NCBI GenBank assembly: GCA_022796015.1
Contig: JAAWHU010000002.1
Location: 1-64,000, forward strand
Source of the DNA: Hungatella sp.
GTDB lineage: Bacteria > Bacillota > Clostridia > Lachnospirales > Lachnospiraceae
Reading direction: 5' to 3'
Length of the DNA: 64,000 bases
Shown: piece by piece, positions 1 through 64,000 of the stretch
Position numbering within the stretch: the stretch's first letter is position 1
How the letters are laid out: every line of letters begins with the position of its first letter
Position numbers and translations under genes: made by a program
Notes under the pieces: generated by a model
What the model was told of the DNA's origin: nothing
What the model saw: the letters and a program-made list of their open reading frames with translations, nothing else
Databases searched by the model: none

Positions 1-218
1 CCCATAGCCTGAATCGCCATCTCCAGAGCCATATGCCCGTTCACCATGAGGGACAGCTCCGGCACATCCAGATATTCTTTTAATCTTGATTCCAGCTCCT
101 GATGATACTTTCCCATATTGGTAAGCCAGCGGCTGTCCCACAAAGGCTTTATGGCTTCTATGTATTCCTCATAAGGAGGCATGGAAGACCGGGTTACAAA
201 AATTTTATCTCCATTCAT
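1..218 (-). CDS. DegT/DnrJ/EryC1/StrS-family aminotransferase, N-terminal fragment
   Basis: The first 72 codons of a gene that leaves the window at position 1. The ATG at 218-216 follows a good AGGAGGA ribosome site about 9 nt upstream, and there is no stop. The translation (start MNGDKIFVTRSSMPP, then SRWLTNMG, then LMVNGHMALEMAI) matches the start of PLP-dependent sugar aminotransferases of the DegT/EryC1 type, where a short segment around S/TNxG precedes a conserved N-G-x-x-A-L patch. These enzymes aminate keto-sugar nucleotides during glycan synthesis. The PLP-binding lysine lies outside the window, so activity cannot be judged. With the next gene it suggests a surface or flagellar sugar locus. 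Confidence 0.75.
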   Translation of the reverse strand, partial: MNGDKIFVTRSSMPPYEEYIEAIKPLWDSRWLTNMGKYHQELESRLKEYLDVPELSLMVNGHMALEMAIQAM

Positions 219-370
219 ATCCACATTTCCTCCTGTCAACTGTCATTTTTCAGTCTGCTGCACAGCCCCTGATCCAGAATCTGCCACATTGCTTCCGTCC
301 TGCGCCCTGCCCTGACACAACTATCAGGCGCGAATATTCACCGTTACTTCCGCAATTCCATACCGGCAGA

Positions 371-1726
371 TCACCCCAATATCTCCACATCCTGTATCAT
401 CACCGGCTTCCCGGCCTCCTGACACAGCCTCACCAGAGAACTGTGATCCCCATAATAGGCGTCACACAGGGCAATGGCCCGGTCCATATCGGGCGTGTCG
501 TCATAGATTCCCCAGCCAGCCTCACAGTACTCCTTCACAATCCCCTCATACTCTTCCCACAGCTGAGGCCTCATAGCCTCTATGGTGGCCCGAATCAAGG
601 GATGAGGCCTCCACAGCAAGGCCACCTCACCGGCATTGTCCCGGAATACCCCAAGGGCATAGTTCATCTTGACAAGCATCCGCTCACTGTTCTGCAAAAG
701 CCCGGTCACGCTGGTATTGTAGAGGATAATCTTCTTCCAGCTGCCATCCGGCTTCTCAATCACCTTCTGCCACTCCTTCGGCACTTCCACATTCTCTTTC
801 CTGGTGCTTAAGACCTTATCCACCTTAGGCGACCCCAGCCCCAGAATCTTCCCGTCCCAGTACGCCCTGTCAGCCGATGTGGTCTTACTAAACTCTGTCA
901 GCACATCCACATAGATCTGCCGCATCTTCTCTGACTGTACAATTACCTTATCTGCATAAAGAACTGCCGGATTCGTGCAAAAATGCGCCATTCCTTCTAC
1001 TGCTTCTTTATTGTCCGGTTCTATCTCACCCAATATAAAATAAGGTATATATACTAATTGATCTGTATATTGTTTTAAATTCTTGGAATAAAAGAAAGGA
1101 TGAACACTGGTCAAATAGTTGCACTCATCATAGGGGTTATGTATAAAGATCATATCCGGCCTGTGGTGCTCAAAGTCGTAATCCTTATAGCTGGTTACCG
1201 GCACATAGTCCGGGTACAGATCACCCTCGTAGTGTTCCTCCCGAAAACTTCCATCTGGATTCTTTGTATAATATGGAATGGGAATCACATAAGCGTCGCA
1301 ATCCGGATCTTCATCTGCCGCTTTCCAGACGCTCTCAAGAGAATCCCACATAGATGCTTTATATGGAAGAAAGACCGCTTCCGTGCGGACTTTCATATCA
1401 TTTTTAATACTGTTTTCAACCTGAATCAGAGACTTGCGCAGGTTCTTGTAAGCCCGGCCTGCATTCATGGACTGTCCCTGACCTAAAAGCGCGTAGAGTT
1501 CATAGACGGTCTCGCAGTACCCCTCCAAAAGAGTGACTGTCACAAATCCTTCGCCCTCCGTCTCCTCTATGGTCTCGCCCAGATTAATGGCGCTTTCCTG
1601 ACACTGAGCCAGCAATTCCTGTGCACTTTCATACAGCCCCTTTTCTATGGCCCTTTTGATGCCCTCATGGACCTGGCCTAAGAGTCTTATAAGCTCCAAT
1701 GCCTGTTCCTTCTGTGCCTTCCTCAT
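371..1726 (-). CDS. CDP-glycerol glycerophosphotransferase-like protein
   Basis: A 451-residue soluble protein with no signal peptide. Residues 1-110 are helical and Glu/Leu-rich. The rest resembles a GT-B fold of the TagF/CDP-glycerol transferase kind: a FLPYKASMWDSLESV motif, an IPIPYYTKNPDGS segment, a FIHNPYDECNYLTSV loop, then a C-terminal half with ILYNTSVTGLL and a WRPHPLIRATIEAMRP motif (HP-x-(9)-RP is typical of the nucleotide-glycerol site), and YGDHSSLVRLCQEAGKPV at the end. The family assignment is from recognised motifs, not alignment. It follows the TnpB-like locus in the same direction and precedes the aminotransferase by about 150 bp, so a shared role in surface or flagellar glycan synthesis is inferred. 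Confidence 0.6.
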   Translation of the reverse strand: MRKAQKEQALELIRLLGQVHEGIKRAIEKGLYESAQELLAQCQESAINLGETIEETEGEGFVTVTLLEGYCETVYELYALLGQGQSMNAGRAYKNLRKSLIQVENSIKNDMKVRTEAVFLPYKASMWDSLESVWKAADEDPDCDAYVIPIPYYTKNPDGSFREEHYEGDLYPDYVPVTSYKDYDFEHHRPDMIFIHNPYDECNYLTSVHPFFYSKNLKQYTDQLVYIPYFILGEIEPDNKEAVEGMAHFCTNPAVLYADKVIVQSEKMRQIYVDVLTEFSKTTSADRAYWDGKILGLGSPKVDKVLSTRKENVEVPKEWQKVIEKPDGSWKKIILYNTSVTGLLQNSERMLVKMNYALGVFRDNAGEVALLWRPHPLIRATIEAMRPQLWEEYEGIVKEYCEAGWGIYDDTPDMDRAIALCDAYYGDHSSLVRLCQEAGKPVMIQDVEILG

Positions 1727-1759
1727 AGAATCCCGGTCTCCCTTTTACGTCTTTTTTTG

Positions 1760-2136
1760 AATAATATGGAATATTGGTCACCTAAAAGGTGATGCGGACA
1801 TTGCCGCTTCGCTCCCTGCTACGTCAGAATCTCCGGCAAAATCCCGAAGCTTCTGTTCCCAAGGTCCTGGCCTACCCAATGCGCAGGCGGGGGACATCCA
1901 TATGTCCTCATCCTGCCTTCTAATGCCGCATTCCTGCTGCCGTCTGATCATCCCACCGGGCGTTTTTTGCCCCGTGGCTCAGGCCGCTGCATTTTTTATA
2001 TCATGAACACATGATTCGGTCCTTTTTATGTCTTCTGTGATTCCAGAAAACCAGGTAAAATGCCGGCTTAACCGCCTTCATTTATCCGCTCATCTGTCCT
2101 TATGATCCATGATTTTTATATCTGTCTTTTCTGCCA
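1760..2136 (-). ncRNA. Candidate structured RNA (omega-RNA-like) downstream of the TnpB-like gene
   Basis: About 400 bp follow the TnpB-like stop codon with no convincing ORF. Read on the minus strand they hold a dense series of stem-loops: ATCATG-TGTT-CATGAT near 2010; CCAC-GGGGC around an A-rich loop closed by GCCC-GGTGG near 1950-1978; GGACAT-ATGG-ATGTCC near 1889-1904 inside a GCAGG/CCTGC stem; an 11-bp stem with two mismatches near 1822-1852; GCGG-CAATGT-CCGC near 1795; and TCACC-TTTTA-GGTGA at 1779-1793. TnpB genes are normally followed by their guide RNA, which ends in a variable guide. Position and folding fit that, but no guide boundary or target could be established here. Confidence 0.4.
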
Positions 2137-3531
2137 TCAGCCTTCCCTGCGCCCTCTGGCCTCTTCTCCCCGCCGCTTCACATTGCACGCGGCATTCTGC
2201 TTTTTGTCCGCCTTATATCCGCAGTAAGGACATGTAAATACATCTCCACCAGGAGCCCCCTGAGCTTCTTCACTCTGCCGGCCAGCATCACTGCCTTCCT
2301 GAGCCGCATTTCGTTTACCGGATATCCCGCCCCAGATCTCTTTGCATCGGCTGCAAGTCCTGCCTATATCCTTTGACGGCACCTCCACCAGTTCTATGGC
2401 CTGTTCCCGGCATTTTTGGGTCAGGCGGCTGCAGATATATCCCCTCTGCCATGTGGAAGCCAGATGGTTCATCTTCCTTGACGGCCCTGATGTGCCTGAC
2501 CTTGGAAGCCTGGGATAATAGACTGCCTTCGGCTTTTCTTCCTTTATAAAACGGTTCAGCTCCTGGTTAATATATCCGTGGAGCTGCCCGGTCAGCCGTT
2601 CTTTGTTGGCATAATACTTCTTTCTGCCTGGATTGGCCTGACGGTTCTGATTGTAAATAGTGCTCTGTTCCTGAAGCCAGTCGGAGAGCTTGGCCTGATA
2701 CCGGCCTAATTCTTCTCCGTATTCATGGCCCTCATCTGTCACCAGCATTGTCAGCATCCCAAAAGAGACGCCCACTCTTTTTTCGTGGTCTCTGTGCCCT
2801 TTTACCGCCACATCCACGGGAACCCTCAGTTCCACCCTGCTTTCTTCCGCAAAAAGGCGGATCTGAATCTGTCTTGTGTAAGTGTTGCCGTCTGTCAGAG
2901 GAATAAAGATTCGTTTCCTCTTTTCTTTTATGGAAATGTAAATGCCATGGTCTTTGTAGCGGTAAGCGCGCTCCGTCATGGAAAATCCTTTCACCTCATC
3001 GGTGTGAGGCGCTTTATGAAGCTTTCTCACCTGCCTGCACAGATAACCGTTTGCTTTTTCCACGTCCACATCTGCCGCAAGGGCATCGTAGTGACAGCGG
3101 ATCTCCTTGGGAAGATTGAGAGGGGAACCGTTGAGCACAGAATCTAAAGCATTGTTGACCTTAATCAGGTATCTGAGAAAATGCCTCTCCTCCTCTGTCA
3201 GGCCCTGATTCTTACTGATATTATTGAGAATCAAAGTTTTGGTTCTGGTCCACTGACTTTTGATGTCTCCCAGCGCCTCAAAAACTGCAAGGTAAAAATA
3301 GACGGAAGGCATCTTTAAGTTCTCCCTCAGGCCGCTGCGGGTCATCTCGTTCTGTATGGTGTAACCCGGGTAAAGCTTAGACAGGCTTCTGATCCCGCCA
3401 TAGCGCCGGTACACATAGTTCTTAACCTTACCATAGTCCTCCCCAATCTCCAAAAGCTTATCCATATCTTCCTTGGAGACAGGAAATTTATTGTATTGAC
3501 GGACAATCTTACACACAGTCTCCTGGGGCAT
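2137..3531 (-). CDS. TnpB-like protein with degenerate RuvC catalytic site (putative nuclease-dead, TldR-like)
   Basis: A 464-residue protein with the TnpB layout: helical/WED-like N-terminal half (residues 1-245), RuvC I at 252-262, bridge/linker helices 275-335, RuvC II at 335-343, a two-CxxC zinc finger (C393/C396 and C434/C437, with an unusually long 37-residue gap), and RuvC III at 441-451. TnpB and Cas12 use D-E-D. Here RuvC I reads VGVSFG (Ser256 for Asp), RuvC II reads VYYPRL (Pro340 for Glu), and RuvC III reads DKKQNAACN (Lys444 at the Asp position two before Asn). All three metal ligands appear lost while the frame and zinc finger remain intact, which argues against simple decay. 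The start has a GGAAGGTG ribosome site. The likely activity is RNA-guided DNA binding without cleavage, as in TldR repressors; this is inference. Confidence 0.75.
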   Translation of the reverse strand: MPQETVCKIVRQYNKFPVSKEDMDKLLEIGEDYGKVKNYVYRRYGGIRSLSKLYPGYTIQNEMTRSGLRENLKMPSVYFYLAVFEALGDIKSQWTRTKTLILNNISKNQGLTEEERHFLRYLIKVNNALDSVLNGSPLNLPKEIRCHYDALAADVDVEKANGYLCRQVRKLHKAPHTDEVKGFSMTERAYRYKDHGIYISIKEKRKRIFIPLTDGNTYTRQIQIRLFAEESRVELRVPVDVAVKGHRDHEKRVGVSFGMLTMLVTDEGHEYGEELGRYQAKLSDWLQEQSTIYNQNRQANPGRKKYYANKERLTGQLHGYINQELNRFIKEEKPKAVYYPRLPRSGTSGPSRKMNHLASTWQRGYICSRLTQKCREQAIELVEVPSKDIGRTCSRCKEIWGGISGKRNAAQEGSDAGRQSEEAQGAPGGDVFTCPYCGYKADKKQNAACNVKRRGEEARGRREG

Positions 3532-3568
3532 GTCACCTTCCTTTTTGACAATCCTCTCACATCTATTT

Positions 3569-3594
3569 GTCCCAAAAAGTGTACTTTTTGGGGA
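3569..3594 (+). repeat. Left recombination-site-like palindrome (site 1)
   Basis: A 26-bp dyad. Arms CCCAAAAAGT and ACTTTTTGGG (perfect over 10 bp, 3571-3592) flank a central GT dinucleotide at 3581-3582. Twelve-bp arms around a 2-bp core is the architecture of Hin/Gin invertase crossover sites. It lies about 40 bp upstream of the TnpB-like start codon, and also gives the mRNA leader a strong stem-loop without a U-tract. Confidence 0.7.
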
Positions 3595-3707
3595 ATCAAA
3601 ATTGGGGACAAAAACAAATATATTCTAATACAATATCGTCAAAAAATCAAGAAACTTAACGTCTTTTTCTGTCCAATTTGTTCCATAGAAAGGATTCCCC
3701 AAAAAGT
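3583..3707. other. Predicted invertible DNA segment carrying a promoter
   Basis: The stretch between two oppositely oriented, nearly identical 26-bp sites (positions 3573-3598 on the plus strand and 3693-3718 on the minus strand differ at a single base). It is much more A+T-rich than its surroundings, encodes nothing convincing, and contains a promoter that points at the TnpB-like gene in the present orientation. A Hin-type recombinase gene ends 8-10 bp beyond the right site. The non-palindromic GT core is in inverted orientation in the two sites, which is the arrangement that gives inversion rather than deletion. Inversion itself is a prediction. Confidence 0.65.
3622..3650 (-). promoter_or_regulatory. 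Promoter inside the invertible segment, facing the TnpB-like gene
   Basis: On the minus strand a -35 TTGATT (3650-3645) and a -10 TAGAAT (3627-3622) are separated by exactly 17 bp. Transcription would begin near 3615, cross site 1 and reach the TnpB-like start at 3531 with a leader of about 85 nt. Inverting the segment would turn the promoter towards the 3' end of the recombinase gene, antisense to it. Confidence 0.55.
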
Positions 3708-3721
3708 ACGCTTTTTGGATC
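3696..3721 (-). repeat. Right recombination-site-like palindrome (site 2)
   Basis: Inverted partner of site 1. Read on the minus strand it is CCAAAAAGC-GT-ACTTTTTGG followed by GGAATC, so the central GT and 25 of 26 bases match site 1. Its own dyad is slightly imperfect (C for T beside the core). It starts 8 bp past the stop codon of the recombinase gene. Confidence 0.7.
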
Positions 3722-3728
3722 ATTGATT

Positions 3729-4346
3729 TCACCGCCTTTTCCGCATCTTCCTCTCCTTCCACTCCTTCCCCTTCCTGTAAAACGTAGATGCAGGCATTCC
3801 GCACAGTTTTGCCGCCTGTCTTCCCGACATCTCGCCGGATGCCCATCTCCGGCATGTTTTGTCAAAATTCCTGGGGAGGGGATTGACCGGCCTTCCGAAA
3901 TGGACTCCCCGGACTTTGGCGGCTTCGATGCCTTCCCTCTGCCGTTCCCTAATATTTTTCCGCTCATTTTCGGCCACAAAGGACAGTACCTGAAGAACGA
4001 TATCACTTAAGAAGGTGCCCATAAGATCTTTCCCACGCCGGGTATCCAGAAGGGGCATGTCCAGAACCACTATATCCACCTTTTTCTCCCGAGTCAGCAT
4101 TCTCCACTGTTCCAAAATCTCTTCATAGTTGCGTCCCAGACGGTCAATGCTTTTTATGTACAGCACATCGTCTTCCCTCAGCTTTTTCATGAGGCGCATA
4201 TACATAGGGCGTTCAAAATCCTTACCTGACTGTTTGTCCACATAGATATTTTTCAGTGAAAGCTGCATCTGGGTAAGAGCCAGCAGCTGACGGTCTTCTT
4301 TCTGTTCCTTTGTGCTTACACGGGCGTATCCATACAAGTTGCTCAT
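3729..4346 (-). CDS. Small serine recombinase (Hin/resolvase type DNA invertase)
   Basis: 205 residues, the normal size for Hin, Gin and Tn3-type resolvases. The N-terminal catalytic domain begins LYGYARVSTKEQ, with Ser11 as nucleophile and Arg9 beside it, followed by the conserved IYVDKQSGKDFERP, the DRLGRNYEEI arginine-containing motif and GTFLSDIVLQVLSFVAENERKNIRERQREGI helix E. The C-terminal 45 residues (from HFGRPVN, then GEMSGRQAAKLCGMPASTFYRK) form a Hin-like helix-turn-helix. It lacks the N-terminal MerR-like domain of IS607 TnpA, so it is not a typical IS607 transposase. An AGGAGGA site precedes the ATG, and a GC-rich hairpin (near 4355-4382) overlaps the leader. Its closeness to the paired 26-bp sites makes it the likely invertase. 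Confidence 0.85.
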   Translation of the reverse strand: MSNLYGYARVSTKEQKEDRQLLALTQMQLSLKNIYVDKQSGKDFERPMYMRLMKKLREDDVLYIKSIDRLGRNYEEILEQWRMLTREKKVDIVVLDMPLLDTRRGKDLMGTFLSDIVLQVLSFVAENERKNIRERQREGIEAAKVRGVHFGRPVNPLPRNFDKTCRRWASGEMSGRQAAKLCGMPASTFYRKGKEWKERKMRKRR

Positions 4347-4454
4347 GGCTTCCTCCTTCTGGGCCGGCCGCCGGGCTTGACGGCCCTGGTATAATTAGTG
4401 CGGTTTGATCTTACCTGTTTCTGTTTTCGATGGCCATAAATGGATAATAAGAAG

Positions 4455-4497
4455 TAAAAAAAAGAGCCGGGAATCTCATCTCAGGATTCCTGGCTCT
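4455..4497 (-). terminator. Intrinsic terminator
   Basis: On the minus strand AGAGCCAGGAATC pairs with GATTCCCGGCTCT (one mismatch) and is followed by a run of eight T. It is the second terminator after the sugar-binding protein gene and insulates the recombinase from the operon upstream. Confidence 0.8.
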
Positions 4498-4625
4498 GTA
4501 AAATAAAAGATTGGGGGGGATAATTGAAATCCGATATAGTAATAGGCAGTCCCATACCTGCTCCTTTTGGTATCTCACCATCTTCCCCATCATTTTAACA
4601 GATAAAAGCCAAAAATAAAAGGCGT

Positions 4626-4662
4626 AAAAATGCAGCCCCTTTCTTTTTGTGAAAGCGGCTGC
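4626..4662 (-). terminator. Intrinsic terminator of the sugar operon
   Basis: On the minus strand GCAGCCGCTTTC pairs imperfectly with GAAAGGGGCTGC and is followed by ATTTTT. It lies about 20 bp past the stop codon of the solute-binding protein. Confidence 0.75.
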
Positions 4663-4681
4663 TCTTTCTGACAAATCAGTT

Positions 4682-6361
4682 TTATTTCCCTTCAAATTCC
4701 TCAATAATCTCTTCCAAGGGCTTCAGCTTCTCCAGCTCATCCATCATGCGGTTATAACCCAGGCGGTCAAGCTCCGCCAGATAGCTGTCCCACGTGGCAT
4801 CCACGTTGATCTGCCCTAAGACGGCCTGGGTTCGGTAGTTGGATACATAGGCCTCCAAATCACTGTTGATCTCCTGCTTGATGATCTCATAGTCTGTCTC
4901 GCCGGCCAGATCCTCTTTGTAAGGCCTGTGCTGCCATTTCATCCATACGCCATCATCACTCTCAGACCAGTATTTGCTTCCTGCCTTAAAGAGGGGTTCC
5001 TCGCCGATCCATCCCGTAACCTTCTTGGTCTGGCCGAACTGGCTGAAACTCCATGTCCCCTTTTCCCCGGACTTTAAGACATTGATCTTTACAGGCGTTT
5101 CACCGGACTCGTCCCATTTCCAGTCAACATCCTTCTCCCCCATGAACATGGCAGCCGTCACATCCGTGTTGTCGCTGCCAAACAGGGTATAATCTACGAA
5201 CTGTAAAATTCTGGCCAGTTTGCCGTCGTCTACGTTGGCATTGACATAGAACTTTCCGTAGGCCGGGGAAGGATTCACCGTAGCGCTCACTTCACCGCCA
5301 TCTGGCTTTATCCCCGGCGTCATAAGGATTTTGGCATTGGGATCTCGCTCCATAATGGTGAGGGGCGGACGGTCGGAGGCCCAGCTGTTTAAGGCGTTGG
5401 TGGATGTGATCCAGTATCCGGCTACGCCTGTATTTACCTTATCCCAGGCAACGTTTCTGTCATTGTTGATGATCTCAGGATCCAGCAGATTCTTTCCGTA
5501 CAGCTCCTGGAACCCTTTTAAGAAATCCTTGTATTTCTCCATGGCATAGTACTGCTCTGCCCTTCCCTTCTGATTGTTGATCCCCGTATTGAATCCGTAG
5601 GCGGAAAAGAAGGCTCCCTGGGCAATGTTGGGATTGGTTGCTCCTCCCACGGCTCCTATGGTATCATTCTTGCCTGTGCCATTGGGATCCTTGTTGACAA
5701 ATGCATCCATGATCTCCATGAATTTGCTTAGTTCGATCCCATCGTCAGCCACATAAAGCCTGTCCGACACCTGCTCCACGTTAACGCCTAAGTCGATTCC
5801 CAAATTCTCGATCCAGTCATAGCGGTAGAAATCTCCAGGAAGATAGTAGTCCACGAACTGGAAGGTCAGGCCTGTCAGGTAGATAAACTCATCTTCATTT
5901 TCCGGATTTAAGGTCTGTTTGTACAGGAGCGGATACTGGTCGTAATGCTCCATAAGCCTGGGACAGTACTTCTCTGCCATTTCCCTTGGAATGGTGCGGA
6001 TCAGCTCCTGCTCCCTCATCCAGCTGGGTGTCTTTACCTCCGTCCACATGCAGTCCGGCATCTCCCCGGAAGCCAGCAGAAGATCCACTGTGTCCGATGT
6101 CTCCGCTTTCTCCACGGTCAGATTAATATTCAGGGCATCCTCGATCATCCTTTCCACATAGGAGCCATCCTCATAGTCCGCATAGCACCACTGCCCTGTA
6201 TAAGTGATGTCATAGGTCTTTTCAGGATCTTCTTCCCCGCTGCTTCCTCCCTTTTGGGACTCTCCCGAGCTGCCGGAGCCTCCCGAATCCCCAGAACACC
6301 CTGACAGTACCAGAGACACCCACAATCCTGCTGCCAAAACTCTCTTAATATGTTTTCTCAT
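4682..6361 (-). CDS. Extracellular sugar-binding lipoprotein (ABC transporter, YtcQ/LplA type)
   Basis: A 559-residue secreted lipoprotein. The signal peptide ends in a lipobox (LVLSGC, Cys22), followed by a Gly/Ser/Glu-rich tether to about residue 50, then a family-1 solute-binding fold. The segment KDPNGTGKNDT near residue 225 matches the D-x-N-G-x-G-x-x-D motif common in the large YtcQ/LplA binding proteins that work with LplB/YtcP permeases. GAAAGGAG precedes the start. It is the last gene of the minus-strand operon that begins with the beta-galactosidase, separated from the sialidase-like gene by a short MITE-like repeat. It probably captures an oligosaccharide or glycan fragment for the two permeases; the ligand is not readable. 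Confidence 0.85.
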   Translation of the reverse strand: MRKHIKRVLAAGLWVSLVLSGCSGDSGGSGSSGESQKGGSSGEEDPEKTYDITYTGQWCYADYEDGSYVERMIEDALNINLTVEKAETSDTVDLLLASGEMPDCMWTEVKTPSWMREQELIRTIPREMAEKYCPRLMEHYDQYPLLYKQTLNPENEDEFIYLTGLTFQFVDYYLPGDFYRYDWIENLGIDLGVNVEQVSDRLYVADDGIELSKFMEIMDAFVNKDPNGTGKNDTIGAVGGATNPNIAQGAFFSAYGFNTGINNQKGRAEQYYAMEKYKDFLKGFQELYGKNLLDPEIINNDRNVAWDKVNTGVAGYWITSTNALNSWASDRPPLTIMERDPNAKILMTPGIKPDGGEVSATVNPSPAYGKFYVNANVDDGKLARILQFVDYTLFGSDNTDVTAAMFMGEKDVDWKWDESGETPVKINVLKSGEKGTWSFSQFGQTKKVTGWIGEEPLFKAGSKYWSESDDGVWMKWQHRPYKEDLAGETDYEIIKQEINSDLEAYVSNYRTQAVLGQINVDATWDSYLAELDRLGYNRMMDELEKLKPLEEIIEEFEGK

Positions 6362-6391
6362 GATAATCTCCTTTCAACTCTCTGCAACCTT

Positions 6392-6472
6392 AGGTAATTG
6401 CCAAACTCAAAACTTGGCCGAATATTCTGCCCATATCTTACAGGAAAAGACCTTTGACTTTCGCAATCACCT
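6392..6472. mobile_element. MITE-like palindromic repeat, copy 1
   Basis: An 81-bp unit with terminal inverted repeats AGGTAATTGCCAAACTC and GACTTTCGCAATCACCT, containing the internal landmark GAATATTCTG and the phrase ACAGGAAAAGAC shared with the copies near 48.6 and 50.2 kb. It has no coding capacity. It sits 3 bp past the stop codon of the sialidase-like gene. Confidence 0.7.
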
Positions 6473-6475
6473 GCT

Positions 6476-7552
6476 CTACAACCTGGAAAGCTCTTTTCTG
6501 GGAATCCTCCTGATTCTGAGGCTGGACAGACAGTTCCCATCCTCCGGCCCCCCTGCACAATACCCGAGGAGCAGGGCGCTCTCCGTAAAATACATGGCAC
6601 AATAGCAGTATCCGTGATCCTCCTCGGTCTCAAAAGGGATTTCCTCGCCGAATGTCTTTCCATTATCATGGCTTACAGCCAGCACAAGAGGAGTCCTTCC
6701 TCCCGTAAAGATCTCTGTGGTCTTTTTTCTCCCATTGTATTCCGGCACCGGATTCCACACAGCGTAGATATCCTTTGTCTTCTGATCCCGCTTCATGCTT
6801 AAGGGGCTGTTGGGCGCCGTGAACCGGGAGGGCTGGGCTCCGGTCCAGGTATTTCCGTTATCCATGGAATACATCTCATACTGCCTTCCCAGGTCCGTCC
6901 TTGCAAATCCCCACAAAACCCCCGGATACAGCTCAAGAACTCCCGGCTCCTGAAGCCCTGAGCTGCAGTGTGTCAGGTGGGGCATGGAGCATTTGCCCTC
7001 TGCTGCCTTCCAGGTGATCCCGTCGTCATCGGAATAGAAGAACATGGCCTCCGACCGGCTGTCAAATCCAAAGTCTCCGGTTCTGTGGCAGGCTGCCGGA
7101 ATCAGAATCCTTCCGCTTGAAAGCCTGACCACCCTGTCATTGTTCACCACAAAAAATCCCTCCTGAGGCGTGCAGTTCACCCGCTCCCCCCAGGTCTTCC
7201 CCTCGTCCTTTGACCGTCTCAAAAACATCATTGTCTTGGTGTAGGTGCATCTGGCCAGATAAAACAGGCCCAAATCTCCGTTCTTCATACGCATCAGAGA
7301 AGCGCACATCACATTTACCACATTCTCCTCCTCGTAGTCCACAACCTTTTGGTCCCCGTAAAAGGTCCTGCCGCCATCCTCCGATACCGCCATACAGATA
7401 TCCGCGGGAGCCCAGTCCGCATAGCTTTTTCCCCTGTACTTGCTGTAGGCAAAGGCGATAGTTCCGTCCTTTCGTTTCAGGAAGGCCCCCTCGCTGTTTC
7501 TGGGATTCTCCTTATCCGGCCGAAAATCCGCCGACACACTTCCTAATTCCAT
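6476..7552 (-). CDS. Asp-box (BNR) sialidase-like protein, cytoplasmic
   Basis: 358 residues without signal peptide or membrane segment. Five Asp-box motifs (S-x-D-x-G-x-T-F/W) are visible: SEDGGRTF, SKDEGKTW, SDDDGITW, SMDNGNTW and SHDNGKTF, which define a six-bladed sialidase-type beta-propeller. Early residues include FRPDKENPRNSEGAF, where the RxP motif expected of true sialidases is not clear. It could be an exo-sialidase or another propeller glycosidase acting on imported sugar. It lies 17 bp downstream of the permease in the operon, so it acts with the transporter and beta-galactosidase. AAGGAT precedes the start. Confidence 0.75.
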   Translation of the reverse strand: MELGSVSADFRPDKENPRNSEGAFLKRKDGTIAFAYSKYRGKSYADWAPADICMAVSEDGGRTFYGDQKVVDYEEENVVNVMCASLMRMKNGDLGLFYLARCTYTKTMMFLRRSKDEGKTWGERVNCTPQEGFFVVNNDRVVRLSSGRILIPAACHRTGDFGFDSRSEAMFFYSDDDGITWKAAEGKCSMPHLTHCSSGLQEPGVLELYPGVLWGFARTDLGRQYEMYSMDNGNTWTGAQPSRFTAPNSPLSMKRDQKTKDIYAVWNPVPEYNGRKKTTEIFTGGRTPLVLAVSHDNGKTFGEEIPFETEEDHGYCYCAMYFTESALLLGYCAGGPEDGNCLSSLRIRRIPRKELSRL

Positions 7553-7569
7553 CTTTTTTATCCTTCTTT

Positions 7570-8478
7570 CTATCCTTTTACTGCTCCCACCATGATTCCT
7601 TTTACAAAATACTTCTGAAGGAATGGATACACTGCCACAATAGGCAGAACCACAATGATGGTGGTGGCCGCTTTTATGGTGTCCGGGTTAGCGTCCACCA
7701 TGGAGCCTATGGCCTCCACTCCTCCTGAGGATGCGGAGTTGGCCATGGTGTCCAGCATTCTCCTGAGAAGATACTGGAGGGTAGTGAGGCTGGCGGTCCT
7801 TCTGCAGTACACCATATTGTCAAACCATGCGTTCCACTGCCCTACCATCTGCCACAGAGCCACCGTAGCGATAACCGGTTTGGAAAGGGGCATGATAATG
7901 GAACTGAATATTCTTACCTGGGAGGCCCCGTCGATGCTGGCCGCCTCCTCCATCCCCTTGTCTATGGAGAAGAAATAGTTCCTAATAATAATCGTATTGT
8001 AGATGGAAAATCCTGATGGCAGGATGTACACCAGAAAATTATTGAGAAGCCCCAGCCGCTTCATGTTCAGATAGGCCGGAATCATGCCGGCGGAGAAGAA
8101 CATGGGGATCAGCAGCACTGCCGTAATAAATTTCCTAAAGGGCATCTCCGTCCTGGTGAGGGCATAGGCAGCCATACAGCATACCAGGGCATGAACCATG
8201 GTTCCCGATACGGTTCTCAATATGGAAATGACAAATGCAGTAATGATCTCACTGTCCTGAAAGCACTGCTTGTAGGCATCCAGGGTCCAAACCTTTGGCA
8301 GAACATTAATGTGCATATAAGATATATCCTGGGCTCTGGAAAAGGAACGCACCACCACATCCCAGAAGGGAATCAGTATGGTAATGCAGAACAAAACCAT
8401 AAATACGGCGTTGCAGATGTCAAAGGCTTTGCTTCCTGCAGACTGCTTCATCTTTCTTCTTGGTTCCTCGTGTGCCAT
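7570..8478 (-). CDS. Carbohydrate ABC transporter permease (YtcP/LplC type)
   Basis: 302 residues, six predicted membrane helices beginning with FDICNAVFMVLFCITILIPF. The cytoplasmic EAA loop reads EEAASIDGASQVRIFSSIIMPLSKPV, typical of MalG-class sugar permeases that contact the ATPase. The C-terminus KYFVKGIMVGAVKG is characteristic of the YtcP/LplC subgroup. Translation starts at an ATG behind GGAGGTAG. Only 12 bp separate it from the upstream permease gene. No dedicated ATPase is encoded here, which is normal for this subgroup: a shared MsmX/MsmK-type ATPase elsewhere in the genome probably powers it. Confidence 0.9.
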   Translation of the reverse strand: MAHEEPRRKMKQSAGSKAFDICNAVFMVLFCITILIPFWDVVVRSFSRAQDISYMHINVLPKVWTLDAYKQCFQDSEIITAFVISILRTVSGTMVHALVCCMAAYALTRTEMPFRKFITAVLLIPMFFSAGMIPAYLNMKRLGLLNNFLVYILPSGFSIYNTIIIRNYFFSIDKGMEEAASIDGASQVRIFSSIIMPLSKPVIATVALWQMVGQWNAWFDNMVYCRRTASLTTLQYLLRRMLDTMANSASSGGVEAIGSMVDANPDTIKAATTIIVVLPIVAVYPFLQKYFVKGIMVGAVKG

Positions 8479-8490
8479 AGCTCTACCTCC

Positions 8491-9429
8491 TTAGATAATC
8501 TTATATTCCGGGTTTGCCTTTCTGGCAAACCAGTTGGCGAACAGCACCAGCGCCAGACTCACCACGTTCTGGAACAGTCCGATGGCTGTGGAGAAATCAT
8601 ACCTGCTTTCCACCATACCTTTCCGGTACACATAGGTGGAGATTACATCTGCGGTCTGGTAGGTGGCGTCATTGTATAAGTTGAACACCGGGTCAAATCC
8701 CACGCTTACCAGGCTTCCGATATTTAAGATCAGCATGGTGCACATGGTGGGAAACATGGCCGGCAGGGTTATGTAGAGGATTCTGTGAAACCGGTTAGCT
8801 CCATCAATGCTGGCCGCATCATACATGGTCGTGTCAATTCCCGCAATGGTAGCCAGATAGATGACGATGCTGTACCCCGTGGATTTCCACAGGTTGGTGA
8901 TCAGATAGATGGGCACAAACATATCCTTCTGAGCCATAAAGTACAGAGGCTTTTCCAGAATGCCCAGTTTTATGAGGATGGCATTAAACACGCCCCCCGT
9001 AGGCGACAAAAGCTGATATACAAAGGTGCCTACCACAACCCAGGAGAGAAAATGGGGCATATAGGTGATGGTCTGAACCACACTTTTAAAGCGCTTACTG
9101 GCAATCTCATTGACCAGAATGGTAAAGACAATGGTCACCGGAAATGTAGTAAGCAGAGTCAGAATACTGATCTTTAAGGTATTGCCCAGAACCCTGTAAA
9201 AATTCGGGTCCGAGAACAGGGCATGAAAATGCTTCAGCCCCACCCAATCGCTGCCTTCGATTCCTCTTGCCATCTTATAGTCCTTAAAGGCGATGGTCAG
9301 TCCTTCCATAGGCATGTAGCAGAATAAAATCACAAGAATCAGGGCCGGAAGGAGAAACATATAAAACGGCAGATATTTCCGGATCTCTTTTAACAGCCCT
9401 TTGTTTCCCATAGTTTTTGTTTTACCCAT
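8491..9429 (-). CDS. Carbohydrate ABC transporter permease (LplB/YteP type)
   Basis: About 312 residues from the ATG at 9429, chosen because AAAGGAA lies 8 nt upstream; an in-frame ATG at 9468 would add 13 residues with a poorer ribosome site. Six membrane helices begin with YLPFYMFLLPALILVILFCYMP. The EAA loop reads MYDAASIDGANRFHRILYITLPAMFP. The segment FKDYKMARGIEGSDWVGL near residue 60 and the closing FARKANPEYKII are hallmarks of the LplB/YteP family. It pairs with the YtcP-type permease downstream and the YtcQ-type binding protein. Confidence 0.9.
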   Translation of the reverse strand: MGKTKTMGNKGLLKEIRKYLPFYMFLLPALILVILFCYMPMEGLTIAFKDYKMARGIEGSDWVGLKHFHALFSDPNFYRVLGNTLKISILTLLTTFPVTIVFTILVNEIASKRFKSVVQTITYMPHFLSWVVVGTFVYQLLSPTGGVFNAILIKLGILEKPLYFMAQKDMFVPIYLITNLWKSTGYSIVIYLATIAGIDTTMYDAASIDGANRFHRILYITLPAMFPTMCTMLILNIGSLVSVGFDPVFNLYNDATYQTADVISTYVYRKGMVESRYDFSTAIGLFQNVVSLALVLFANWFARKANPEYKII

Positions 9430-9511
9430 ATAGCGTTCCTTTCTTTTAAAGCTGGTTGGCTTTGCCATAACAGTTGCCGCGCTCCCGGGTGCGCTTTATA
9501 TTATCTGTTCC

Positions 9512-12640
<3,129 letters not shown>

Positions 12641-12653
12641 TTATTTTTAGACT

Positions 12654-12682
12654 ATTATAAAAAAAATTCACCCCCACGTCCA
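12654..12682 (-). promoter_or_regulatory. Promoter of the beta-galactosidase operon
   Basis: Minus strand: -35 TGGACG (12682-12677) and a perfect -10 TATAAT (12659-12654) with a 17-bp spacer. It lies just upstream of the GTG start and in front of the duplicated sequences shared with the divergent AraC gene. Confidence 0.6.
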
Positions 12683-12722
12683 TGAACTCCATTAGACAAA
12701 ACATGCAGAAAATGATATACTA

Positions 12723-12755
12723 TGAAAGTGCTGACCGGCAGACATGTGCCGGGCA
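12723..12755 (+). repeat. 33-bp direct repeat, copy A
   Basis: TGAAAGTGCTGACCGGCAGA and the following 13 bases recur exactly at 12908-12940. The unit contains the dyad CCGGCA-GACATG-TGCCGG. It lies between the divergent beta-galactosidase and AraC genes, a position that suits regulator binding. Confidence 0.75.
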
Positions 12756-12907
12756 AGCTCCCTTGCACCTGCACATGGATATCGGGCAGCCAAGACCGTA
12801 TGAGTAAGACGGCCAACGGACGGATTGCGAATGCGGGCGGGATTACATCAGTAATCATCTTTCATAGGGCGGCCAAAACACCACTCAGCAAACACCAATG
12901 CTATACC

Positions 12908-12940
12908 TGAAAGTGCTGACCGGCAGACATGTGCCGGGCA
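12908..12940 (+). repeat. 33-bp direct repeat, copy B
   Basis: Exact second copy of the 33-bp unit 185 bp away. Short neighbouring words are duplicated too (GGGCAGCCAAGAC at 12784 and 12936; GCCAA-A/G-ACACCACTC at about 12873 and 12941), so a larger piece was probably duplicated and then diverged. Confidence 0.75.
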
Positions 12941-12990
12941 GCCAAGACACCACTCCCTACTCCCACACACAAAGAATCGAGGACCCACAC

Positions 12991-13836
12991 ATGTACATGA
13001 ATTCCGCCTACCTCCACAACTCCCTTGTGGACTTCAAAGACAAATCAAGCCCTCTCGTTGTCGGCAGCTGCGGAACCTACCGTCTCTACACCCGCCCCAA
13101 GCTCCCCACCTACCGCCCAAGAGGCCGCCTTGACTATCAGCTTCTCTATATAGCCGCCGGCAAAGCCCATTTCTTCATTGACGGTCAGGATACCCTGGTT
13201 ACCGCCGGCCACATGGTGCTCTACCAACCCAAAGAGACCCAGCGCTATATTTACTATGGAGTTGACCAGACAGAAGTTTTCTGGGTTCACTTTACAGGAA
13301 ATGATGTAAAAAGAATTTTAAGAAGCTACGGAATCTCACTGACTGACCATGTGTTTTACAGCGGCAAATCTCCCGAATACCAAAAACTGTTCCAGGAAAT
13401 GATCCAGGAGATGCAGCTGTGCCGTCCCCACTATGAAGAACTTCTTGCCATGCAGCTGCGTCAGCTTTTCATCCTCATCAACCGTCAGTTCAAAGGAGGC
13501 TATAAACTGGCAGAATATGTTCAAAACGAGATGGAAGCTGCCATCCACTACTTTACGGAGCATTATAACACTCCCATTGTGATTGATGAATACGCCGCCT
13601 CCATGCACCGGAGCACTACTTGGCTGATCCGCAGCTTCAAGCAGTACACCGGCATGACCCCCATGCAGTTTATTATCTCCATCCGCATCACCAATGCCCA
13701 GCGCCTTCTTCGGATCACGGATTATAATATAACCGAGGTTGCCGCCATCGTCGGGTATGACAATCCTTTGTACTTCAGCCGGCTGTTCCGCAAACAGACC
13801 GGGATAGCGCCTTCTGAGTATAAGAAAAATCTATAA
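12991..13836 (+). CDS. AraC-family transcriptional regulator
   Basis: About 281 residues from the ATG at 12991, which has GAGGA seven nt upstream; a longer frame from 12898 runs through the 33-bp repeat and is unlikely. The N-terminal half is a cupin-like sensor domain (LDYQLLYIAAGKAHFFIDG, VLYQPKETQRY). The C-terminal 100 residues hold two helix-turn-helix motifs, ending ITEVAAIVGYDNPLYFSRLFRKQTGIAPSEYKK, the AraC signature. It is divergent from the beta-galactosidase operon across a repeat-containing region, so it most likely senses a sugar and controls that operon. Confidence 0.9.
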   Translation: MYMNSAYLHNSLVDFKDKSSPLVVGSCGTYRLYTRPKLPTYRPRGRLDYQLLYIAAGKAHFFIDGQDTLVTAGHMVLYQPKETQRYIYYGVDQTEVFWVHFTGNDVKRILRSYGISLTDHVFYSGKSPEYQKLFQEMIQEMQLCRPHYEELLAMQLRQLFILINRQFKGGYKLAEYVQNEMEAAIHYFTEHYNTPIVIDEYAASMHRSTTWLIRSFKQYTGMTPMQFIISIRITNAQRLLRITDYNITEVAAIVGYDNPLYFSRLFRKQTGIAPSEYKKNL

Positions 13837-13864
13837 AAAAAGAATCCTGCTTTCACAGGATTCT
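13835..13864 (-). terminator. Intrinsic terminator
   Basis: AGAATCCTG-TGAAAG-CAGGATTCT on the minus strand followed by a run of T. It sits at the convergent end of the AraC gene and the ATPase remnant; the T-run side favours minus-strand transcripts. Confidence 0.75.
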
Positions 13865-13939
13865 CCGCCTACGGTGGGTCGCTCTAAGGATATCATTTCT
13901 CTTTGCCACAGTGCGATCCAGCTCGGAGGGCTTTTTATT

Positions 13940-14475
13940 CTATAGGACGAACTCATTCCACTTTTTGCGTTTCGTGGCAATCATAAGCTCTTGACGAATC
14001 TCCTCATTTGGAATAAATGCAGTCCGGCTGTCCTGATTGTATCCCAGATATCCAAGATGAATCAGATATGTGAGAACATCGCCCTTATTGGCAAAACTTA
14101 CCATGTCATTTTGTAAAGACCATATATCGACCTCCACTGGTGTTCCGGAGATCATCTCAATGATATTCGTCTTTAACCCATCAAAATCCATATTGATTAA
14201 GGGAACCACTGATTCATAGGTTCCTGTTTCCGACCAATAGCTTTTAAATTTCCCTTTTGTCATGACGCTTACAACTGCCTTCGGATTATAGACCTCATAT
14301 CCCTCCAGTACATATCCATCATACCAGTGCTTCACCTTGGCAAAATCTTTATGATATCCTCCGTCGTGCCGAACACACTGTTGGTATACTCCAGCAAACC
14401 GGATTTATCCACATATATTTTTGAATTTAGCGCAACCTGAAATGCGCTGTTGGAAGGATTTACGAATACCCCCAA
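13940..14475 (-). pseudogene. Remnant of an AAA-ATPase-like protein
   Basis: Two frames of one family. The first, from a TTG near 14475, gives GVFVNPSNSAFQVALNSKIYVDKSGLLEYTN, the usual start of the predicted AAA-ATPase family found in gut anaerobes. It then runs out of frame at 14332. The next frame gives GYHKDFAKVKHWYDGY, then VYNPKAVVSVM and LLIHLGYLGY-like text, which belongs to the middle of the same family. The whole P-loop region between is missing and the C-terminal nuclease-like part is cut off after KKWNEFVL. So there is an internal deletion with a frameshift plus C-terminal loss. Unlikely to be functional. Confidence 0.75.
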
Positions 14476-14516
14476 TTTCCTGGCGCCCCCTTTCCAAAGC
14501 CTGAAAAACCGCAGGC

Positions 14517-15854
14517 TCACTCCACACAAAACACCCTCTCCCGCCGTTTCTTCGTCATTACGGGCAGGGCAAAAAGCATGGCCTTACATACATTATCCCC
14601 GATCATGCACAGCCATACTGCCCGAAGATCCAGATTCCACACCTTGACACATAAAAATGTGAATAGAATCCGGATTCCCCACATGCTGAAGGTTTCCGCC
14701 ATAAACGCATATTTGGTTCTTCCAAGGCCGTAAAAGATTCCCTCCAGCACAATCATAAGCCCGAAAAAAGGTTCTGACAAAGCCACCAGACGAAGCATGG
14801 ACGCACCCAGAGACGCCACACCTTCACTGGGCGTAAAAAGCCTCATAAGAGGATAGGCCGACAGATACAGGGTCACACCGCTTAAGCACATAAGTCCCAC
14901 AGTCAGCATGATGCTGAGATACCCGGTATCCTTTAATTTTCTCCGGTTCTTTTCCCCTAAAGCGGCTCCTACCAAAGCGGAGGTGGCTGTGCGCAGCCCA
15001 TAGCCCGGTATATAGAAAATAGTCTCCGCCGTTACTGCAATGGAGTGAGCCGCAAATATGGTGGTTCCCATACCCGACACCAGCCCGGCAAATACCACAT
15101 ATCCCATGCAGGAGGTCACACTGGTGCCCAGAACCGGGCCTCCGATTCTGGCGCATTCCTTTAAAAGGGGAATCTCTAAGGACAGATTCCTCCACTTCCA
15201 ATGAAGAAGCTGATTTCTCCGATATGCCAAAAACATCAAGAACCCTGAAACCGAATAGGAGACTGCCGATGCAATCGCTGCACCGGTAACCCCAAGATTG
15301 ACTCGGTAGATCAGGGTATAATTTAAGACAACATTCAAAAGATTGGCAGCCATGCTGATCATCATAGGCGTCCGCGTATTCTGAGTCGCCCGGATGGACG
15401 CCCCCAGTATGGTGGTGTAGGCCCTGAAGATCATAGGAAGGCTGATGATAAAAAAGTATGTGGAGGCCTGGGCCCGGATAGCCTCCTCCGCCCCCATCCA
15501 TATTGGAATATAAGGGCTTAGGAGGAGGCAGACGCTTCCCGTTATTCCTCCGCAGGCTGTAGCCAGATAAAATGCTTGGCCGGAAAGCCTGCGGATCCTG
15601 TCTCTGTCGCCGCTTCCCACGGCTCGGGAGATCATGGCCAGGACTGCCGTCCCGATGGCTCCTGCCATGCTGCCCACCAGCCAGTTGATGGTGGTGGTAA
15701 TGCTTACGGAAGCCGTGGCCTGCTCCCCCAGCTGTCCCACCATGGCGGTGTCCACATACTGAAGCAGAGTGGCCAGAACCTCCTCCATCACCGTAGGAAC
15801 CGACAGGGCCAAAAGGGTATACAAAAGCCCTGCCCTGCCTTTTGACCTACTCAT
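14517..15854 (-). CDS. MATE-family multidrug/cation efflux transporter
   Basis: About 445 residues with twelve membrane helices. The start LLYTLLALSVPTVMEEVLATLLQYVDTAMVGQLGEQATASV is a clear MATE signature (P-x-x-x-x-x-x...D-x-x-x-V-G), and the second half repeats it (ECARIGGPVLGTSV, IPGYGLRTATSALVGAALG). The chosen ATG at 15854 overlaps the stop of the upstream binding-protein gene (AATGAGTAG), giving translational coupling; an ATG at 15869 is in frame. The efflux substrate cannot be inferred. It is the last gene of the amino-acid transporter operon. Confidence 0.88.
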   Translation of the reverse strand: MSRSKGRAGLLYTLLALSVPTVMEEVLATLLQYVDTAMVGQLGEQATASVSITTTINWLVGSMAGAIGTAVLAMISRAVGSGDRDRIRRLSGQAFYLATACGGITGSVCLLLSPYIPIWMGAEEAIRAQASTYFFIISLPMIFRAYTTILGASIRATQNTRTPMMISMAANLLNVVLNYTLIYRVNLGVTGAAIASAVSYSVSGFLMFLAYRRNQLLHWKWRNLSLEIPLLKECARIGGPVLGTSVTSCMGYVVFAGLVSGMGTTIFAAHSIAVTAETIFYIPGYGLRTATSALVGAALGEKNRRKLKDTGYLSIMLTVGLMCLSGVTLYLSAYPLMRLFTPSEGVASLGASMLRLVALSEPFFGLMIVLEGIFYGLGRTKYAFMAETFSMWGIRILFTFLCVKVWNLDLRAVWLCMIGDNVCKAMLFALPVMTKKRRERVFCVE

Positions 15855-16851
15855 TGCCCTGGGGGTCATGGGAAATATCGCTTCCGAAATATTTCTCCGA
15901 AAGCTCAGAAAGCTGCCCTGACTCCTTTATCTCTGCAATGGCCTGATTCACGGCTTCCCGAAGACTGGCGGAATCCTGGCCTTTGCGCAGAGGAATGCAG
16001 ACCAAGGACGCCTCGTCAGTCAAAGCCGCGATCTTTAAATCCCTGTCCGGATGGGCTTTCATATAATCATAGTAGGTCAGCTCTGCATTAAGGGTGGCGT
16101 CAATCCGGCCTGACAGCAGCAGCTCAAAGGTCTGATTCAGATCATCCACCCCAGTCACCTTGGCCCCATAGCCTTCTGCCAGCTCCGCGTAGGTACTGGA
16201 AATGGTGTTGGCCGTCTTTTTCCCTTCCAAATCTTCAAAAGAACCGATATCACGGTTATCTCCTTTGATAATCACGGCTGTCCGGATGTAGGCATAGGGC
16301 TCCGTAAAATCATATTTCTCCCCTCGCTCCTCAGTCACCTCCACACCGTTTACCACCATATCATATCTTCCCGCATCTACGCCTGCAAAGAGCCCGTCCC
16401 ACTCTCCCTCTACAAACACGGCCTGAACTCCCAGCTTCTCGGCAATCAGCCGGGCCACCTCCACATCATAGCCCACCAGCTTGTCATCCTCGTCATGGTA
16501 GGTCCACGGCGACCATGTTCCTTCCATAGCCACCACCAGCTCCCCCTTCTCCTGAATCCTGGCAAGCTGATCCTTGTCCTCACCGTTTTCCTTGTCTCCT
16601 GGGTCAGCGCTATTTTCTTCCGCCGGCTCCCGGCCTCCGGCCCCGGCACTTTTGCCTGCCTCTCCGCTTCCGCCGGCTCCGGCCTCACTGCTTCCAGCCT
16701 CGCCTCCTCCGGCTCCTTGCGCCTTTCCTGCCTCCTGAACGCTCTCCGTCCCCTGGCTTTTCCCGGCCTCGCTGCTCCCCTTCGAGCACCCGGCCGCGCC
16801 CAAGACTCCCGCCATAACCACAGCTGCCACAACCCAACCATATTTTCTCAT
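15847..16851 (-). CDS. Polar amino acid ABC transporter, substrate-binding lipoprotein
   Basis: About 334 residues from the ATG at 16851 (AGGAGA upstream; an in-frame start at 16875 is possible). Signal peptide with lipobox VLGAAGC, then a very long Gly/Ala/Glu/Ser linker (about 65 residues), then a family-3 binding domain beginning RIQEKGELVVAMEGTWSPWTYHDEDDKLVGYDVEVARLIAEKLG, with the RYDMVVNGVEVTEERGEKYDFTEPYA segment that lines the amino-acid site. It delivers a polar amino acid, perhaps cystine or an analogue, to the adjacent permease. Confidence 0.88.
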   Translation of the reverse strand: MRKYGWVVAAVVMAGVLGAAGCSKGSSEAGKSQGTESVQEAGKAQGAGGGEAGSSEAGAGGSGEAGKSAGAGGREPAEENSADPGDKENGEDKDQLARIQEKGELVVAMEGTWSPWTYHDEDDKLVGYDVEVARLIAEKLGVQAVFVEGEWDGLFAGVDAGRYDMVVNGVEVTEERGEKYDFTEPYAYIRTAVIIKGDNRDIGSFEDLEGKKTANTISSTYAELAEGYGAKVTGVDDLNQTFELLLSGRIDATLNAELTYYDYMKAHPDRDLKIAALTDEASLVCIPLRKGQDSASLREAVNQAIAEIKESGQLSELSEKYFGSDISHDPQGNE

Positions 16852-16936
16852 AGTCCTATTCTCTCCTCTCACCATGTTCCCTGCTATTTTTTCTCGTTAC
16901 TGTTCCCAGGTGCCCTGTGAACATAACTGTATGGGC

Positions 16937-17680
16937 TCATAGTAACTTTTTCTCCGCCATCCTTAAAAATTCCTTGGTTCTCTCCTCCTTAGGGTTCTCA
17001 AAGAAATCCCCGGCGCTTCCGGCCTCCACCACCTGTCCCTGCTCCATAAAAACCACCTTGCCTGACACGTTTCTGGCAAAGTTCATCTCGTGAGTCACTA
17101 CCACCATGGTCATCCCCTCCCTGGCCAGGTTCCTCATAACCTCAAGGACCTCACCGATCAGTTCAGGATCTAAGGCCGAGGTAGGTTCGTCAAAGTAGAT
17201 GATCTCCGGCTCCGCCGCCAGGGCTCTGGCGATGGCCACCCTCTGCTGCTGCCCGCCGGAGAGCTCATGAGGATAGTGACTGTACCGATCCCCCAGCCCC
17301 ACCTTATCAAGGGCCCTTCTTCCTATATCCTCTGCCTGGCTTCTTTTCATTTTCCTGGCCACTATAAGGCCTTCCGTCACATTTTCCAAAGCCGTCTTAT
17401 TGAGAAACAGATTAAAATTCTGGAATACAAAGGCAGTCTTCCTTCTGATCAGCCCTATGTCTTTTTTAGTAATCTTTTTCAGATCATAGGCGGTTTTATC
17501 AAAGATCATGGTTCCTTCATCTGCAGTCTCCAGAAAATTCATACACCGCAGAAGCGTGGTTTTTCCGGAACCGCTTGGCCCCAGAACCGCCACCACATCC
17601 CCCTTTTCCACCTGGATGTCAACTCCTTTAAGCACCTCTGTGGCCCCAAAAGATTTTCTTATATTCCTTACCTCTATCAT
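16937..17680 (-). CDS. Polar amino acid ABC transporter ATP-binding protein (GlnQ type)
   Basis: 247 residues. Walker [12 protein letters not shown]-loop FQNFNLF, signature [16 protein letters not shown], Walker [14 protein letters not shown] and switch histidine VVTHEM are all intact. Family-typical length. The ATG overlaps the permease stop by 4 bp and has GGGAGG upstream. It energises uptake with the neighbouring permease and binding protein. Confidence 0.93.
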
Positions 17681-18360
17681 GATCTTCCTCCCTGATATCC
17701 GTAAAAGTCCAGCTTCTTCTCCCCCATCCGCTGCAGCTTTGTCAGCACCGTGGAAAACATCAGGTAGATCAGCCCCACCTCGCAGTAGAGGGCCAGGGGT
17801 TCATAAGTTCTCGCCACAATTCTCTGAGTTGCCATGAACATTTCCGTAACGGTAATGTTGGCCGCTAAAGAGGTATCCTTGACCATGGCAATCAGGGAAT
17901 TGGATAGGGATGGAAATGCCGTTCTGAGGGCCTGTGGCAGCACAATCCGCCTCATGATCTGCAGATAGGACATGCCCACGCAGTATCCTGCTTCCATCTG
18001 ACCCTTGGGCACAGACTCCAAAGCCGCTCTGATGATCTCCGCCCCGTAGGCGCCTTCATTCAGGGAAAAGACAATGACCGCCGAGGGGAAAGGATCAAGG
18101 ACAATGCCGATTCCCGGCAGGCCAAAAAATACCACATACAGCTGAACTAAAAGAGGGGTTCCCCGAACCACCCATATGTAAAATCGCGCCAGCTGCTTCA
18201 GGATCTTTATATTGGCAAACTGGATCAAAGCCATAACCACTGCAATCACCATAGCCAGGGAGAAGGAGATCATTGACAACGGGATGGTCATCTTGATTCC
18301 TGGAATCAGTATTTTCCAAAAAGAGTCCAGCAAAATGCCGTATAGCCGTTCACTTATCAT
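17677..18360 (-). CDS. Polar amino acid ABC transporter permease
   Basis: About 227 residues from the ATG at 18360; a GTG at 18375 is also possible but lies against its ribosome site. Three to five membrane helices. The conserved [23 protein letters not shown] and the EAA-like loop [39 protein letters not shown] identify a HisMQ/TcyB-type permease. Only one permease is encoded, so it likely acts as a homodimer. First gene of the transporter set, immediately after the DUF6688 gene. Confidence 0.9.
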
Positions 18361-18411
18361 TGTTTGTTCAAGCACCCTTTCTATTCGTGTACTGACACAT
18401 CAGTGTGTTCT

Positions 18412-19674
18412 TTATTGTAACCCTAATGGAGATTTATGACAAGTGCCTGATTCGCATAAGCTATTATACCCTTTGGGCATAGGACTTAAATACTGGCTGT
18501 AGATTCTGTCCTCAGGCCTGGCATCGGTCAGATAGATCACTGCCAGGAAAAACCATTCCAAAGGCTTCATCACAATGTATACCAGGTCGGCGGCATAGGG
18601 AGAGCGAATCCTGTCTGCTATGGGAAATCCATAGGTATCGTAGAAGCCCCTCACCCTTCTGTGGAGCCTCGGCGCCTTTTCTTCCAGGATCTGCTCAAAT
18701 CCATTGGCAATGCACAGCTGCCGGTTCACCACGATCCTATGGCCGCGGCGCACTCCCATGCGCAAGGGCTTTACCAGCCTCCTATGCCCTCCTGCCGCCA
18801 CTGTACACAGATAATGGTCATCGACCATCAGATTGGGCGGGGAAATCCGGGAGGACAGATTCCACTGGCTGGTTTCTGTCCAGGCACGAATCACATTGTC
18901 AGGGCGCTGGCCAAAGAGAGCCAGAATCATAATCCCAAGACCGGCCAGAGGCCAGCATAAAAAGAAAGACCACAGAGGCCATTTCCCGGAATCCATGACT
19001 TTCTTATTAAGCTTCTCCAAAAATGGATTGCGAAAGGTTCTCTTTTCCTCCTCCTCCATGTCACGCCAGTCCACAGCCTTCTCCCTCATGAGCCTGACGC
19101 AGATAAACACCCAGTTTAAAGGAAGGAGACAGAGATAAAACTCCAGTCCGTCAATGGTAAAGATCTGTATTACCCACAGAAGGCTCTCCGCCATCCCTAA
19201 GTACATGGCCGAGATGCTTAGGACAATCACAAGAGGCGGCATCTTTTTAAGGGAAACCCCTCTCAAAACACCATAGCCCCCAATCCCTGCTCCCAAAAAA
19301 GCTGCCGCTGTAGGATAAGCCTGGGTCCATATGGGAGTATGGGCCATGTTCCCGGACAGCACTTTGGGCCAGTCCGCCGTAAAGTCAATATCCACAAAGC
19401 CTGCCAGCAAAAGGCTGAGCAAGACTCCGAGAATCATGGTGGCTGCCTCAAGATGCAGAGCTGCCCGTCTTCCCGTCTCGCTCCGGCTCCTCACAAAGCA
19501 CAGCCCAAAATTCAGCACAGTAAGAACAAAAGGATAAAAACAAATCAAACCGATCACTGCCCCGATTGCAAGCGTCTCCAACATATTTTGTTTGGTTCTT
19601 AAACACAATACAATCGTTATCACCATTGTAAATGCCAGTGAACTAAGAACCGGATATTTTTTTAATCTCTCCAC
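18412..19674 (-). CDS. DUF6688-like multi-pass membrane protein, function unknown
   Basis: About 420 residues from a GTG at 19674 with GGGAGGG seven nt upstream; an ATG at 19698 is in frame without a good site. Seven or so membrane helices occupy residues 10-255, followed by a soluble C-terminal part containing VKPLRMGVRRGHRIVVNRQLCIANGFEQ and VYIVMKPLEWFFLAVIYLTD. I associate this pattern with the uncharacterised DUF6688 family of Firmicutes, from memory only. It precedes the amino-acid permease by 50 bp and may be transcribed with it, but nothing in the protein suggests a transport role. Confidence 0.6.
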   Translation of the reverse strand: MERLKKYPVLSSLAFTMVITIVLCLRTKQNMLETLAIGAVIGLICFYPFVLTVLNFGLCFVRSRSETGRRAALHLEAATMILGVLLSLLLAGFVDIDFTADWPKVLSGNMAHTPIWTQAYPTAAAFLGAGIGGYGVLRGVSLKKMPPLVIVLSISAMYLGMAESLLWVIQIFTIDGLEFYLCLLPLNWVFICVRLMREKAVDWRDMEEEEKRTFRNPFLEKLNKKVMDSGKWPLWSFFLCWPLAGLGIMILALFGQRPDNVIRAWTETSQWNLSSRISPPNLMVDDHYLCTVAAGGHRRLVKPLRMGVRRGHRIVVNRQLCIANGFEQILEEKAPRLHRRVRGFYDTYGFPIADRIRSPYAADLVYIVMKPLEWFFLAVIYLTDARPEDRIYSQYLSPMPKGYNSLCESGTCHKSPLGLQ

Positions 19675-19710
19675 CGTTCTACCCTCCCAAGAAATCACTC
19701 TATGCTACAC

Positions 19711-19740
19711 AAAATCCCAGCACCCTTATAGGATGCTGGG
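19711..19740 (-). terminator. Intrinsic terminator of the DUF3798 transporter operon
   Basis: Minus strand CCCAGCATCC-TATAA-GGGTGCTGGG followed by ATTTTGTG, about 20 bp past the permease stop codon. Confidence 0.75.
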
Positions 19741-19761
19741 AAATTATGGGTTACACGTATC

Positions 19762-21258
19762 TTATGCCATCTCAACCCTTCCTTCACCGGGGTCTGCAGT
19801 TTCTTCCTCCTTAGGCTTTGCAGCCTTCTTCCAGGCATGCATGGCTAAGGACATGGCGATGACGCCGTAGGACACAAAGACACGGAAATACTCTCCGATT
19901 ACCGGGTCGCCGAAGAGCTCCTTGCCTGCCAGAGGCGACACGATAAACAAGGTGTGGAACAGGACAATTCCCAGAAGAGCCTGCTTGTTGGTGGCTTTCT
20001 GTACGGAAGCACCGCCTACTAAAAGGGCGGCAATGGCGAACTGTCCCACCTGGGTGTGGGCTCCATAGGTAGAGAGGGTGCCCACATTCTGTAAAAAGAT
20101 TAACTGACCCCAGCCTGCCAGCACCGTGGAAAAGATCATGGCAATAATACGGGTCTTGTCTACGTCAATGCCTGCCGCATTGGCTACAGTACGGCTCTGG
20201 CCTACCGTCCTCATGTTCTGCCCCAGGCGGGTCTTCATGAGAATGTTGTTAAAGCAGCACAGGGCCCCGATACACAGATAGGTCATAACCGGAAGCTTCA
20301 CCACAGTGAGAACTTTAAACAGCACAGGTATATAGGTAAGACCATAGACCACTCCCGCCAGAACCACATAGACTATGGCTTTCTGAGGAATAAAGCGGTT
20401 GGGCCCCAGTTCTTCCCTGCCCCTTTTCTTCTGAACCTGCCACTTTGCAAACTGGAATACCTGCCACAGAACCGTTACAAGGCAGCTAAGCTCCACTGCT
20501 GACAGCAGCAGAAGGCGGTCTGTAGACAGGAATCTCTCCACAGGGCCGATAAACGTGAGACCATAGACTGCTGCCGCCCCTGCTGCCTCAATCCCGGTAA
20601 CCTTCCAGTTGATTTCCTGTTTCTTTACCAGCTTAAATGCAGTGGAGCATACAATGCCTATCATCACCAGATAGAACGCCACTTCCACAATCGTCAGCAT
20701 AGGCACGGTATCCAAAGCATATTTTATGGTGTCCTTGAAATCAATGGTATTCTTCACACCGACTCCTGTAGGAATCATAAGGGTGGAGTTATTCATCTTG
20801 ATCACGCCGCCGAAAATAAACAGAAACAGCAGCTGATAGATACCCTCGGCAAAATACCCGAGAACCAGGCCGCCGATCATCTCGTTTCCCTTCATATAAT
20901 TAAACAGCTTTCCCACAAGGAAACCGAAAAATACGGCAATAGGGGTGGTAAGGGCCATGGTAGCCAAAAATCCTGAGATTCCTGTGAGACCCCAGTAGGT
21001 TGTAAGGAATACGGCGATCTGGGCCGCCATAGCTCCGATTACAATACCAAAGTTCAGTCCCATTCCTGCAATAACCGGAATAATCAGGGACAGAACAATA
21101 AAAGAGTTCCTGGCAATCCTGGTAAAAAGCTCCGGGATCACAAAGGTCAATGGCTGCTTGGAGGCAATGGTGGCTCCCACGCACAGGAACAAAAAGATAA
21201 TCACCACTTTGTTCTGAAAGAGAAAATCCACTGCACTTCGATTCGTATGTTTATTCAC
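19762..21258 (-). CDS. ABC transporter permease (RbsC/BPD_transp_2 type), second subunit
   Basis: 498 residues starting at a GTG with GGAGGAAG upstream, overlapping the previous gene by 8 bp. Around ten membrane helices. The ends of the family are recognisable: LIIPVIAGMGLNFGIVIGAMAAQIAVFL near the start and GQSRTVANAAGIDVDKTRIIAMIFSTVLAGWGQLIFLQ in the second half. A roughly 70-residue hydrophilic insertion (about 215-290) makes it longer than RbsC-like permeases. It forms a heterodimer with the neighbouring permease. Confidence 0.85.
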   Translation of the reverse strand: MNKHTNRSAVDFLFQNKVVIIFLFLCVGATIASKQPLTFVIPELFTRIARNSFIVLSLIIPVIAGMGLNFGIVIGAMAAQIAVFLTTYWGLTGISGFLATMALTTPIAVFFGFLVGKLFNYMKGNEMIGGLVLGYFAEGIYQLLFLFIFGGVIKMNNSTLMIPTGVGVKNTIDFKDTIKYALDTVPMLTIVEVAFYLVMIGIVCSTAFKLVKKQEINWKVTGIEAAGAAAVYGLTFIGPVERFLSTDRLLLLSAVELSCLVTVLWQVFQFAKWQVQKKRGREELGPNRFIPQKAIVYVVLAGVVYGLTYIPVLFKVLTVVKLPVMTYLCIGALCCFNNILMKTRLGQNMRTVGQSRTVANAAGIDVDKTRIIAMIFSTVLAGWGQLIFLQNVGTLSTYGAHTQVGQFAIAALLVGGASVQKATNKQALLGIVLFHTLFIVSPLAGKELFGDPVIGEYFRVFVSYGVIAMSLAMHAWKKAAKPKEEETADPGEGRVEMA

Positions 21259-22342
21259 GTCCGCTTCCTCCCTTCACCTGGCTTAAAGCGTAGATAATAA
21301 TACCATTGGAGATAATCAGACGAGCCACCTCCGACAAATTGGATTCCGGAATAAACTGGTTCGCCACAGGAAGGCCCAGGGCCAAAATCCCCTGAAACAG
21401 GAAGGTTCCGATGAGCACGTGGGTAATCTTTGCCCTTTTGGGGCTCGCCCCGCCGATGAGTACGGCTGCCACGGAGGTAAAGCCCATCATCATAGGGCCG
21501 TTGTACAGCTGCATAAATCCGTATCCCTGGGCATAAACCAGAATTCCCACAGCCGCTAAGACCGTAGACAGTATGGTTCCCACGAGACGCATCTTATTTA
21601 CATTAATCCCCGCCGCAGTGGCAAACATAGGGTTGGCTCCTGCCGCACTCATGGCCATGCCTGTCTTGGACCGCATGAAAAGCCATACCAGAAAACACAT
21701 TAAGAAGAAGAACAGCAGCAATCCCGTAGGAACCGTCAGACTGCCGATCTTAAATGCCAAGGTATTGTTCATAACATTGCTGAAGGAGGCGGCCAGAGAA
21801 ATCGTGTTTCTCAATCCCTTTCCTGCGTTAGGCCAGATGAGCTCACCATCTGTAAAAGGCAGCAGCATCCACATCATATTCATAAAAGCGATAATCGAGA
21901 AACCTACATAAGTGGTTACCGTCATCTCAGACCCCTTGACCCTGTTTAGAAGAAGGCCGTAAAGATAACCGATTCCGGTTGCCAGAACCACGCCGATTGC
22001 AATAGCTGCCAGCACTGCCACCCACATAGCAAACATGGGATGAATGTTCACCAGGGCCGGATGCTCCGCAACCCGAAACTGCACCACAATCAAGCCTCCC
22101 AGAAGCCCTCCCACAATACCCATGGAAATACCGAAATTCAGTCCGATACCGCACTGTACCGCCGGCACCATGGCAAGGGCAAGAATCCCGAACATGCCCC
22201 ATCGCCTTAGACAGTCACTGAGCAGCTGCATCAGATTCATGTGGAACCCGCCTGCCGCCGCCACCAGAAACAGAAAGAATGTGACGATAATAACCCTGGG
22301 CAGACCAAACTTGTCCACCAACAGTTTAAAAGGATTACGCAT
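21251..22342 (-). CDS. ABC transporter permease (RbsC/BPD_transp_2 type), first subunit
   Basis: About 363 residues from the ATG at 22342, which has GGGAGGAAAG upstream and overlaps the ATPase stop codon. About ten membrane helices. ALAMVPAVQCGIGLNFGISMGIVGGLLGGLIV and AAGANPMFATAAGINVNKMRLVGTILSTVLAAVGILVYAQGYG are the conserved RbsC-type blocks. The two permeases are of similar plan, indicating a duplicated ancestor. Together with the ATPase and the DUF3798 lipoprotein they form a complete importer. Confidence 0.87.
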   Translation of the reverse strand: MRNPFKLLVDKFGLPRVIIVTFFLFLVAAAGGFHMNLMQLLSDCLRRWGMFGILALAMVPAVQCGIGLNFGISMGIVGGLLGGLIVVQFRVAEHPALVNIHPMFAMWVAVLAAIAIGVVLATGIGYLYGLLLNRVKGSEMTVTTYVGFSIIAFMNMMWMLLPFTDGELIWPNAGKGLRNTISLAASFSNVMNNTLAFKIGSLTVPTGLLLFFFLMCFLVWLFMRSKTGMAMSAAGANPMFATAAGINVNKMRLVGTILSTVLAAVGILVYAQGYGFMQLYNGPMMMGFTSVAAVLIGGASPKRAKITHVLIGTFLFQGILALGLPVANQFIPESNLSEVARLIISNGIIIYALSQVKGGSGRE

Positions 22343-23948
22343 TTTTCTTTCCTCCCTTCCATGCACCGGACATGGCAAGACCAAAGTCCGCATCCGAATC
22401 GTCGGGCTTTAAGATACATGCCAGCTTCCCGTCTGAAATAATGGCGATTCTGTCGGAGACAGAACGCAGCTCCATAAGCTCCGAAGACACGATGATCACC
22501 GTCATGCCCTGCTCCCGGTTCAGCTTAGTCAGGTACTCCAGCACCAGCTTCTTAGCTCCGATATCAATTCCTCTGGTAGGCTCCGACACAAAGAGCACGT
22601 CCGGCTCCAGGGTCAGGGCCCTTGCCAGACACACCTTCTGCTGGTTGCCGCCGGATAAGGCCCCGGCCGCCTGCTTAATGCCGGTGCACCGGATATCAAG
22701 GGTCTTCACCATCTCCTCCGCGTGACTCTTAGCCGCTCCGCCGTCATAAAGATTCATCCAGGCAATCTTTTTTAAAAATCTTTTGTTGGTCTGCATGGCA
22801 GAAAAGATAATATTGTGCTCAATACTCTCATCCAGCAGGAGCCCTACCCCCCGCCGGTCCTCAGATACAAAGGCCACCCTGTGGTCTAAGGCATCCCCCA
22901 GCTTGTTCAGATTTAAGGCCTGGCCATCTATCTTCACTTCTCCATAGGCTTTGTAAAGTCCCATAATCCCATTGGGGATACCAAGCTTTCCCTGGCCTGC
23001 CAGGCCGCCGATTCCGAAAATCTCACCTTTTTGAATATCCAGATCAATTCCCTTTACCTGCTCGCCAGGCATATCCACCCTATAATTCCTTAAGCTTACG
23101 GCAACCCTCTTATGATCAATGGTCCTGTCATCGGGAATGCTGTCATCCACCAGCTTCTCCACCTTCCGGCCAATCATCAATTCCGCGATCTCCACGGCGC
23201 TGGTATCCTTGATCTCCTTGCGGGCCACATACTCTCCGTCACGGAGAATGGTCATGGAGTCCGCCACCGCCATAACCTCGTCCAGACGGTGGGTAATAAA
23301 TATAATGGCGATTCCCTTGGAGGAGATGACTCTCATGGCCTCCAAAAGCCTTTCTGCCTCGGATTCGGTCAACACTGCCGTGGGCTCGTCAAATACTAAA
23401 AGCTGGATCCCTGTCTTATCCAGTTCCCTGGCAATCTCAATAAACTGCATATATCCCACGGGAAGGCCGGCTACCTTTGCGTATTCCTCGATCTGCAGCC
23501 CAATGGTATCCAAAGCTTTTTTTGCATCCTGTCTCATGGCCTTCACATCCAGGGTCTCCATGGAGCGCCCGAAAAGGCGGCTTGCCAGGTTGGGAGTACT
23601 GATCTCCCTGCCTACTTTAATATTCTCCGTCACAGTGAAGCCGGGGATCAGCATGAACTCCTGATGCACCATCCCGATTCCCATCTCCATGGCCTTTAAA
23701 GGCGTATCAATCTGTACCGGTTCCCCATTGATCTCCACCGTTCCCTCAAAACCGCCTGTGCTGTGAATCACAGGCATTCCGAAAAGAATGTTCATCAATG
23801 TGGATTTGCCCGCGCCGTTCTCTCCCATGAGGGCATGAATCTCACCTGGGTGGATCTGAAGATTTACTCCCTTTAACACCCGGTTGCCGTAATACTCCTT
23901 GGCAATATTGTCCATCTTCAGGACATAGGTTTCCTTTGCTTTATCCAA
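22335..23948 (-). CDS. ABC transporter ATP-binding protein, duplicated (RbsA/MglA type)
   Basis: 537 residues with two ATPase modules. Module 1: Walker A GENGAGKSTL, VGYMQFIEIARELDK in place of a canonical LSGGQ, Walker B LLVFDEPTAVL. Module 2: a degenerate P-loop GGLAGQGKLG, signature LSGGNQQKVCLARALT and FVSEPTRGIDIGAKK. A degenerate half is normal in RbsA-type proteins. Start codon TTG at 23948 behind AGGTTGG. It drives uptake of a sugar or nucleoside-like solute delivered by the DUF3798 lipoprotein. Confidence 0.9.
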   Translation of the reverse strand: MDKAKETYVLKMDNIAKEYYGNRVLKGVNLQIHPGEIHALMGENGAGKSTLMNILFGMPVIHSTGGFEGTVEINGEPVQIDTPLKAMEMGIGMVHQEFMLIPGFTVTENIKVGREISTPNLASRLFGRSMETLDVKAMRQDAKKALDTIGLQIEEYAKVAGLPVGYMQFIEIARELDKTGIQLLVFDEPTAVLTESEAERLLEAMRVISSKGIAIIFITHRLDEVMAVADSMTILRDGEYVARKEIKDTSAVEIAELMIGRKVEKLVDDSIPDDRTIDHKRVAVSLRNYRVDMPGEQVKGIDLDIQKGEIFGIGGLAGQGKLGIPNGIMGLYKAYGEVKIDGQALNLNKLGDALDHRVAFVSEDRRGVGLLLDESIEHNIIFSAMQTNKRFLKKIAWMNLYDGGAAKSHAEEMVKTLDIRCTGIKQAAGALSGGNQQKVCLARALTLEPDVLFVSEPTRGIDIGAKKLVLEYLTKLNREQGMTVIIVSSELMELRSVSDRIAIISDGKLACILKPDDSDADFGLAMSGAWKGGKKNA

Positions 23949-24047
23949 GTCACCAACCTCTTTCTACATTTGTTTGCCAATGCCCGGCTTACTGCCGGAC
24001 AGGAATCCCGCCAAAAGCCGTTGAAACTTTCAGGGGCAATTACAGAA

Positions 24048-24089
24048 GGTTCTGCCAACTGATGTCCTAAAGACTCCGTTGGCAGAACC
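24048..24089 (-). terminator. Strong intercistronic hairpin after the lipoprotein gene
   Basis: A perfect 12-bp stem (GGTTCTGCCAAC with GTTGGCAGAACC) and 18-nt loop, followed on the minus strand by TTCTGT, not a full T-run. Between a binding-protein gene and its transporter genes this usually gives partial termination or 3'-end protection, raising binding-protein output. Confidence 0.65.
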
Positions 24090-24142
24090 CCCAGATACTA
24101 TCTTATTACTTTCATGCAGCTTTTCAAATCATGTGCGCCGGC

Positions 24143-25393
24143 TTACTCGAAGGTAACAAAGTCGGACATTACCAGGAAGTGATTCTCTTTTGCAGCACCA
24201 TTGTCGTCTACATAGTAGTCAACTGTCATGGATGCGTTTGGTGCAAACTCCTCTGCACACTCCTGAATGGTATCACGCAGTACCTGCTCGTCAAGGACAG
24301 CACCGCTGGTCTGGCCCTCCAGAACCTTCTTAGCATACTCCACACCTGCACTAATGAACAACATGTTACAGGGAACTCCCCATGTAGATACTCTGCCGCC
24401 CATGTCGTACTCGGTAACCTTTGCCTGAAGCTGCTCCATCATGTAATCCACATCAGCCTCATGGCCTGCCATGTTAATATTCAGGGCAGCCGGGAATGCG
24501 TGGAAGGGAGACGGACAGCACTGCAGGCTGTAGATAGCGCCGTTCTCGAATACGGAACGGATCAAAGGCTCCTGCATACCGCAGTTGGTAGTAAAGAACA
24601 CCGTATCCTTACCGTACTTCTCAATCTGACGCGGAACATCCTCCAGAATGAACTGCTGTGCGCCGGTAATACCGGAATCGCCGGTTGGATCCGGAGCGGT
24701 AACATCTACCAGCTCAATATTGTTCTCTGCACAGTACTGCTTCAGATTCTCGTGACGGGCAACAATCAGGGCGTAGCTCATGTGACGCGGGAAGGAGTAA
24801 TGGATCATAGTCTTTGCACCCTGGCTTGCAGCCTGAGGCGGAATTACGATGCCACAGCCTGGCTCGTCAACCTGGAGAACAATATCAGCCTTAGGATTAA
24901 TAACGCCTGGATCCTCACCTGGTGTTCCCACAATGAAGATCATATCAGGACGGGTCTCACGCACCTTGTCGATAGCTGCTGCCGTACCCGGAATGGCCTG
25001 GCACCAGATAATCGCCTTCACATCCGGATCGGAAGCCATAGCCACTGCGTTGGAGATTACGGTCTCTGTCTCTGTAGTAAAGTTATCCGGATAAGTAGAG
25101 GTTACAATCAGGTCGCCATACTTTTCCTTCATCTTGTTGGCCTGTGTAATCTCCTCATCACCCTGAGATGCCGTACCGGTAATAATACCGATCTTAAAGT
25201 TCTCCGCCGGTGCTTCTGTCTCTGCAGGCGCCTCCGTAGCTGCGGCGCCCTCTGTGGTTGCCGGCGCTGCCGTAGTCTCCGCTGCCGCGGTAGTAGGTGC
25301 TGCAGTAGTCTCTGCAGGCGCTGCCGAGCGGCATCCCGCCAATGAAAGCGCCATAGTTGCTGCCAGTGTCAGGCTAAGTAATCTTTTTTTCAT
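24143..25393 (-). CDS. DUF3798 solute-binding lipoprotein
   Basis: 416 residues. Signal peptide MKKRLLSLTLAATMALSLAGC with lipobox, then a 45-residue Thr/Ala/Pro/Glu-rich tether, then a periplasmic-binding-protein-like fold beginning FKIGIITGTASQGDEEITQA, with MASDPDVKAIIWCQAIPGTAAAIDKVRE and FIVGTPGEDPGVINPKADIVLQVDEPG. I recognise it as DUF3798, a family of uncharacterised putative sugar-binding proteins in clostridia. GGAGGAG precedes the ATG. First gene of the operon with the RbsA-like ATPase and two permeases; ligand unknown. A 404-codon open frame on the opposite strand is a shadow of this gene. Confidence 0.82.
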   Translation of the reverse strand: MKKRLLSLTLAATMALSLAGCRSAAPAETTAAPTTAAAETTAAPATTEGAAATEAPAETEAPAENFKIGIITGTASQGDEEITQANKMKEKYGDLIVTSTYPDNFTTETETVISNAVAMASDPDVKAIIWCQAIPGTAAAIDKVRETRPDMIFIVGTPGEDPGVINPKADIVLQVDEPGCGIVIPPQAASQGAKTMIHYSFPRHMSYALIVARHENLKQYCAENNIELVDVTAPDPTGDSGITGAQQFILEDVPRQIEKYGKDTVFFTTNCGMQEPLIRSVFENGAIYSLQCCPSPFHAFPAALNINMAGHEADVDYMMEQLQAKVTEYDMGGRVSTWGVPCNMLFISAGVEYAKKVLEGQTSGAVLDEQVLRDTIQECAEEFAPNASMTVDYYVDDNGAAKENHFLVMSDFVTFE

Positions 25394-25522
25394 TATTCTC
25401 CTCCTTTTTCTTGGCTCTGTTTCATGGCTTCTCCTATGTCCCTTATATTCTGCGGGCTAATGGAGAATATTCATGAAACCTCCATCCCTTTATCTGATAT
25501 TTTAGTCAGCTAAAGTGTTTCG

Positions 25523-25551
25523 ATTATATCACATAAATTTGCTTTTGTCTA
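25523..25551 (-). promoter_or_regulatory. Sigma-A promoter of the DUF3798 operon
   Basis: Minus strand -35 TAGACA (25551-25546), 17-bp spacer, -10 TATAAT (25528-25523). The leader to the ATG at 25393 is about 125 nt; no riboswitch family was recognised in it. Confidence 0.7.
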
Positions 25552-25603
25552 GCAACATTTGTACGCTATCTGCGGATTTTATTGCATTTTTTAATAAAAT
25601 ATG

Positions 25604-25634
25604 TCAAAAAACCTCGGAAGAAAACTTCCGAGGT
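25604..25634 (-). terminator. Intrinsic terminator of the first chemoreceptor gene
   Basis: Minus strand ACCTCGGAAG-TTTT-CTTCCGAGGT followed by TTTTTG, 14 bp past the stop codon. Confidence 0.85.
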
Positions 25635-25647
25635 CTCTATCTTTGTA

Positions 25648-27450
25648 TCAATATTTGTCATTTGAAGAGTAACTCATATCCTCATATCCGTAATCCTCAG
25701 AACCTGAACCGTAGGACGGAACCGGCTCTGACATGGCTATCATGGAACTGCCTCCGGATTTTAAGCGGAACTTACTTACCTGCTGCCTCATAAGCTGAGC
25801 CTGACTGGACAGCTCTTCGCTGGCTGCCGCACTCTGCTGCGCTGTAGCGGAGTTGGTCTGAATTACACTGGAAATCTGATCAATTCCCACCGTAATCTGT
25901 GAGATGGCGGCAGACTGAGTATTGCTGGCCTCGGAAATCTTATCCATAAGCACAGTAACCTCTTTGGCTCCCTCCACTGCCTGAACTAAAGTCTTGGCTG
26001 TCTCGCTGGCAATCTCCGTACCGTTCTGTACAGCCTTAATAGAATTCTCGATCAGAGCGGCCGTATTCTTGGAGGCCTCGGCACTCTTGCTTGCAAGGTT
26101 CCGCACCTCGTCTGCCACAACGGCAAATCCCTTTCCTGCACTGCCTGCTCTTGCAGCCTCTACGGCAGCATTCAGGGCAAGAATATTGGTCTGGAATGCG
26201 ATATCCTCAATGGTTTTGATAATCTTACCGATCTCATTGGAACTGTTGCTGATATCCTCCATTGCCTTGATCATATCCTGCATCTTGGAGTTACTCAGAT
26301 TCATCACGTCGCCCACATCATTTACCTTGCTGTTAGCATCGCTGGCATTGTCCGCATTCTCCTTGATCCGCTCAGAGATATCAGAAATCGTAGCAGCAAG
26401 TTCTTCTATAGAGCTTGCCTGCTCCGTAGCACCCTGGGAAAGAGCCTGGGCACCGCTGGATACCTGCTCGGAGCTGTTGGACACCTGTTCGCTGCTGGTG
26501 CTGATTTGGGACATAGTCTCATTCATACGCTTAGCAATGGCTCTGAATGAGAGAAGAACCTGATGGAAGCTTCCGATATACTCCTGCTCGCAGATAGAAT
26601 CTACAGTCAGATCTCCGGCCGCCATCTTTGCCAGGAACTGATTCTCATCTTCCACGATTGCCCTCAGTTTTCTCACTACTTCTCTAAACTGGTCGGCAAG
26701 AACTCCCAACTCATCCTTGGACTCATAGCCGATGGTTACATCCAGATTACCCTTCGCCATCTGAATGGCAACTGCCTCGATCTCAGCCACAGGCTGACGG
26801 ATGCTGCGGATAATAATGATGGAGAAGAATACGCCGATCAATACTACAACGATCATCAATCCTACCTGAATAGCAATGGCGCCCTGATAAGTCTTGTGGC
26901 TCTCCTTGTATGCATCCTCGCTTCCTCTTGTATTGAAATCAGCAAGTGCATCCAGGGCATCTGTCACGGAATCGTACACCTTAAGTCCCTCATCACTGTC
27001 TATAAGAGTCCACGCCTCCGCAACCTGTCCCGCCTTTAACAAACCTACCAGCTGACTGTCAATCTGCTTGTAAGAAGACCATGTTGACTGAAGAGTCTCA
27101 TAAAGCTTCCGTCCCTCTGCAGTGCTTACATATTCGCCATAAGCAGATACATAAGCGTCCATCTTGCTGACTTCATTGGAAACTTTACCTGAATAATCCT
27201 GGCTTTTTGCGCTGTCCTGGGCTGTCACATATCTCACTTCATAAAGTCTTATGTTTGCCGCTGTGGTATTCATCTGTTCCGCCAGCGTACAGCTTGGCAT
27301 CCATTTCTCCGCAATAATGTCAGTTTGGGCATTCAGACTTCCCATAAGTGCAATCGATACGGCGCCTAAAGCCAGCATACCGATCAATGCGATTCCTACA
27401 AGCACATAAAGCTTCATGCTGATCTTCAGATTCTTAATACGTTGTCCCAT
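25648..27450 (-). CDS. Methyl-accepting chemotaxis protein
   Basis: 600 residues. TM1 at about 12-33 ([22 protein letters not shown]), an extracellular four-helix-bundle sensor to about 190, TM2 at about 192-213 ([22 protein letters not shown]), HAMP to about 265, then the coiled signalling domain with the hairpin tip [39 protein letters not shown]. The C-terminus ends in Tyr/Ser-rich text ([15 protein letters not shown]) without the NWETF tether. Ligand unknown. The ATG follows GGGAGAAAG. Most likely transcribed with the two receptors upstream. Confidence 0.93.
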
Positions 27451-27496
27451 AACTTTCTCCCTTCAATATATCCTGATACTTTTAAAACCGTGTGTC

Positions 27497-29155
27497 TCAA
27501 TGACCTCTCAACTGAAACTTTCCTATTAATGACTTCAGAATCTGGGCCTGGCCTGCCAGCTCTTCACTGGCTGCCGCACTCTCCTCTGAGGTAGCGGAGT
27601 TAGACTGAATTACCGTGGAAATCTGGCAAATACTGTCCTTAATATGATTGATTGCCGTCTCCTGATCCTGAGATGCCTCGGAGATCACCTTAATCTGGCT
27701 GGTAACCTTCAACGCTCCATCCACCACAGAATTCAGGGAATCCTGAGTCACATCAGTGAGTTTGGAACCTGTTGCCACCATATGAAGGGTCTTGTCAATC
27801 AGTTCTGTCGTTTCCTTAACCGCATCTGCACTCTTGGCGGCCAGGTTACGCACTTCATCTGCAACCACTGCAAAGCCCTTGCCTGCACTTCCTGCTCTTG
27901 CAGCTTCCACAGCCGCATTTAATGCCAGAATGTTGGTTTGGAATGCAATGTCATCAATAGTCTTAATAATATGCTGGATCTCTCCTGAGCAGGCACTGAT
28001 CTGACTCATGGCCTCAGCCATCTCCTGCATCTGGTTATTGCAAATACTAATCTGCTCTCCTACTTTGTCAGCCTCTGACGTAGTGATAGAAGCACTCTGA
28101 GCGTTACTGTTGATCTGCTCTGTAATCTGTTCAATCATATGCATGAGGTTGTCAACCTCAGACGCCTGCTCCGTGGAGCCCTGGGCCAGAGACTGTGCCC
28201 CTGTAGCCACCTGATTGGCACCGGAATCCACCTGGCTGGCAGATGCATGAATCTGTTCCATAATATTGCTCTGTTCACGGCTGATGGTCTCAATGGCTTT
28301 CTGAATCTGTATAAAATCACCAATATATTCAATGGAGCTTTCGCTGGCAAGATTCCCTGCTGCCATCCCCTCAAGGACCTTGGTAATATCGGAAATATAC
28401 ATCTTTAAATTCTTTACGGAAGTATTCAGGGTATCTGCAAGTTCACCAATCTCATTGTTATCATCGTTATCAATCTGGAAGCCCAAATTACCTGCGGCCA
28501 GATTCCGGCTGGCCCCTGTGATCACCTGAACAGGCGCCACAATTCTGTTCATCACGTAGATCATCAGCAGAATACTTACAATCAGAATAATGATTACGGT
28601 AGCTATTGAGATCAGCTCGGTCTTAGAAACCCAGCCGAATAAGCCGGATTGGTTATCTGCTACCTGCTGTTCCGTAATAGATGCCACCTGATCCAGAATC
28701 GACACCAGTTTTACGACGTTGGCTTTCGTCTCCTGGTTATACATCACCTTAGCCTGCTCAGGATCTACTGCATTCAAATCTAAAATTGTCTGAGCCGACT
28801 CATGAATCGCCTGGTGAATCGGTTTCATCTCTTCGATCAGCCGAAGGATCTCTTTATTCTCAACAGATGACAAATCCGAGTCATAAAACCATTTTCCCAA
28901 GACACATGTTTTATAATCCTTGCTTCCTGTAAATTCTGTTCCAAGGGCAACTGCCGAGCAAAGATTCTCCACCCAGCTGTAATGAGCCTTTTCCGCCGTC
29001 AGAACAATTCCATGGATCTCTGTGGCCTGTTCCGTAGACTTGCTGTAAGCCTTCACCCTGCTTGTTGCACTAATAGTAAAAATCCCGCTAAGAATTACAC
29101 ATAAAAAGATCAGGGCAATTCGTACCATAACTTGTTGTTTTATACTCTGCCTCAT
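27497..29155 (-). CDS. Chemoreceptor with an extracellular CZB-like zinc-binding domain
   Basis: About 552 residues from the ATG at 29155 (AAGGAG upstream; an ATG at 29215 is in frame but poor). TM1 at about 9-30 and TM2 at about 182-206. Between them lies a CZB-type pattern: His58-x-x-Trp61, Cys83 in CVLGKWF, and His113/His117 in PIHQAIH, the 3-His/1-Cys set that binds zinc in CZB proteins. CZB is usually cytoplasmic; here the topology puts it outside. HAMP and a full signalling domain ([18 protein letters not shown]) follow. It may sense zinc or an oxidant at the cell surface. Confidence 0.85.
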
Positions 29156-29258
29156 TTTTACTCTCCTTATTATATCATAAATTAAAGCCAAAGGAACATC
29201 AATGTACGGAGACAAGGCTGCCTCCGTACATGGTCTAGGTTGTTAATTTTGGCAAATA

Positions 29259-31046
29259 TTAATATTTCCCATCGTCATAAGAACTATAGAATGCCGTCTG
29301 TGTTCCGCCCGAGGAATATCCCGAATCATACTGAGGAACCTGTGATACGATACTCTCGGAATCCCCTTCCAGCTTGAATCTTCTTACCAATTCTCTCATA
29401 ATCTGTGCCTGACTGGACAATTCTTCACTTGCAGCCGCACTCTCTTCCGAGGTGGCGGAATTGGTCTGTACTACACTGGAAATCTGGTCGATTCCTAAGG
29501 TGATCTGGGTAATTGCCTCTGCCTGGTCTTTGGAAGCCTTTGCAATGGCATCCATCATATCCGTAGCCTCCTGGATCCCTGCCATAACCTGCTCTAAAGA
29601 CTTGGCCGTCTCGTCTGCAATCTTCTTGCCGTTCTCTACTGCCGTAAGAGAATTCTCAATGAGCACTGCCGTATTCTTGGAAGCCTCCGCAGACTTGCTG
29701 GCCAAGTTGCGCACCTCATCAGCCACTACTGCGAAACCTTTGCCTGCCGCGCCTGCCCTGGCAGCCTCGACTGCCGCGTTCAGAGCAAGAATGTTGGTCT
29801 GGAATGCAATATCCTCGATGGTCTTAATGATCTTTCCGATCTCACCCGAGGATGCGTTGATATCCGCCATGGCAGCCAGCATATCCTGCATCATGCGGTT
29901 GCCTTCCCCTGCAACTTCACTGACCATAACAGACTTTTTACTGGCTTCCTGAGCTCCTCTGGCGTTCTCATTAATACGGCTGGATATATCATTAATGGAT
30001 GCAGCCAGCTGCTCCACGGAAGAAGCCTGTTCTGTAGCGCCCTGAGAAAGGGCCTGGGCGCCGGAAGATACCTGATCGGATCCGGAAGCCACCTGGTTGG
30101 CAGATTGATTCAGAGTCGTCATGGTAGTATTGAGGCTGCTCTTGATCCCTCTCATGGCCTGAAGAATCTTCTGATAATCGCCGATGTATTTGCTTCTGTC
30201 AGAAGATTTGGCGGCGAAATCTCCGCCGGACATAGCAGTAAGTATAGTTTCAATATCTTTGATGATGGTTCCTACGCCCGAAGTCATCTCATACATATAC
30301 TCCGCCATCTCTCCGAACTCATCTTCAGCCTGGTAATCCACCTTAACAGAAAGATTGCCTTTCACCACCTCTCTCATCGCATCTTCAATCTTCTTAACAG
30401 GAATAAGAATATTGCCGGTCAGATTCAAAGCGATAATTACAGTAATAATGAAAGCAATAACCGAAATCCCTACAGACACGCCCAACAGGATATTCAAAAG
30501 AGTCATGGATTCGTCATACTGGTTCTGACTTTCTCTTTCCATTTTGGCAGCTGCTTCTTCAAGAATCTGAGTGTAAGACTCCACCATAGGATTATATTCA
30601 TTTAAAATAATGTTCTGAGCTTCCTCATTGCCCTCCGGCGTTCCCTTCTGGGCATATTCGATTGCCCGCATCCTCAATTCTTTGTTGTTGGTCATCTTTG
30701 TCTCAAAATCTCTGAGAAGAGACACATCACCGCTGTAATTGTCATAAACCCACTGAAGATCCTCTACAACCTGACCCATGGATTCATTGACTGCCTCCAC
30801 ACGCTTATTGGTCTCCGCCGGGTCCGACTCCAGTACCGCCAGCATCAATTCCTTTAAGCCGGTCTGCAGCTTCAGCTGGATGTCATAGACAGCGGAAACT
30901 GCCTTATAACCCTCCGTGTAAAAATTCTCGTAGCTTCCCTTCGACCTGACAATTCCGATACCGGCGGACGCCACCGCAATCAGGAACATCGTCAGAATCA
31001 TGCCAAAGGACACCAAAAACTTTTTACCGACTTTCAAATTCTTCAT
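29259..31046 (-). CDS. Methyl-accepting chemotaxis protein
   Basis: 595 residues with TM1 at about 9-30, a four-helix-bundle sensor (to about 188), TM2 near 190-212 ([22 protein letters not shown]), HAMP, and a signalling domain containing [39 protein letters not shown]. The C-terminal tail is Ser/Tyr/Gly-rich like the receptor at 25.6 kb, so the two are close paralogues with different sensor domains. AAGGAGGAG precedes the ATG. A sigma-28 promoter lies 170 bp upstream. Confidence 0.93.
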
Positions 31047-31213
31047 TTGTTGCTCCTCCTTGTTGAGCCTTTAATCTTCCCAGCTGCCATCCCGGGGCAT
31101 TTGTGATGCATCCGACACAGACACAAGCTGTGAGCATATTCTTTTATATTATCTCGACTGTTTTCTTTTTTTCATAACCTCCATTTATATTTTTTTAGTT
31201 TTCTATTTACTCT

Positions 31214-31240
31214 ATATCGGCTGGTTTTTGAAAAAAATAA
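31214..31240 (-). promoter_or_regulatory. Sigma-28 promoter of the chemoreceptor genes
   Basis: Minus strand TTAT (31240-31237), 15-bp spacer, GCCGATAT (31221-31214). Same spacing and nearly the same -10 as the other flagellar promoters in this window. Confidence 0.65.
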
Positions 31241-31270
31241 CAGCGCATCGCAAAAAACTACCTTTTCCAC

Positions 31271-31297
31271 TTAACAAACCAGATTTTCTGCCGATAA
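31271..31297 (+). promoter_or_regulatory. Sigma-28 promoter of the che operon
   Basis: Plus strand TTAA (31271-31274), 15-bp spacer, GCCGATAA (31290-31297), a perfect flagellar -10. Divergent from the chemoreceptor promoter 30 bp away; the rest of the 31047-31382 gap is A+T-rich leader. Confidence 0.75.
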
Positions 31298-31382
31298 TTA
31301 GATTAGTGTGTTGCGGTCTGTGGTTTTTCAGCAGATTGTTTTGTTTTCATGCAATATAAAAAAGGATAGGTGGTGTAATAGA

Positions 31383-33476
31383 ATGGATAATGGTATGGAA
31401 GGTATGCTTGACACATATCTCTTTGAAACAAATTCCCTTTTAGACCGGCTGGATGAGATGCTGGTGGCGGATGAAAAGCTTGGCGATTTTTCTCTTGACG
31501 ACGTCAACGAAATTTTCCGTATCATGCACACAATCAAAGGCTCCTCTGCCATGATGGAATTCGGCTCCCTTGCAGAGATTGCCCACCATATAGAAGACTT
31601 GTTTTTCTATATCAGGGACAAGGGTATTGACTCTCTTGACCCCCAGCACAAAAAGGAACTTTTCAACCTGATGTTCCGTTCTGAGGATTTCCTGCGGGGA
31701 CAGGTAGAAAAAGTAGAGAGCGGAGAAGCTCTCGACACGGATCTGGATTCTTTTTCCGCTGAAATTAATAATTTCCTCAAGAAAATCAGCGGGGCCCCCG
31801 TAGAAGCGCCGGCCGCTTCGACGCCGGCCGAGTCTGCTCCTGCATCGGCTCCTGCTCCCGGGAATCTTCCTGACGACAAAGAGGCTGTGTGTTTCCTTCA
31901 CGTATTCCTGGAGGAAGGCATTGGCATGGAGAATCTGCGTGCCTATATGATCATCAATGCCGTCAAAGAATGCGGTCTTGAATTCCGCTATTATCCGGAA
32001 AATATGGAGTCTAATTCCGAGACCTCCGCCACTATAATAGAAGAGGGATTCTTTATGGCCTTTGGATCCGAGGATGAGGCCAACAAAGCTGCCGGCGTCT
32101 TAAGAACCCAAGGACATATACGTTCCTATGAACTGGCTGCCGCTCCTGATGCGGAGCCCCCTGCCGCCCCGGCTCCTGCCGCCCAGCAGCAATCCAATAC
32201 CGCTGCCGCTCCGGCTCCTCAGAAGCAGGCTTCCAAGCCGGCCGCGCCGCCAAAACCAGCTCAGAGCAGCGCCCCGGTAAAACAGAACTTAATCAGTGTC
32301 AACCTGATGAAGCTTGACAGCCTTCAGAATATTGTAGGCGAGATCGTTATTACAGAGTCCATGGTTACCTCCTCTCCGGAGTTAAACCAGTTAAGCAGAG
32401 ATGCTTATGATAACTTTATGAAATCAGCCCGTCAGCTGCGTAAACTCACTGATGACCTTCAGGATATTGCCATGTCTCTGAGGATGGTGCCCATCTCCGG
32501 CGTGTTCCAGAAGATGAGCCGTATCGTCCGTGATATGAGGCAGAAGCTCAACAAAGATGTGCGCCTTACCCTGATCGGCGAGGATACGGAGGTCGACAAG
32601 ACCATTGTGGACAGCATCCAGGATCCGATTATGCATATGGTCCGCAATGCCATGGATCACGGTATTGAAGATGATGTTCATGAACGTCTCAACGCAGGTA
32701 AGAACGCCCAGGGCGAAATCATCCTTTCCGCTACTCATACCAGCAACGAAGTAGTGATCACCATCGCCGATGACGGAAAGGGCATGAATCCTGACAAACT
32801 CTTGATGAAAGCCAAGGAGAAAGGCATCCTCACTAAGCCTGAAAGTGAATATTCCAAGAAGGAAGCCTTAGGACTCATTATGCTGCCGGGCTTCTCCACC
32901 AACCAGGAAGTTACGGAATTTTCCGGCCGTGGCGTAGGCATGGACGTAGTGAAAAAGAACGTGGAAGCCGTAGGAGGCGTAGTTTCTCTCACCAGTGATG
33001 AGGGAAAAGGCACCACCTTTACCATGAAGATTCCCTTGACCATGGCCATTGTAGATGGCATGAGAGTGACCGTAGGCAACTCCATCTTCACCATTCCCAT
33101 TGCCAATATCCGTCAGTCCTTTAAGATTTCTCCTGATGAGATCATCCGGGATGAATCCGGCAATGAGATGATTGAGCGTATGGGAAGTTTCTATCCCGTA
33201 GTACGGCTTCACCAATTCTACAATATTGTCACGGATGTGGTAAATTTAGAAGATGGCATCCTTTTATGGGTAGAAACCAGCGACCGTTCCTTCTGTCTGT
33301 TTGTAGATGAACTTACAGGAGAACAGCAGGTTGTGGTAAAGCCTTTCCCGGCCTTCTTAAACTTCTTCGAGCTTAAGAACTTCGGCTGTGCCGGCTGTAC
33401 CATCCTAGGAGATGGCAACATCAGCATTATTCTTGATATTCAGAGTCTTTTTGCAGCGGCTCTGGAGAATTCATGA
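31383..33476 (+). CDS. cheA: Chemotaxis histidine kinase CheA
   Basis: About 697 residues from the ATG at 31383, behind AGGTGG; a longer frame from 31308 runs into the promoter leader. HPt domain with phospho-acceptor His49 (IMHTIKGSS), a P2-like domain at about 165-250, Ala/Pro-rich linkers (150-165, 255-295), dimerisation helices from about 300, ATPase domain with HMVRNAMDHGIE, DDGKGM and GRGVGMDVVKKNVEAVGG, and a C-terminal CheW-like domain. It phosphorylates CheB and a response regulator CheY, which is not encoded in this window. First gene of the che operon. Confidence 0.96.
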   Translation: MDNGMEGMLDTYLFETNSLLDRLDEMLVADEKLGDFSLDDVNEIFRIMHTIKGSSAMMEFGSLAEIAHHIEDLFFYIRDKGIDSLDPQHKKELFNLMFRSEDFLRGQVEKVESGEALDTDLDSFSAEINNFLKKISGAPVEAPAASTPAESAPASAPAPGNLPDDKEAVCFLHVFLEEGIGMENLRAYMIINAVKECGLEFRYYPENMESNSETSATIIEEGFFMAFGSEDEANKAAGVLRTQGHIRSYELAAAPDAEPPAAPAPAAQQQSNTAAAPAPQKQASKPAAPPKPAQSSAPVKQNLISVNLMKLDSLQNIVGEIVITESMVTSSPELNQLSRDAYDNFMKSARQLRKLTDDLQDIAMSLRMVPISGVFQKMSRIVRDMRQKLNKDVRLTLIGEDTEVDKTIVDSIQDPIMHMVRNAMDHGIEDDVHERLNAGKNAQGEIILSATHTSNEVVITIADDGKGMNPDKLLMKAKEKGILTKPESEYSKKEALGLIMLPGFSTNQEVTEFSGRGVGMDVVKKNVEAVGGVVSLTSDEGKGTTFTMKIPLTMAIVDGMRVTVGNSIFTIPIANIRQSFKISPDEIIRDESGNEMIERMGSFYPVVRLHQFYNIVTDVVNLEDGILLWVETSDRSFCLFVDELTGEQQVVVKPFPAFLNFFELKNFGCAGCTILGDGNISIILDIQSLFAAALENS

Positions 33477-33494
33477 CGGAAGGGAGGAATTATC

Positions 33495-33986
33495 ATGTCT
33501 GAACAGCTTAACAATCCGGAACTTCCGGAGATCGAAGATATCGAGTTGGAGATGGAAGAAGAGATTTCCAGCGTGGAGCGCTGCCTTACTTTCAACTCTG
33601 GAGACTTGGTTTTGTATATCAGCACCAAGCATGTAATCGAAATTATCAATAACCACACTATTACCACTCTGCCCCTGATGCCGCCCTATATCAAAGGCAT
33701 CATTAACTTGAGAGGACAGATCCTTCCTGTAGTGGATATTCAGCAGCTTATGGGCAAGGAGGAATCCGACTGTTCCGGTAAGACCTGCATCATTGTTCTG
33801 GATATTGATTCTGTCTCACTTGGTATTGTGGTGGATTCTGTTCGTCAGGTTATTGACATTGATCTAAAAAATGTCCGCCCCATTCCTCTCAAGCGCCAGC
33901 AGAAACTTCTCAATGGAATGGTAACTATGGAGGATGGAAGTGTCTTTATGTCCATTGACTGTCAGGCACTTTCCACGCCTCAGTAA
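33495..33986 (+). CDS. cheW: Chemotaxis coupling protein CheW
   Basis: 163 residues of the CheW fold: RCLTFNSGDLVLYISTKHVIEII, then PPYIKGIINLRGQILPVVDIQQLMG, the receptor/CheA contact region, and LGIVVDSVRQVIDI. An acidic N-terminal extension of about 30 residues (EIEDIELEMEEEI) is unusual. GGAAGGGAGG precedes the ATG. It couples the chemoreceptors at 25-31 kb to CheA. Confidence 0.95.
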   Translation: MSEQLNNPELPEIEDIELEMEEEISSVERCLTFNSGDLVLYISTKHVIEIINNHTITTLPLMPPYIKGIINLRGQILPVVDIQQLMGKEESDCSGKTCIIVLDIDSVSLGIVVDSVRQVIDIDLKNVRPIPLKRQQKLLNGMVTMEDGSVFMSIDCQALSTPQ

Positions 33987-34006
33987 TCCGGCTGAATGTA
34001 TAATCA

Positions 34007-34036
34007 CCAAGGTCAGGGATGCCTGACCTTGGTTTA
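34007..34036 (+). terminator. Hairpin terminator between cheW and cheR
   Basis: Perfect 11-bp stem CCAAGGTCAGG-GATG-CCTGACCTTGG followed by TTTATTCT. The short T-tract suggests partial termination, lowering cheR and cheB relative to cheA and cheW. Confidence 0.65.
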
Positions 34037-34081
34037 TTCTCGTGATGGCCAACTAAGTAAATGAGATCGGGGGGATTTGCC

Positions 34082-34900
34082 ATGCTGACACTTACTGATA
34101 GTGATTTCCAGCGCCTTTATACTTATATCAAGCAGCACTATGGAATCGATTTAAGCAAAAAAAAGCAGCTTATCGTAAGCCGCCTTTCTAATACCTTATC
34201 TTCTCAGGGATATAAGGATTTTTCAGCCTATGTAGATGATATTCTGTCTGGCCGGGACTCGGATATGGTTACTGCCATGCTGAATAAACTCACTACCAAC
34301 TATACCTATTTTCTTCGGGAAGAAGATCATTTTAAATATCTCTGGGACGTGGTTCTTCCTGAGCTGTCAAAAAAACATGCCCGGGATAAAGTTCTGTGCA
34401 TTTGGAGCGCAGGCTGTTCTTCAGGCGAGGAGCCCTATACCATCTCCATGTATCTGAAGGAATATTTCGGCGCCCAGGCTTCTCAGTGGGATACAAGAGT
34501 TCTGGCCACGGATATCTCTCAAAAGATTCTGAACACAGCCATAACTGCTTCCTACAATGACGAAAGTCTGTCTTCCCTTCCTGCAACCTGGAAGCAGAAG
34601 TACTTTGTGAGAAAAGAAGGGGGCGGTTACACTGTGGCTCCTGCGATTAAGCAAAATGTTATCTTCCGTCCTTTTAACTTAATGGATCAGATTCAGTTCA
34701 AACGGAAATTTGACCTGATCTTCTGTCGGAATGTAATGATCTATTTTGACCAGGCTACCAAGGATGCCCTGGTCCGCCGCTTCTATAATGCAACAGTTCC
34801 AGGAGGCCATCTTTTTATCGGTCACTCGGAAGGCCTGACCAAGGCTACCTGCCCTTATGATTATGTCCAGCCGGCCATATATCGGAAAAAATCCACGTAA
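34082..34900 (+). CDS. cheR: Chemotaxis protein methyltransferase CheR
   Basis: About 272 residues from the ATG at 34082 (GGGGGA upstream). N-terminal helical domain, then a SAM-binding domain with IWSAGCSSGEEPYT, LATDISQKIL and FDLIFCRNVMIYFD, and closing GGHLFIGHSEGL. It methylates glutamates on chemoreceptors for adaptation, opposing CheB. No C-terminal NWETF-type tether is visible on the receptors here. Confidence 0.95.
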   Translation: MLTLTDSDFQRLYTYIKQHYGIDLSKKKQLIVSRLSNTLSSQGYKDFSAYVDDILSGRDSDMVTAMLNKLTTNYTYFLREEDHFKYLWDVVLPELSKKHARDKVLCIWSAGCSSGEEPYTISMYLKEYFGAQASQWDTRVLATDISQKILNTAITASYNDESLSSLPATWKQKYFVRKEGGGYTVAPAIKQNVIFRPFNLMDQIQFKRKFDLIFCRNVMIYFDQATKDALVRRFYNATVPGGHLFIGHSEGLTKATCPYDYVQPAIYRKKST

Positions 34901-34942
34901 GCCGTGCTCCTTTTCAGGAGGGCTGCAAAGAAAGAAGGTTAG

Positions 34943-35995
34943 ATGATGCAACAGAAAATCCGTGTAATGGTGGTAGATGATTCTCTTGTATTCCGGTCCT
35001 GGCTTGTCCAGAGCTTATCCTCAGATCCACGTTTTGATGTGGTAGGCTATGCCGTCAATGCTCTTGATGCCAAAAATAAACTTCCCATGCTGAAGCCGGA
35101 TATTATGACTATGGATATTGAAATGCCGGGAATGTCCGGACTGGATTTTTTAAAGGAGGTTCTCCCCTCCCATCCCGTTCCCGTGATTTTGGTATCTTCC
35201 CTCAATGTACGTGTATTTGACGCTCTGGCTGCCGGAGCTGTAGACTTTGTACGCAAACCAGAAGAAGGCCAGAGAGAGGCATTTCTTTTAAGTCTGAAAG
35301 CCAAATTAGCTATGGGAAGCAGCGCCCGGGTCCGGCTGCCCCAACAGGCCCCGTCTCTCTCGGCTCCTGCTGCCGCCTCCCTGCCTCGAACTGCTTTTAC
35401 TCCCTCGTCCCTTCCCGGGGCCGGAATCGATCTGATTGCCATCGGAGCTTCCACGGGAGGAACCGAGGCCATCCTGGAGGTTGTGCGCCATTTCCCTGCT
35501 AAGATGCCGGGAATTGTCATTACCCAGCACATGCCCCCTGGATTTACGGCGATGTATTCGGAACGCCTTAACCGAATCTGCAAGCTGGAAGTAAAAGAAG
35601 CGCAGCACGGAGACAAGGTTCGTCCCGGCCTGATCCTTTTGGCCCCGGGAGGACTGCAGATGCGGGTGGTTCGTATGGGAGTCGGTTATTCTGTCAGCTG
35701 CACCAATGAGGAAAAAGTCAGCGGCCACCGGCCATCTGTAGATGTGCTTTTTAATTCTGTGGCATCCATTGCCAAAAATCGTGCCATCGGTGTGATTCTT
35801 ACAGGAATGGGCGCCGACGGTGCGGCCGGCCTTCTGCGTATGCGCAAAGCCGGTGCATATACCATTGGCCAGGACAGGGACAGCTGTGTCGTATACGGCA
35901 TGCCTATGGAAGCTCATAAGATCGGAGCCGTATGTCAGCAGGCTTCCTTGGGAAATATCCATCAGCTTGTTATGGCACGCCTGGCAAAAGCATAA
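34943..35995 (+). CDS. cheB: Chemotaxis methylesterase CheB
   Basis: 350 residues. Receiver domain VMVVDDSLVFRSWL with phospho-acceptor Asp58 (MTMDIEMPGMSG), an Ala/Pro/Ser-rich linker at about 130-160, then the CheB catalytic domain with the Ser of IGASTGGTEAI, His of TQHMPPGF and Asp of LTGMGADGAAG. It removes receptor methyl groups when phosphorylated by CheA. AAGAAGG lies before a tandem ATGATG start. Confidence 0.96.
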   Translation: MMQQKIRVMVVDDSLVFRSWLVQSLSSDPRFDVVGYAVNALDAKNKLPMLKPDIMTMDIEMPGMSGLDFLKEVLPSHPVPVILVSSLNVRVFDALAAGAVDFVRKPEEGQREAFLLSLKAKLAMGSSARVRLPQQAPSLSAPAAASLPRTAFTPSSLPGAGIDLIAIGASTGGTEAILEVVRHFPAKMPGIVITQHMPPGFTAMYSERLNRICKLEVKEAQHGDKVRPGLILLAPGGLQMRVVRMGVGYSVSCTNEEKVSGHRPSVDVLFNSVASIAKNRAIGVILTGMGADGAAGLLRMRKAGAYTIGQDRDSCVVYGMPMEAHKIGAVCQQASLGNIHQLVMARLAKA

Positions 35996-36014
35996 TGACA
36001 GCAAGAGCAAAACT

Positions 36015-37103
36015 ATGAAAAAAAAGTCGAGGAAAACCCAGGGAACCGGAAAGCAGATCTCTTCTTTCCGGCCCCCTGGGTCAAATATACCCTCCCCTCA
36101 AAAAAACAGGCATTATGAAAGTGCAAACCATCTATCAAACCATGAGACCATCATGGATGCCCGAAAGCGTATAGAAGCCAGGGGAAAGCATAAACAGAAA
36201 AGGAGTAAGGCGGAGATCCTGATTACAGGCGGAATTTTGGCTGCATCATCTGTCATGGCCATCAGCCTGTTTGCTTATTTTCGGCCTTTTTCCAGCCAGG
36301 ATGTGGCCGCTTTCACTAAATCTCTCTACTCCTATGCATCCGAACAGCTTGATACTGTGATGGCTCTCTTATCCTCCCGAATTCATCCGGAGCCTGAAGA
36401 ATCTCTTGAAGAGGCCTTGGCTCCGGAAGAAGAATCCCAGGAAACAGTACCTTATATGGCCCGCTCCGAAGAGCTGGGAGATATCTCTGACATGACAGCA
36501 GAGCCTGTGTTTCCTCTTCAGGAAGATGCCATTTATTCCTGTATGCTGGATACTCCTTTAGGACCTCTCTTTTATTATAATCAAGGTGATCTTCGCTGGA
36601 AGGAATATCTTTACGGCGGTTCTGACCGTATGGCCAAATACGGCTGCGGCCCCACTTGTGTAGCTATGATTATCAACAGTTTCACTCTCAACAGCGTTAC
36701 TCCCGTGGAGATGGCTGATTGGTCTGCCCAAAATGGTTACTATGCCCGGCACAGCGGTTCCTATCACGGCCTGATTCCGGGAAGTCTTTCTTCCTTTGGC
36801 CTCCAGGTCGACAGCGTGACAGACCGCACGGTGGAACATGCCTCCGAACTTCTCCGTACCGGCCATATCCTTGTGGCCCTTATGGGCAAAGGGAGCCTAA
36901 CTCAGAACGGTCATTTTATCATTATTGCTCAGCTTGCAGGAGACGGCAATGTATATATTGCCGACCCGGCAAATTATGAGAACAGCACAAAAGTGTGGGA
37001 TCTTCAGCTTCTTATGGATGAGTTAAAGGGAGCTTATGACAGCGGCGGGCCCTTGTGGGCGGTGTCCTTTCCTTCGGGAACTCAGGAGACAGGCGGTAGT
37101 TAG
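36015..37103 (+). CDS. Membrane-anchored C39-like cysteine peptidase
   Basis: About 362 residues from the ATG at 36015, although its ribosome site is weak and a start at 36153 is possible. A basic cytoplasmic N-terminus precedes one membrane helix (ILITGGILAASSVMAISLFAYF, about 71-92), then an acidic stretch, then a Peptidase_C39_2 domain: YNQGDLRWKEYLYGG, catalytic Cys in KYGCGPTCVAMII, His in NGHFIIIA and Asp/Asn in YIADPANYENS. The enzyme faces outside. It follows cheB in the same direction and precedes a glycosyltransferase gene, so a role in processing a surface protein is possible but unproven. Confidence 0.8.
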   Translation: MKKKSRKTQGTGKQISSFRPPGSNIPSPQKNRHYESANHLSNHETIMDARKRIEARGKHKQKRSKAEILITGGILAASSVMAISLFAYFRPFSSQDVAAFTKSLYSYASEQLDTVMALLSSRIHPEPEESLEEALAPEEESQETVPYMARSEELGDISDMTAEPVFPLQEDAIYSCMLDTPLGPLFYYNQGDLRWKEYLYGGSDRMAKYGCGPTCVAMIINSFTLNSVTPVEMADWSAQNGYYARHSGSYHGLIPGSLSSFGLQVDSVTDRTVEHASELLRTGHILVALMGKGSLTQNGHFIIIAQLAGDGNVYIADPANYENSTKVWDLQLLMDELKGAYDSGGPLWAVSFPSGTQETGGS

Positions 37104-37122
37104 AATACCGTCTGTTTCTTTT
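37089..37122 (+). terminator. Intrinsic terminator after the C39-like peptidase gene
   Basis: ACAGGCGGTA pairs with TACCGTCTGT (one wobble) across the stop codon and is followed by TTCTTTT. Confidence 0.7.
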
Positions 37123-37231
37123 GATTCCATCATGTTTTGTTCCATCCATTGACAATCGTCCCGACAAATGTCATACTAAAACAGATAACAGCCTTACCAC
37201 ATATCGTAAGGCCTTGAGAGGAGTCAATTAT

Positions 37232-38584
37232 ATGTCTGAAAAAATCAGGATTTCCCAGTGTATGATCGTGAAAAACGAAGAAAAAAATATAGAGCGCGCC
37301 CTGTCTTGGGGCAGGGATATGATGTGGGAACAAATCGTAGTAGACACCGGAAGCACAGACCGAACAGCAGCCATCGCTCAGGAGATGGGAGCAAAAGTCT
37401 TTCACTTTCCATGGATTGACGACTTTTCCGCCGCCAAAAATTTTGCCATTGATCAGGCTTGCGGAGACTGGATCGCATTTCTTGACGCCGATGAGTATAT
37501 TCCTCCCGAGTCTGCCAAAAAGATTCCTTCCCTCCTCATGAAAATGGATTCTACTTCCTGCAATGCTCTGATTACCAGCCTGGTACAGGTAGATGGAGCC
37601 CAGGATATTACCCAGGAGCAGGCAGAGGGTACTCTCAAATGGATCTCCACCTTAAAAGAAGATGGAAGCAAAAAATTCTCTCTGTCCGGCTCCGTAATCC
37701 GTTTGTTCCGCAATCTTCCCGGGCTGCGCTATGAAGGCAGAATCCACGAAAAATTAGCCATGAAAGATGGCAGTCTTTCCTGTGCAGACACCAGTCAGGA
37801 GCTGGTAGTCCTTCATACAGGATACAACCCTGAGGAGATGAAAGAAAAGAATAAGGTGGAGCGCAATATCCATCTGATCAAAAAGGAGCTGGAAGACCAC
37901 CCCCGGGATTACAAGATGCTTACTTGCCTGGCGGATTCCTACTCCCAGCAGAAAAACCATGCAAAAGCCGCCAAGTGGTATGAAAAAGCTGCAGACTGTC
38001 TTCCCAAAGGACTTGGAGAAGACAACATTCAGGGCGCTATGATTTTTAAACATCTTCTGCTGATCTATCTGGAGCTTTCTGACGAAAAGGCCGCCAAAAA
38101 GGCTTATGCCCGTGGAACAAAACGTTTCCCCAAGGATGCGGACTATGATTACCTTATGGGCCGGCATCTGACAGGTACAGGACATTTTCAGGATGGCGCC
38201 CAGCATCTGTTAAAAGCACTGGTACTGCTGGATCAGCATGGAAGCACCCTCCGCTCTACGCTTCTGGCCCACAATCTTCTGGAGGCATGGGAACTTCTTA
38301 TCAAATGTCACTATGAAAACCAGGACTTAAAACAATGTGTAAGCTGTGCCGTGACGGTACTGAAGGCCAGCCCCTACCGGCCTGAAGCTCTAAAGCTGCT
38401 GCTGTCAGCGTTTCGCATGGATGAAGAGCTTGATAGGGACCGGCCGACGCCAACTGCCGCCTCTCCTGAGCAGGTGAAAGGGTTTTTAGGAAATTTTTAT
38501 GATCTTGGCAAGGAGGAGGATTGCAGATTTGTAGGAGACGCGGCAAGACAAGTTTCCTATGAGAGATTGATGGAGTTCTTGTAA
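37232..38584 (+). CDS. TPR-containing family 2 glycosyltransferase (SunS-like)
   Basis: About 450 residues from the ATG at 37232, with GAGAGGAG upstream. The N-terminal GT-A domain opens RISQCMIVKNEEKNIERALSW, carries VDTGSTDRT, WIDDFSAAKNFA and the metal-binding ALLDADEY-type motif (here FLDADEYI), and ends in LRYEGRIHEKL. TPR-like helical repeats fill residues 225-440. It is one of five paralogues in the window, the only one on the plus strand and on the far side of the methylase cassette. The family includes SunS-like peptide glycosyltransferases; flagellin is the likely acceptor because the others lie next to the flagellin genes. Confidence 0.88.
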   Translation: MSEKIRISQCMIVKNEEKNIERALSWGRDMMWEQIVVDTGSTDRTAAIAQEMGAKVFHFPWIDDFSAAKNFAIDQACGDWIAFLDADEYIPPESAKKIPSLLMKMDSTSCNALITSLVQVDGAQDITQEQAEGTLKWISTLKEDGSKKFSLSGSVIRLFRNLPGLRYEGRIHEKLAMKDGSLSCADTSQELVVLHTGYNPEEMKEKNKVERNIHLIKKELEDHPRDYKMLTCLADSYSQQKNHAKAAKWYEKAADCLPKGLGEDNIQGAMIFKHLLLIYLELSDEKAAKKAYARGTKRFPKDADYDYLMGRHLTGTGHFQDGAQHLLKALVLLDQHGSTLRSTLLAHNLLEAWELLIKCHYENQDLKQCVSCAVTVLKASPYRPEALKLLLSAFRMDEELDRDRPTPTAASPEQVKGFLGNFYDLGKEEDCRFVGDAARQVSYERLMEFL

Positions 38585-38591
38585 GGTTTTT

Positions 38592-38654
38592 AAGTGATTG
38601 CGAAACTCGAACCTTGGCTGAATATTCTCCTGGCTTTGACTTTCGCAATCACCT
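38592..38654. mobile_element. MITE-like palindromic repeat, copy 2 (short)
   Basis: A 63-bp unit AGTGATTGCGAAACTC ... GACTTTCGCAATCACCT with the internal GAATATTCTCCTGGCTTTG. It sits in the convergent gap between the glycosyltransferase and the HNH gene, and its right end supplies the TGA stop codon of the HNH gene. Confidence 0.7.
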
Positions 38655-39707
38655 ATCTTTCTTTTCTAAAAACAGCTCTTCTAATTCTTCATCACTCTTC
38701 TTCAGCAGCCAGCTGCAATAAACTCCCTTTATAAAGTCTTTTCGATCCTTAGTACTGTGAGCATTTGCCTCCATGATCCTGCGCAGTATGGCAAGTCCTT
38801 CTTCTCTACCTTTAGCCTTCACTCCAGAGTGGTTCAGTTCTTCATTAATATCCTCATAGATATAAGAAAATATTTTGCTCCAACGTTTTCCCAGATCATA
38901 CAGGCGTTCCATATTGGCAATTCTTTTTTCTGTGTATTGGTCTCCCCCGGGACCCGGCTTCATAACAATATCTCTTGAGGCATCTTCGGACACACAAAAT
39001 TCTATCTCATTTCTTCCAGAGCGCAGGTAAGGCAGAAAGACTGTACATAGCTCACCTGGACCTAGGTCGGATGTATCCACAGGATTTTTTGTATATTTTT
39101 TCCGTGGGCCATTACAATCCCGGCAGATAGGAAGCAGGTTATATGGGTGTAATGCCAATACCGGATATTTCTTTCGAGGAAAATAGTGATCCACCTCCCC
39201 CTCTCCCATGCTGAACAGATTTTCTTTCACACAGATCGGACAAACTCTTCCATTTTCTCCGTTTATATATTCATACTCTTTCTGTAGCATTGAGACGCTA
39301 AAAGAGTCTTTATGTTCCGGCAGTCCGCCTTTAATAATATCATACACATCATTACACAGCCTGTTTAGAACTTCCAATGGTTTTCCACGTTTATCTTCTG
39401 CTGCTAAGCGGGGATGAAGTTTGTAGGACACATCATTGATATGTTCCTCATATCCTCTGTCACTAGAAAAAGCCGCGTTGGCCTCTACACGTTCCACATA
39501 AGTCATCTGAAACAGCTCTTCTATATCTTTACAGATTTTGCTCTTCTTTACAATAGGCCGCAAGTCTGTATCAATCAATGATATCAATTCATGGAAGTCC
39601 AGCTCTTGAACCAAACTTTTTATGGAATAATCCAAGATGGTCTGCACCATATCCATCACTCGATTTAAGACATCGGAACAGGCAGGCTGTTTAACAGGCA
39701 AAAACAC
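38649..39707 (-). CDS. HNH endonuclease, PtuB-like (Septu-type effector)
   Basis: 352 residues, starting at a GTG (GAGGG seven nt upstream) two bases after the stop of the ATPase gene. Residues 1-150 are helical. The HNH motif is complete: CPICVKENLFSMGEGEVDHYFPRKKYPVLALHPYNLLPICRDCNGPRK, with CxxC/CxxC zinc ligands, the catalytic His of EVDH and the NL..C..CN segment. ATPase followed by HNH is the layout of Septu (PtuA-PtuB) anti-phage systems. Here the pair closes an operon of type I-like methylase and specificity genes, and may be its cleavage effector. The last codon and stop lie in a MITE end. Confidence 0.8.
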   Translation of the reverse strand: MFLPVKQPACSDVLNRVMDMVQTILDYSIKSLVQELDFHELISLIDTDLRPIVKKSKICKDIEELFQMTYVERVEANAAFSSDRGYEEHINDVSYKLHPRLAAEDKRGKPLEVLNRLCNDVYDIIKGGLPEHKDSFSVSMLQKEYEYINGENGRVCPICVKENLFSMGEGEVDHYFPRKKYPVLALHPYNLLPICRDCNGPRKKYTKNPVDTSDLGPGELCTVFLPYLRSGRNEIEFCVSEDASRDIVMKPGPGGDQYTEKRIANMERLYDLGKRWSKIFSYIYEDINEELNHSGVKAKGREEGLAILRRIMEANAHSTKDRKDFIKGVYCSWLLKKSDEELEELFLEKKDR

Positions 39708-39709
39708 AT

Positions 39710-41302
39710 CTATCCCTCTTTCTTTCTCAAAAACTGTATTTTATCCAACAGACGAAGACGCAGATAACCAGATCCAACACCCTCAAGGTATGTTTCCAGC
39801 TCCTGTATATTATTTACTTCCTTTAGGATCTTCTCTATCTTCTCATAGGAATAAGTACCCACAGAATTTTTAGTTAAAAACAGATTTTCCATAATCTCAT
39901 TACGGCTTCCTCCAAATGTTGAAGCCTGAATATTCAGACATTTTACCCGTCCTTGCCTTTGCACAAAATAGTACAACTGATTTGGAAATGCATCTGTAAG
40001 CATCAGAGAAGAGTGGGTTGCTATGACAATTTCATGGGTTTTCCCAGTTCCTTGGTAAATCCTGTGTATCATAGACACAAAATCAATATTCCAATGCTCA
40101 TTTAGGTAGACATCAGGTTCATCTATCAGAAACAAACATTGACTATTCTCCTTACTTTCTCGTCCCAACACCAAGAGTCCCAGGCGCACAAGAAGCATAT
40201 ATTCTCCTTCGCTAAAGGCATTTTCTTCTACAAGATCATCTGTCCCCTCAATTTTAAATCCCATATGTACTTCTTTAATAATCCCCTTATTACGTGCAAG
40301 GATTAACTTGGACAACAACTCCATAGGATTATCGTAAAAATCACTGAGGTTTTCAATAGCCAAGGAATCATAATCTCCATCTATATAGGGCATATACAAA
40401 AAATTCAAAACGATATCTCCATGACTATTGACCTCATCTATGATCTCATCCTGATAAAGTCTGATTGTATTCCATCTTCCTTTGTCTTTCTGTTGATAAC
40501 TCCCAACTACCGAATCAAAAATACTGCCATATTGCCAAAGCTCATCTTTCAGCTCTGCCACATATCCGGCATTCAGCGTTAAAGACAGGGTAACAGGTTT
40601 CGGCATACCATCTAACATCATCAGAATTTCCCGCCTGCATTTTATATAATTCATCATTCGCCTGGAACCTGCTTCTCCCGGCAGAACAGCAAGAAACGCT
40701 GCAAGAACCAACAGCGAATTCTCCTCATCTACAAACATGCTGATGGGATTTTCTTCCAATGCTTTCAGAGAAACCAGCAGCTTTTTAATATCCCCTCGGC
40801 GTTCCTCTCTGTTTTTCCTGCTTTTACCCAACAGACTCATATCAAACAAATCACTGTAAAGAGTTGTTCTGGGGGAACTTACCATGATATCAAAATAATT
40901 ATTGTTGCTCCCAGACGCACAGGTAAACACATAATCCGGAAGCAGTTCGCGATGATTTTCAAATGTGTGCAGTTGCCATAGACATCCTTCTCCCTCAACC
41001 GACACTGTTATATCCAAATTTTCATCTCCTGCCCCATTGGCAACTTCAACATAATACTCACGATTCCGCAGGATGCAATAAGTCAATGCAAATGTAAAAC
41101 CTGGTGCTTCATTCTGGACAATTCGGGAAAACAAATAACAGATGGCTTCCAGGAACACAGATTTTCCTGAACCATTTAAACCGATAAAAAAGCGTACAGG
41201 AATCTCCTCCTGAAATATATTGGCAGAATCTGTTTGATTAAAATTGACACATGTATTTTTCAAATGCTTATATCCATCAATTTGAATCTTTATAAGCCGC
41301 AT
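39710..41302 (-). CDS. AAA ATPase, PtuA-like / restriction-associated
   Basis: 530 residues of the RecF/OLD/PtuA ABC-like ATPase class. Walker A GLNGSGKSVFLEAI at about 41-54, signature-like FSEGEYMLLVRLGLL at about 371-385, Walker B CLFLIDEPDVYLNEHW and the H-loop IATHSSLMLTDA. The DEPD...LNEHW text is typical of AAA_15/AAA_21 defence ATPases. No TOPRIM domain follows. Length matches PtuA-like proteins. It starts ten bases after the HsdS-like gene and is followed directly by the HNH nuclease, so the two probably form a complex gated by ATP. Confidence 0.82.
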   Translation of the reverse strand: MRLIKIQIDGYKHLKNTCVNFNQTDSANIFQEEIPVRFFIGLNGSGKSVFLEAICYLFSRIVQNEAPGFTFALTYCILRNREYYVEVANGAGDENLDITVSVEGEGCLWQLHTFENHRELLPDYVFTCASGSNNNYFDIMVSSPRTTLYSDLFDMSLLGKSRKNREERRGDIKKLLVSLKALEENPISMFVDEENSLLVLAAFLAVLPGEAGSRRMMNYIKCRREILMMLDGMPKPVTLSLTLNAGYVAELKDELWQYGSIFDSVVGSYQQKDKGRWNTIRLYQDEIIDEVNSHGDIVLNFLYMPYIDGDYDSLAIENLSDFYDNPMELLSKLILARNKGIIKEVHMGFKIEGTDDLVEENAFSEGEYMLLVRLGLLVLGRESKENSQCLFLIDEPDVYLNEHWNIDFVSMIHRIYQGTGKTHEIVIATHSSLMLTDAFPNQLYYFVQRQGRVKCLNIQASTFGGSRNEIMENLFLTKNSVGTYSYEKIEKILKEVNNIQELETYLEGVGSGYLRLRLLDKIQFLRKKEG

Positions 41303-41312
41303 AATCTATCCC

Positions 41313-43304
41313 CTATCCTTTTACATCCCCGCAGATCCATGTATCAATGGGAATGGGACGCCCTCTGTGATCCAGGATCATCTGTCTCATCTCTCCCTGC
41401 TTGTAGTCCTCATCATAATTCAAATACAGTCCCTGCCTGCGCTCTAACAATCCTGCATGCTCCAGAAGACGCACTGTGGCAATGACATCCTGAATCCCAC
41501 GACTCTCAAATTCATGTTTTCCCGAGCGCAATGCTACCTGCTTTCCAATCATATGACAAGCTAAAGGCTGCAAAGCCAAAAGAAATTCTTCAAAAACCGC
41601 CTGCTGGAATGCTGACAGCTGAGACAAAAAGAAACGAGCTGAATCCGGAAGCCGCCGAAACCGCGAATACTCGTTCTCCATGTCTATAGAATATTTCGTC
41701 AGAAACGATTCCACTAATTCATCTTCTTCAAATCTCACTTCCTGAATATGGCGTATATAACCAAAATCCTGCTGCTCACTTAATATACCGTTTTCCTCCA
41801 GCAACTCTGACTCATCTCTTTCCTTCTCAGCTCCGTAGGCCACCGGCTGCATTTGAATTACCTGAATGGTACTTCTGTCTATCCTCTTCACCCTGATATG
41901 TCCCAAAAGTCCATAATTCTTCTGGCTAACCAGCCTTACCTGATCCAAAACCTGTATTTCTGCTTCTAACGGAAGCTGAGACAATCTGATGGACCTGATC
42001 TCTCTTGGAGGAACCTGGATACATTCTAAATAGGAATCATAAAAACAGGTAGTTCCCCATGGAGTAATCCAAAATCTTCCTTCCTGATACCCCTTTGGAA
42101 CTGCTCTGTCATCTTGCTTGGCTTCTTCTCTTTGAAGCCAAACACGAATTTTGGCATACCAGATCTCCTGCAGTTTTCTCAATCTCTCTATTATTTTTTC
42201 GGCAGTATGGATATAGAGGAAATAATCGTTAAGCTTTTGGGAATAACATACCTGCTGTTGCAAATCCACATGAGGGAGAGGAAGCTCCATCAGAACCCGT
42301 TTGTTTAAAGAACTCTGAAATGATGTAGAATTTTTAGCGTTTTCCCGAATATATTGTTTTGTATAGGGATGGGTCAGCCATGCAAACAAAAATAAAGGTT
42401 CCATGATGTCCTTCTTTACCCGTATCCTGAGGGTATTTTGTCCAAATACACATACATCCTCAGGTTCTCTGAGAACAATACCGCATTTGCCAAGTCTCTC
42501 GGCATTGTTAATGCGGTTCATCACAATATCACCTGCATGCAGACCATATACTTCCAGCTTTTCGTTCTCGGTTTCCACCCATGGAATCTGTTTATCCCAA
42601 ATCTCCCAATCATCTAACTGAGAAGTCGCCACATAACGAGTAGCTTTTTTCTGTGCCTGTCCTTTTTTAGCCGCCCCGTTTAAGGTAATATCCCCACACT
42701 CTCCTAGTTTCAGATATTTTTGCCTATGTACCGCAGATTCCACAGCCTCTCCAAAACAGTCGTCAAACAGCAGATGAGCCGCCTGTTTCAGCTTTTCAGT
42801 TAATTCCTTTTGCTGAAGTTCGCTTTCACGCAATGATGTAAGTTTCCTGGCAATTAGATTCTGGACATTCAAATCAGGTACCGGAATCTTAAATTTTTTT
42901 AGAACGGAAAGACGAAGGGAAGCATATACCGCGCCTCCTGCTTCAGCCTTCAAGGCCTCCTGCATGGCCAAAAGACAATACATCCCATAAAGCGGCGCCA
43001 CCTTGGTCTCATCAAACTCCAAGGCAATCATATTGTTGCTTGGAGCCATAGGGATCTGGGCAATTCCTACTTTTCCGATTGTACCCGTACTAGAGAAAAA
43101 CACGGTATGAACAGGGGACACCCTCGCCTGCCTCATCCCATCCGCAGACAGGCTGCGGGAAGTACTTCTGATCTCAGCGTTATTCAAATCTTCCACTTTC
43201 ACCCATGGACATCCGCCTTGACCAAAAGCCTGCTGTCCACCTTTGAGACCAGACCCGGAATATATTTGGGCTACATTTTCCAAAGGTATCACTTTTACAG
43301 TCAT
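41313..43304 (-). CDS. hsdS: Type I-like specificity subunit (HsdS) with long C-terminal extension
   Basis: 663 residues, against roughly 400 for standard HsdS. Two target-recognition domains: TRD1 at 1-140 (VKVEDLNN, SSTGTIGKVGIA, YASLRLSVLKKFKIPVPDLNVQNLIARKL) then a long coiled helix, and TRD2 at about 195-350 (YVATSQLDDW, GDIVMNRINN, LPLPHVDLQQQV) with a second helix. From about 410 to the end is a further domain (IRSIRLSQLPLEAEIQVLDQVRLVSQKNY and a winged-helix-like AFQQAVFEEFLLALQPLA...DVIATVRLLEHAGLLE). The start overlaps the methylase stop by 4 bp. It should direct the methylases to a split recognition sequence; the extension may dock the ATPase/HNH pair. Confidence 0.82.
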   Translation of the reverse strand: MTVKVIPLENVAQIYSGSGLKGGQQAFGQGGCPWVKVEDLNNAEIRSTSRSLSADGMRQARVSPVHTVFFSSTGTIGKVGIAQIPMAPSNNMIALEFDETKVAPLYGMYCLLAMQEALKAEAGGAVYASLRLSVLKKFKIPVPDLNVQNLIARKLTSLRESELQQKELTEKLKQAAHLLFDDCFGEAVESAVHRQKYLKLGECGDITLNGAAKKGQAQKKATRYVATSQLDDWEIWDKQIPWVETENEKLEVYGLHAGDIVMNRINNAERLGKCGIVLREPEDVCVFGQNTLRIRVKKDIMEPLFLFAWLTHPYTKQYIRENAKNSTSFQSSLNKRVLMELPLPHVDLQQQVCYSQKLNDYFLYIHTAEKIIERLRKLQEIWYAKIRVWLQREEAKQDDRAVPKGYQEGRFWITPWGTTCFYDSYLECIQVPPREIRSIRLSQLPLEAEIQVLDQVRLVSQKNYGLLGHIRVKRIDRSTIQVIQMQPVAYGAEKERDESELLEENGILSEQQDFGYIRHIQEVRFEEDELVESFLTKYSIDMENEYSRFRRLPDSARFFLSQLSAFQQAVFEEFLLALQPLACHMIGKQVALRSGKHEFESRGIQDVIATVRLLEHAGLLERRQGLYLNYDEDYKQGEMRQMILDHRGRPIPIDTWICGDVKG

Positions 43305-44518
43305 ATTTCAGAATCCTCTCTAAAATAGCGATAAACAGAATCATTCAATTTCTCTTGTCCTTTGAGAATCCTTTCCCACAGTTCTCTCCCCTGTTGGCTA
43401 ACATACCTATACTTTGATCTTTGATAGTGATTGGCGCCAAATATATACTCCTTTTCCTTGATCTCTTCCAAAGATGCCGTCCAGAAATCATCCTTTTCCC
43501 CCTTTTTCCAGCGCTTCCATGCCTCTGTAATCTGCTTGATACTTTGTTCATAGACAGTATCTGAAAATTCATTTTCCGGCCCCACATATTCGGGAACATC
43601 ACCGAAAAACACTTGATGCCCAGGCAGAGAAGGCTGATTGCTCAAAAGCACCAATGATGATTTGCTAACTGTATACGGCTTATATATTTTTCTCGGAAGC
43701 GATATCACACACTCCAGGCTATGATTAACGAGTATATTCCGACGCATTCTGACAACATCACCATTGATTGTATTTGTCAAAAAACCTTCAGGAACCAGAA
43801 TACCACATCGTCCTTCTTCTTTCAGTGTGTAAATCATTCGGTCTATAAAATTAAGAGTCTCACGGATATCATCACTATAAGGCGGGTTGGCCAATATTAC
43901 ATCGACTTTCTCTTTCCCTGGATTTTTCAGAAAATCTCCCTGATATAAGGCTACATCTGTCATACCATTAAAACTGGTATTAAAAAAAGCAGTTGTTTTT
44001 ATTTCTTTGTCAAGATCCATACCTATATATCTGCAGTCCCTGCATCTTTTTGCAGCTGCAACCAATAATCTGCCGCAGCCGCAGACCGGGTCCATAACAA
44101 CTTCTCCTGCCATGGGTTCCAGCATACGTGCCATCATATCTGCTAAGGACAGCGGGGTAATAAAGTTTCCCATGATTCCATTTGTATACATTGTTTGCAG
44201 CAGATCATCCAATATCTTCGCAGCAGATTCCTCTATATTCTCACAGGAATGCCACCTAACCAAATATTCTGTCAGATTGTGCCACTCATCCTCATCCATG
44301 GCCGTTAAAGCTCTTCCAAATTCATAATCCTGCTCTCTCAGCTCGGCGTATCTGCACAAACATTCATCAATTACCTGCTGACGCCCTGCCCCTTTTAGAC
44401 GAGAAATTAATGCCTCTCCATCTGTCTTCATCCCATATAAAAGCAGTGCGAAATCGTTTAAAAATCCCAGTGCTTCTGTCTGCCGGCGCAATACCTGCCT
44501 TAAAAATTTATGTGTCAT
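43301..44518 (-). CDS. N-6 adenine DNA methylase, second HsdM-like subunit
   Basis: 405 residues. An N-terminal helical region (1-115) precedes the Rossmann domain: motif I MDPVCGCGRLLVAAAKRC, YIGMDLDKEIKTTA, and motif IV ILANPPYSDD, the adenine methylase catalytic NPPY. It differs clearly from the methylase upstream and is shorter than a classic HsdM (about 500). Two unequal HsdM-like proteins with one HsdS is uncommon; they could form a mixed M2S complex. Thirteen bases separate it from the first methylase. Confidence 0.82.
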   Translation of the reverse strand: MTHKFLRQVLRRQTEALGFLNDFALLLYGMKTDGEALISRLKGAGRQQVIDECLCRYAELREQDYEFGRALTAMDEDEWHNLTEYLVRWHSCENIEESAAKILDDLLQTMYTNGIMGNFITPLSLADMMARMLEPMAGEVVMDPVCGCGRLLVAAAKRCRDCRYIGMDLDKEIKTTAFFNTSFNGMTDVALYQGDFLKNPGKEKVDVILANPPYSDDIRETLNFIDRMIYTLKEEGRCGILVPEGFLTNTINGDVVRMRRNILVNHSLECVISLPRKIYKPYTVSKSSLVLLSNQPSLPGHQVFFGDVPEYVGPENEFSDTVYEQSIKQITEAWKRWKKGEKDDFWTASLEEIKEKEYIFGANHYQRSKYRYVSQQGRELWERILKGQEKLNDSVYRYFREDSEI

Positions 44519-44531
44519 TTCAAAGATTATC

Positions 44532-45980
44532 CTACTTTCCCTTCAGAATCCGGTTCAAAGTAACCCCATTCTCTTCCAGCAAGTCTCTCAGCTCTCTTTC
44601 CAGCTGTCTCTCATACAAGTCTAATTCCTCTAATTCAGGCTGTCTTTGGTGCTGGTGAATCATATACCGCTCCGGAGCCAGGGAATAATTCTCTGTTTCA
44701 ATGTCTTTGACAGCTACCTGCCGGCAGAACTCCGGCTGATCATCCTCTATTCCATTTTCATAATTCTGATAAACTTCCACCACTCTTTTCCGGTCTGAAT
44801 CTGACAAACGAGTATATCCATATTCTGTTTTTCCCATCCTCCTGGCATCTACAAACAATATTTTGTTTCTGCAGATCTCACTCTTTCTTTTCTTTAATAT
44901 CCATAAAGACACAGACACCTTTGTAGCATAAAACATTCCCGGCGGAAATGTGATAATCGCCTCCAGAACATCATCCTGTAAAAGAGCTGCCCGAATTCTC
45001 CGTTCTTCATTATGTCTGCTGGCCAAAATTCTGTTGCTGAATATAGCCCCCATGGTGCCATGGTCATCTAAGTGGTAAAGCATATGCTGCATCCAGATAA
45101 AGTCGTCTCTTTTTCCGGAAGGAAACCCATATTTCCATCGTCTGTCATTGACCAGTTGTTCCTTGCTCCATCCGAATTCGCGAAAAGGCGGATTGGCCAA
45201 CACATAGTCAGCCTTCAATTTTTCATGTATATCCAGTCTGATGCTATTGGCTGGGACGTCCCCCAAGTCGGCATCGATCCCTCTTAATAGAAGATTCATG
45301 CGGGCGGTTTTCCAGCTTTCCCTGCTTTCTTCCTGGCCATATAGTCGAAAACCTCTGTTTTTTTTCCTCATGTAATCAGCAGCGTACAACAACATACTGC
45401 CGGAACCGCAGCAGGGATCATAGATGGTTCCTCCCTTTGGCTCAAGAAGCTCTATAACCAAGTCAGCGATCTGACGAGGTGTGGCATATTGCCCTGCCTG
45501 TTTAATAGTTCGAGGTATGAAATGTGCTATAAAATATTCATAAAACTGCGAGAAATTAAAACCATGCTGATCATCTCCGGAATAAGAGATTTGTTCCATC
45601 CTGTAAACTATTTGTGAAATCTCATTGTCATCAAAATCCCCAAGCACACTTTCAGGGCACACAAGCCCTTTATACTTGGAATCTGATTGATTTATGATAC
45701 ACATGGCATTATAGACAGACTTCCTCAAATTATAGTGCTTTTCTTCCTTCAAATTCTCCCATCTCAAATACGGCGGAAAATAAATGCCGCCTTTTTTCCA
45801 GTATCTGTACTCCTGCTCCTCACAACCTGGCTTTTCAGCCTTTTGTAAAGCATATTCTCTTTCAAATTCTAGGCTTGCGAAGCGGAAGACAAGCATACTC
45901 ACAATAAACTCTTTTCCCTTCTCATCACTGGAATGATCTTTTAAAAACAGGCTGATCTGACTCCAAAGATCATCTATCAT
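44532..45980 (-). CDS. hsdM: N-6 adenine DNA methylase HsdM, first subunit
   Basis: About 482 residues from the ATG at 45980, which overlaps the stop codon of the upstream glycosyltransferase gene (GGATGATAG); a longer in-frame start would lie inside that gene. HsdM N-terminal helical domain MIDDLWSQISLFLKDH...FIVSMLVFRFAS, then QAGQYATPRQIADLVIELLEPK, motif I YDPCCGSGSMLL, and motif IV VLANPPFREFGW. Methylates adenine in the sequence read by HsdS. First gene of the five-gene cassette; no HsdR gene is present anywhere in the window. Confidence 0.88.
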   Translation of the reverse strand: MIDDLWSQISLFLKDHSSDEKGKEFIVSMLVFRFASLEFEREYALQKAEKPGCEEQEYRYWKKGGIYFPPYLRWENLKEEKHYNLRKSVYNAMCIINQSDSKYKGLVCPESVLGDFDDNEISQIVYRMEQISYSGDDQHGFNFSQFYEYFIAHFIPRTIKQAGQYATPRQIADLVIELLEPKGGTIYDPCCGSGSMLLYAADYMRKKNRGFRLYGQEESRESWKTARMNLLLRGIDADLGDVPANSIRLDIHEKLKADYVLANPPFREFGWSKEQLVNDRRWKYGFPSGKRDDFIWMQHMLYHLDDHGTMGAIFSNRILASRHNEERRIRAALLQDDVLEAIITFPPGMFYATKVSVSLWILKKRKSEICRNKILFVDARRMGKTEYGYTRLSDSDRKRVVEVYQNYENGIEDDQPEFCRQVAVKDIETENYSLAPERYMIHQHQRQPELEELDLYERQLERELRDLLEENGVTLNRILKGK

Positions 45981-48505
45981 CCCACTGCCTCCAGAATCCA
46001 GTCCGCACAATGGCTCCAAGTCAGGCCTTCCGCCACCTTCTCATATCCTCGCTCAATCATGGCCTGTGTCTGTTCCTGACACTCAAGAATCTCTCTGGCA
46101 ATATGGGGAAGCCTCTCCAGATGATCCAGGTCATAAAGGCGGATATCCACTCCATCCGTAAAGTTCTCGTCAATCCAGGTGCTGGAATCCGTCAGCGGAA
46201 GGGAATGCTGCAGCAAGGTATTGAAGATCCTGTCATGAGTCCCTCCTTTGAAGCCCGGCATTACATTAAGATTAATTCTGGCATCAGCCATGTAGGCCAA
46301 GGTGTCCCCATAGGGAATCCGATCCTCAATACGGTGAACATTGGCATATCCTGCCGAGGGATGATTCTCCCACCCCCGTCCTAAGAGATAAAGGTTCAGG
46401 CCTGACTCTGCAAGGGCGGTCACCACCTTCTCCCTCTGGTGCATACGGATAGCCCAGTCGATACAGTTGCATCCATAGAGCATCTGCCGCAGGGTTTCGC
46501 CCGGAATATCCCAGCCATACTGGTCTCTGGTAAGAAGAAACGCCTTCCAGATAGACAGGCTGCTGTCCTTTTTCAGATTGTCAAATACGCCCTCATACAG
46601 TTTATAGGCGTCACTTCCCTTAGGGCATACCTGCTCTATCTCGGAAAATTTCCCCTGGGGGCTGTAGTAGGTGCCGCAGAACAGGATGTCGTAGGTTCGC
46701 TTCTCAAAGGGAATCACCGGTCTGTCTTTCCCGGGCATGACTCCCACATGAGGCATAAATGCCACATCAATATGTGCAAAATAGGTTCTCACATACTCTA
46801 CATGTTCCCTGTCACAGCAGAACAACCGGTATTTCTTAGGAGGATTATCAAAGGCCGGCTGGAAGCGGAGAGGCGGATCCATAAGTATATCCACAACCAC
46901 GGCATCATGGTGATCCCACAGCTTAACAAAGTCAGAATCCCTGACTGCTAAAGCGTCAAAGCAAATGGCTGCATCTACCTTTTTCTCAATAAATTTATTA
47001 AACTCAGCATAGGAATGGATTCCGCCTTCTTCACGGGAATTTCTCAAATCAAGAATAAAGATCTCATGTCCCCTTCTCTTTAATTCTGCCCATAACTGAT
47101 CTGTGAAAAAGTTAAATGATTCTACAGAGGAATAGAATAACACCATCCGAAGACCTTTTTCATGATCCTTTTCCCATGCTGTTCCCAGCGCCTGTCTCAC
47201 TGCCGCCATCTCCTCTGGTGCAAAGGTTCCCTTTAAAACCTGAACCATTGCCCCGTAATTTGCAGAAATAGCCGCCCTCAAAAGGAATAACCGGTCCTTC
47301 AATGTGCCTAGATTATAAAAAGAACGGCCCAGGAACACAGCCACATCCTCGGCCCTGCTGTTCTTATCCTTGGAAAATGCAGAGAGCATCACCACTGCCG
47401 TACTCATCAAATAAGGATTCTCCTTCAGCAAAGCCGTGGTAAGCTGAACACATCCCTCCAAATCTCCGTTGTTGAAGCAGCAGATGGCCAACATCTCATA
47501 GGCCTTCATGATCTCTCCTGACAGAGCCATGGCTTTTCCCGTATTGCCGTACTGCTCCAATATCCCAAGAGCCTGACGCAGGTGCTTCTCCGCCTCCTCA
47601 TACCTTCCCTTTTCTGCCAGGTATCGTCCCAGCAGATAGTCATAGTCTGCCTCCTTGGGCCTGCGCTTCACAGCCTCCTGGTAGACCTCCAGGATGGCGG
47701 ACTCGTCCTCCTTTTTGCTCCCTGTAGTCAGAAGATTTAAAAGACGCAGATAAACCTTGGTTGCCAGGATATCAAACTCCCCAGGCTGCTCCGGCATGAG
47801 AGCCATGGATCTGCGGTATGCCTTCTCCGCCTCATCCTCCTGGCCCATGCTGTCATACTCATTGCCCAGATATCCCCACATCTCGTAGTCGTCCGAGTTC
47901 TCCTCCAGCTCCTTCTCAATGAGCCTAAGATTCCTTTTGCTTCCCAGCTTCTCTTTTTTCTCCAATGCCCCATATCCCGTATGGAAAATAGACAGTTCAT
48001 TGGCATCAATGGCATTAAGCGGAACATCCGGCGAGGAGGACACCAGCGTCTCGTGAATCCGCCTTTTGTACCTGATGGCAGGATGATTGCGGAACACACG
48101 GATCTGGGTATCCACTCCCAGAACCTGCCCTTCATTGCTCATATGAATCCACGCCGTCACCACACCATTGACCTGGGTATCCTGAAGCTTCTCCACATAA
48201 TCCAGCAGTTTTCCTGCATCCTCCCCGGAAAAATACTCGTCCGCGTCCAGAAGGGCCACCCACTCATAGCCGGCCTTCTCGATGGCATAATTCTTGGCGG
48301 CGGCAAAATCGTCAATCCACTGAAATTCGTAGACCTTAGCCCCCATTCTTCTTGCAATCTCCACAGTACGGTCTGTAGAGCCGGTATCCACTACGATCTG
48401 CTCCGACACCACGCCCTTGCCCCAGGATAGGGCCCGCTCTATGTTTTTCTCCTCATTCTTTACGATCATACACTGAGAAATCCTTGCTTTTCCGGCTTTG
48501 CTCAC
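45977..48505 (-). CDS. Bifunctional glycosyltransferase: GT2-TPR fused to a CgeB-like GT-B domain
   Basis: About 842 residues from a GTG at 48505 with AAGGGAG upstream; the frame is open further but only through a MITE. Residues 1-450 match the other paralogues (RISQCMIVKNEEKNIERALSWG, VDTGSTDRTVEIARRMGAKV, ALLDADEYF, TPR repeats). Residues 470-842 add a second glycosyltransferase of the CgeB/DUF3880 kind: LRMVLFYSSVESFNFFTDQLWAELKRRGHE, FMPHVGVMPG, YDILFCGTYYSPQGK, and a C-terminal GGTHDRIFNTLLQHSLPLTDSS. Two sugars may thus be added in sequence by one protein. Its stop overlaps the start of hsdM. Confidence 0.85.
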   Translation of the reverse strand: MSKAGKARISQCMIVKNEEKNIERALSWGKGVVSEQIVVDTGSTDRTVEIARRMGAKVYEFQWIDDFAAAKNYAIEKAGYEWVALLDADEYFSGEDAGKLLDYVEKLQDTQVNGVVTAWIHMSNEGQVLGVDTQIRVFRNHPAIRYKRRIHETLVSSSPDVPLNAIDANELSIFHTGYGALEKKEKLGSKRNLRLIEKELEENSDDYEMWGYLGNEYDSMGQEDEAEKAYRRSMALMPEQPGEFDILATKVYLRLLNLLTTGSKKEDESAILEVYQEAVKRRPKEADYDYLLGRYLAEKGRYEEAEKHLRQALGILEQYGNTGKAMALSGEIMKAYEMLAICCFNNGDLEGCVQLTTALLKENPYLMSTAVVMLSAFSKDKNSRAEDVAVFLGRSFYNLGTLKDRLFLLRAAISANYGAMVQVLKGTFAPEEMAAVRQALGTAWEKDHEKGLRMVLFYSSVESFNFFTDQLWAELKRRGHEIFILDLRNSREEGGIHSYAEFNKFIEKKVDAAICFDALAVRDSDFVKLWDHHDAVVVDILMDPPLRFQPAFDNPPKKYRLFCCDREHVEYVRTYFAHIDVAFMPHVGVMPGKDRPVIPFEKRTYDILFCGTYYSPQGKFSEIEQVCPKGSDAYKLYEGVFDNLKKDSSLSIWKAFLLTRDQYGWDIPGETLRQMLYGCNCIDWAIRMHQREKVVTALAESGLNLYLLGRGWENHPSAGYANVHRIEDRIPYGDTLAYMADARINLNVMPGFKGGTHDRIFNTLLQHSLPLTDSSTWIDENFTDGVDIRLYDLDHLERLPHIAREILECQEQTQAMIERGYEKVAEGLTWSHCADWILEAVG

Positions 48506-48533
48506 AATTTTCTCCCTTCTATTTCTTAGTAAT

Positions 48534-48746
48534 AGGTAATTGCGAAACTCGAAACTTAGTCGAATATTCTGACCATATATGACAGGAAAAGACATTTGCA
48601 CCATGAAAATGAGACCATAGAACGCAGGAGGGCCTAACCCCAACTGGGTTCTGCTTTCCTGGGCTCATTGAAATGCTTGGTGCAACAGGCTTTGGATGAC
48701 ATGTATGGTCAGAATATTCTCCTGGCTTCGGCTTTCACAATTACCT
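48534..48746. mobile_element. MITE-like palindromic repeat, copy 3 (full-length, 213 bp)
   Basis: Ends AGGTAATTGCGAAACTC and GGCTTTCACAATTACCT. Inside, GAATATTCTGACCATATATG (48562-48581) faces its near-perfect complement CATGTATGGTCAGAATATTC (48700-48719), and TTTGCACCA faces TGGTGCAA. The whole unit is therefore one long imperfect palindrome, and the shorter copies look like internally deleted versions. No ORF of its own. It separates two glycosyltransferase genes. Confidence 0.8.
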
Positions 48747-48756
48747 ATTATATTTC

Positions 48757-50094
48757 TTATTTTAATGCCTGATCCACGGACTTAAGCTCCTCCGGCGTAA
48801 ACATGCCTCTCACGATCCTGGCCAGATCCGCATATCCTGCAGACATAGCGGCCCGAAGGACAAAAAGACGGTCCTTTAAGGAATTAAAATCATAGAAATT
48901 GCCTCCTAAAAACTCTGCCACTGCCCTGGCCCCTTCTTCTCCCTTCATGCTGATCTCCGGATCCTTTGAGAATGCCATGAGAAGCACCATAGCCGTACTC
49001 ATCAGATAAGGATTCCCTTTTAAAAGGGCTGTGGTAAGCTGAACGCAGTCCCCATATTTCCCATTGTTGTAACAGCATACTGCCAGCAGCTCATAGGCCC
49101 TCTGAATCTCACCTGACAGAACCATGGATTTTCCTGTGTTGCTGTAGGTCTCTAAAAGGGTCAATGCCTGTCTCAGATGAGTCTCCCCCTTCTGCCAGTT
49201 TCCCTTTCCCGCAAAATATTTGCCCAGGTAATAGTCGTAGTCCGCTTCCTGGGGCCAGCCCTCCACTGCCAGTTCATAAGCCTTCATAAGGGTCTCTTCC
49301 GATGGTTCCTCACGGTTAATAAGCACTTCTATAAGGCGCAGCAAAATAAGGGAGGCATTGGCGTCGTAGATTCCCTTTATCTTATCCGGCATGAGATGAA
49401 CTGCCTTCCAGAAGGCCTCCTCCGCCTCTGCCCACTGTCCCGCCGATACATGCTCCTGCCCTAAATATCCCCACATCTCATAATTATCCGGGTTGTCCTT
49501 TAATTCTTCCTGGATGAGTTTTAAGTTTCTGCCGCTTTTCTTGGCATTCTCCTGGTCTCCATAGCCTGTATGGAAGATAGAAAGCTCCTCCACCATATCC
49601 ACCGTGTCAATAAGATGCCCTTCTTTTGTAGTAAGGGACTCGTGGATTCTGCCTTTATAGCGCAGAAAGGGAAGATTACGGAAGATTCTCCGCTGGGTTC
49701 CCACGAACATAATATTTCCCTGGTTGTCTAAGTTCACCCATCCAGTAAGAATACTCTCTGCCCCCGTATCATGGAGAAGGCGCAGGGCATTTAAAAGTTT
49801 TCTCCCATCCTCCGGCGTAAAGTACTCATCTGCGTCCAGAAAGGCGATCCACTCATACTTTGCCTTGCCGATGGCATAATTCTTGGCAGCTGCAAAATCA
49901 TCAATCCATTGAAATTCATAGACCTTAGCTCCCATCTGTCTGGCTATGTCCACCGTTCGGTCAGTAGAACCTGTGTCCACCACAATCTGTTCCGACACGA
50001 TGCCCTTTCCCCAAGATAGGGCGCGCTCTATGTTCTTCTCCTCATTTTTTACGATCATGCACTGGGAAATCCTTACTTTTGCGGCCTTTGCCAT
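48757..50094 (-). CDS. TPR-containing family 2 glycosyltransferase (SunS-like)
   Basis: About 445 residues. The ATG at 50094 is preferred because GGAAGTGAG lies before it; an ATG at 50112 is in frame. GT-A motifs as in the paralogues: RISQCMIVKNEEKNIERALSWGKG, VDTGSTDRTVDIARQMGAKVYEFQWIDDFAAAKNYA, AFLDADEYFTPEDG and LRYKGRIHESL. TPR repeats from about 210 (MWGYLGQEHVSAGQWAEAEEAFWKAV). The closing part FNSLKDRLFVLRAAMSAGYADLARIVRGMFTPEELKSVDQAL is nearly the same as in the next gene, showing recent duplication. MITEs flank it on both sides. Confidence 0.88.
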   Translation of the reverse strand: MAKAAKVRISQCMIVKNEEKNIERALSWGKGIVSEQIVVDTGSTDRTVDIARQMGAKVYEFQWIDDFAAAKNYAIGKAKYEWIAFLDADEYFTPEDGRKLLNALRLLHDTGAESILTGWVNLDNQGNIMFVGTQRRIFRNLPFLRYKGRIHESLTTKEGHLIDTVDMVEELSIFHTGYGDQENAKKSGRNLKLIQEELKDNPDNYEMWGYLGQEHVSAGQWAEAEEAFWKAVHLMPDKIKGIYDANASLILLRLIEVLINREEPSEETLMKAYELAVEGWPQEADYDYYLGKYFAGKGNWQKGETHLRQALTLLETYSNTGKSMVLSGEIQRAYELLAVCCYNNGKYGDCVQLTTALLKGNPYLMSTAMVLLMAFSKDPEISMKGEEGARAVAEFLGGNFYDFNSLKDRLFVLRAAMSAGYADLARIVRGMFTPEELKSVDQALK

Positions 50095-50127
50095 GGGCTC
50101 ACTTCCTTTCATTATCGTTTTGGCTAT

Positions 50128-50223
50128 AGATCATTGCGAAACTCAAAACTTTGCAGGATATTCTGATCATATATGACAGGAAAAGACATTTGCACCATGA
50201 AATTTTGACTTTCGCAATTACCT
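50128..50223. mobile_element. MITE-like palindromic repeat, copy 4
   Basis: A unit of about 95 bp. The left end is eroded (ATTGCGAAACTC is intact), the right end GACTTTCGCAATTACCT is perfect. Internally it shares ATATATGACAGGAAAAGACATT and TTGCACCATGAAA with copy 3, stopping where copy 3's central part begins. It separates two glycosyltransferase genes. Confidence 0.7.
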
Positions 50224-50231
50224 ATCTTTTT

Positions 50232-51584
50232 TTAGCTTGTGCTAGTTCCCGTTAAGGCCTGGTCCACAGACTGCAGCTCCTGGGGAGTGAAAAGCTCCCG
50301 AACTGCCAGAACCAGCTCTTCATACCCAGCTGCCATAGCAGCCCGGAGCACAAAAATCCGGTCCTTCAGGGAATTGAAGTTGTAGAGATGGCCGCCCAAA
50401 AATGCTGCCACCTGCCTTGCTCCCTCTATTCCTTTTGATCGGATCTCCTCGTCTCTGGCAAATGCTTTCAGAAGCATCATGGCAGTGCTCATGAGGTAAG
50501 GGTCTTCCTTTAAGGACACCATGGTAAACTGGACACAGCCTGCCATGTTGCCGTTGTTGTAACAGCACACAGAAAGGAGTTCGTAGGCTTTCTTCAAGTT
50601 GGCTGTGACTTCACTTCCCCCATAGACAGTCCCATATTGTTCCAGGAGAATCAAAGCCTTCTTTAAGTGAAGCTCGGCCAGCTCCCAGTCATGATGAACT
50701 GCGTAGTACTGGCCAGCCGTGTAATCATAGTCAGGTTCCTTGGGCCAGCGCTCTGCAGCCTTTTTATAAATCTCCAAAAAACGACTTTCTTCTGTCTCCG
50801 GCCGCCTGGCCAGGATATCCAGAAGATGCCAGAACACTCCGGAGCTGGGAATGCCATAGACCTCATCATTTCCATCCCACAAAAGAGCGGCAGCTTTCCA
50901 GAAGGCCTGCTCTGCTTTCTCCCAATCTCCGGCACAGATATACTCATTTCCCAGATATCCCCACATCCGGGAATCATCTGGATTCTCAGCCAGCTCTGCC
51001 TGAATAATACGAATATTCCTCCCCTTTTTCTTCTGGTTCTGAGAGGTCGTATATCCGGTATGAAAGATAGAAAGACTTTTTCCCAGATCTGCAGTCTCCA
51101 ACAGACGTCCCTCTGAGGAAACAAGATCTTCATGGATTCTTCCCCGATACCGAATGGATGGAAGATTCTTAAAAATACGGACCTGGCTGTCGATACCAGC
51201 GATCTCTCCCTTATCGTCCATCTGAACCCATGCTGTCAGAAGGCATTCCACCTCTGTATTTTGATATTTCTGTACAAAATCCAACAATTTTTTACTATCC
51301 TCAGGAAGAAGGTATTCATCCGCATCCAGCAAGGCAATCCACTCACCCTTTGCTTTGCTGATGGCAAAATTCTTGGCGGCAGAAAAATCATCAATCCATT
51401 GAAAGTCATAGACATCTGCCCCCATGGCCCTTGCTATCTCCACAGTCCGATCAGTAGAACCGGTATCCACCACAATCTGTTCCGATACAATCCCCTTGCC
51501 CCAGGAAAGAGCCCGTTCTATGTTGTCTTCCTCATTCTTCACGATCATGCATTGGGAGATTCTTGCCCGATTAACCTTATCCAT
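50232..51584 (-). CDS. TPR-containing family 2 glycosyltransferase (SunS-like)
   Basis: About 450 residues from the ATG at 51584 (GGAAGGAG upstream), 19 bp after the stop of the preceding paralogue; a longer in-frame start would overlap that gene. GT-A domain with RISQCMIVKNEEDNIERALSWGKG, VDTGSTDRTVEIARAMGADVYDFQWIDDFSAAKNFA, ALLDADEYLLPEDS and IRYRGRIHEDL. TPR segment from about 205. The C-terminal 60 residues are close to those of the 48.8-kb paralogue. Probable flagellin-modifying enzyme by position. Confidence 0.88.
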   Translation of the reverse strand: MDKVNRARISQCMIVKNEEDNIERALSWGKGIVSEQIVVDTGSTDRTVEIARAMGADVYDFQWIDDFSAAKNFAISKAKGEWIALLDADEYLLPEDSKKLLDFVQKYQNTEVECLLTAWVQMDDKGEIAGIDSQVRIFKNLPSIRYRGRIHEDLVSSEGRLLETADLGKSLSIFHTGYTTSQNQKKKGRNIRIIQAELAENPDDSRMWGYLGNEYICAGDWEKAEQAFWKAAALLWDGNDEVYGIPSSGVFWHLLDILARRPETEESRFLEIYKKAAERWPKEPDYDYTAGQYYAVHHDWELAELHLKKALILLEQYGTVYGGSEVTANLKKAYELLSVCCYNNGNMAGCVQFTMVSLKEDPYLMSTAMMLLKAFARDEEIRSKGIEGARQVAAFLGGHLYNFNSLKDRIFVLRAAMAAGYEELVLAVRELFTPQELQSVDQALTGTSTS

Positions 51585-51603
51585 ATCGCTTTTCTCCTTC
51601 CCG

Positions 51604-52911
51604 TCACACCCCATAACGGCCTCTCTCGTCCGGTGTAAACAGACAGGCTCCTGCAAATCCTGAGAAACCGCCGCATCCGGCCTTCTGCGCCGTCTTTGCT
51701 ACAAATAATTTATCTTTTAGAGAAGAAAAGTCATAGATTCTGGAAAGAAATCCCAGCACTGCCGCCTCGCTCTCCCCTTGAAGCAGAGTCTGCAAAAGCC
51801 GGGACAACACTGCCATACCATACCTGTTATTTTTCAGATAAGTAACACTGTAGGACACACATTTCTCCTTTTCCCCGGCCTCATAACAGCACCTTACAAG
51901 AAGATCATATGCTTCCAGAAGATTGGCCGCCAGAAGAAGAGCCCTGTTGCTGCAGCCAAAGTCCTCCAGCTTCTTTAAGGCTGTCTCCAGGTACTCCACA
52001 GCCTTGGATGCCTGGCCTTGCTCTGCCCAGAAACATCCCACTGTATAATCAAAATCTGCCTCTTTAGGAAAATATTCTGTGGCTTTCTCATAGATCCCTT
52101 CCATATCCTCCCATAAAGCCCCTTCCTTCTGGGACAAAATGGTAAGAAGCCTTGTGAAGGTCACTGCACTTCTCTGGTCATATTCCGGCAGCTCCTCAGG
52201 CATCTGCTCTATGGAACGGCCATACCAGACTTCCGCCTCCTCCAAGTCATTATCGCCAAGGCATTCGTCCCCCATGTATCCCATCATCTCATAGTCCTGG
52301 GGGTGCTCTTTCAGCTCTTCCAGAATCAGCCTGCGGTTCCTCTTGCTTCTTTTCTTTGCCGACATGGCATGGCTCTGGTATCCGGTGTGGAAGATAGATA
52401 CCTCTTTCACCACATCTCCCAGATAAAGCTCCCTTCCTTCTGTGGACACCAGCTGTTCATGAATCCTTCTGCGATACCGGATATCCGGCAGGTTCCTGAA
52501 AAAACGGACCTGGGTACCGGAGGAAAAGATAGTTCCCTTGTCATCTAACTGCTGCCATCCGGTAGACAGGCCATCCATACCCTTCTCATCCGCCATGGCA
52601 AGAACCTGGCAAATCTTGGCTGCTCCTTCCTCCGCCATATACTCGTCTGCATCCAGCAGGGCAATCCAGTCCCCTTCTGCCTGCTCAATAGCAAAGTTTT
52701 TGGCAGCAGCAAAGTCGTCAATCCATGGGAAAGAGCAGATCTTTGCCCCCATGCTTCGGGCAATTTCCACCGTCCTGTCCGTAGAGCCGGTGTCTACCAC
52801 GATCTGTTCCCACATAATGTTTCTGCCCCAGGACAAGGCCCGCTCTATGTTCTTCTCCTCATTCTTCACGATCATACACTGGGAGATGCGGATCTTTTTT
52901 TCTTCTTCCAA
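51604..52911 (-). CDS. TPR-containing family 2 glycosyltransferase (SunS-like)
   Basis: 435 residues beginning at a TTG codon, chosen because AAGGAGG lies 7 nt upstream and the protein then starts just before the conserved RISQCMIVKNEEKNIERALSWGR. VDTGSTDRTVEIARSMGAKI, FPWIDDFAAAKNFA, ALLDADEYMAEEG and IRYRRRIHEQL follow, then TPR repeats. It is the first glycosyltransferase downstream of the flagellin genes, and closer in its first 90 residues to the 37-kb paralogue (both have RDMMWEQIV or RNIMWEQIV) than to its neighbours. Confidence 0.88.
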   Translation of the reverse strand: MEEEKKIRISQCMIVKNEEKNIERALSWGRNIMWEQIVVDTGSTDRTVEIARSMGAKICSFPWIDDFAAAKNFAIEQAEGDWIALLDADEYMAEEGAAKICQVLAMADEKGMDGLSTGWQQLDDKGTIFSSGTQVRFFRNLPDIRYRRRIHEQLVSTEGRELYLGDVVKEVSIFHTGYQSHAMSAKKRSKRNRRLILEELKEHPQDYEMMGYMGDECLGDNDLEEAEVWYGRSIEQMPEELPEYDQRSAVTFTRLLTILSQKEGALWEDMEGIYEKATEYFPKEADFDYTVGCFWAEQGQASKAVEYLETALKKLEDFGCSNRALLLAANLLEAYDLLVRCCYEAGEKEKCVSYSVTYLKNNRYGMAVLSRLLQTLLQGESEAAVLGFLSRIYDFSSLKDKLFVAKTAQKAGCGGFSGFAGACLFTPDERGRYGV

Positions 52912-52945
52912 TCTGTCGCCTCCTTATTTCTCGCAAACTATTATG

Positions 52946-53024
52946 GGCCTGTAGAAAGCCCCTTCAACAACAAAAAGCCATTTCTAAGCTTTTGGCTGTT
53001 GAAATGGCTTTCTATTCCAGGCCC
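52946..53024 (-). terminator. Large stem-loop downstream of flagellin 1
   Basis: TAGAAAGCC...TTCAACA...GCTTTTGG pairs with its complement over more than 20 bp with a few bulges, extended by an outer GGGCCTG/CAGGCCC. Without a clear T-run, it may act as transcript 3' end or stabiliser for abundant flagellin mRNA. Confidence 0.6.
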
Positions 53025-53035
53025 TGTTATATTGC

Positions 53036-53056
53036 GGCCCGGCGTAACACCGGGCC
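53036..53056 (-). terminator. GC-rich hairpin after the flagellin 1 stop codon
   Basis: GGCCCGG-TGTTACG-CCGGGCC, a perfect 7-bp stem about 28 bp past the stop. No T-tract follows, so termination may depend on the larger stem-loop next to it. Confidence 0.5.
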
Positions 53057-53083
53057 TAAACATTCTTACTATAAACCTAATAA

Positions 53084-53935
53084 TTAGGAAAGTAAGCTCA
53101 AGACACTCTGAGGTACAGAGTTGGACTGTGCCAACATGGACTGAGATGCCTGCAGCAAGATGTTGTTCTTGGTGAAGTTGGTAATCTCATCAGCCATGTC
53201 TGTATCACGGATACGGCTCTCAGCTGCCGTGATGTTCTCAGAAGTAACCTTCAGGTTGTTGATGGTATGCTCAAGTCTGTTCTGAGCAGCACCGAGTTTA
53301 GCACGGTAAGAAGATACTCTGTTAATAGCTTCATTGATAGCGCTGATAGCTGTATTAGCTGCAGTAGTGGACTTTCCACCATCGATATTGATGGATGTTG
53401 TACCCTTCATGGTGAAGCCGTTGAAAATCTGCTGAACAGTCATATTAGAACCATTCAGTTTCAAAGTCTCGCCCTGGCTCGGACCAATCTGGAAGGTCAT
53501 AGCACCAGCATTCTCTGTACCAGCAGCCAATGGCTTAATACCGTTAAAGTCTGTGTAGTTAGCGATACGGTCGATCTCAGCCATAAGCTCATCAACCTCG
53601 CTCTGCAGGTTCTGTCTAGCTACGGAGTTGTAAGTACCGTTAGCAGACTGGGAAGCCAGTGTGGTAAGACGCTGTAACATGGAGTGAACCTCTGTCAGAG
53701 CACCTTCTGCTGTCTGAATCAAACCAACGGCATCCTGTGCGTTCTTGGTAGCCTGGTTCAGACCATTGATCTGGGATCTCATGGACTCAGAAATAGCAAG
53801 ACCAGCTGCATCGTCGCCTGCACGGTTGATTCTGTAACCGGAAGACAGCTTCTCTAAGTTCTTATTCAAACCACTCTGGTTAATACCTAAGTTTCTGTAA
53901 GAGTTAATCGCCGCTATGTTGTGTTGAATAATCAT
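53084..53935 (-). CDS. fliC: Flagellin
   Basis: 283 residues, the short type common in Firmicutes. N-terminal D0/D1: MIIQHNIAAINSYRNLGINQSGLNKNLEKLSSGYRINRAGDDAAGLAISESMRSQI. C-terminal D1/D0: SRIRDTDMADEITNFTKNNILLQASQSMLAQSNSVPQSVLSLLS. The central region is only about 100 residues and Thr/Ser/Asn-rich (KGTSTNIN-like text), giving possible O-glycosylation sites. AGGAGGAAC precedes the ATG and a sigma-28 promoter lies 120 bp upstream. The four glycosyltransferase genes follow downstream on the same strand. Confidence 0.96.
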   Translation of the reverse strand: MIIQHNIAAINSYRNLGINQSGLNKNLEKLSSGYRINRAGDDAAGLAISESMRSQINGLNQATKNAQDAVGLIQTAEGALTEVHSMLQRLTTLASQSANGTYNSVARQNLQSEVDELMAEIDRIANYTDFNGIKPLAAGTENAGAMTFQIGPSQGETLKLNGSNMTVQQIFNGFTMKGTTSINIDGGKSTTAANTAISAINEAINRVSSYRAKLGAAQNRLEHTINNLKVTSENITAAESRIRDTDMADEITNFTKNNILLQASQSMLAQSNSVPQSVLSLLS

Positions 53936-54054
53936 AAAATGTTCCTCCTGAATTTAATGATTCCCAGGAACCTCCCTGTCCCCGGCACTCTCCCGAAGAG
54001 GGCCCTACTCCGGGAAATCTGTAAAGTTTATATAAATTGACCTTACATTCTTAT

Positions 54055-54081
54055 TTATCGTCAGCATCTGGAAAAACTTAA
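54055..54081 (-). promoter_or_regulatory. Sigma-28 promoter of flagellin 1
   Basis: Minus strand TTAA (54081-54078), 15-bp spacer, GACGATAA (54062-54055), one base off the flagellar consensus GCCGATAA. It lies in the gap between the two flagellin genes, so each gene has its own promoter. Confidence 0.7.
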
Positions 54082-54106
54082 GTAAGTTTTAAAATTTTTC
54101 CTGCTG

Positions 54107-54991
54107 TCACTGAAGCAGACTCAAAATGGTCTGAGGTACAGAATTAGCCTGGGCTACCATAGAACTGCCTGCCTGGTACAAAATATTATTCTTGGTAAAC
54201 TTTGTAATCTCATCTGCCATGTCCGTGTCGCGGATTCGGCTCTCTGCCGTCGTCATATTCTCTGCCGTGACACTTAAGTTTGTATGGGTATGTTCCAAAT
54301 GATTCTGAACAGCGCCGAAGTCGGCACGGACATCTGCCACAGCCTCGATGGCGTCGTCAATCTTCTTCACTGCCGCATTGGAACTATTCACAGACTCCAG
54401 ACTAATCTCATGAAGATCCAATCCCATACTGCTGATGTAGTAACGGGGTACATCCAAAGTCTCCGGCTGGCTGTGGCCTACCTGAAGAACAATATCCCCC
54501 AGCCCGCTGTCGCTTTCTGTTGTTATAATCGGAATAGGAGCCCCCTTTGCAATTTGATCCTCTAAGTACTCATCATCCGATCCGAAGAGGGGAATCTCGT
54601 CAAAGTTTGTAGTTCCGCCGATTCGATTAATCTCGTCCAGCAGCTGTTCTTTCTCTGCTTCCAGATTCAGTCGTGCCTGAGTGGTATAAGTGCCGTTGGC
54701 AGACTGAATGGCCAGAGTCTTCATTCTCTCCAGCATGGAGTGAACCTCTGTCAGTGCTCCATCACCTGTCTGGGTAAGGCCGATTCCATCCTGTGTATTC
54801 CTCATAGCCTGGTTCAGACCGCTGATCTGGCTTCTCATAAGCTCTGAGATGGTCAGTCCTGCGGCATCATCGCCAGCACGGTTAATCCGGTATCCGGAAG
54901 ACAGCTTCTCCAAAGACTTCTTAAGCTTTCCCTCCGTAATTCCTTTATTCCTGGCGGCATTAATGCCTGGTATATTGTTCTGTATGATCAT
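54107..54991 (-). CDS. Second, divergent flagellin
   Basis: About 294 residues from the ATG at 54991 (GGAAGGTGG upstream). The ends are conserved (MIIQNNIPGINAARNKGITEGKLKKSLEKLSSGYRINRAGDDAAGLTISELMRSQI and SRIRDTDMADEITKFTKNNILYQAGSSMVAQANSVPQTILSLLQ). The middle differs strongly from flagellin 1: an acidic segment FGSDDEYLEDQIAKGAP and PETLDVPRYYISSMGLDLHE replace the Thr-rich core. Changes such as N4-x-P8 and the KGITEGKLKK segment suggest a minor filament type. It has a sigma-28 promoter of its own. Confidence 0.92.
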   Translation of the reverse strand: MIIQNNIPGINAARNKGITEGKLKKSLEKLSSGYRINRAGDDAAGLTISELMRSQISGLNQAMRNTQDGIGLTQTGDGALTEVHSMLERMKTLAIQSANGTYTTQARLNLEAEKEQLLDEINRIGGTTNFDEIPLFGSDDEYLEDQIAKGAPIPIITTESDSGLGDIVLQVGHSQPETLDVPRYYISSMGLDLHEISLESVNSSNAAVKKIDDAIEAVADVRADFGAVQNHLEHTHTNLSVTAENMTTAESRIRDTDMADEITKFTKNNILYQAGSSMVAQANSVPQTILSLLQ

Positions 54992-55097
54992 ATTCCGCAA
55001 CCACCTTCCATTGTTACGCCGCAGCAAGCCTTTCTATGGAGGACCTGCTGTCACTTTTCAACCATATTGCCGTGTTACTTATTCGCTTATGGTTATT

Positions 55098-55124
55098 ATA
55101 TCGGCAGAAATGAGGGGTTCATAA
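55098..55124 (-). promoter_or_regulatory. Sigma-28 promoter of flagellin 2
   Basis: Minus strand TTAT (55124-55121), 15-bp spacer, GCCGATAT (55105-55098), the same pair of elements as the chemoreceptor promoter at 31.2 kb. About 105 nt upstream of the start codon. Confidence 0.65.
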
Positions 55125-55166
55125 GAATTTTTTCGATTTTTTCCTCAGGGCGGAGGGGTGGGGCTA

Positions 55167-56174
55167 TCATTCAGACAGTGGGTGGTTGGGATTTGTCCTC
55201 CTATCTTTCCACGCCCGATATACCTTGCGGCTGTCATAATCCGGTGCGAACGGTTCCGCTGTATGGCAAAAGCGGTTTATGAGTTCTATGTTCTCCTCCA
55301 GCTCCTCTGCAATTACTTGAGGACTTTTGTCTTTTCTTAACTTCCTGCAGATTAAGTCAATCATGGCCTGCTCCCGCCCCTGCTTCTCACCTCGTTTTTC
55401 TCCTCGTTTTTCTCCTCGCCTCTCTCCTATCGCCTCGCCCTTTTTCCTTCCGATCTCTTCTCCTCGCTCCACGCCTTCGTCAAATATCATCTGCACAATC
55501 TGGGTCATCTCCAGTTCCTCCTTTACCTTCTCCCGATATATTACTTTGTCTGTAAATGTCAGGATTCCTGCCAGAGTCTCTACCTTCTGCCGGTGATCCG
55601 GCAGCCTTTTGGCCACTTCCACTGCACGCATGATGGCTTCCTGCTTATCCCTTTTCCCTTTTACTGTCAGAGGAAGCACCATAAGCTGCAGCATCTCTTC
55701 CTCTCCAAGAACCTCCTGCCTTTGAATCTTTTCCTCCAGCTTCCCGAAAATATGCTCTGTATCCAGTTTCACCAAATACGCTGCTTCTATCTTAACCTTT
55801 ACTCCCCTTAAATCATACTCTTCACAGGCTGACTCTACATCTGCCGTGTAGATCACAATAATCCTGATCTCCCTCAGTGCTTGTAACTTCCCCTGTTTTG
55901 CATAGCGCCTGATGACACGGGCTGCGTAGTTTATATATTTTACAAAGTTTTCTTTTTTGTATTCCGACTCATAGTCAATGATCGCCACCTCATCATCCTG
56001 CAGAAGAAACAGGTTATCCAGTCTCAGCTCATTGCTCTCCACTGCCGGCAGGTTGGTGGGCAGCACCTCCTTAATCCTTAGGCTGTCCAGGCCAAAGGGG
56101 GCAAGACTTTTTCCTTTCAGTGCCTCTCCCACTACCTTGGCCGCTACATCTTTATTGTGATAGGTAATTCCCAA
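55167..56174 (-). CDS. Rpn-family (PD-(D/E)XK) recombination-promoting nuclease-like protein
   Basis: 335 residues from a TTG codon with AAGGAGAAG upstream. The N-terminal half has the PDDEXK_2 look: LRLDNLFLLQDDEVAIIDYESEYKKENFVKYINYAARV, with D-x-N, an I-D-Y-E-S strand and K residues that could form the nuclease core. The second half ends in a charged coil with the tandem RRGEKRGEKRGEKQGREQ and VAEELEENIELINR-like text, typical of this family in Firmicutes. Function is poorly known; related proteins nick DNA. Its start region matches a MITE end (see the separate entry). It is unrelated to its flagellin and cell-wall neighbours. Confidence 0.7.
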   Translation of the reverse strand: MGITYHNKDVAAKVVGEALKGKSLAPFGLDSLRIKEVLPTNLPAVESNELRLDNLFLLQDDEVAIIDYESEYKKENFVKYINYAARVIRRYAKQGKLQALREIRIIVIYTADVESACEEYDLRGVKVKIEAAYLVKLDTEHIFGKLEEKIQRQEVLGEEEMLQLMVLPLTVKGKRDKQEAIMRAVEVAKRLPDHRQKVETLAGILTFTDKVIYREKVKEELEMTQIVQMIFDEGVERGEEIGRKKGEAIGERRGEKRGEKRGEKQGREQAMIDLICRKLRKDKSPQVIAEELEENIELINRFCHTAEPFAPDYDSRKVYRAWKDRRTNPNHPLSE

Positions 56175-56177
56175 ACT
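56161..56177. repeat. Isolated MITE-like terminal repeat
   Basis: AGGTAATTCCCAAACTC matches 16 of 17 bases of the left end of MITE copy 1 (AGGTAATTGCCAAACTC). No second end is seen nearby. The match covers the start codon of the Rpn-like gene. Confidence 0.45.
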
Positions 56178-56367
56178 CTTCTCCTTCTATTATATGATAG
56201 ATTGCCTTGTCCTTGCAAGGACAAGATTAACTTTGATTTCCTATGCTGAAGCTGCATTATGATAACATAGATTTATCTGAACCCTGCCGCAGAAGAATCC
56301 CCGGCGAAGATCAATTTCAGTATACTCAAGAAGCCGTTCTTTGTCAATCGGATTCTTGCAAGCAAAG

Positions 56368-56410
56368 AATCCGGCCCCCTGGAAAAAACAAGCTTCCAAC
56401 AGGCCGGATT
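56368..56410 (-). terminator. Terminator of the carboxypeptidase gene
   Basis: Minus strand AATCCGGCC ... GGCCGGATT with an inner TGGAA/TTCCA pairing, then CTTTGCTTG. It begins 2 bp past the stop codon. An alternative stem CGGATTCTT/AAGAATCCG (56349-56373) shares one arm with it. Confidence 0.6.
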
Positions 56411-56412
56411 TT

Positions 56413-57765
56413 TCAATTCATTCCCCAAGCTCTCAATATCTTCCTCATATAATCCCCAAGCCTTGCCTCCTTCACGGCACTTTCCGTCACCACAGGCAAT
56501 TCCCCCAGCTTCTCTCCGCCAAGGCGATATTCCAGCACGCCTGCCGCCTGGCCGGCCTCCACAGGAGCCTTCAGAGCTTCCGGCAATACCAGAATTTTTT
56601 CCACTGCACCAAAATCTTCCCCTTGAAGCCCCAAGTAAGAAAAAGTCCCCTGGTATTTCAAAGGCACTTGGTCCTCCACCCCATTTTCCACTTCCATCAT
56701 GGGAAGAGGCAGAGGAGCCTGATCCTCGTAAAGCCTGCAGTTGGCATAGCCATAATTCAGGAGCGCCGCTGCATCTGCAAACCGGGCTTTGTAGTCAGGG
56801 GCTGCCATAATCGCGGCAATCATCCGCACCCCATCCTTTTCCGCCGTGGCAGAAAGACAATATTTTGCCATGGAGGTAGAGCCGGTCTTGAGTCCTGTCA
56901 CCTGAAAATTGGTGGCCATTTTCAACAGTTTATTGGTGTTGGACAAGCCGAACTCTTTCGTCCCCTGCTTGGTCACATGGGTGATGGTGTCCATCCAGAT
57001 GGTGGAGTAATTGTGAACCTGAGGATAACGATTAATAAGCTCCCTGGACATTAGAGCAATGTCCCTTGCCGTGGTTACATGGCTTTTTGATTCCGTAAGG
57101 CCGCAGCAGTCCTCAAAATTCGTATTGGTCATGCCAAGCCCCTTTGCCCTCTCATTCATCATAGCCACAAATGTCTTCTCATCACCTGCTATGTATTCTG
57201 CCATAGCTACGCTGGCATCATTTCCTGAGGCAATAACAATACATTTGATCAGAGTTTCCACTGTCTGAACCTCGCCTTCTTCCAGGAACACCTGAGAACC
57301 TCCCATGGACTTTGCGTAAGCGCTGGTCACCACCTCGTCCGTCATTTTAATTTTTCCGCTTTCCAATGCGTCAAAAATCAGGATTAATGTCATGATTTTG
57401 GTGATACTGGCCGGGCTTCTCACCTGGTCCCCGTTTTTCTCATAAACCACCTTTCCCGTGGATGCCTCCATAAGAACGGCTGATGGGGCGGCAATCTCCG
57501 GCCCTGTCCCGGGGATATCCGCCGAATAGGTCTCCCCGGCCTCCGCCATGCCCAAGGTTTCTTCTGCCTGTCTGGAAGATGCAGCCACAGCAGCGTCGCT
57601 GCCCGCTACAAGAACCGGCTCTGCCTCTCTCACCGGAAGCCCTGCCCTGACGCCCGGAGATGCTGCTGCAGACGCCAGCGTCACTGCCGGCGCCTGCAGC
57701 GCCGCTGCCAGAACCAGGGCCGCTGCCAGGAGTTTGATGATGATTCCTCTTCTTACCTGTCTCAT
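56413..57765 (-). CDS. D-alanyl-D-alanine carboxypeptidase (DacF/PBP5 type)
   Basis: About 450 residues from the ATG at 57765 (GGAGGGTAG upstream). A signal peptide (IIIKLLAAALVLAAALQAPAVTLAS) precedes an 60-residue Ala-rich spacer, then the penicillin-binding domain with Ser120-x-x-Lys123 (SITK), SGN motif in IASGNDASVAMAEYI, and the KTG motif in VTGLKTGSTSMAKYC. A C-terminal PBP5-like beta domain and an amphipathic tail (AVKEARLGDYMRKILRAWGMN) follow. It trims D-Ala from peptidoglycan stem peptides at the membrane surface. Single-gene unit with its own terminator. Confidence 0.93.
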   Translation of the reverse strand: MRQVRRGIIIKLLAAALVLAAALQAPAVTLASAAASPGVRAGLPVREAEPVLVAGSDAAVAASSRQAEETLGMAEAGETYSADIPGTGPEIAAPSAVLMEASTGKVVYEKNGDQVRSPASITKIMTLILIFDALESGKIKMTDEVVTSAYAKSMGGSQVFLEEGEVQTVETLIKCIVIASGNDASVAMAEYIAGDEKTFVAMMNERAKGLGMTNTNFEDCCGLTESKSHVTTARDIALMSRELINRYPQVHNYSTIWMDTITHVTKQGTKEFGLSNTNKLLKMATNFQVTGLKTGSTSMAKYCLSATAEKDGVRMIAAIMAAPDYKARFADAAALLNYGYANCRLYEDQAPLPLPMMEVENGVEDQVPLKYQGTFSYLGLQGEDFGAVEKILVLPEALKAPVEAGQAAGVLEYRLGGEKLGELPVVTESAVKEARLGDYMRKILRAWGMN

Positions 57766-57891
57766 TCTACCCTCCAACACATAATCTCTTACTAATGTAT
57801 GGCAGTACTTTTTCAAAAAATTACATTATTTTAGATTGTTTTATTATTGTATTATGATTCTATTACATTTCACTTTTCTGCCAGTTTCCCA

Positions 57892-57921
57892 TTTACATAA
57901 TTCGACCCTTTGTGGTATACT
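57892..57921 (+). promoter_or_regulatory. Sigma-A promoter of the deacetylase gene
   Basis: Plus strand TTTACA (57892-57897), 18-bp spacer, TATACT (57916-57921), giving a leader of about 100 nt to the ATG at 58029. Confidence 0.6.
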
Positions 57922-58028
57922 AGGTAAGAATCCCGGAAACGGGACTATCCCTGATTACACATGCGGAAAATTCGCTGCTGCGTCTTTTTCGCTTTCCTTA
58001 TATTATTATTGTCCGAGGTACCTTAATT

Positions 58029-59480
58029 ATGAATCAGAACATCCGTCGCACCGACTATCGTCACCGTGCATCTCAACGTCGCAGACAGCGTTTTTTTCAT
58101 AGACTTCCATTGATTTTGATTATTATACTGCTGCTGATTCTTCTCACGATTTTTTGCTGGATGCTGACAAAGCATTTTTTAGGAGAGGATTCCCCGCCGA
58201 CTCTCTCCCTCTCTCCCACGGCAGAATATCAGACCGGCACGGACAATTCCCAGTCCCCGGTGGAGCTGGAGATTTCCACAGAACCGGAAAGCACTGGTAA
58301 CCCTTCCGTCAATACTCTGCTTGCCGAAGCCGAAAGAGTGGCTGCAGGCTATGACTATGACCGGGCCATTGAACTTTTGCAGGCCTCCGAATTCTATGGA
58401 ACCGACCAGCGTCTGGATGAAGCCATTGCAGATTATGAACAGATTAAGTCCACCCTTAAGCCCTTTGACATAAACCAGATCACCCATGTATTTTTCCATA
58501 CTCTGGTCATCGACGAAGCCAAAGCTTTTGATGGAGATGAGGACGAGGCCGGATATAATCAGGTTATGACCACCAAAGACGAGTTCTTAAAGATGCTGGA
58601 TGCCCTCTATGCGAAGGGATACGTTCTGGTCCGCCTCCATGATATGGCAGAGCTGACTGACGGCGAGAATGGAACGAAAATGACCCGCAAACAGATTCTC
58701 CTGCCGGAAGGCAAAAAGGCATTTGTCATGTCCCAGGATGATGTGTGCTATTATAAGTACATGACCGGCGATGGATTTGCCACCCGGATGGTAATCGGTG
58801 AGGATGGGAAACCTACCTGCGAGATGCAGATGGATGACGGAACCATCCAGACAGGAGCCTTTGACCTGGTTCCTATTCTGGAAGAGTATATTCAGGAGCA
58901 TCCTGATTTTTCCTATAAGGGAGCTCGGGCGGTCATTGCATTTACCGGATATGAGGGAATCTTAGGGTACCGCACCGCCCCCTCCTACAGCAGTTCTCCC
59001 ACCTATGAGGAGGACAAGCAGGCCGCTGCCGCCGTTGCCCAATGCTTAAGGGACAACGGATGGGAGCTGGCTTCCCACAGCTGGGGACACCGGGACCTGG
59101 GTACGATTTCCTGGGATAAGTTCAAGGCGGACTGTGATAAGTGGGACAATGAAGTGAGAACCCTCATAGGCCCCACAGATATTATCCTTTTCCCCTTTGG
59201 CGCCGATATCGGAGACTGGCACCCTTACAAGGAGGATAATGAACGATTCCGCTACTTAAAGGGTCTGGGATTCTCCTATTTCTGCAACGTGGATTCCAGC
59301 CAGTACTGGGTTCAGATAGGCAGCGATTTCCTAAGACAGGGACGCAGGAATCTGGATGGTTACCGTATGTGGATGGATATTGCGGCAGGAAGCGATACTT
59401 CCAAGAGAAAGCTGGACGACCTGTTCCGTTCGGAAGATATCTTTTCTCCCAACAGACCTACTCCTGTAGTCTGGGAGTAA
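58029..59480 (+). CDS. Membrane-anchored polysaccharide deacetylase (CE4/NodB-like)
   Basis: 483 residues. A basic N-terminus (RRQRFFHR) and one membrane helix (LPLILIIILLLILLTIFCWML, about 26-46) anchor it facing out. Residues 90-140 are helical and TPR-like. The NodB domain starts at about 150: the Asp pair in FVMSQDDVCYY, the metal-binding ELASHSWGHRDL (His-x-x-x-His) and FPFGADIGDW are present. It probably removes acetyl groups from peptidoglycan or another surface polysaccharide. It lies between a D,D-carboxypeptidase and a sensor kinase gene but is transcribed alone. Confidence 0.85.
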   Translation: MNQNIRRTDYRHRASQRRRQRFFHRLPLILIIILLLILLTIFCWMLTKHFLGEDSPPTLSLSPTAEYQTGTDNSQSPVELEISTEPESTGNPSVNTLLAEAERVAAGYDYDRAIELLQASEFYGTDQRLDEAIADYEQIKSTLKPFDINQITHVFFHTLVIDEAKAFDGDEDEAGYNQVMTTKDEFLKMLDALYAKGYVLVRLHDMAELTDGENGTKMTRKQILLPEGKKAFVMSQDDVCYYKYMTGDGFATRMVIGEDGKPTCEMQMDDGTIQTGAFDLVPILEEYIQEHPDFSYKGARAVIAFTGYEGILGYRTAPSYSSSPTYEEDKQAAAAVAQCLRDNGWELASHSWGHRDLGTISWDKFKADCDKWDNEVRTLIGPTDIILFPFGADIGDWHPYKEDNERFRYLKGLGFSYFCNVDSSQYWVQIGSDFLRQGRRNLDGYRMWMDIAAGSDTSKRKLDDLFRSEDIFSPNRPTPVVWE

Positions 59481-59496
59481 TCGTAATTTCTACTAC

Positions 59497-59529
59497 AAAA
59501 AAGCTGAGCACAGCGCTCAGCTTTTTTTG
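59497..59529. terminator. Bidirectional terminator
   Basis: AAAAAAGCTGAGC-ACAGC-GCTCAGCTTTTTTT: A-run and T-run on the two sides let it serve the deacetylase gene (+) and the convergent kinase gene (-). It overlaps the last codons of the kinase gene. Confidence 0.85.
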
Positions 59530-62500
59530 CGTCCCTGAATGATTTTCCCCAGAGTCTGATACAGCTTATCCACCTCTACAGGTTTAGACAAATGTCCGTT
59601 CATACCGCACTCCACGGATTTCTTCAGATCATCGTCAAAGGCATTGGCCGACATGGCCACAATGGGTATGGTATGGCAGTCTTCCCGCTCCATGGCCCGG
59701 ATTGTACGGGTTGCCTCCAGACCATCCATCACGGGCATCATAATATCCATAAGAATCACATCATAGGTTCCCGGCTCGGTGTTCTTTATCCGCTCCACTG
59801 CCTGGGCCCCATCATACACACAATCCACCTCAAAATTGCGTTCTTCCAAAAGGCTTTGGGCGATCTCTGCATTGAGCTCATTGTCCTCCACCACCAGAAT
59901 ATGGCACCCTTCAAACGAAATCTCTTCCTGCTGTTCCTGAATCTCCATGCTCTCGCCGATTTTTAGGGAGATGGTAAAGCTGAAGGTGCTTCCCTCCCCC
60001 AGCTCACTGTCAAGCCGGATATTGCTTCCCATCATCTGAACTAAACGGCTGCTGATGGAAAGTCCCAGGCCTGTGCCCTGCTGCTTTGATGGGTTGGGGC
60101 CTGAGGACTGTTCAAAGGAGCGGAACACTCTCTCCTGATCTGCCTTCTCAATGCCGATTCCCGTATCCTGCACGGCAAAGTAAAGGATCCCTTCTTCATC
60201 CAGGCTTTTTTCCTCCCGGATAGTCAGGGTTACCACCCCTTTCTGGGGGGTGAACTTCACCGCATTGCCAAGCAGATTAATCAGCACCTGGCTAATTCTC
60301 ATCCTGTCTGCCACAAACCAGGTGTGTGTAAGCCCGATATCCTGGACAAATCGGATGTCCTTAACTGCTGCCTGAGGTGTGATCAGTTCCCGGATGGTAT
60401 CCAGCATATCATACATATTAAAGTTCAAAGGTTCCAGTTTCATCTTGCCGCTTTCAATCTTGGACATATCCAGGATATCATTGATAAGACCAAGAAGGTA
60501 ATCGGAAGAGGATTGTATTTTCTGAAGGCAGTCCATAATCCGTTCCTGGCTCTGATCCGGTTGAAGGGCAATGGCTGTCATACCGATAATGCCGTTCATA
60601 GGCGTCCGTATCTCATGGCTCATACGTGAGAGAAATTCTGATTTGGCTTTGCTTGCAATATCGTGCTGCTGCTGATTCAGCTGGCTCTGAATCACCTGGC
60701 CGATCTCGGCCAGTTCCTGGTATTCATCCGGGTTCTCCATGAGTTCAAGACCCAGACCAAGAATACAGATATTGCCCATATAGCTCCCATTGTCATACAT
60801 GGGCAGCATAACCCCGTACTGTCCCGGTGCAATGCTTAAAAAGCACTGAAGGATCTCCTGTCTGCTGTCCTCTTTTGAGATATACAGCACCTCTCTCTGG
60901 CCTAACCATCTGTAGAAAGTTTCTCTCTCTTCTTCTCTGTATTTTCTTACGCTTTCAGAGATTGCCTCTCCCTCCCGATGCCATTGATAATCCAGATAGT
61001 TGGAATTAAAATCAGCGCGGAGCACAGACACCAATACATCCGAAGCCTCATAGAACTTGCCGATCTTGCGGATCATAAACATCATCTGGGCCGGAAAGTC
61101 AGTTCCCCTTCCAAACAGATTCAAAGCCAGAGATACCAGACTCACATCCTCATTGTAATCCAGGCTGATAATATCCCGCCCCATAAGAGGCGGAAGAATC
61201 TTACGGCTGCTTTCGGGAATATCCTCAAAAAAGCCGTACTGCTTCGGGGTGCTGGGTGATAGAAAATCCTTGGCCAGTCTTGCCATACAGATCAGATTCT
61301 CCGTTGCCTGCCCGCCCTCTGCAATGACCAGCCCTGCCTGAATAGTTACGGTAAACCGTCCCTTTTCAAATTCGGTCTCGATCTGTTTTATGAGCCCTCC
61401 CACAAATTCCGCTGCCGGTTCCCTAAGCTGTTCCTCCAGCCATACTACAAAATCATCTCCGTCAAGGCGCATCACCACCACCCGCCGGCCGGTCTTTTCT
61501 GCAAAGTCTCTGCATCCTACGCGCAGCAGATTTCCGACCTCCTCAAGAACCATATCTCCGAACACAATGCCGTTCTTCTCATTGATTCCCTTTAATCCCT
61601 TTAAAAACAGATTCACCATAACGCCGTCGGGCTTTATTCCACGGCATTTTTTCAGCTCCTCCATACCGGCGCTGAAAATATAGAGGCCGGTAATGGCGTC
61701 TATGGTATTTTTTCTGCGCTGTTCTTCCTCCCGTTTCTTCTGTTCCTGAATGTCCCGGATACTGCCCACGAGCTTCCGCCTTCTGCCGTCCGTATCATAG
61801 ACTGCCTTGCCTGATAAGAGCACCCAGATATACTCTGCATCCTCCGGCCATTTCAGCCGAAATTCTACAGACAATCTATCCTCTTTGCTCTGCAGTGCTT
61901 CTATGGCAGACTCCCGGTCTAAGTCATAGATATAGTCAGGGTTGATAAATCCGCTCTCAAAATCCTGGCACTCCCAGCGCCCGCTCATGGTCTTGTGATT
62001 AACAATATCTAATATATGCTTTTGAGGATCGTAGGAAAAAAAGATATCCTTTGAGGATTCCAGGGCTACTCTGTATCGCTCTTTTTCTTCCAGAAGTATA
62101 TTCTCTGCTTCCTTCTGCCTGTTGGTCAGATCATTTACCACCTCATACAAAGCATCTATCTCCAAAATATTGGAGGATTTAAACCGGGTAAGACCGGCGC
62201 TTCCCCCGCTGATGCACTGCATCAGATGCTGTACCGGCTTCGTCAGATGTCTTACTACCAGATAGATTCCGATTACCCCGAAGAGCAGTCCGACTAAAAC
62301 GGCAGCCACCATCCAGACATAGAGCTGGCGGCTCATTCCAAAGAGGTCATCCTGAGTATCTAATCCCAGAAGAGCCCATTGGGTATCCTCATAGGGAGAA
62401 TTATTGCCGTACAGCTTAAGGGGGAATTCTACGGCATAAATGTTCTCTTTATTCAGCCGGATCCCCTCTACCAGCGACAGGCTGTCATAATTGGTCTCCT

Positions 62501-63455
62501 GAAGGATCAAGGAAGAGCCTGCCTGACGAACCTCATTATACAGAATACCTTTACCTACCAAAGGGGTATATCGGTTGTCGCTGCCCTTCACAGCCAGCAT
62601 ATAGCCGGACTGCTGAGACTCATTTAACTCTGCCACGGGAAAATAATCATAAAGATTTCTGCTTGAGATCTCCACTCCCAGAATACCGTATACCCTGCCC
62701 TCGTATCGTAAGGGGAGAGAGTATGTAATCATCTCATAGGAATCCGCTGTTCCTTTCTCCAGAAAAAAGGGCGTGGCCCAGTAGCCAAGATTGCGGATAT
62801 CCGCATCCATATAGGTTTCCCCTGCCCTCCAGGGCTCATAAAAAAATTTCTGGGAATCGTCCCTTCCCTGTCCGCTCATATGAAACCGCGTAGTCCATGA
62901 TGTGTCAAGAGGGATATTCCATTCTCTGGACAAATGTTTGCTTCCCCTTTCCAGAAGCAGATCGGAAAAATTCACAGGGTTTGTGTCCGGGTCGGAATCC
63001 CTGATAAAAAAACCGTCGTATTCTCCGGGCTCCTCTCTCTGCCCACCTGTGAGTATGACAAAAATCCCTGTGGTGGAATTGTTCTGCAGAATGGTGAGAC
63101 ATCTGGGAAAAAGCTGTTCCAGCAATTCATTCTTCAGCTCTTCAGAGTCCAGAAGCTGATTCAGCTCCACACCTTTCCGGGCCAAAAACTCCTGCAGCAT
63201 CTCGTTCACAGAGGCTTCCTGCTCATGAACAGATGCCCATCTCTGATTCATCTCGTTCTGCAGAATCATGCCCCGGTTCTCCACTAACCGGCCCATCATT
63301 CCGCTGGAATACTCCTCCAGCATAGCTGTGGTTCTTCTGACTACCAGAGTACCCATGGTAGTCATACTCTGAATCAGCATAATGCCGATCAAAGGAACCA
63401 AAAAGATCTTGAATATAGTCGACTTTTTTCGTTTTTTATTTTTTTCTTTTATCAT
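59517..63455 (-). CDS. Hybrid sensor histidine kinase with Cache, PAS, degenerate GGDEF and receiver domains
   Basis: 1312 residues. Order: TM1 (about 10-32), a large dCache-type extracellular domain with SLPLRYEGRVYGILGVEISSRNLYDYF (about 255-280), TM2 (about 383-405), HAMP-like LTKPVQHLM, PAS (about 465-580), a GGDEF-like domain whose signature is LDGDDF, a GAF-like region (about 790-925), HisKA with His947 (RMSHEIRTPMNGI), HATPase (DTGIGI, GTGLGLSIS) and a receiver domain with Asp1237 (ILMDIMMPVMDG). The GGDEF change makes diguanylate cyclase activity doubtful. The ATG is adjacent to the stop of the solute-binding gene, so a bound ligand may be passed to the Cache domain. Confidence 0.9.
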   Translation of the reverse strand: MIKEKNKKRKKSTIFKIFLVPLIGIMLIQSMTTMGTLVVRRTTAMLEEYSSGMMGRLVENRGMILQNEMNQRWASVHEQEASVNEMLQEFLARKGVELNQLLDSEELKNELLEQLFPRCLTILQNNSTTGIFVILTGGQREEPGEYDGFFIRDSDPDTNPVNFSDLLLERGSKHLSREWNIPLDTSWTTRFHMSGQGRDDSQKFFYEPWRAGETYMDADIRNLGYWATPFFLEKGTADSYEMITYSLPLRYEGRVYGILGVEISSRNLYDYFPVAELNESQQSGYMLAVKGSDNRYTPLVGKGILYNEVRQAGSSLILQETNYDSLSLVEGIRLNKENIYAVEFPLKLYGNNSPYEDTQWALLGLDTQDDLFGMSRQLYVWMVAAVLVGLLFGVIGIYLVVRHLTKPVQHLMQCISGGSAGLTRFKSSNILEIDALYEVVNDLTNRQKEAENILLEEKERYRVALESSKDIFFSYDPQKHILDIVNHKTMSGRWECQDFESGFINPDYIYDLDRESAIEALQSKEDRLSVEFRLKWPEDAEYIWVLLSGKAVYDTDGRRRKLVGSIRDIQEQKKREEEQRRKNTIDAITGLYIFSAGMEELKKCRGIKPDGVMVNLFLKGLKGINEKNGIVFGDMVLEEVGNLLRVGCRDFAEKTGRRVVVMRLDGDDFVVWLEEQLREPAAEFVGGLIKQIETEFEKGRFTVTIQAGLVIAEGGQATENLICMARLAKDFLSPSTPKQYGFFEDIPESSRKILPPLMGRDIISLDYNEDVSLVSLALNLFGRGTDFPAQMMFMIRKIGKFYEASDVLVSVLRADFNSNYLDYQWHREGEAISESVRKYREEERETFYRWLGQREVLYISKEDSRQEILQCFLSIAPGQYGVMLPMYDNGSYMGNICILGLGLELMENPDEYQELAEIGQVIQSQLNQQQHDIASKAKSEFLSRMSHEIRTPMNGIIGMTAIALQPDQSQERIMDCLQKIQSSSDYLLGLINDILDMSKIESGKMKLEPLNFNMYDMLDTIRELITPQAAVKDIRFVQDIGLTHTWFVADRMRISQVLINLLGNAVKFTPQKGVVTLTIREEKSLDEEGILYFAVQDTGIGIEKADQERVFRSFEQSSGPNPSKQQGTGLGLSISSRLVQMMGSNIRLDSELGEGSTFSFTISLKIGESMEIQEQQEEISFEGCHILVVEDNELNAEIAQSLLEERNFEVDCVYDGAQAVERIKNTEPGTYDVILMDIMMPVMDGLEATRTIRAMEREDCHTIPIVAMSANAFDDDLKKSVECGMNGHLSKPVEVDKLYQTLGKIIQGRKKS

Positions 63456-63456
63456 C

Positions 63457-64000
63457 CTACTTGCCTGCTGCCTTACTCAATGCTTCACAGAAAGAATCAT
63501 ACCACTCCTCAAAAGCTTCCTCTGTAACATACTCCTTGGACGCCTCCTCAAGGCTCTTGCCCTGGCTGATCTCCTGGGCTACCTTTGCCCTGTCCTGGGC
63601 TGCCTTGTCGGCAAGATGATATTCCAGAATCTTTCTTGCAGCAGAACCGTTGGCAAAGCTCTTATTGGTGTACAAGGTCAGATGGTTCATCTCCTTGAAA
63701 ATCGTGGTCAGACAGTCATAGGTCTTGGGCGCCACAGTCAGCTGCTGCTCTGCAATGACCTGATCCAGCTTTTCCTGGCTGTTTGCCTCCTTTAATACCG
63801 GCAGGTATCCTGATACACAGCCGAACTGCAGATTGTTGTCTGCCTCTGTGAACCATTTTAAGAATTCTACGGCAGCATATTCATGTGTTTTATCGGATTT
63901 GCTGACCACCATCCCTGCCCCCTGCTGAACGGCAAAGGACTGTCCGCCTTCAAACACCGGAGCCATCATCACAATATAATCGATGGCATAACTGGTATTG
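63457..64000 (-). CDS. Extracellular solute-binding protein, C-terminal part (family 1)
   Basis: The last 180 residues of a gene that enters from beyond position 64000. The frame is open to the edge (NTSYAIDYIVMMAPVFEGG). MVVSKSDKTHEYAAVEFLKWFTEADNNLQFGCVSGYLPVLKEA is the standard closing block of family-1 ABC sugar-binding proteins, followed by a helical end TEEAFEEWYDSFCEALSKAAGK. The stop codon and the kinase ATG are separated by one base, so the two are translated together. No transporter genes are seen on this side; it may feed the sensor kinase rather than a permease. Confidence 0.82.
   Translation of the reverse strand, partial: NTSYAIDYIVMMAPVFEGGQSFAVQQGAGMVVSKSDKTHEYAAVEFLKWFTEADNNLQFGCVSGYLPVLKEANSQEKLDQVIAEQQLTVAPKTYDCLTTIFKEMNHLTLYTNKSFANGSAARKILEYHLADKAAQDRAKVAQEISQGKSLEEASKEYVTEEAFEEWYDSFCEALSKAAGK

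Follow-up and report, generated by a model that had tools for sequence, protein, structure and literature searches.

The window, a stretch of 64,000 nt from a bacterium with Lachnospiraceae relatives, carries close to its start a Hin-type serine recombinase gene, a pair of inverted recombination sites enclosing a promoter, a gene for a RuvC-dead TnpB-like protein, a conserved structured RNA and two glycan-type genes (Table 1). The earlier note had confined the system to 3531..4346. The switch and the recombinase do lie there, but that interval omits the TnpB gene, the RNA and the downstream glycan genes. The recombinase reading frame is uninterrupted, as the note had stated, and encodes a small serine recombinase whose C-terminal HTH is indicated only by a weak HTH_psq match (0.0012, residues 170-199) just under its cut-off. 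Against the NCBIfam Mpi model the protein scored 40.4 bits, below the cut-off of 272 for that family.

Table 1 Features of the locus in the window.
Feature	Position	Strand	Basis or remark
DegT/DnrJ/EryC1 sugar aminotransferase, gene start	3..218	-	Cut by contig end; Pfam 3.5e-5
Predicted glycan enzyme, 451 aa	371..1726	-	Recurrent neighbour of TnpB family
Predicted guide stretch, directly 3' of scaffold	1748..1767	-	Boundary inferred; position by analogy with omegaRNA
Conserved structured RNA core (omegaRNA-like scaffold), six helices	1762..1929	-	Covariation; model R1 match 120.1 bits
TnpB-like protein, RuvC triad lost (TldR-like), 464 aa	2137..3531	-	Pfam Cas12f1-like_TNB E 3.7e-8
Recombination site adjoining TnpB gene	3569..3594	.	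GT core on + strand; inverted repeat and shuffle test
Predicted invertible segment	3595..3695	.	Inverted sites; relatives carry segment in both orientations
Promoter TTGATT-17-TAGAAT	3622..3650	-	Conserved spacer TTTTGACGATATT...; ON towards TnpB gene
Recombination site adjoining recombinase gene	3696..3721	.	AC core on + strand; inverted repeat and shuffle test
Hin-type serine recombinase (invertase), 205 aa	3729..4346	-	Pfam Resolvase E 4.8e-30, residues 5-148

A repeat search of the window identified inverted arms at 3572-3597 and 3693-3718 that are complementary at 25 of 26 nt (96%), and CCAAAAAGNNNNCTTTTTGG occurs exactly at 3572-3591 and 3699-3718. Chance does not account for the pair: the mean expected number of copies of CCAAAAAGNNNNCTTTTTGG is 0.05, and two or more copies arose in 0 of 100 dinucleotide shuffles. 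One site has GT as its central dinucleotide and the other AC, a compatible combination as required for inverted sites, and the sites start 127 bp apart, an arrangement of the Hin/Gin type. Many relatives have a symmetric AT core instead. The promoter is of general sigma type and matches its motif with 0 mismatches; the motif search of the window's own genome gave 0 control hits. Within a limit of 6 mismatches, the motif is present in 17 of 19 compared segments and absent from those of L004 and L058. The paired palindromes, their GT core and the promoter pointing to the TnpB gene had all been described in the earlier note and hold up; its arms of ~12 bp do not, the perfect dyad extending about 10 bp per arm.

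Comparison with other loci argues for inversion of the segment. A strict scan covered 40 upstream regions at 38 places, since L060 coincides with L113 and L062 with L115; it detected the site pair at 18, with the promoter directed towards the operon at 6, away from it at 10 and unclear at 2; among block-shuffled control regions, 0 of 800 had a pair. Since pairs recur with the promoter both ON and OFF, against none in the shuffles, inversion is well supported at the level of assembled loci. Five further places have a pair missed by the strict rule: L103 (ON), L104 and L106 (both OFF) by a looser site pattern, L010 (OFF) by reading the sequence, and L005 (OFF, promoter with 6 mismatches) by a repeat search. 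No pair was present at 15 of the 38 places, one of which, G326:C74, is cut by a contig end. The upstream regions of L059 and L099 have a promoter match without a site pair, and those of L009, L015, L044, L046-L049, L051, L054, L061, L100 and L115 have neither. Two pairs of loci have neighbouring genes in common, and in each pair the segments can be aligned only when one of them is inverted (scores 65.0 vs 4.5 and 40.0 vs 0.5). Both states also occur within the window's own genome, in which C93 is ON and C148 and C116 are OFF. Thus, both orientations expected of a Hin/Gin-type switch are seen between relatives and between loci when assemblies are compared, as the note had proposed to check. Strict exclusivity, with one ON locus per genome, was considered and rejected: the assemblies of G307 and of G008, a genome with five loci, show two ON loci each.

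Start-to-start spacings in the 18 strict pairs were 127 (11 pairs), 137-138 (4), 146, 149 and 167 bp, values that approximate whole helical turns (P 0.02, computed on the distinct spacings). A search for the sites in the own genome matched 9 places, against 3 for the control. Of 5 site loci in the own genome, 2 have a contig end within 100 bp (P 0.0008, with a cut-off picked after the fact), as do 2 of 7 when two weaker matches are counted (P 0.0016). A recombinase homologue of at least 57% identity is present in 16 of the 18 genomes that have the TnpB family and in 10 of the 26 that lack it (Fisher P 0.0014, for a threshold picked after seeing the list, with partial matches counted and kinship ignored). 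The recombinase and TnpB genes are adjacent in three loci (the window, L005 and L058). The earlier note would have abandoned its reading had both genes been kept without the sites; an inverted pair lies between them in 3 of 3, with a different site sequence in L005. At most loci the recombinase is not beside the TnpB gene (0 in L096-L115).

The TnpB-like protein shows TnpB homology and the TnpB/Cas12f fold, and the loss of its RuvC catalytic residues, already noted for the window protein, extends throughout a conserved family, as in TldRs. We aligned it with the 120 listed of its 1660 homologues. In all 121 aligned proteins the first RuvC position is S or A, never D; residues 337-343, spanning the second, are without E; and the third is K, R or G, never D. 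The third motif was anchored via profile alignment to AsCas12f, and the first two positions were placed by motif. The same 121 of 121 retain long stretches without variation and the full set of four zinc-ribbon cysteines. Decayed tnpB copies were observed at G307:C75, G008:C62 and G332:C42. A phage origin was considered and set aside, as only three distant Thermus phage records (22-23%) and one viral contig (47%) were retrieved.

The RNA was described by model R1, built from 16 copies including that of the window. In the alignment, 96.7% of cells are paired and 22 of the 31 pairs show two-sided changes (shuffles: 0 of 500), compared with at most 43.4% and 11 pairs in slid controls. The model gave 31 matches in 17 of 18 genomes, 27 of them just 3' of a long TnpB homologue; a guide RNA scaffold of this kind thus accompanies the gene, as for TldRs, at 27 of the 29 places with a long homologue in the 18 genomes. 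In G307, three loci have the switch, the RNA and glycan genes without tnpB, and one has tnpB without the RNA. Because of these RNA-only switch loci and the solitary tnpB, protein and RNA probably meet in trans, as judged from gene content. Three sub-threshold Rfam matches in window positions 1-12000 were taken as chance.

The operon runs on past tnpB and the RNA into glycan-type genes. The 451-aa predicted enzyme matched no Pfam family; its AF2 model (pLDDT 79.4) had as best Foldseek matches sugar-nucleotide 2-epimerases (E 1.9e-6, with a TM of only about 0.3). The partial aminotransferase shares 82% identity over 71 aa with that of L005. A coarse motif scan of 30 loci detected no CsrA- or flagellin-like ORF.

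Collectively, these results point to a DNA-inversion switch in which a Hin-type invertase likely turns a predicted RNA-guided regulator on or off jointly with a predicted surface-glycan operon, a reading to which we assign a probability of roughly 0.6. Relatives carry both orientations and the promoter leads into tnpB, RNA and glycan genes; therefore, regulator and sugar coat are likely switched together. The earlier proposal of an ON/OFF switch for TnpB is supported by comparison as far as the invertible segment goes but is incomplete: in the ON state the promoter would serve predicted glycan genes as well, and some loci have the switch in front of RNA and glycan genes with tnpB missing. Flipping would be performed by the neighbouring recombinase. 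The dead TnpB and the RNA may form a complex that acts as a repressor on guide-matched DNA, with rival surface genes as its most likely targets, such that a cell switching one coat on would turn another down. Each flippable locus would supply its own guide, and the protein could come from any tldR copy in the genome. We extend this, tentatively and at somewhat less than even odds, to a phase-variable, RNA-guided exclusion of glycans, in which an ON flip would yield the locus guide together with its glycan genes, and a shared dead TnpB, whose gene is present at some loci and which RNA-only loci would use in trans, would silence rival coats.

RNA-guided repression remains a proposal because searches for guide targets came up empty. 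In the own genome (88.6% complete), the 20-nt guide of the window, the one guide searched genome-wide and one with inferred limits, had no second match within 3 mismatches. For 24 guides, matches to their own upstream regions were not in excess of those to the regions of other loci, and in sibling loci the best 16-nt matches of 20 guides resembled those of 12 shuffled guides each. The idea that the guide targets the invertible segment itself, hinted at by a 10-nt guide/segment match AAAAAGACGT, was discarded, as 4 of 23 other upstream regions match as well or better. The 12-14-nt matches in G307 between the 3' end of one RNA and the -10 region of another locus were set aside as AT-rich and not recurrent, and the sequence after the C148 RNA, considered as a target, resembles the start of a separate small-RNA family instead.

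These empty searches fit an alternative that we regard as unlikely, namely that the dead TnpB binds the RNA in cis while the leader of the glycan operon is being transcribed, and thereby regulates transcription elongation or translation of this operon in the manner of the UpxY antiterminators of Bacteroides (a precedent in PMC7315117), the stretch after the scaffold being no guide. Indeed, the RNA sits in the leader before the next operon gene at the examined loci, even where tnpB is missing, and the scaffold is followed by a nearly constant TTATT. Against this, the protein is a TnpB with its RNA in the omegaRNA position, the next start codon lies at widely differing distances from the RNA (about 20 to over 150 nt), and the dead TnpBs of tested function in PMC13418256 act on DNA. 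That the switch controls the glycan operon alone, with TnpB and RNA as decaying transposon passengers of little function, is quite improbable: at the syntenic locus G004:C7, tnpB, RNA and sites are missing although the recombinase, the promoter and the glycan gene are retained, C116 is a same-type switch with neither tnpB nor RNA, and some tnpB copies have decayed, but the strong RNA covariation, the invariant stretches and zinc-ribbon cysteines of the protein (121 of 121 aligned) and the three loci that retain RNA without tnpB speak otherwise. A static segment, with the sites as regulator operators or remnants and the orientations due to ancient rearrangement, could accommodate the relatives lacking sites but is very improbable given otherwise similar loci that differ in orientation, both states inside one genome, phased spacing with contig breaks at sites, and the pair in 3 of 3 loci with the recombinase next door.

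If the switch jointly controls regulator and glycan operon as we favour, RNA-guided transcription control by domesticated TnpB would widen from flagellin to predicted surface glycans and would be coupled to DNA inversion at several loci per genome. It would also provide natural cases of guide RNA and dead TnpB being separated, so that commensal bacteria would allow a direct test of what the RNAs target and of whether they restrict a cell to a single coat.

The locus can be compared with several known systems. The Salmonella Hin/hix flagellar switch comprises a small serine recombinase and a promoter flanked by inverted dyad sites of ~26 bp, each with a 2-bp core. The present locus shares these elements, but its segment is ~100 bp and its recombinase gene lies outside. 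Mpi is an invertase of Bacteroides, and the recombinase here differs from it in falling below the Mpi model cut-off. In PMC7315117, Bacteroides UpxY/UpxZ loci likewise include several surface-polysaccharide operons, some with invertible promoters and the regulator gene first, and UpxZ acts on sibling capsule loci; that regulation uses an antiterminator and an inhibitor protein, whereas a dead TnpB with an RNA is found here. According to PMC13418256, flagellin-clade TldRs of Enterobacter prophages are also RuvC-dead TnpBs with a guide RNA, domesticated beside non-transposon surface genes; the present system is instead chromosomal as far as seen, probably phase-variable and glycan-linked. These dead TnpBs set a precedent for the RNA-guided part of our reading. 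The same source (2026) describes csrA-tldR loci linked to flagellin in Flavonifractor plautii and relatives, preceded by hin and by promoter inversions of ~120 bp; at a locus whose own tldR is broken, the guide RNA is suggested to work in trans. The shared features are a nuclease-dead TnpB with its guide RNA, preceded by a Hin-type invertase gene and an invertible promoter segment of ~120 bp, and several loci per genome. The differences are that predicted glycan enzymes replace linked csrA and flagellin (csrA/fliC linkage was absent from the 30 scanned loci), that the window promoter is TTGATT-17-TAGAAT rather than FliA-dependent, and that RNA-only switches exist. The claim of novelty in the earlier note is therefore partly pre-empted by the csrA-tldR inversions, while the glycan-linked combination of invertible promoter and dead TnpB is new with respect to the open-licence literature.

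The window locus lies at the start of contig C93 of its own genome assembly (G000; 3.71 Mb, 163 contigs, 88.6% complete). The arrangement described in the earlier note, in which inverted sites, an enclosed promoter and an adjoining recombinase stand upstream of a TnpB-like gene, was recovered in full, and the site pair exceeded chance in a shuffled-sequence control.

Features of the window locus
Feature	Position	Strand	Remark
Hin-type serine recombinase	4346-3729	minus	first in transcription order
Site on recombinase side	3721-3696		inverted partner of 3594-3569
Promoter TTGATT-17-TAGAAT	3650-3622	minus	
Second site, tnpB side	3594-3569		between promoter and tnpB
TnpB-like gene	3531-2137	minus	
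Structured RNA	1929-1762	minus	
Predicted glycan enzyme	1726-371	minus	
Sugar aminotransferase, start only	218-3	minus	cut by contig end

A promoter of the same type, with the conserved spacer TTTTTGACGATATT, sits between paired sites upstream of homologues and occurs in both orientations. A strict uniform scan, reaching as far as 700 bp upstream, covered 40 regions from which other duplicates had already been taken out; as L060 and L113 are one place, and L062 and L115 likewise, these make 38 distinct places. Site pairs were detected in 18 of the 38 places versus 0 of 800 block-shuffled regions. In keeping with the inversion proposed earlier, the promoter points towards the downstream operon (ON) in six of these places and away from it (OFF) in ten; two (L004, L058) have no assignable direction. 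Five further places carry pairs missed by the strict rule: a looser site pattern found L103 (ON), L104 and L106 (both OFF), reading of the sequence found L010 (OFF), and L005 has 23-nt arms, 96% complementary, of another site sequence around an OFF promoter match with six mismatches. By strict scan, looser pattern, reading and repeat search, the other 15 places showed no pair; one (G326:C74) is cut by a contig end, L059 and L099 have a promoter match only, and 12 have neither. The segments of L105 and L109, and likewise of L110 and L106, can be aligned only after one is inverted; each couple shares a neighbouring gene, with other genes intervening in one member. Within G000 itself, the window locus is ON, those at C148 and C116 OFF. 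Site spacings of 127, 137–138, 146, 149 and 167 bp fall in steps of about one helical turn (P = 0.02, six distinct values). The sites of many relatives (L101, L105, L111 and others) have an AT core, which, being self-complementary, would permit deletion besides inversion; those of the window have GT and AC.

Several contigs break at or near sites, as judged by a 100-bp cut-off set afterwards. In G000, C80 stops 1 bp beyond a site and C159 starts 88 bp ahead of one; in G326, one contig stops 4 bp beyond the site that precedes tnpB and another starts 22 bp away from the recombinase. Mixed orientations would be expected to leave breaks of this kind.

The adjoining recombinase is the obvious candidate for flipping the segment. 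It adjoins tnpB at three examined loci (window, L005, L058), with an inverted pair separating these genes in every case, so that no such locus keeps both genes with the sites gone, the case against the switch named in the earlier note. The tie between recombinase and switch is strengthened because L005 and L058 also have inverted pairs. The site at L005 (5783-5947) is of a different, AAATAAAGCATAGTTTTTT type, and site sequence and recombinase may therefore have changed together there. At the other examined loci, including all 20 of L096–L115, the recombinase is not beside tnpB. Recombinase homologues sharing 57% identity or more were present in 16 of the 18 genomes that carry the TnpB family and in 10 of the 26 that do not (Fisher P = 0.0014, by a test that ignores kinship, with a threshold picked after viewing the list and two partial matches counted). 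Another switch with this promoter type, its sites 127 bp apart, lies at G000:C116:8117-8263 (L038), OFF, its promoter directed away from the adjoining 91-aa ORF and 1282-aa protein with a secretion-like start; contig C116 has neither tnpB nor RNA match. Taken together, the non-adjacency, the co-occurrence and the C116 switch indicate that the recombinase probably serves several loci. A second recombinase (49% identity) at G000:C74:36336-37001 (L040) is accompanied by a GGGAAAAACCCATAGGTTTTTCCC palindrome where the contig ends; this may be a further invertible segment.

The TnpB-like protein has 1660 homologues at E 1e-3. Its distribution is uneven: it was present in 6 of 26 genomes of the genus and in 9 of 299 sampled across the taxonomic family. 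Across the window protein and 120 listed homologues of the 1660, the RuvC-I aspartate is replaced by Ser or Ala, the RuvC-II stretch 337–343 has no glutamate, the RuvC-III aspartate is replaced by Lys, Arg or Gly, and all four zinc-ribbon cysteines are retained throughout. The RuvC-III position was anchored by profile alignment to AsCas12f; RuvC-I and RuvC-II were assigned by motif position, which we take to be as in known TnpBs. These substitutions agree with the loss of catalytic residues predicted earlier. Structure prediction gave a model of modest quality (pLDDT 68.8), with TnpB and Cas12f as best matches.

A recognisable RNA 3′ end was present at 24 loci, 16 of which were aligned; seven were left out for length and L051 for an unrecognised 5′ end. 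RNAalifold indicated six helices, with 96.7% of cells paired and changes on both sides in 22 of 31 pairs; 0 of 500 shuffles matched this, and slid controls did not exceed 43.4% and 11 pairs. When 150 candidates were scored in each genome, the model built from the 16 aligned copies identified 31 matches, spread over 17 of the 18 genomes. Directly 3′ of a long TnpB homologue lie 27 of them, filling 27 of 29 such places (including a G220 homologue with one in-frame stop, excluding three decayed places); the long homologues at G307:C30 and G330:C1 lacked an RNA match. Another copy lies at a decayed tnpB (G307:C75). The last three, all in G307 (L096, L097, L098), have no tnpB: paired sites, a promoter (ON, OFF, ON) and the RNA precede, respectively, genes of nucleotidyl transferase and SIS type, of glycosyl transferase type, and of cytidylyltransferase and NeuB type. 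The scaffold is followed by a near-constant TTATT and then variable sequence, the predicted guide. These RNA-only switches suggest that each locus would supply its own guide and that the protein would be shared among loci.

In a separate small-RNA gene family, TATAAT precedes ACGTARGCAATGAGCAGTGC, which is followed by a long hairpin and a tail of the CATAGGGCGAAGCCC type; five genomes of the genus have about three copies each (in G000, C70:24292, L125; C126:50346, L130; C163:55115, L135). None of the five loci tested reached the gathering threshold of an Rfam family. What follows the C148 RNA is similar to the start of these small RNAs.

The gene directly after the window RNA has no Pfam family; its modelled product is similar to sugar-nucleotide 2-epimerases, with a low TM-score. 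Among the families represented downstream in relatives are DegT aminotransferase, CTP transferase, nucleotidyl transferase, NeuB and SDR. The syntenic G004:C7 retains the flanking gene, recombinase, promoter and glycan gene (77–88% DNA identity) and lacks tnpB, RNA and both sites; from this single comparison, the TnpB–RNA module appears to be gained and lost along with the sites. A pair of genes recurs after the RNA (L111:6849-8579, L102:1-1375, L112:3890-5474, L115:1919-3616), encoding, as judged by eye, a ~180-aa product containing a membrane-like stretch and another of ~370 aa whose start is secretion-like; the two L111 proteins have no Pfam family. At L007, L103 and L107 the glycan enzyme ORF is ~850 aa, with a second domain of ~400 aa.

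We propose that inversion of the segment would determine whether tnpB, the RNA and the glycan genes are expressed, and that protein and RNA would form a complex of the TldR (TnpB-like nuclease-dead repressor) type. In our leading reading, this complex is predicted to repress competing surface genes. Guide target searches of upstream regions of loci, the own genome and sibling loci were negative, and two genomes have two ON loci simultaneously; a cis role for TnpB and RNA in the operon leader, as with UpxY, therefore keeps some weight, at odds we consider rather unfavourable. That TnpB and RNA are decaying passengers beside a glycan switch is improbable, slightly more so on a further check.

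The RNA-guided part of our preferred reading has a precedent. The earlier note knew of no described parallel, and this claim holds only in part: the combination of a dead TnpB with an invertible promoter is known, since a published study reports hin and ~120-bp promoter inversions upstream of flagellin-linked csrA–tldR loci (PMC13418256). As far as our searches of the open-licence literature show, the linkage to glycan genes, the promoter family common to several loci and the RNA-only switches are new.
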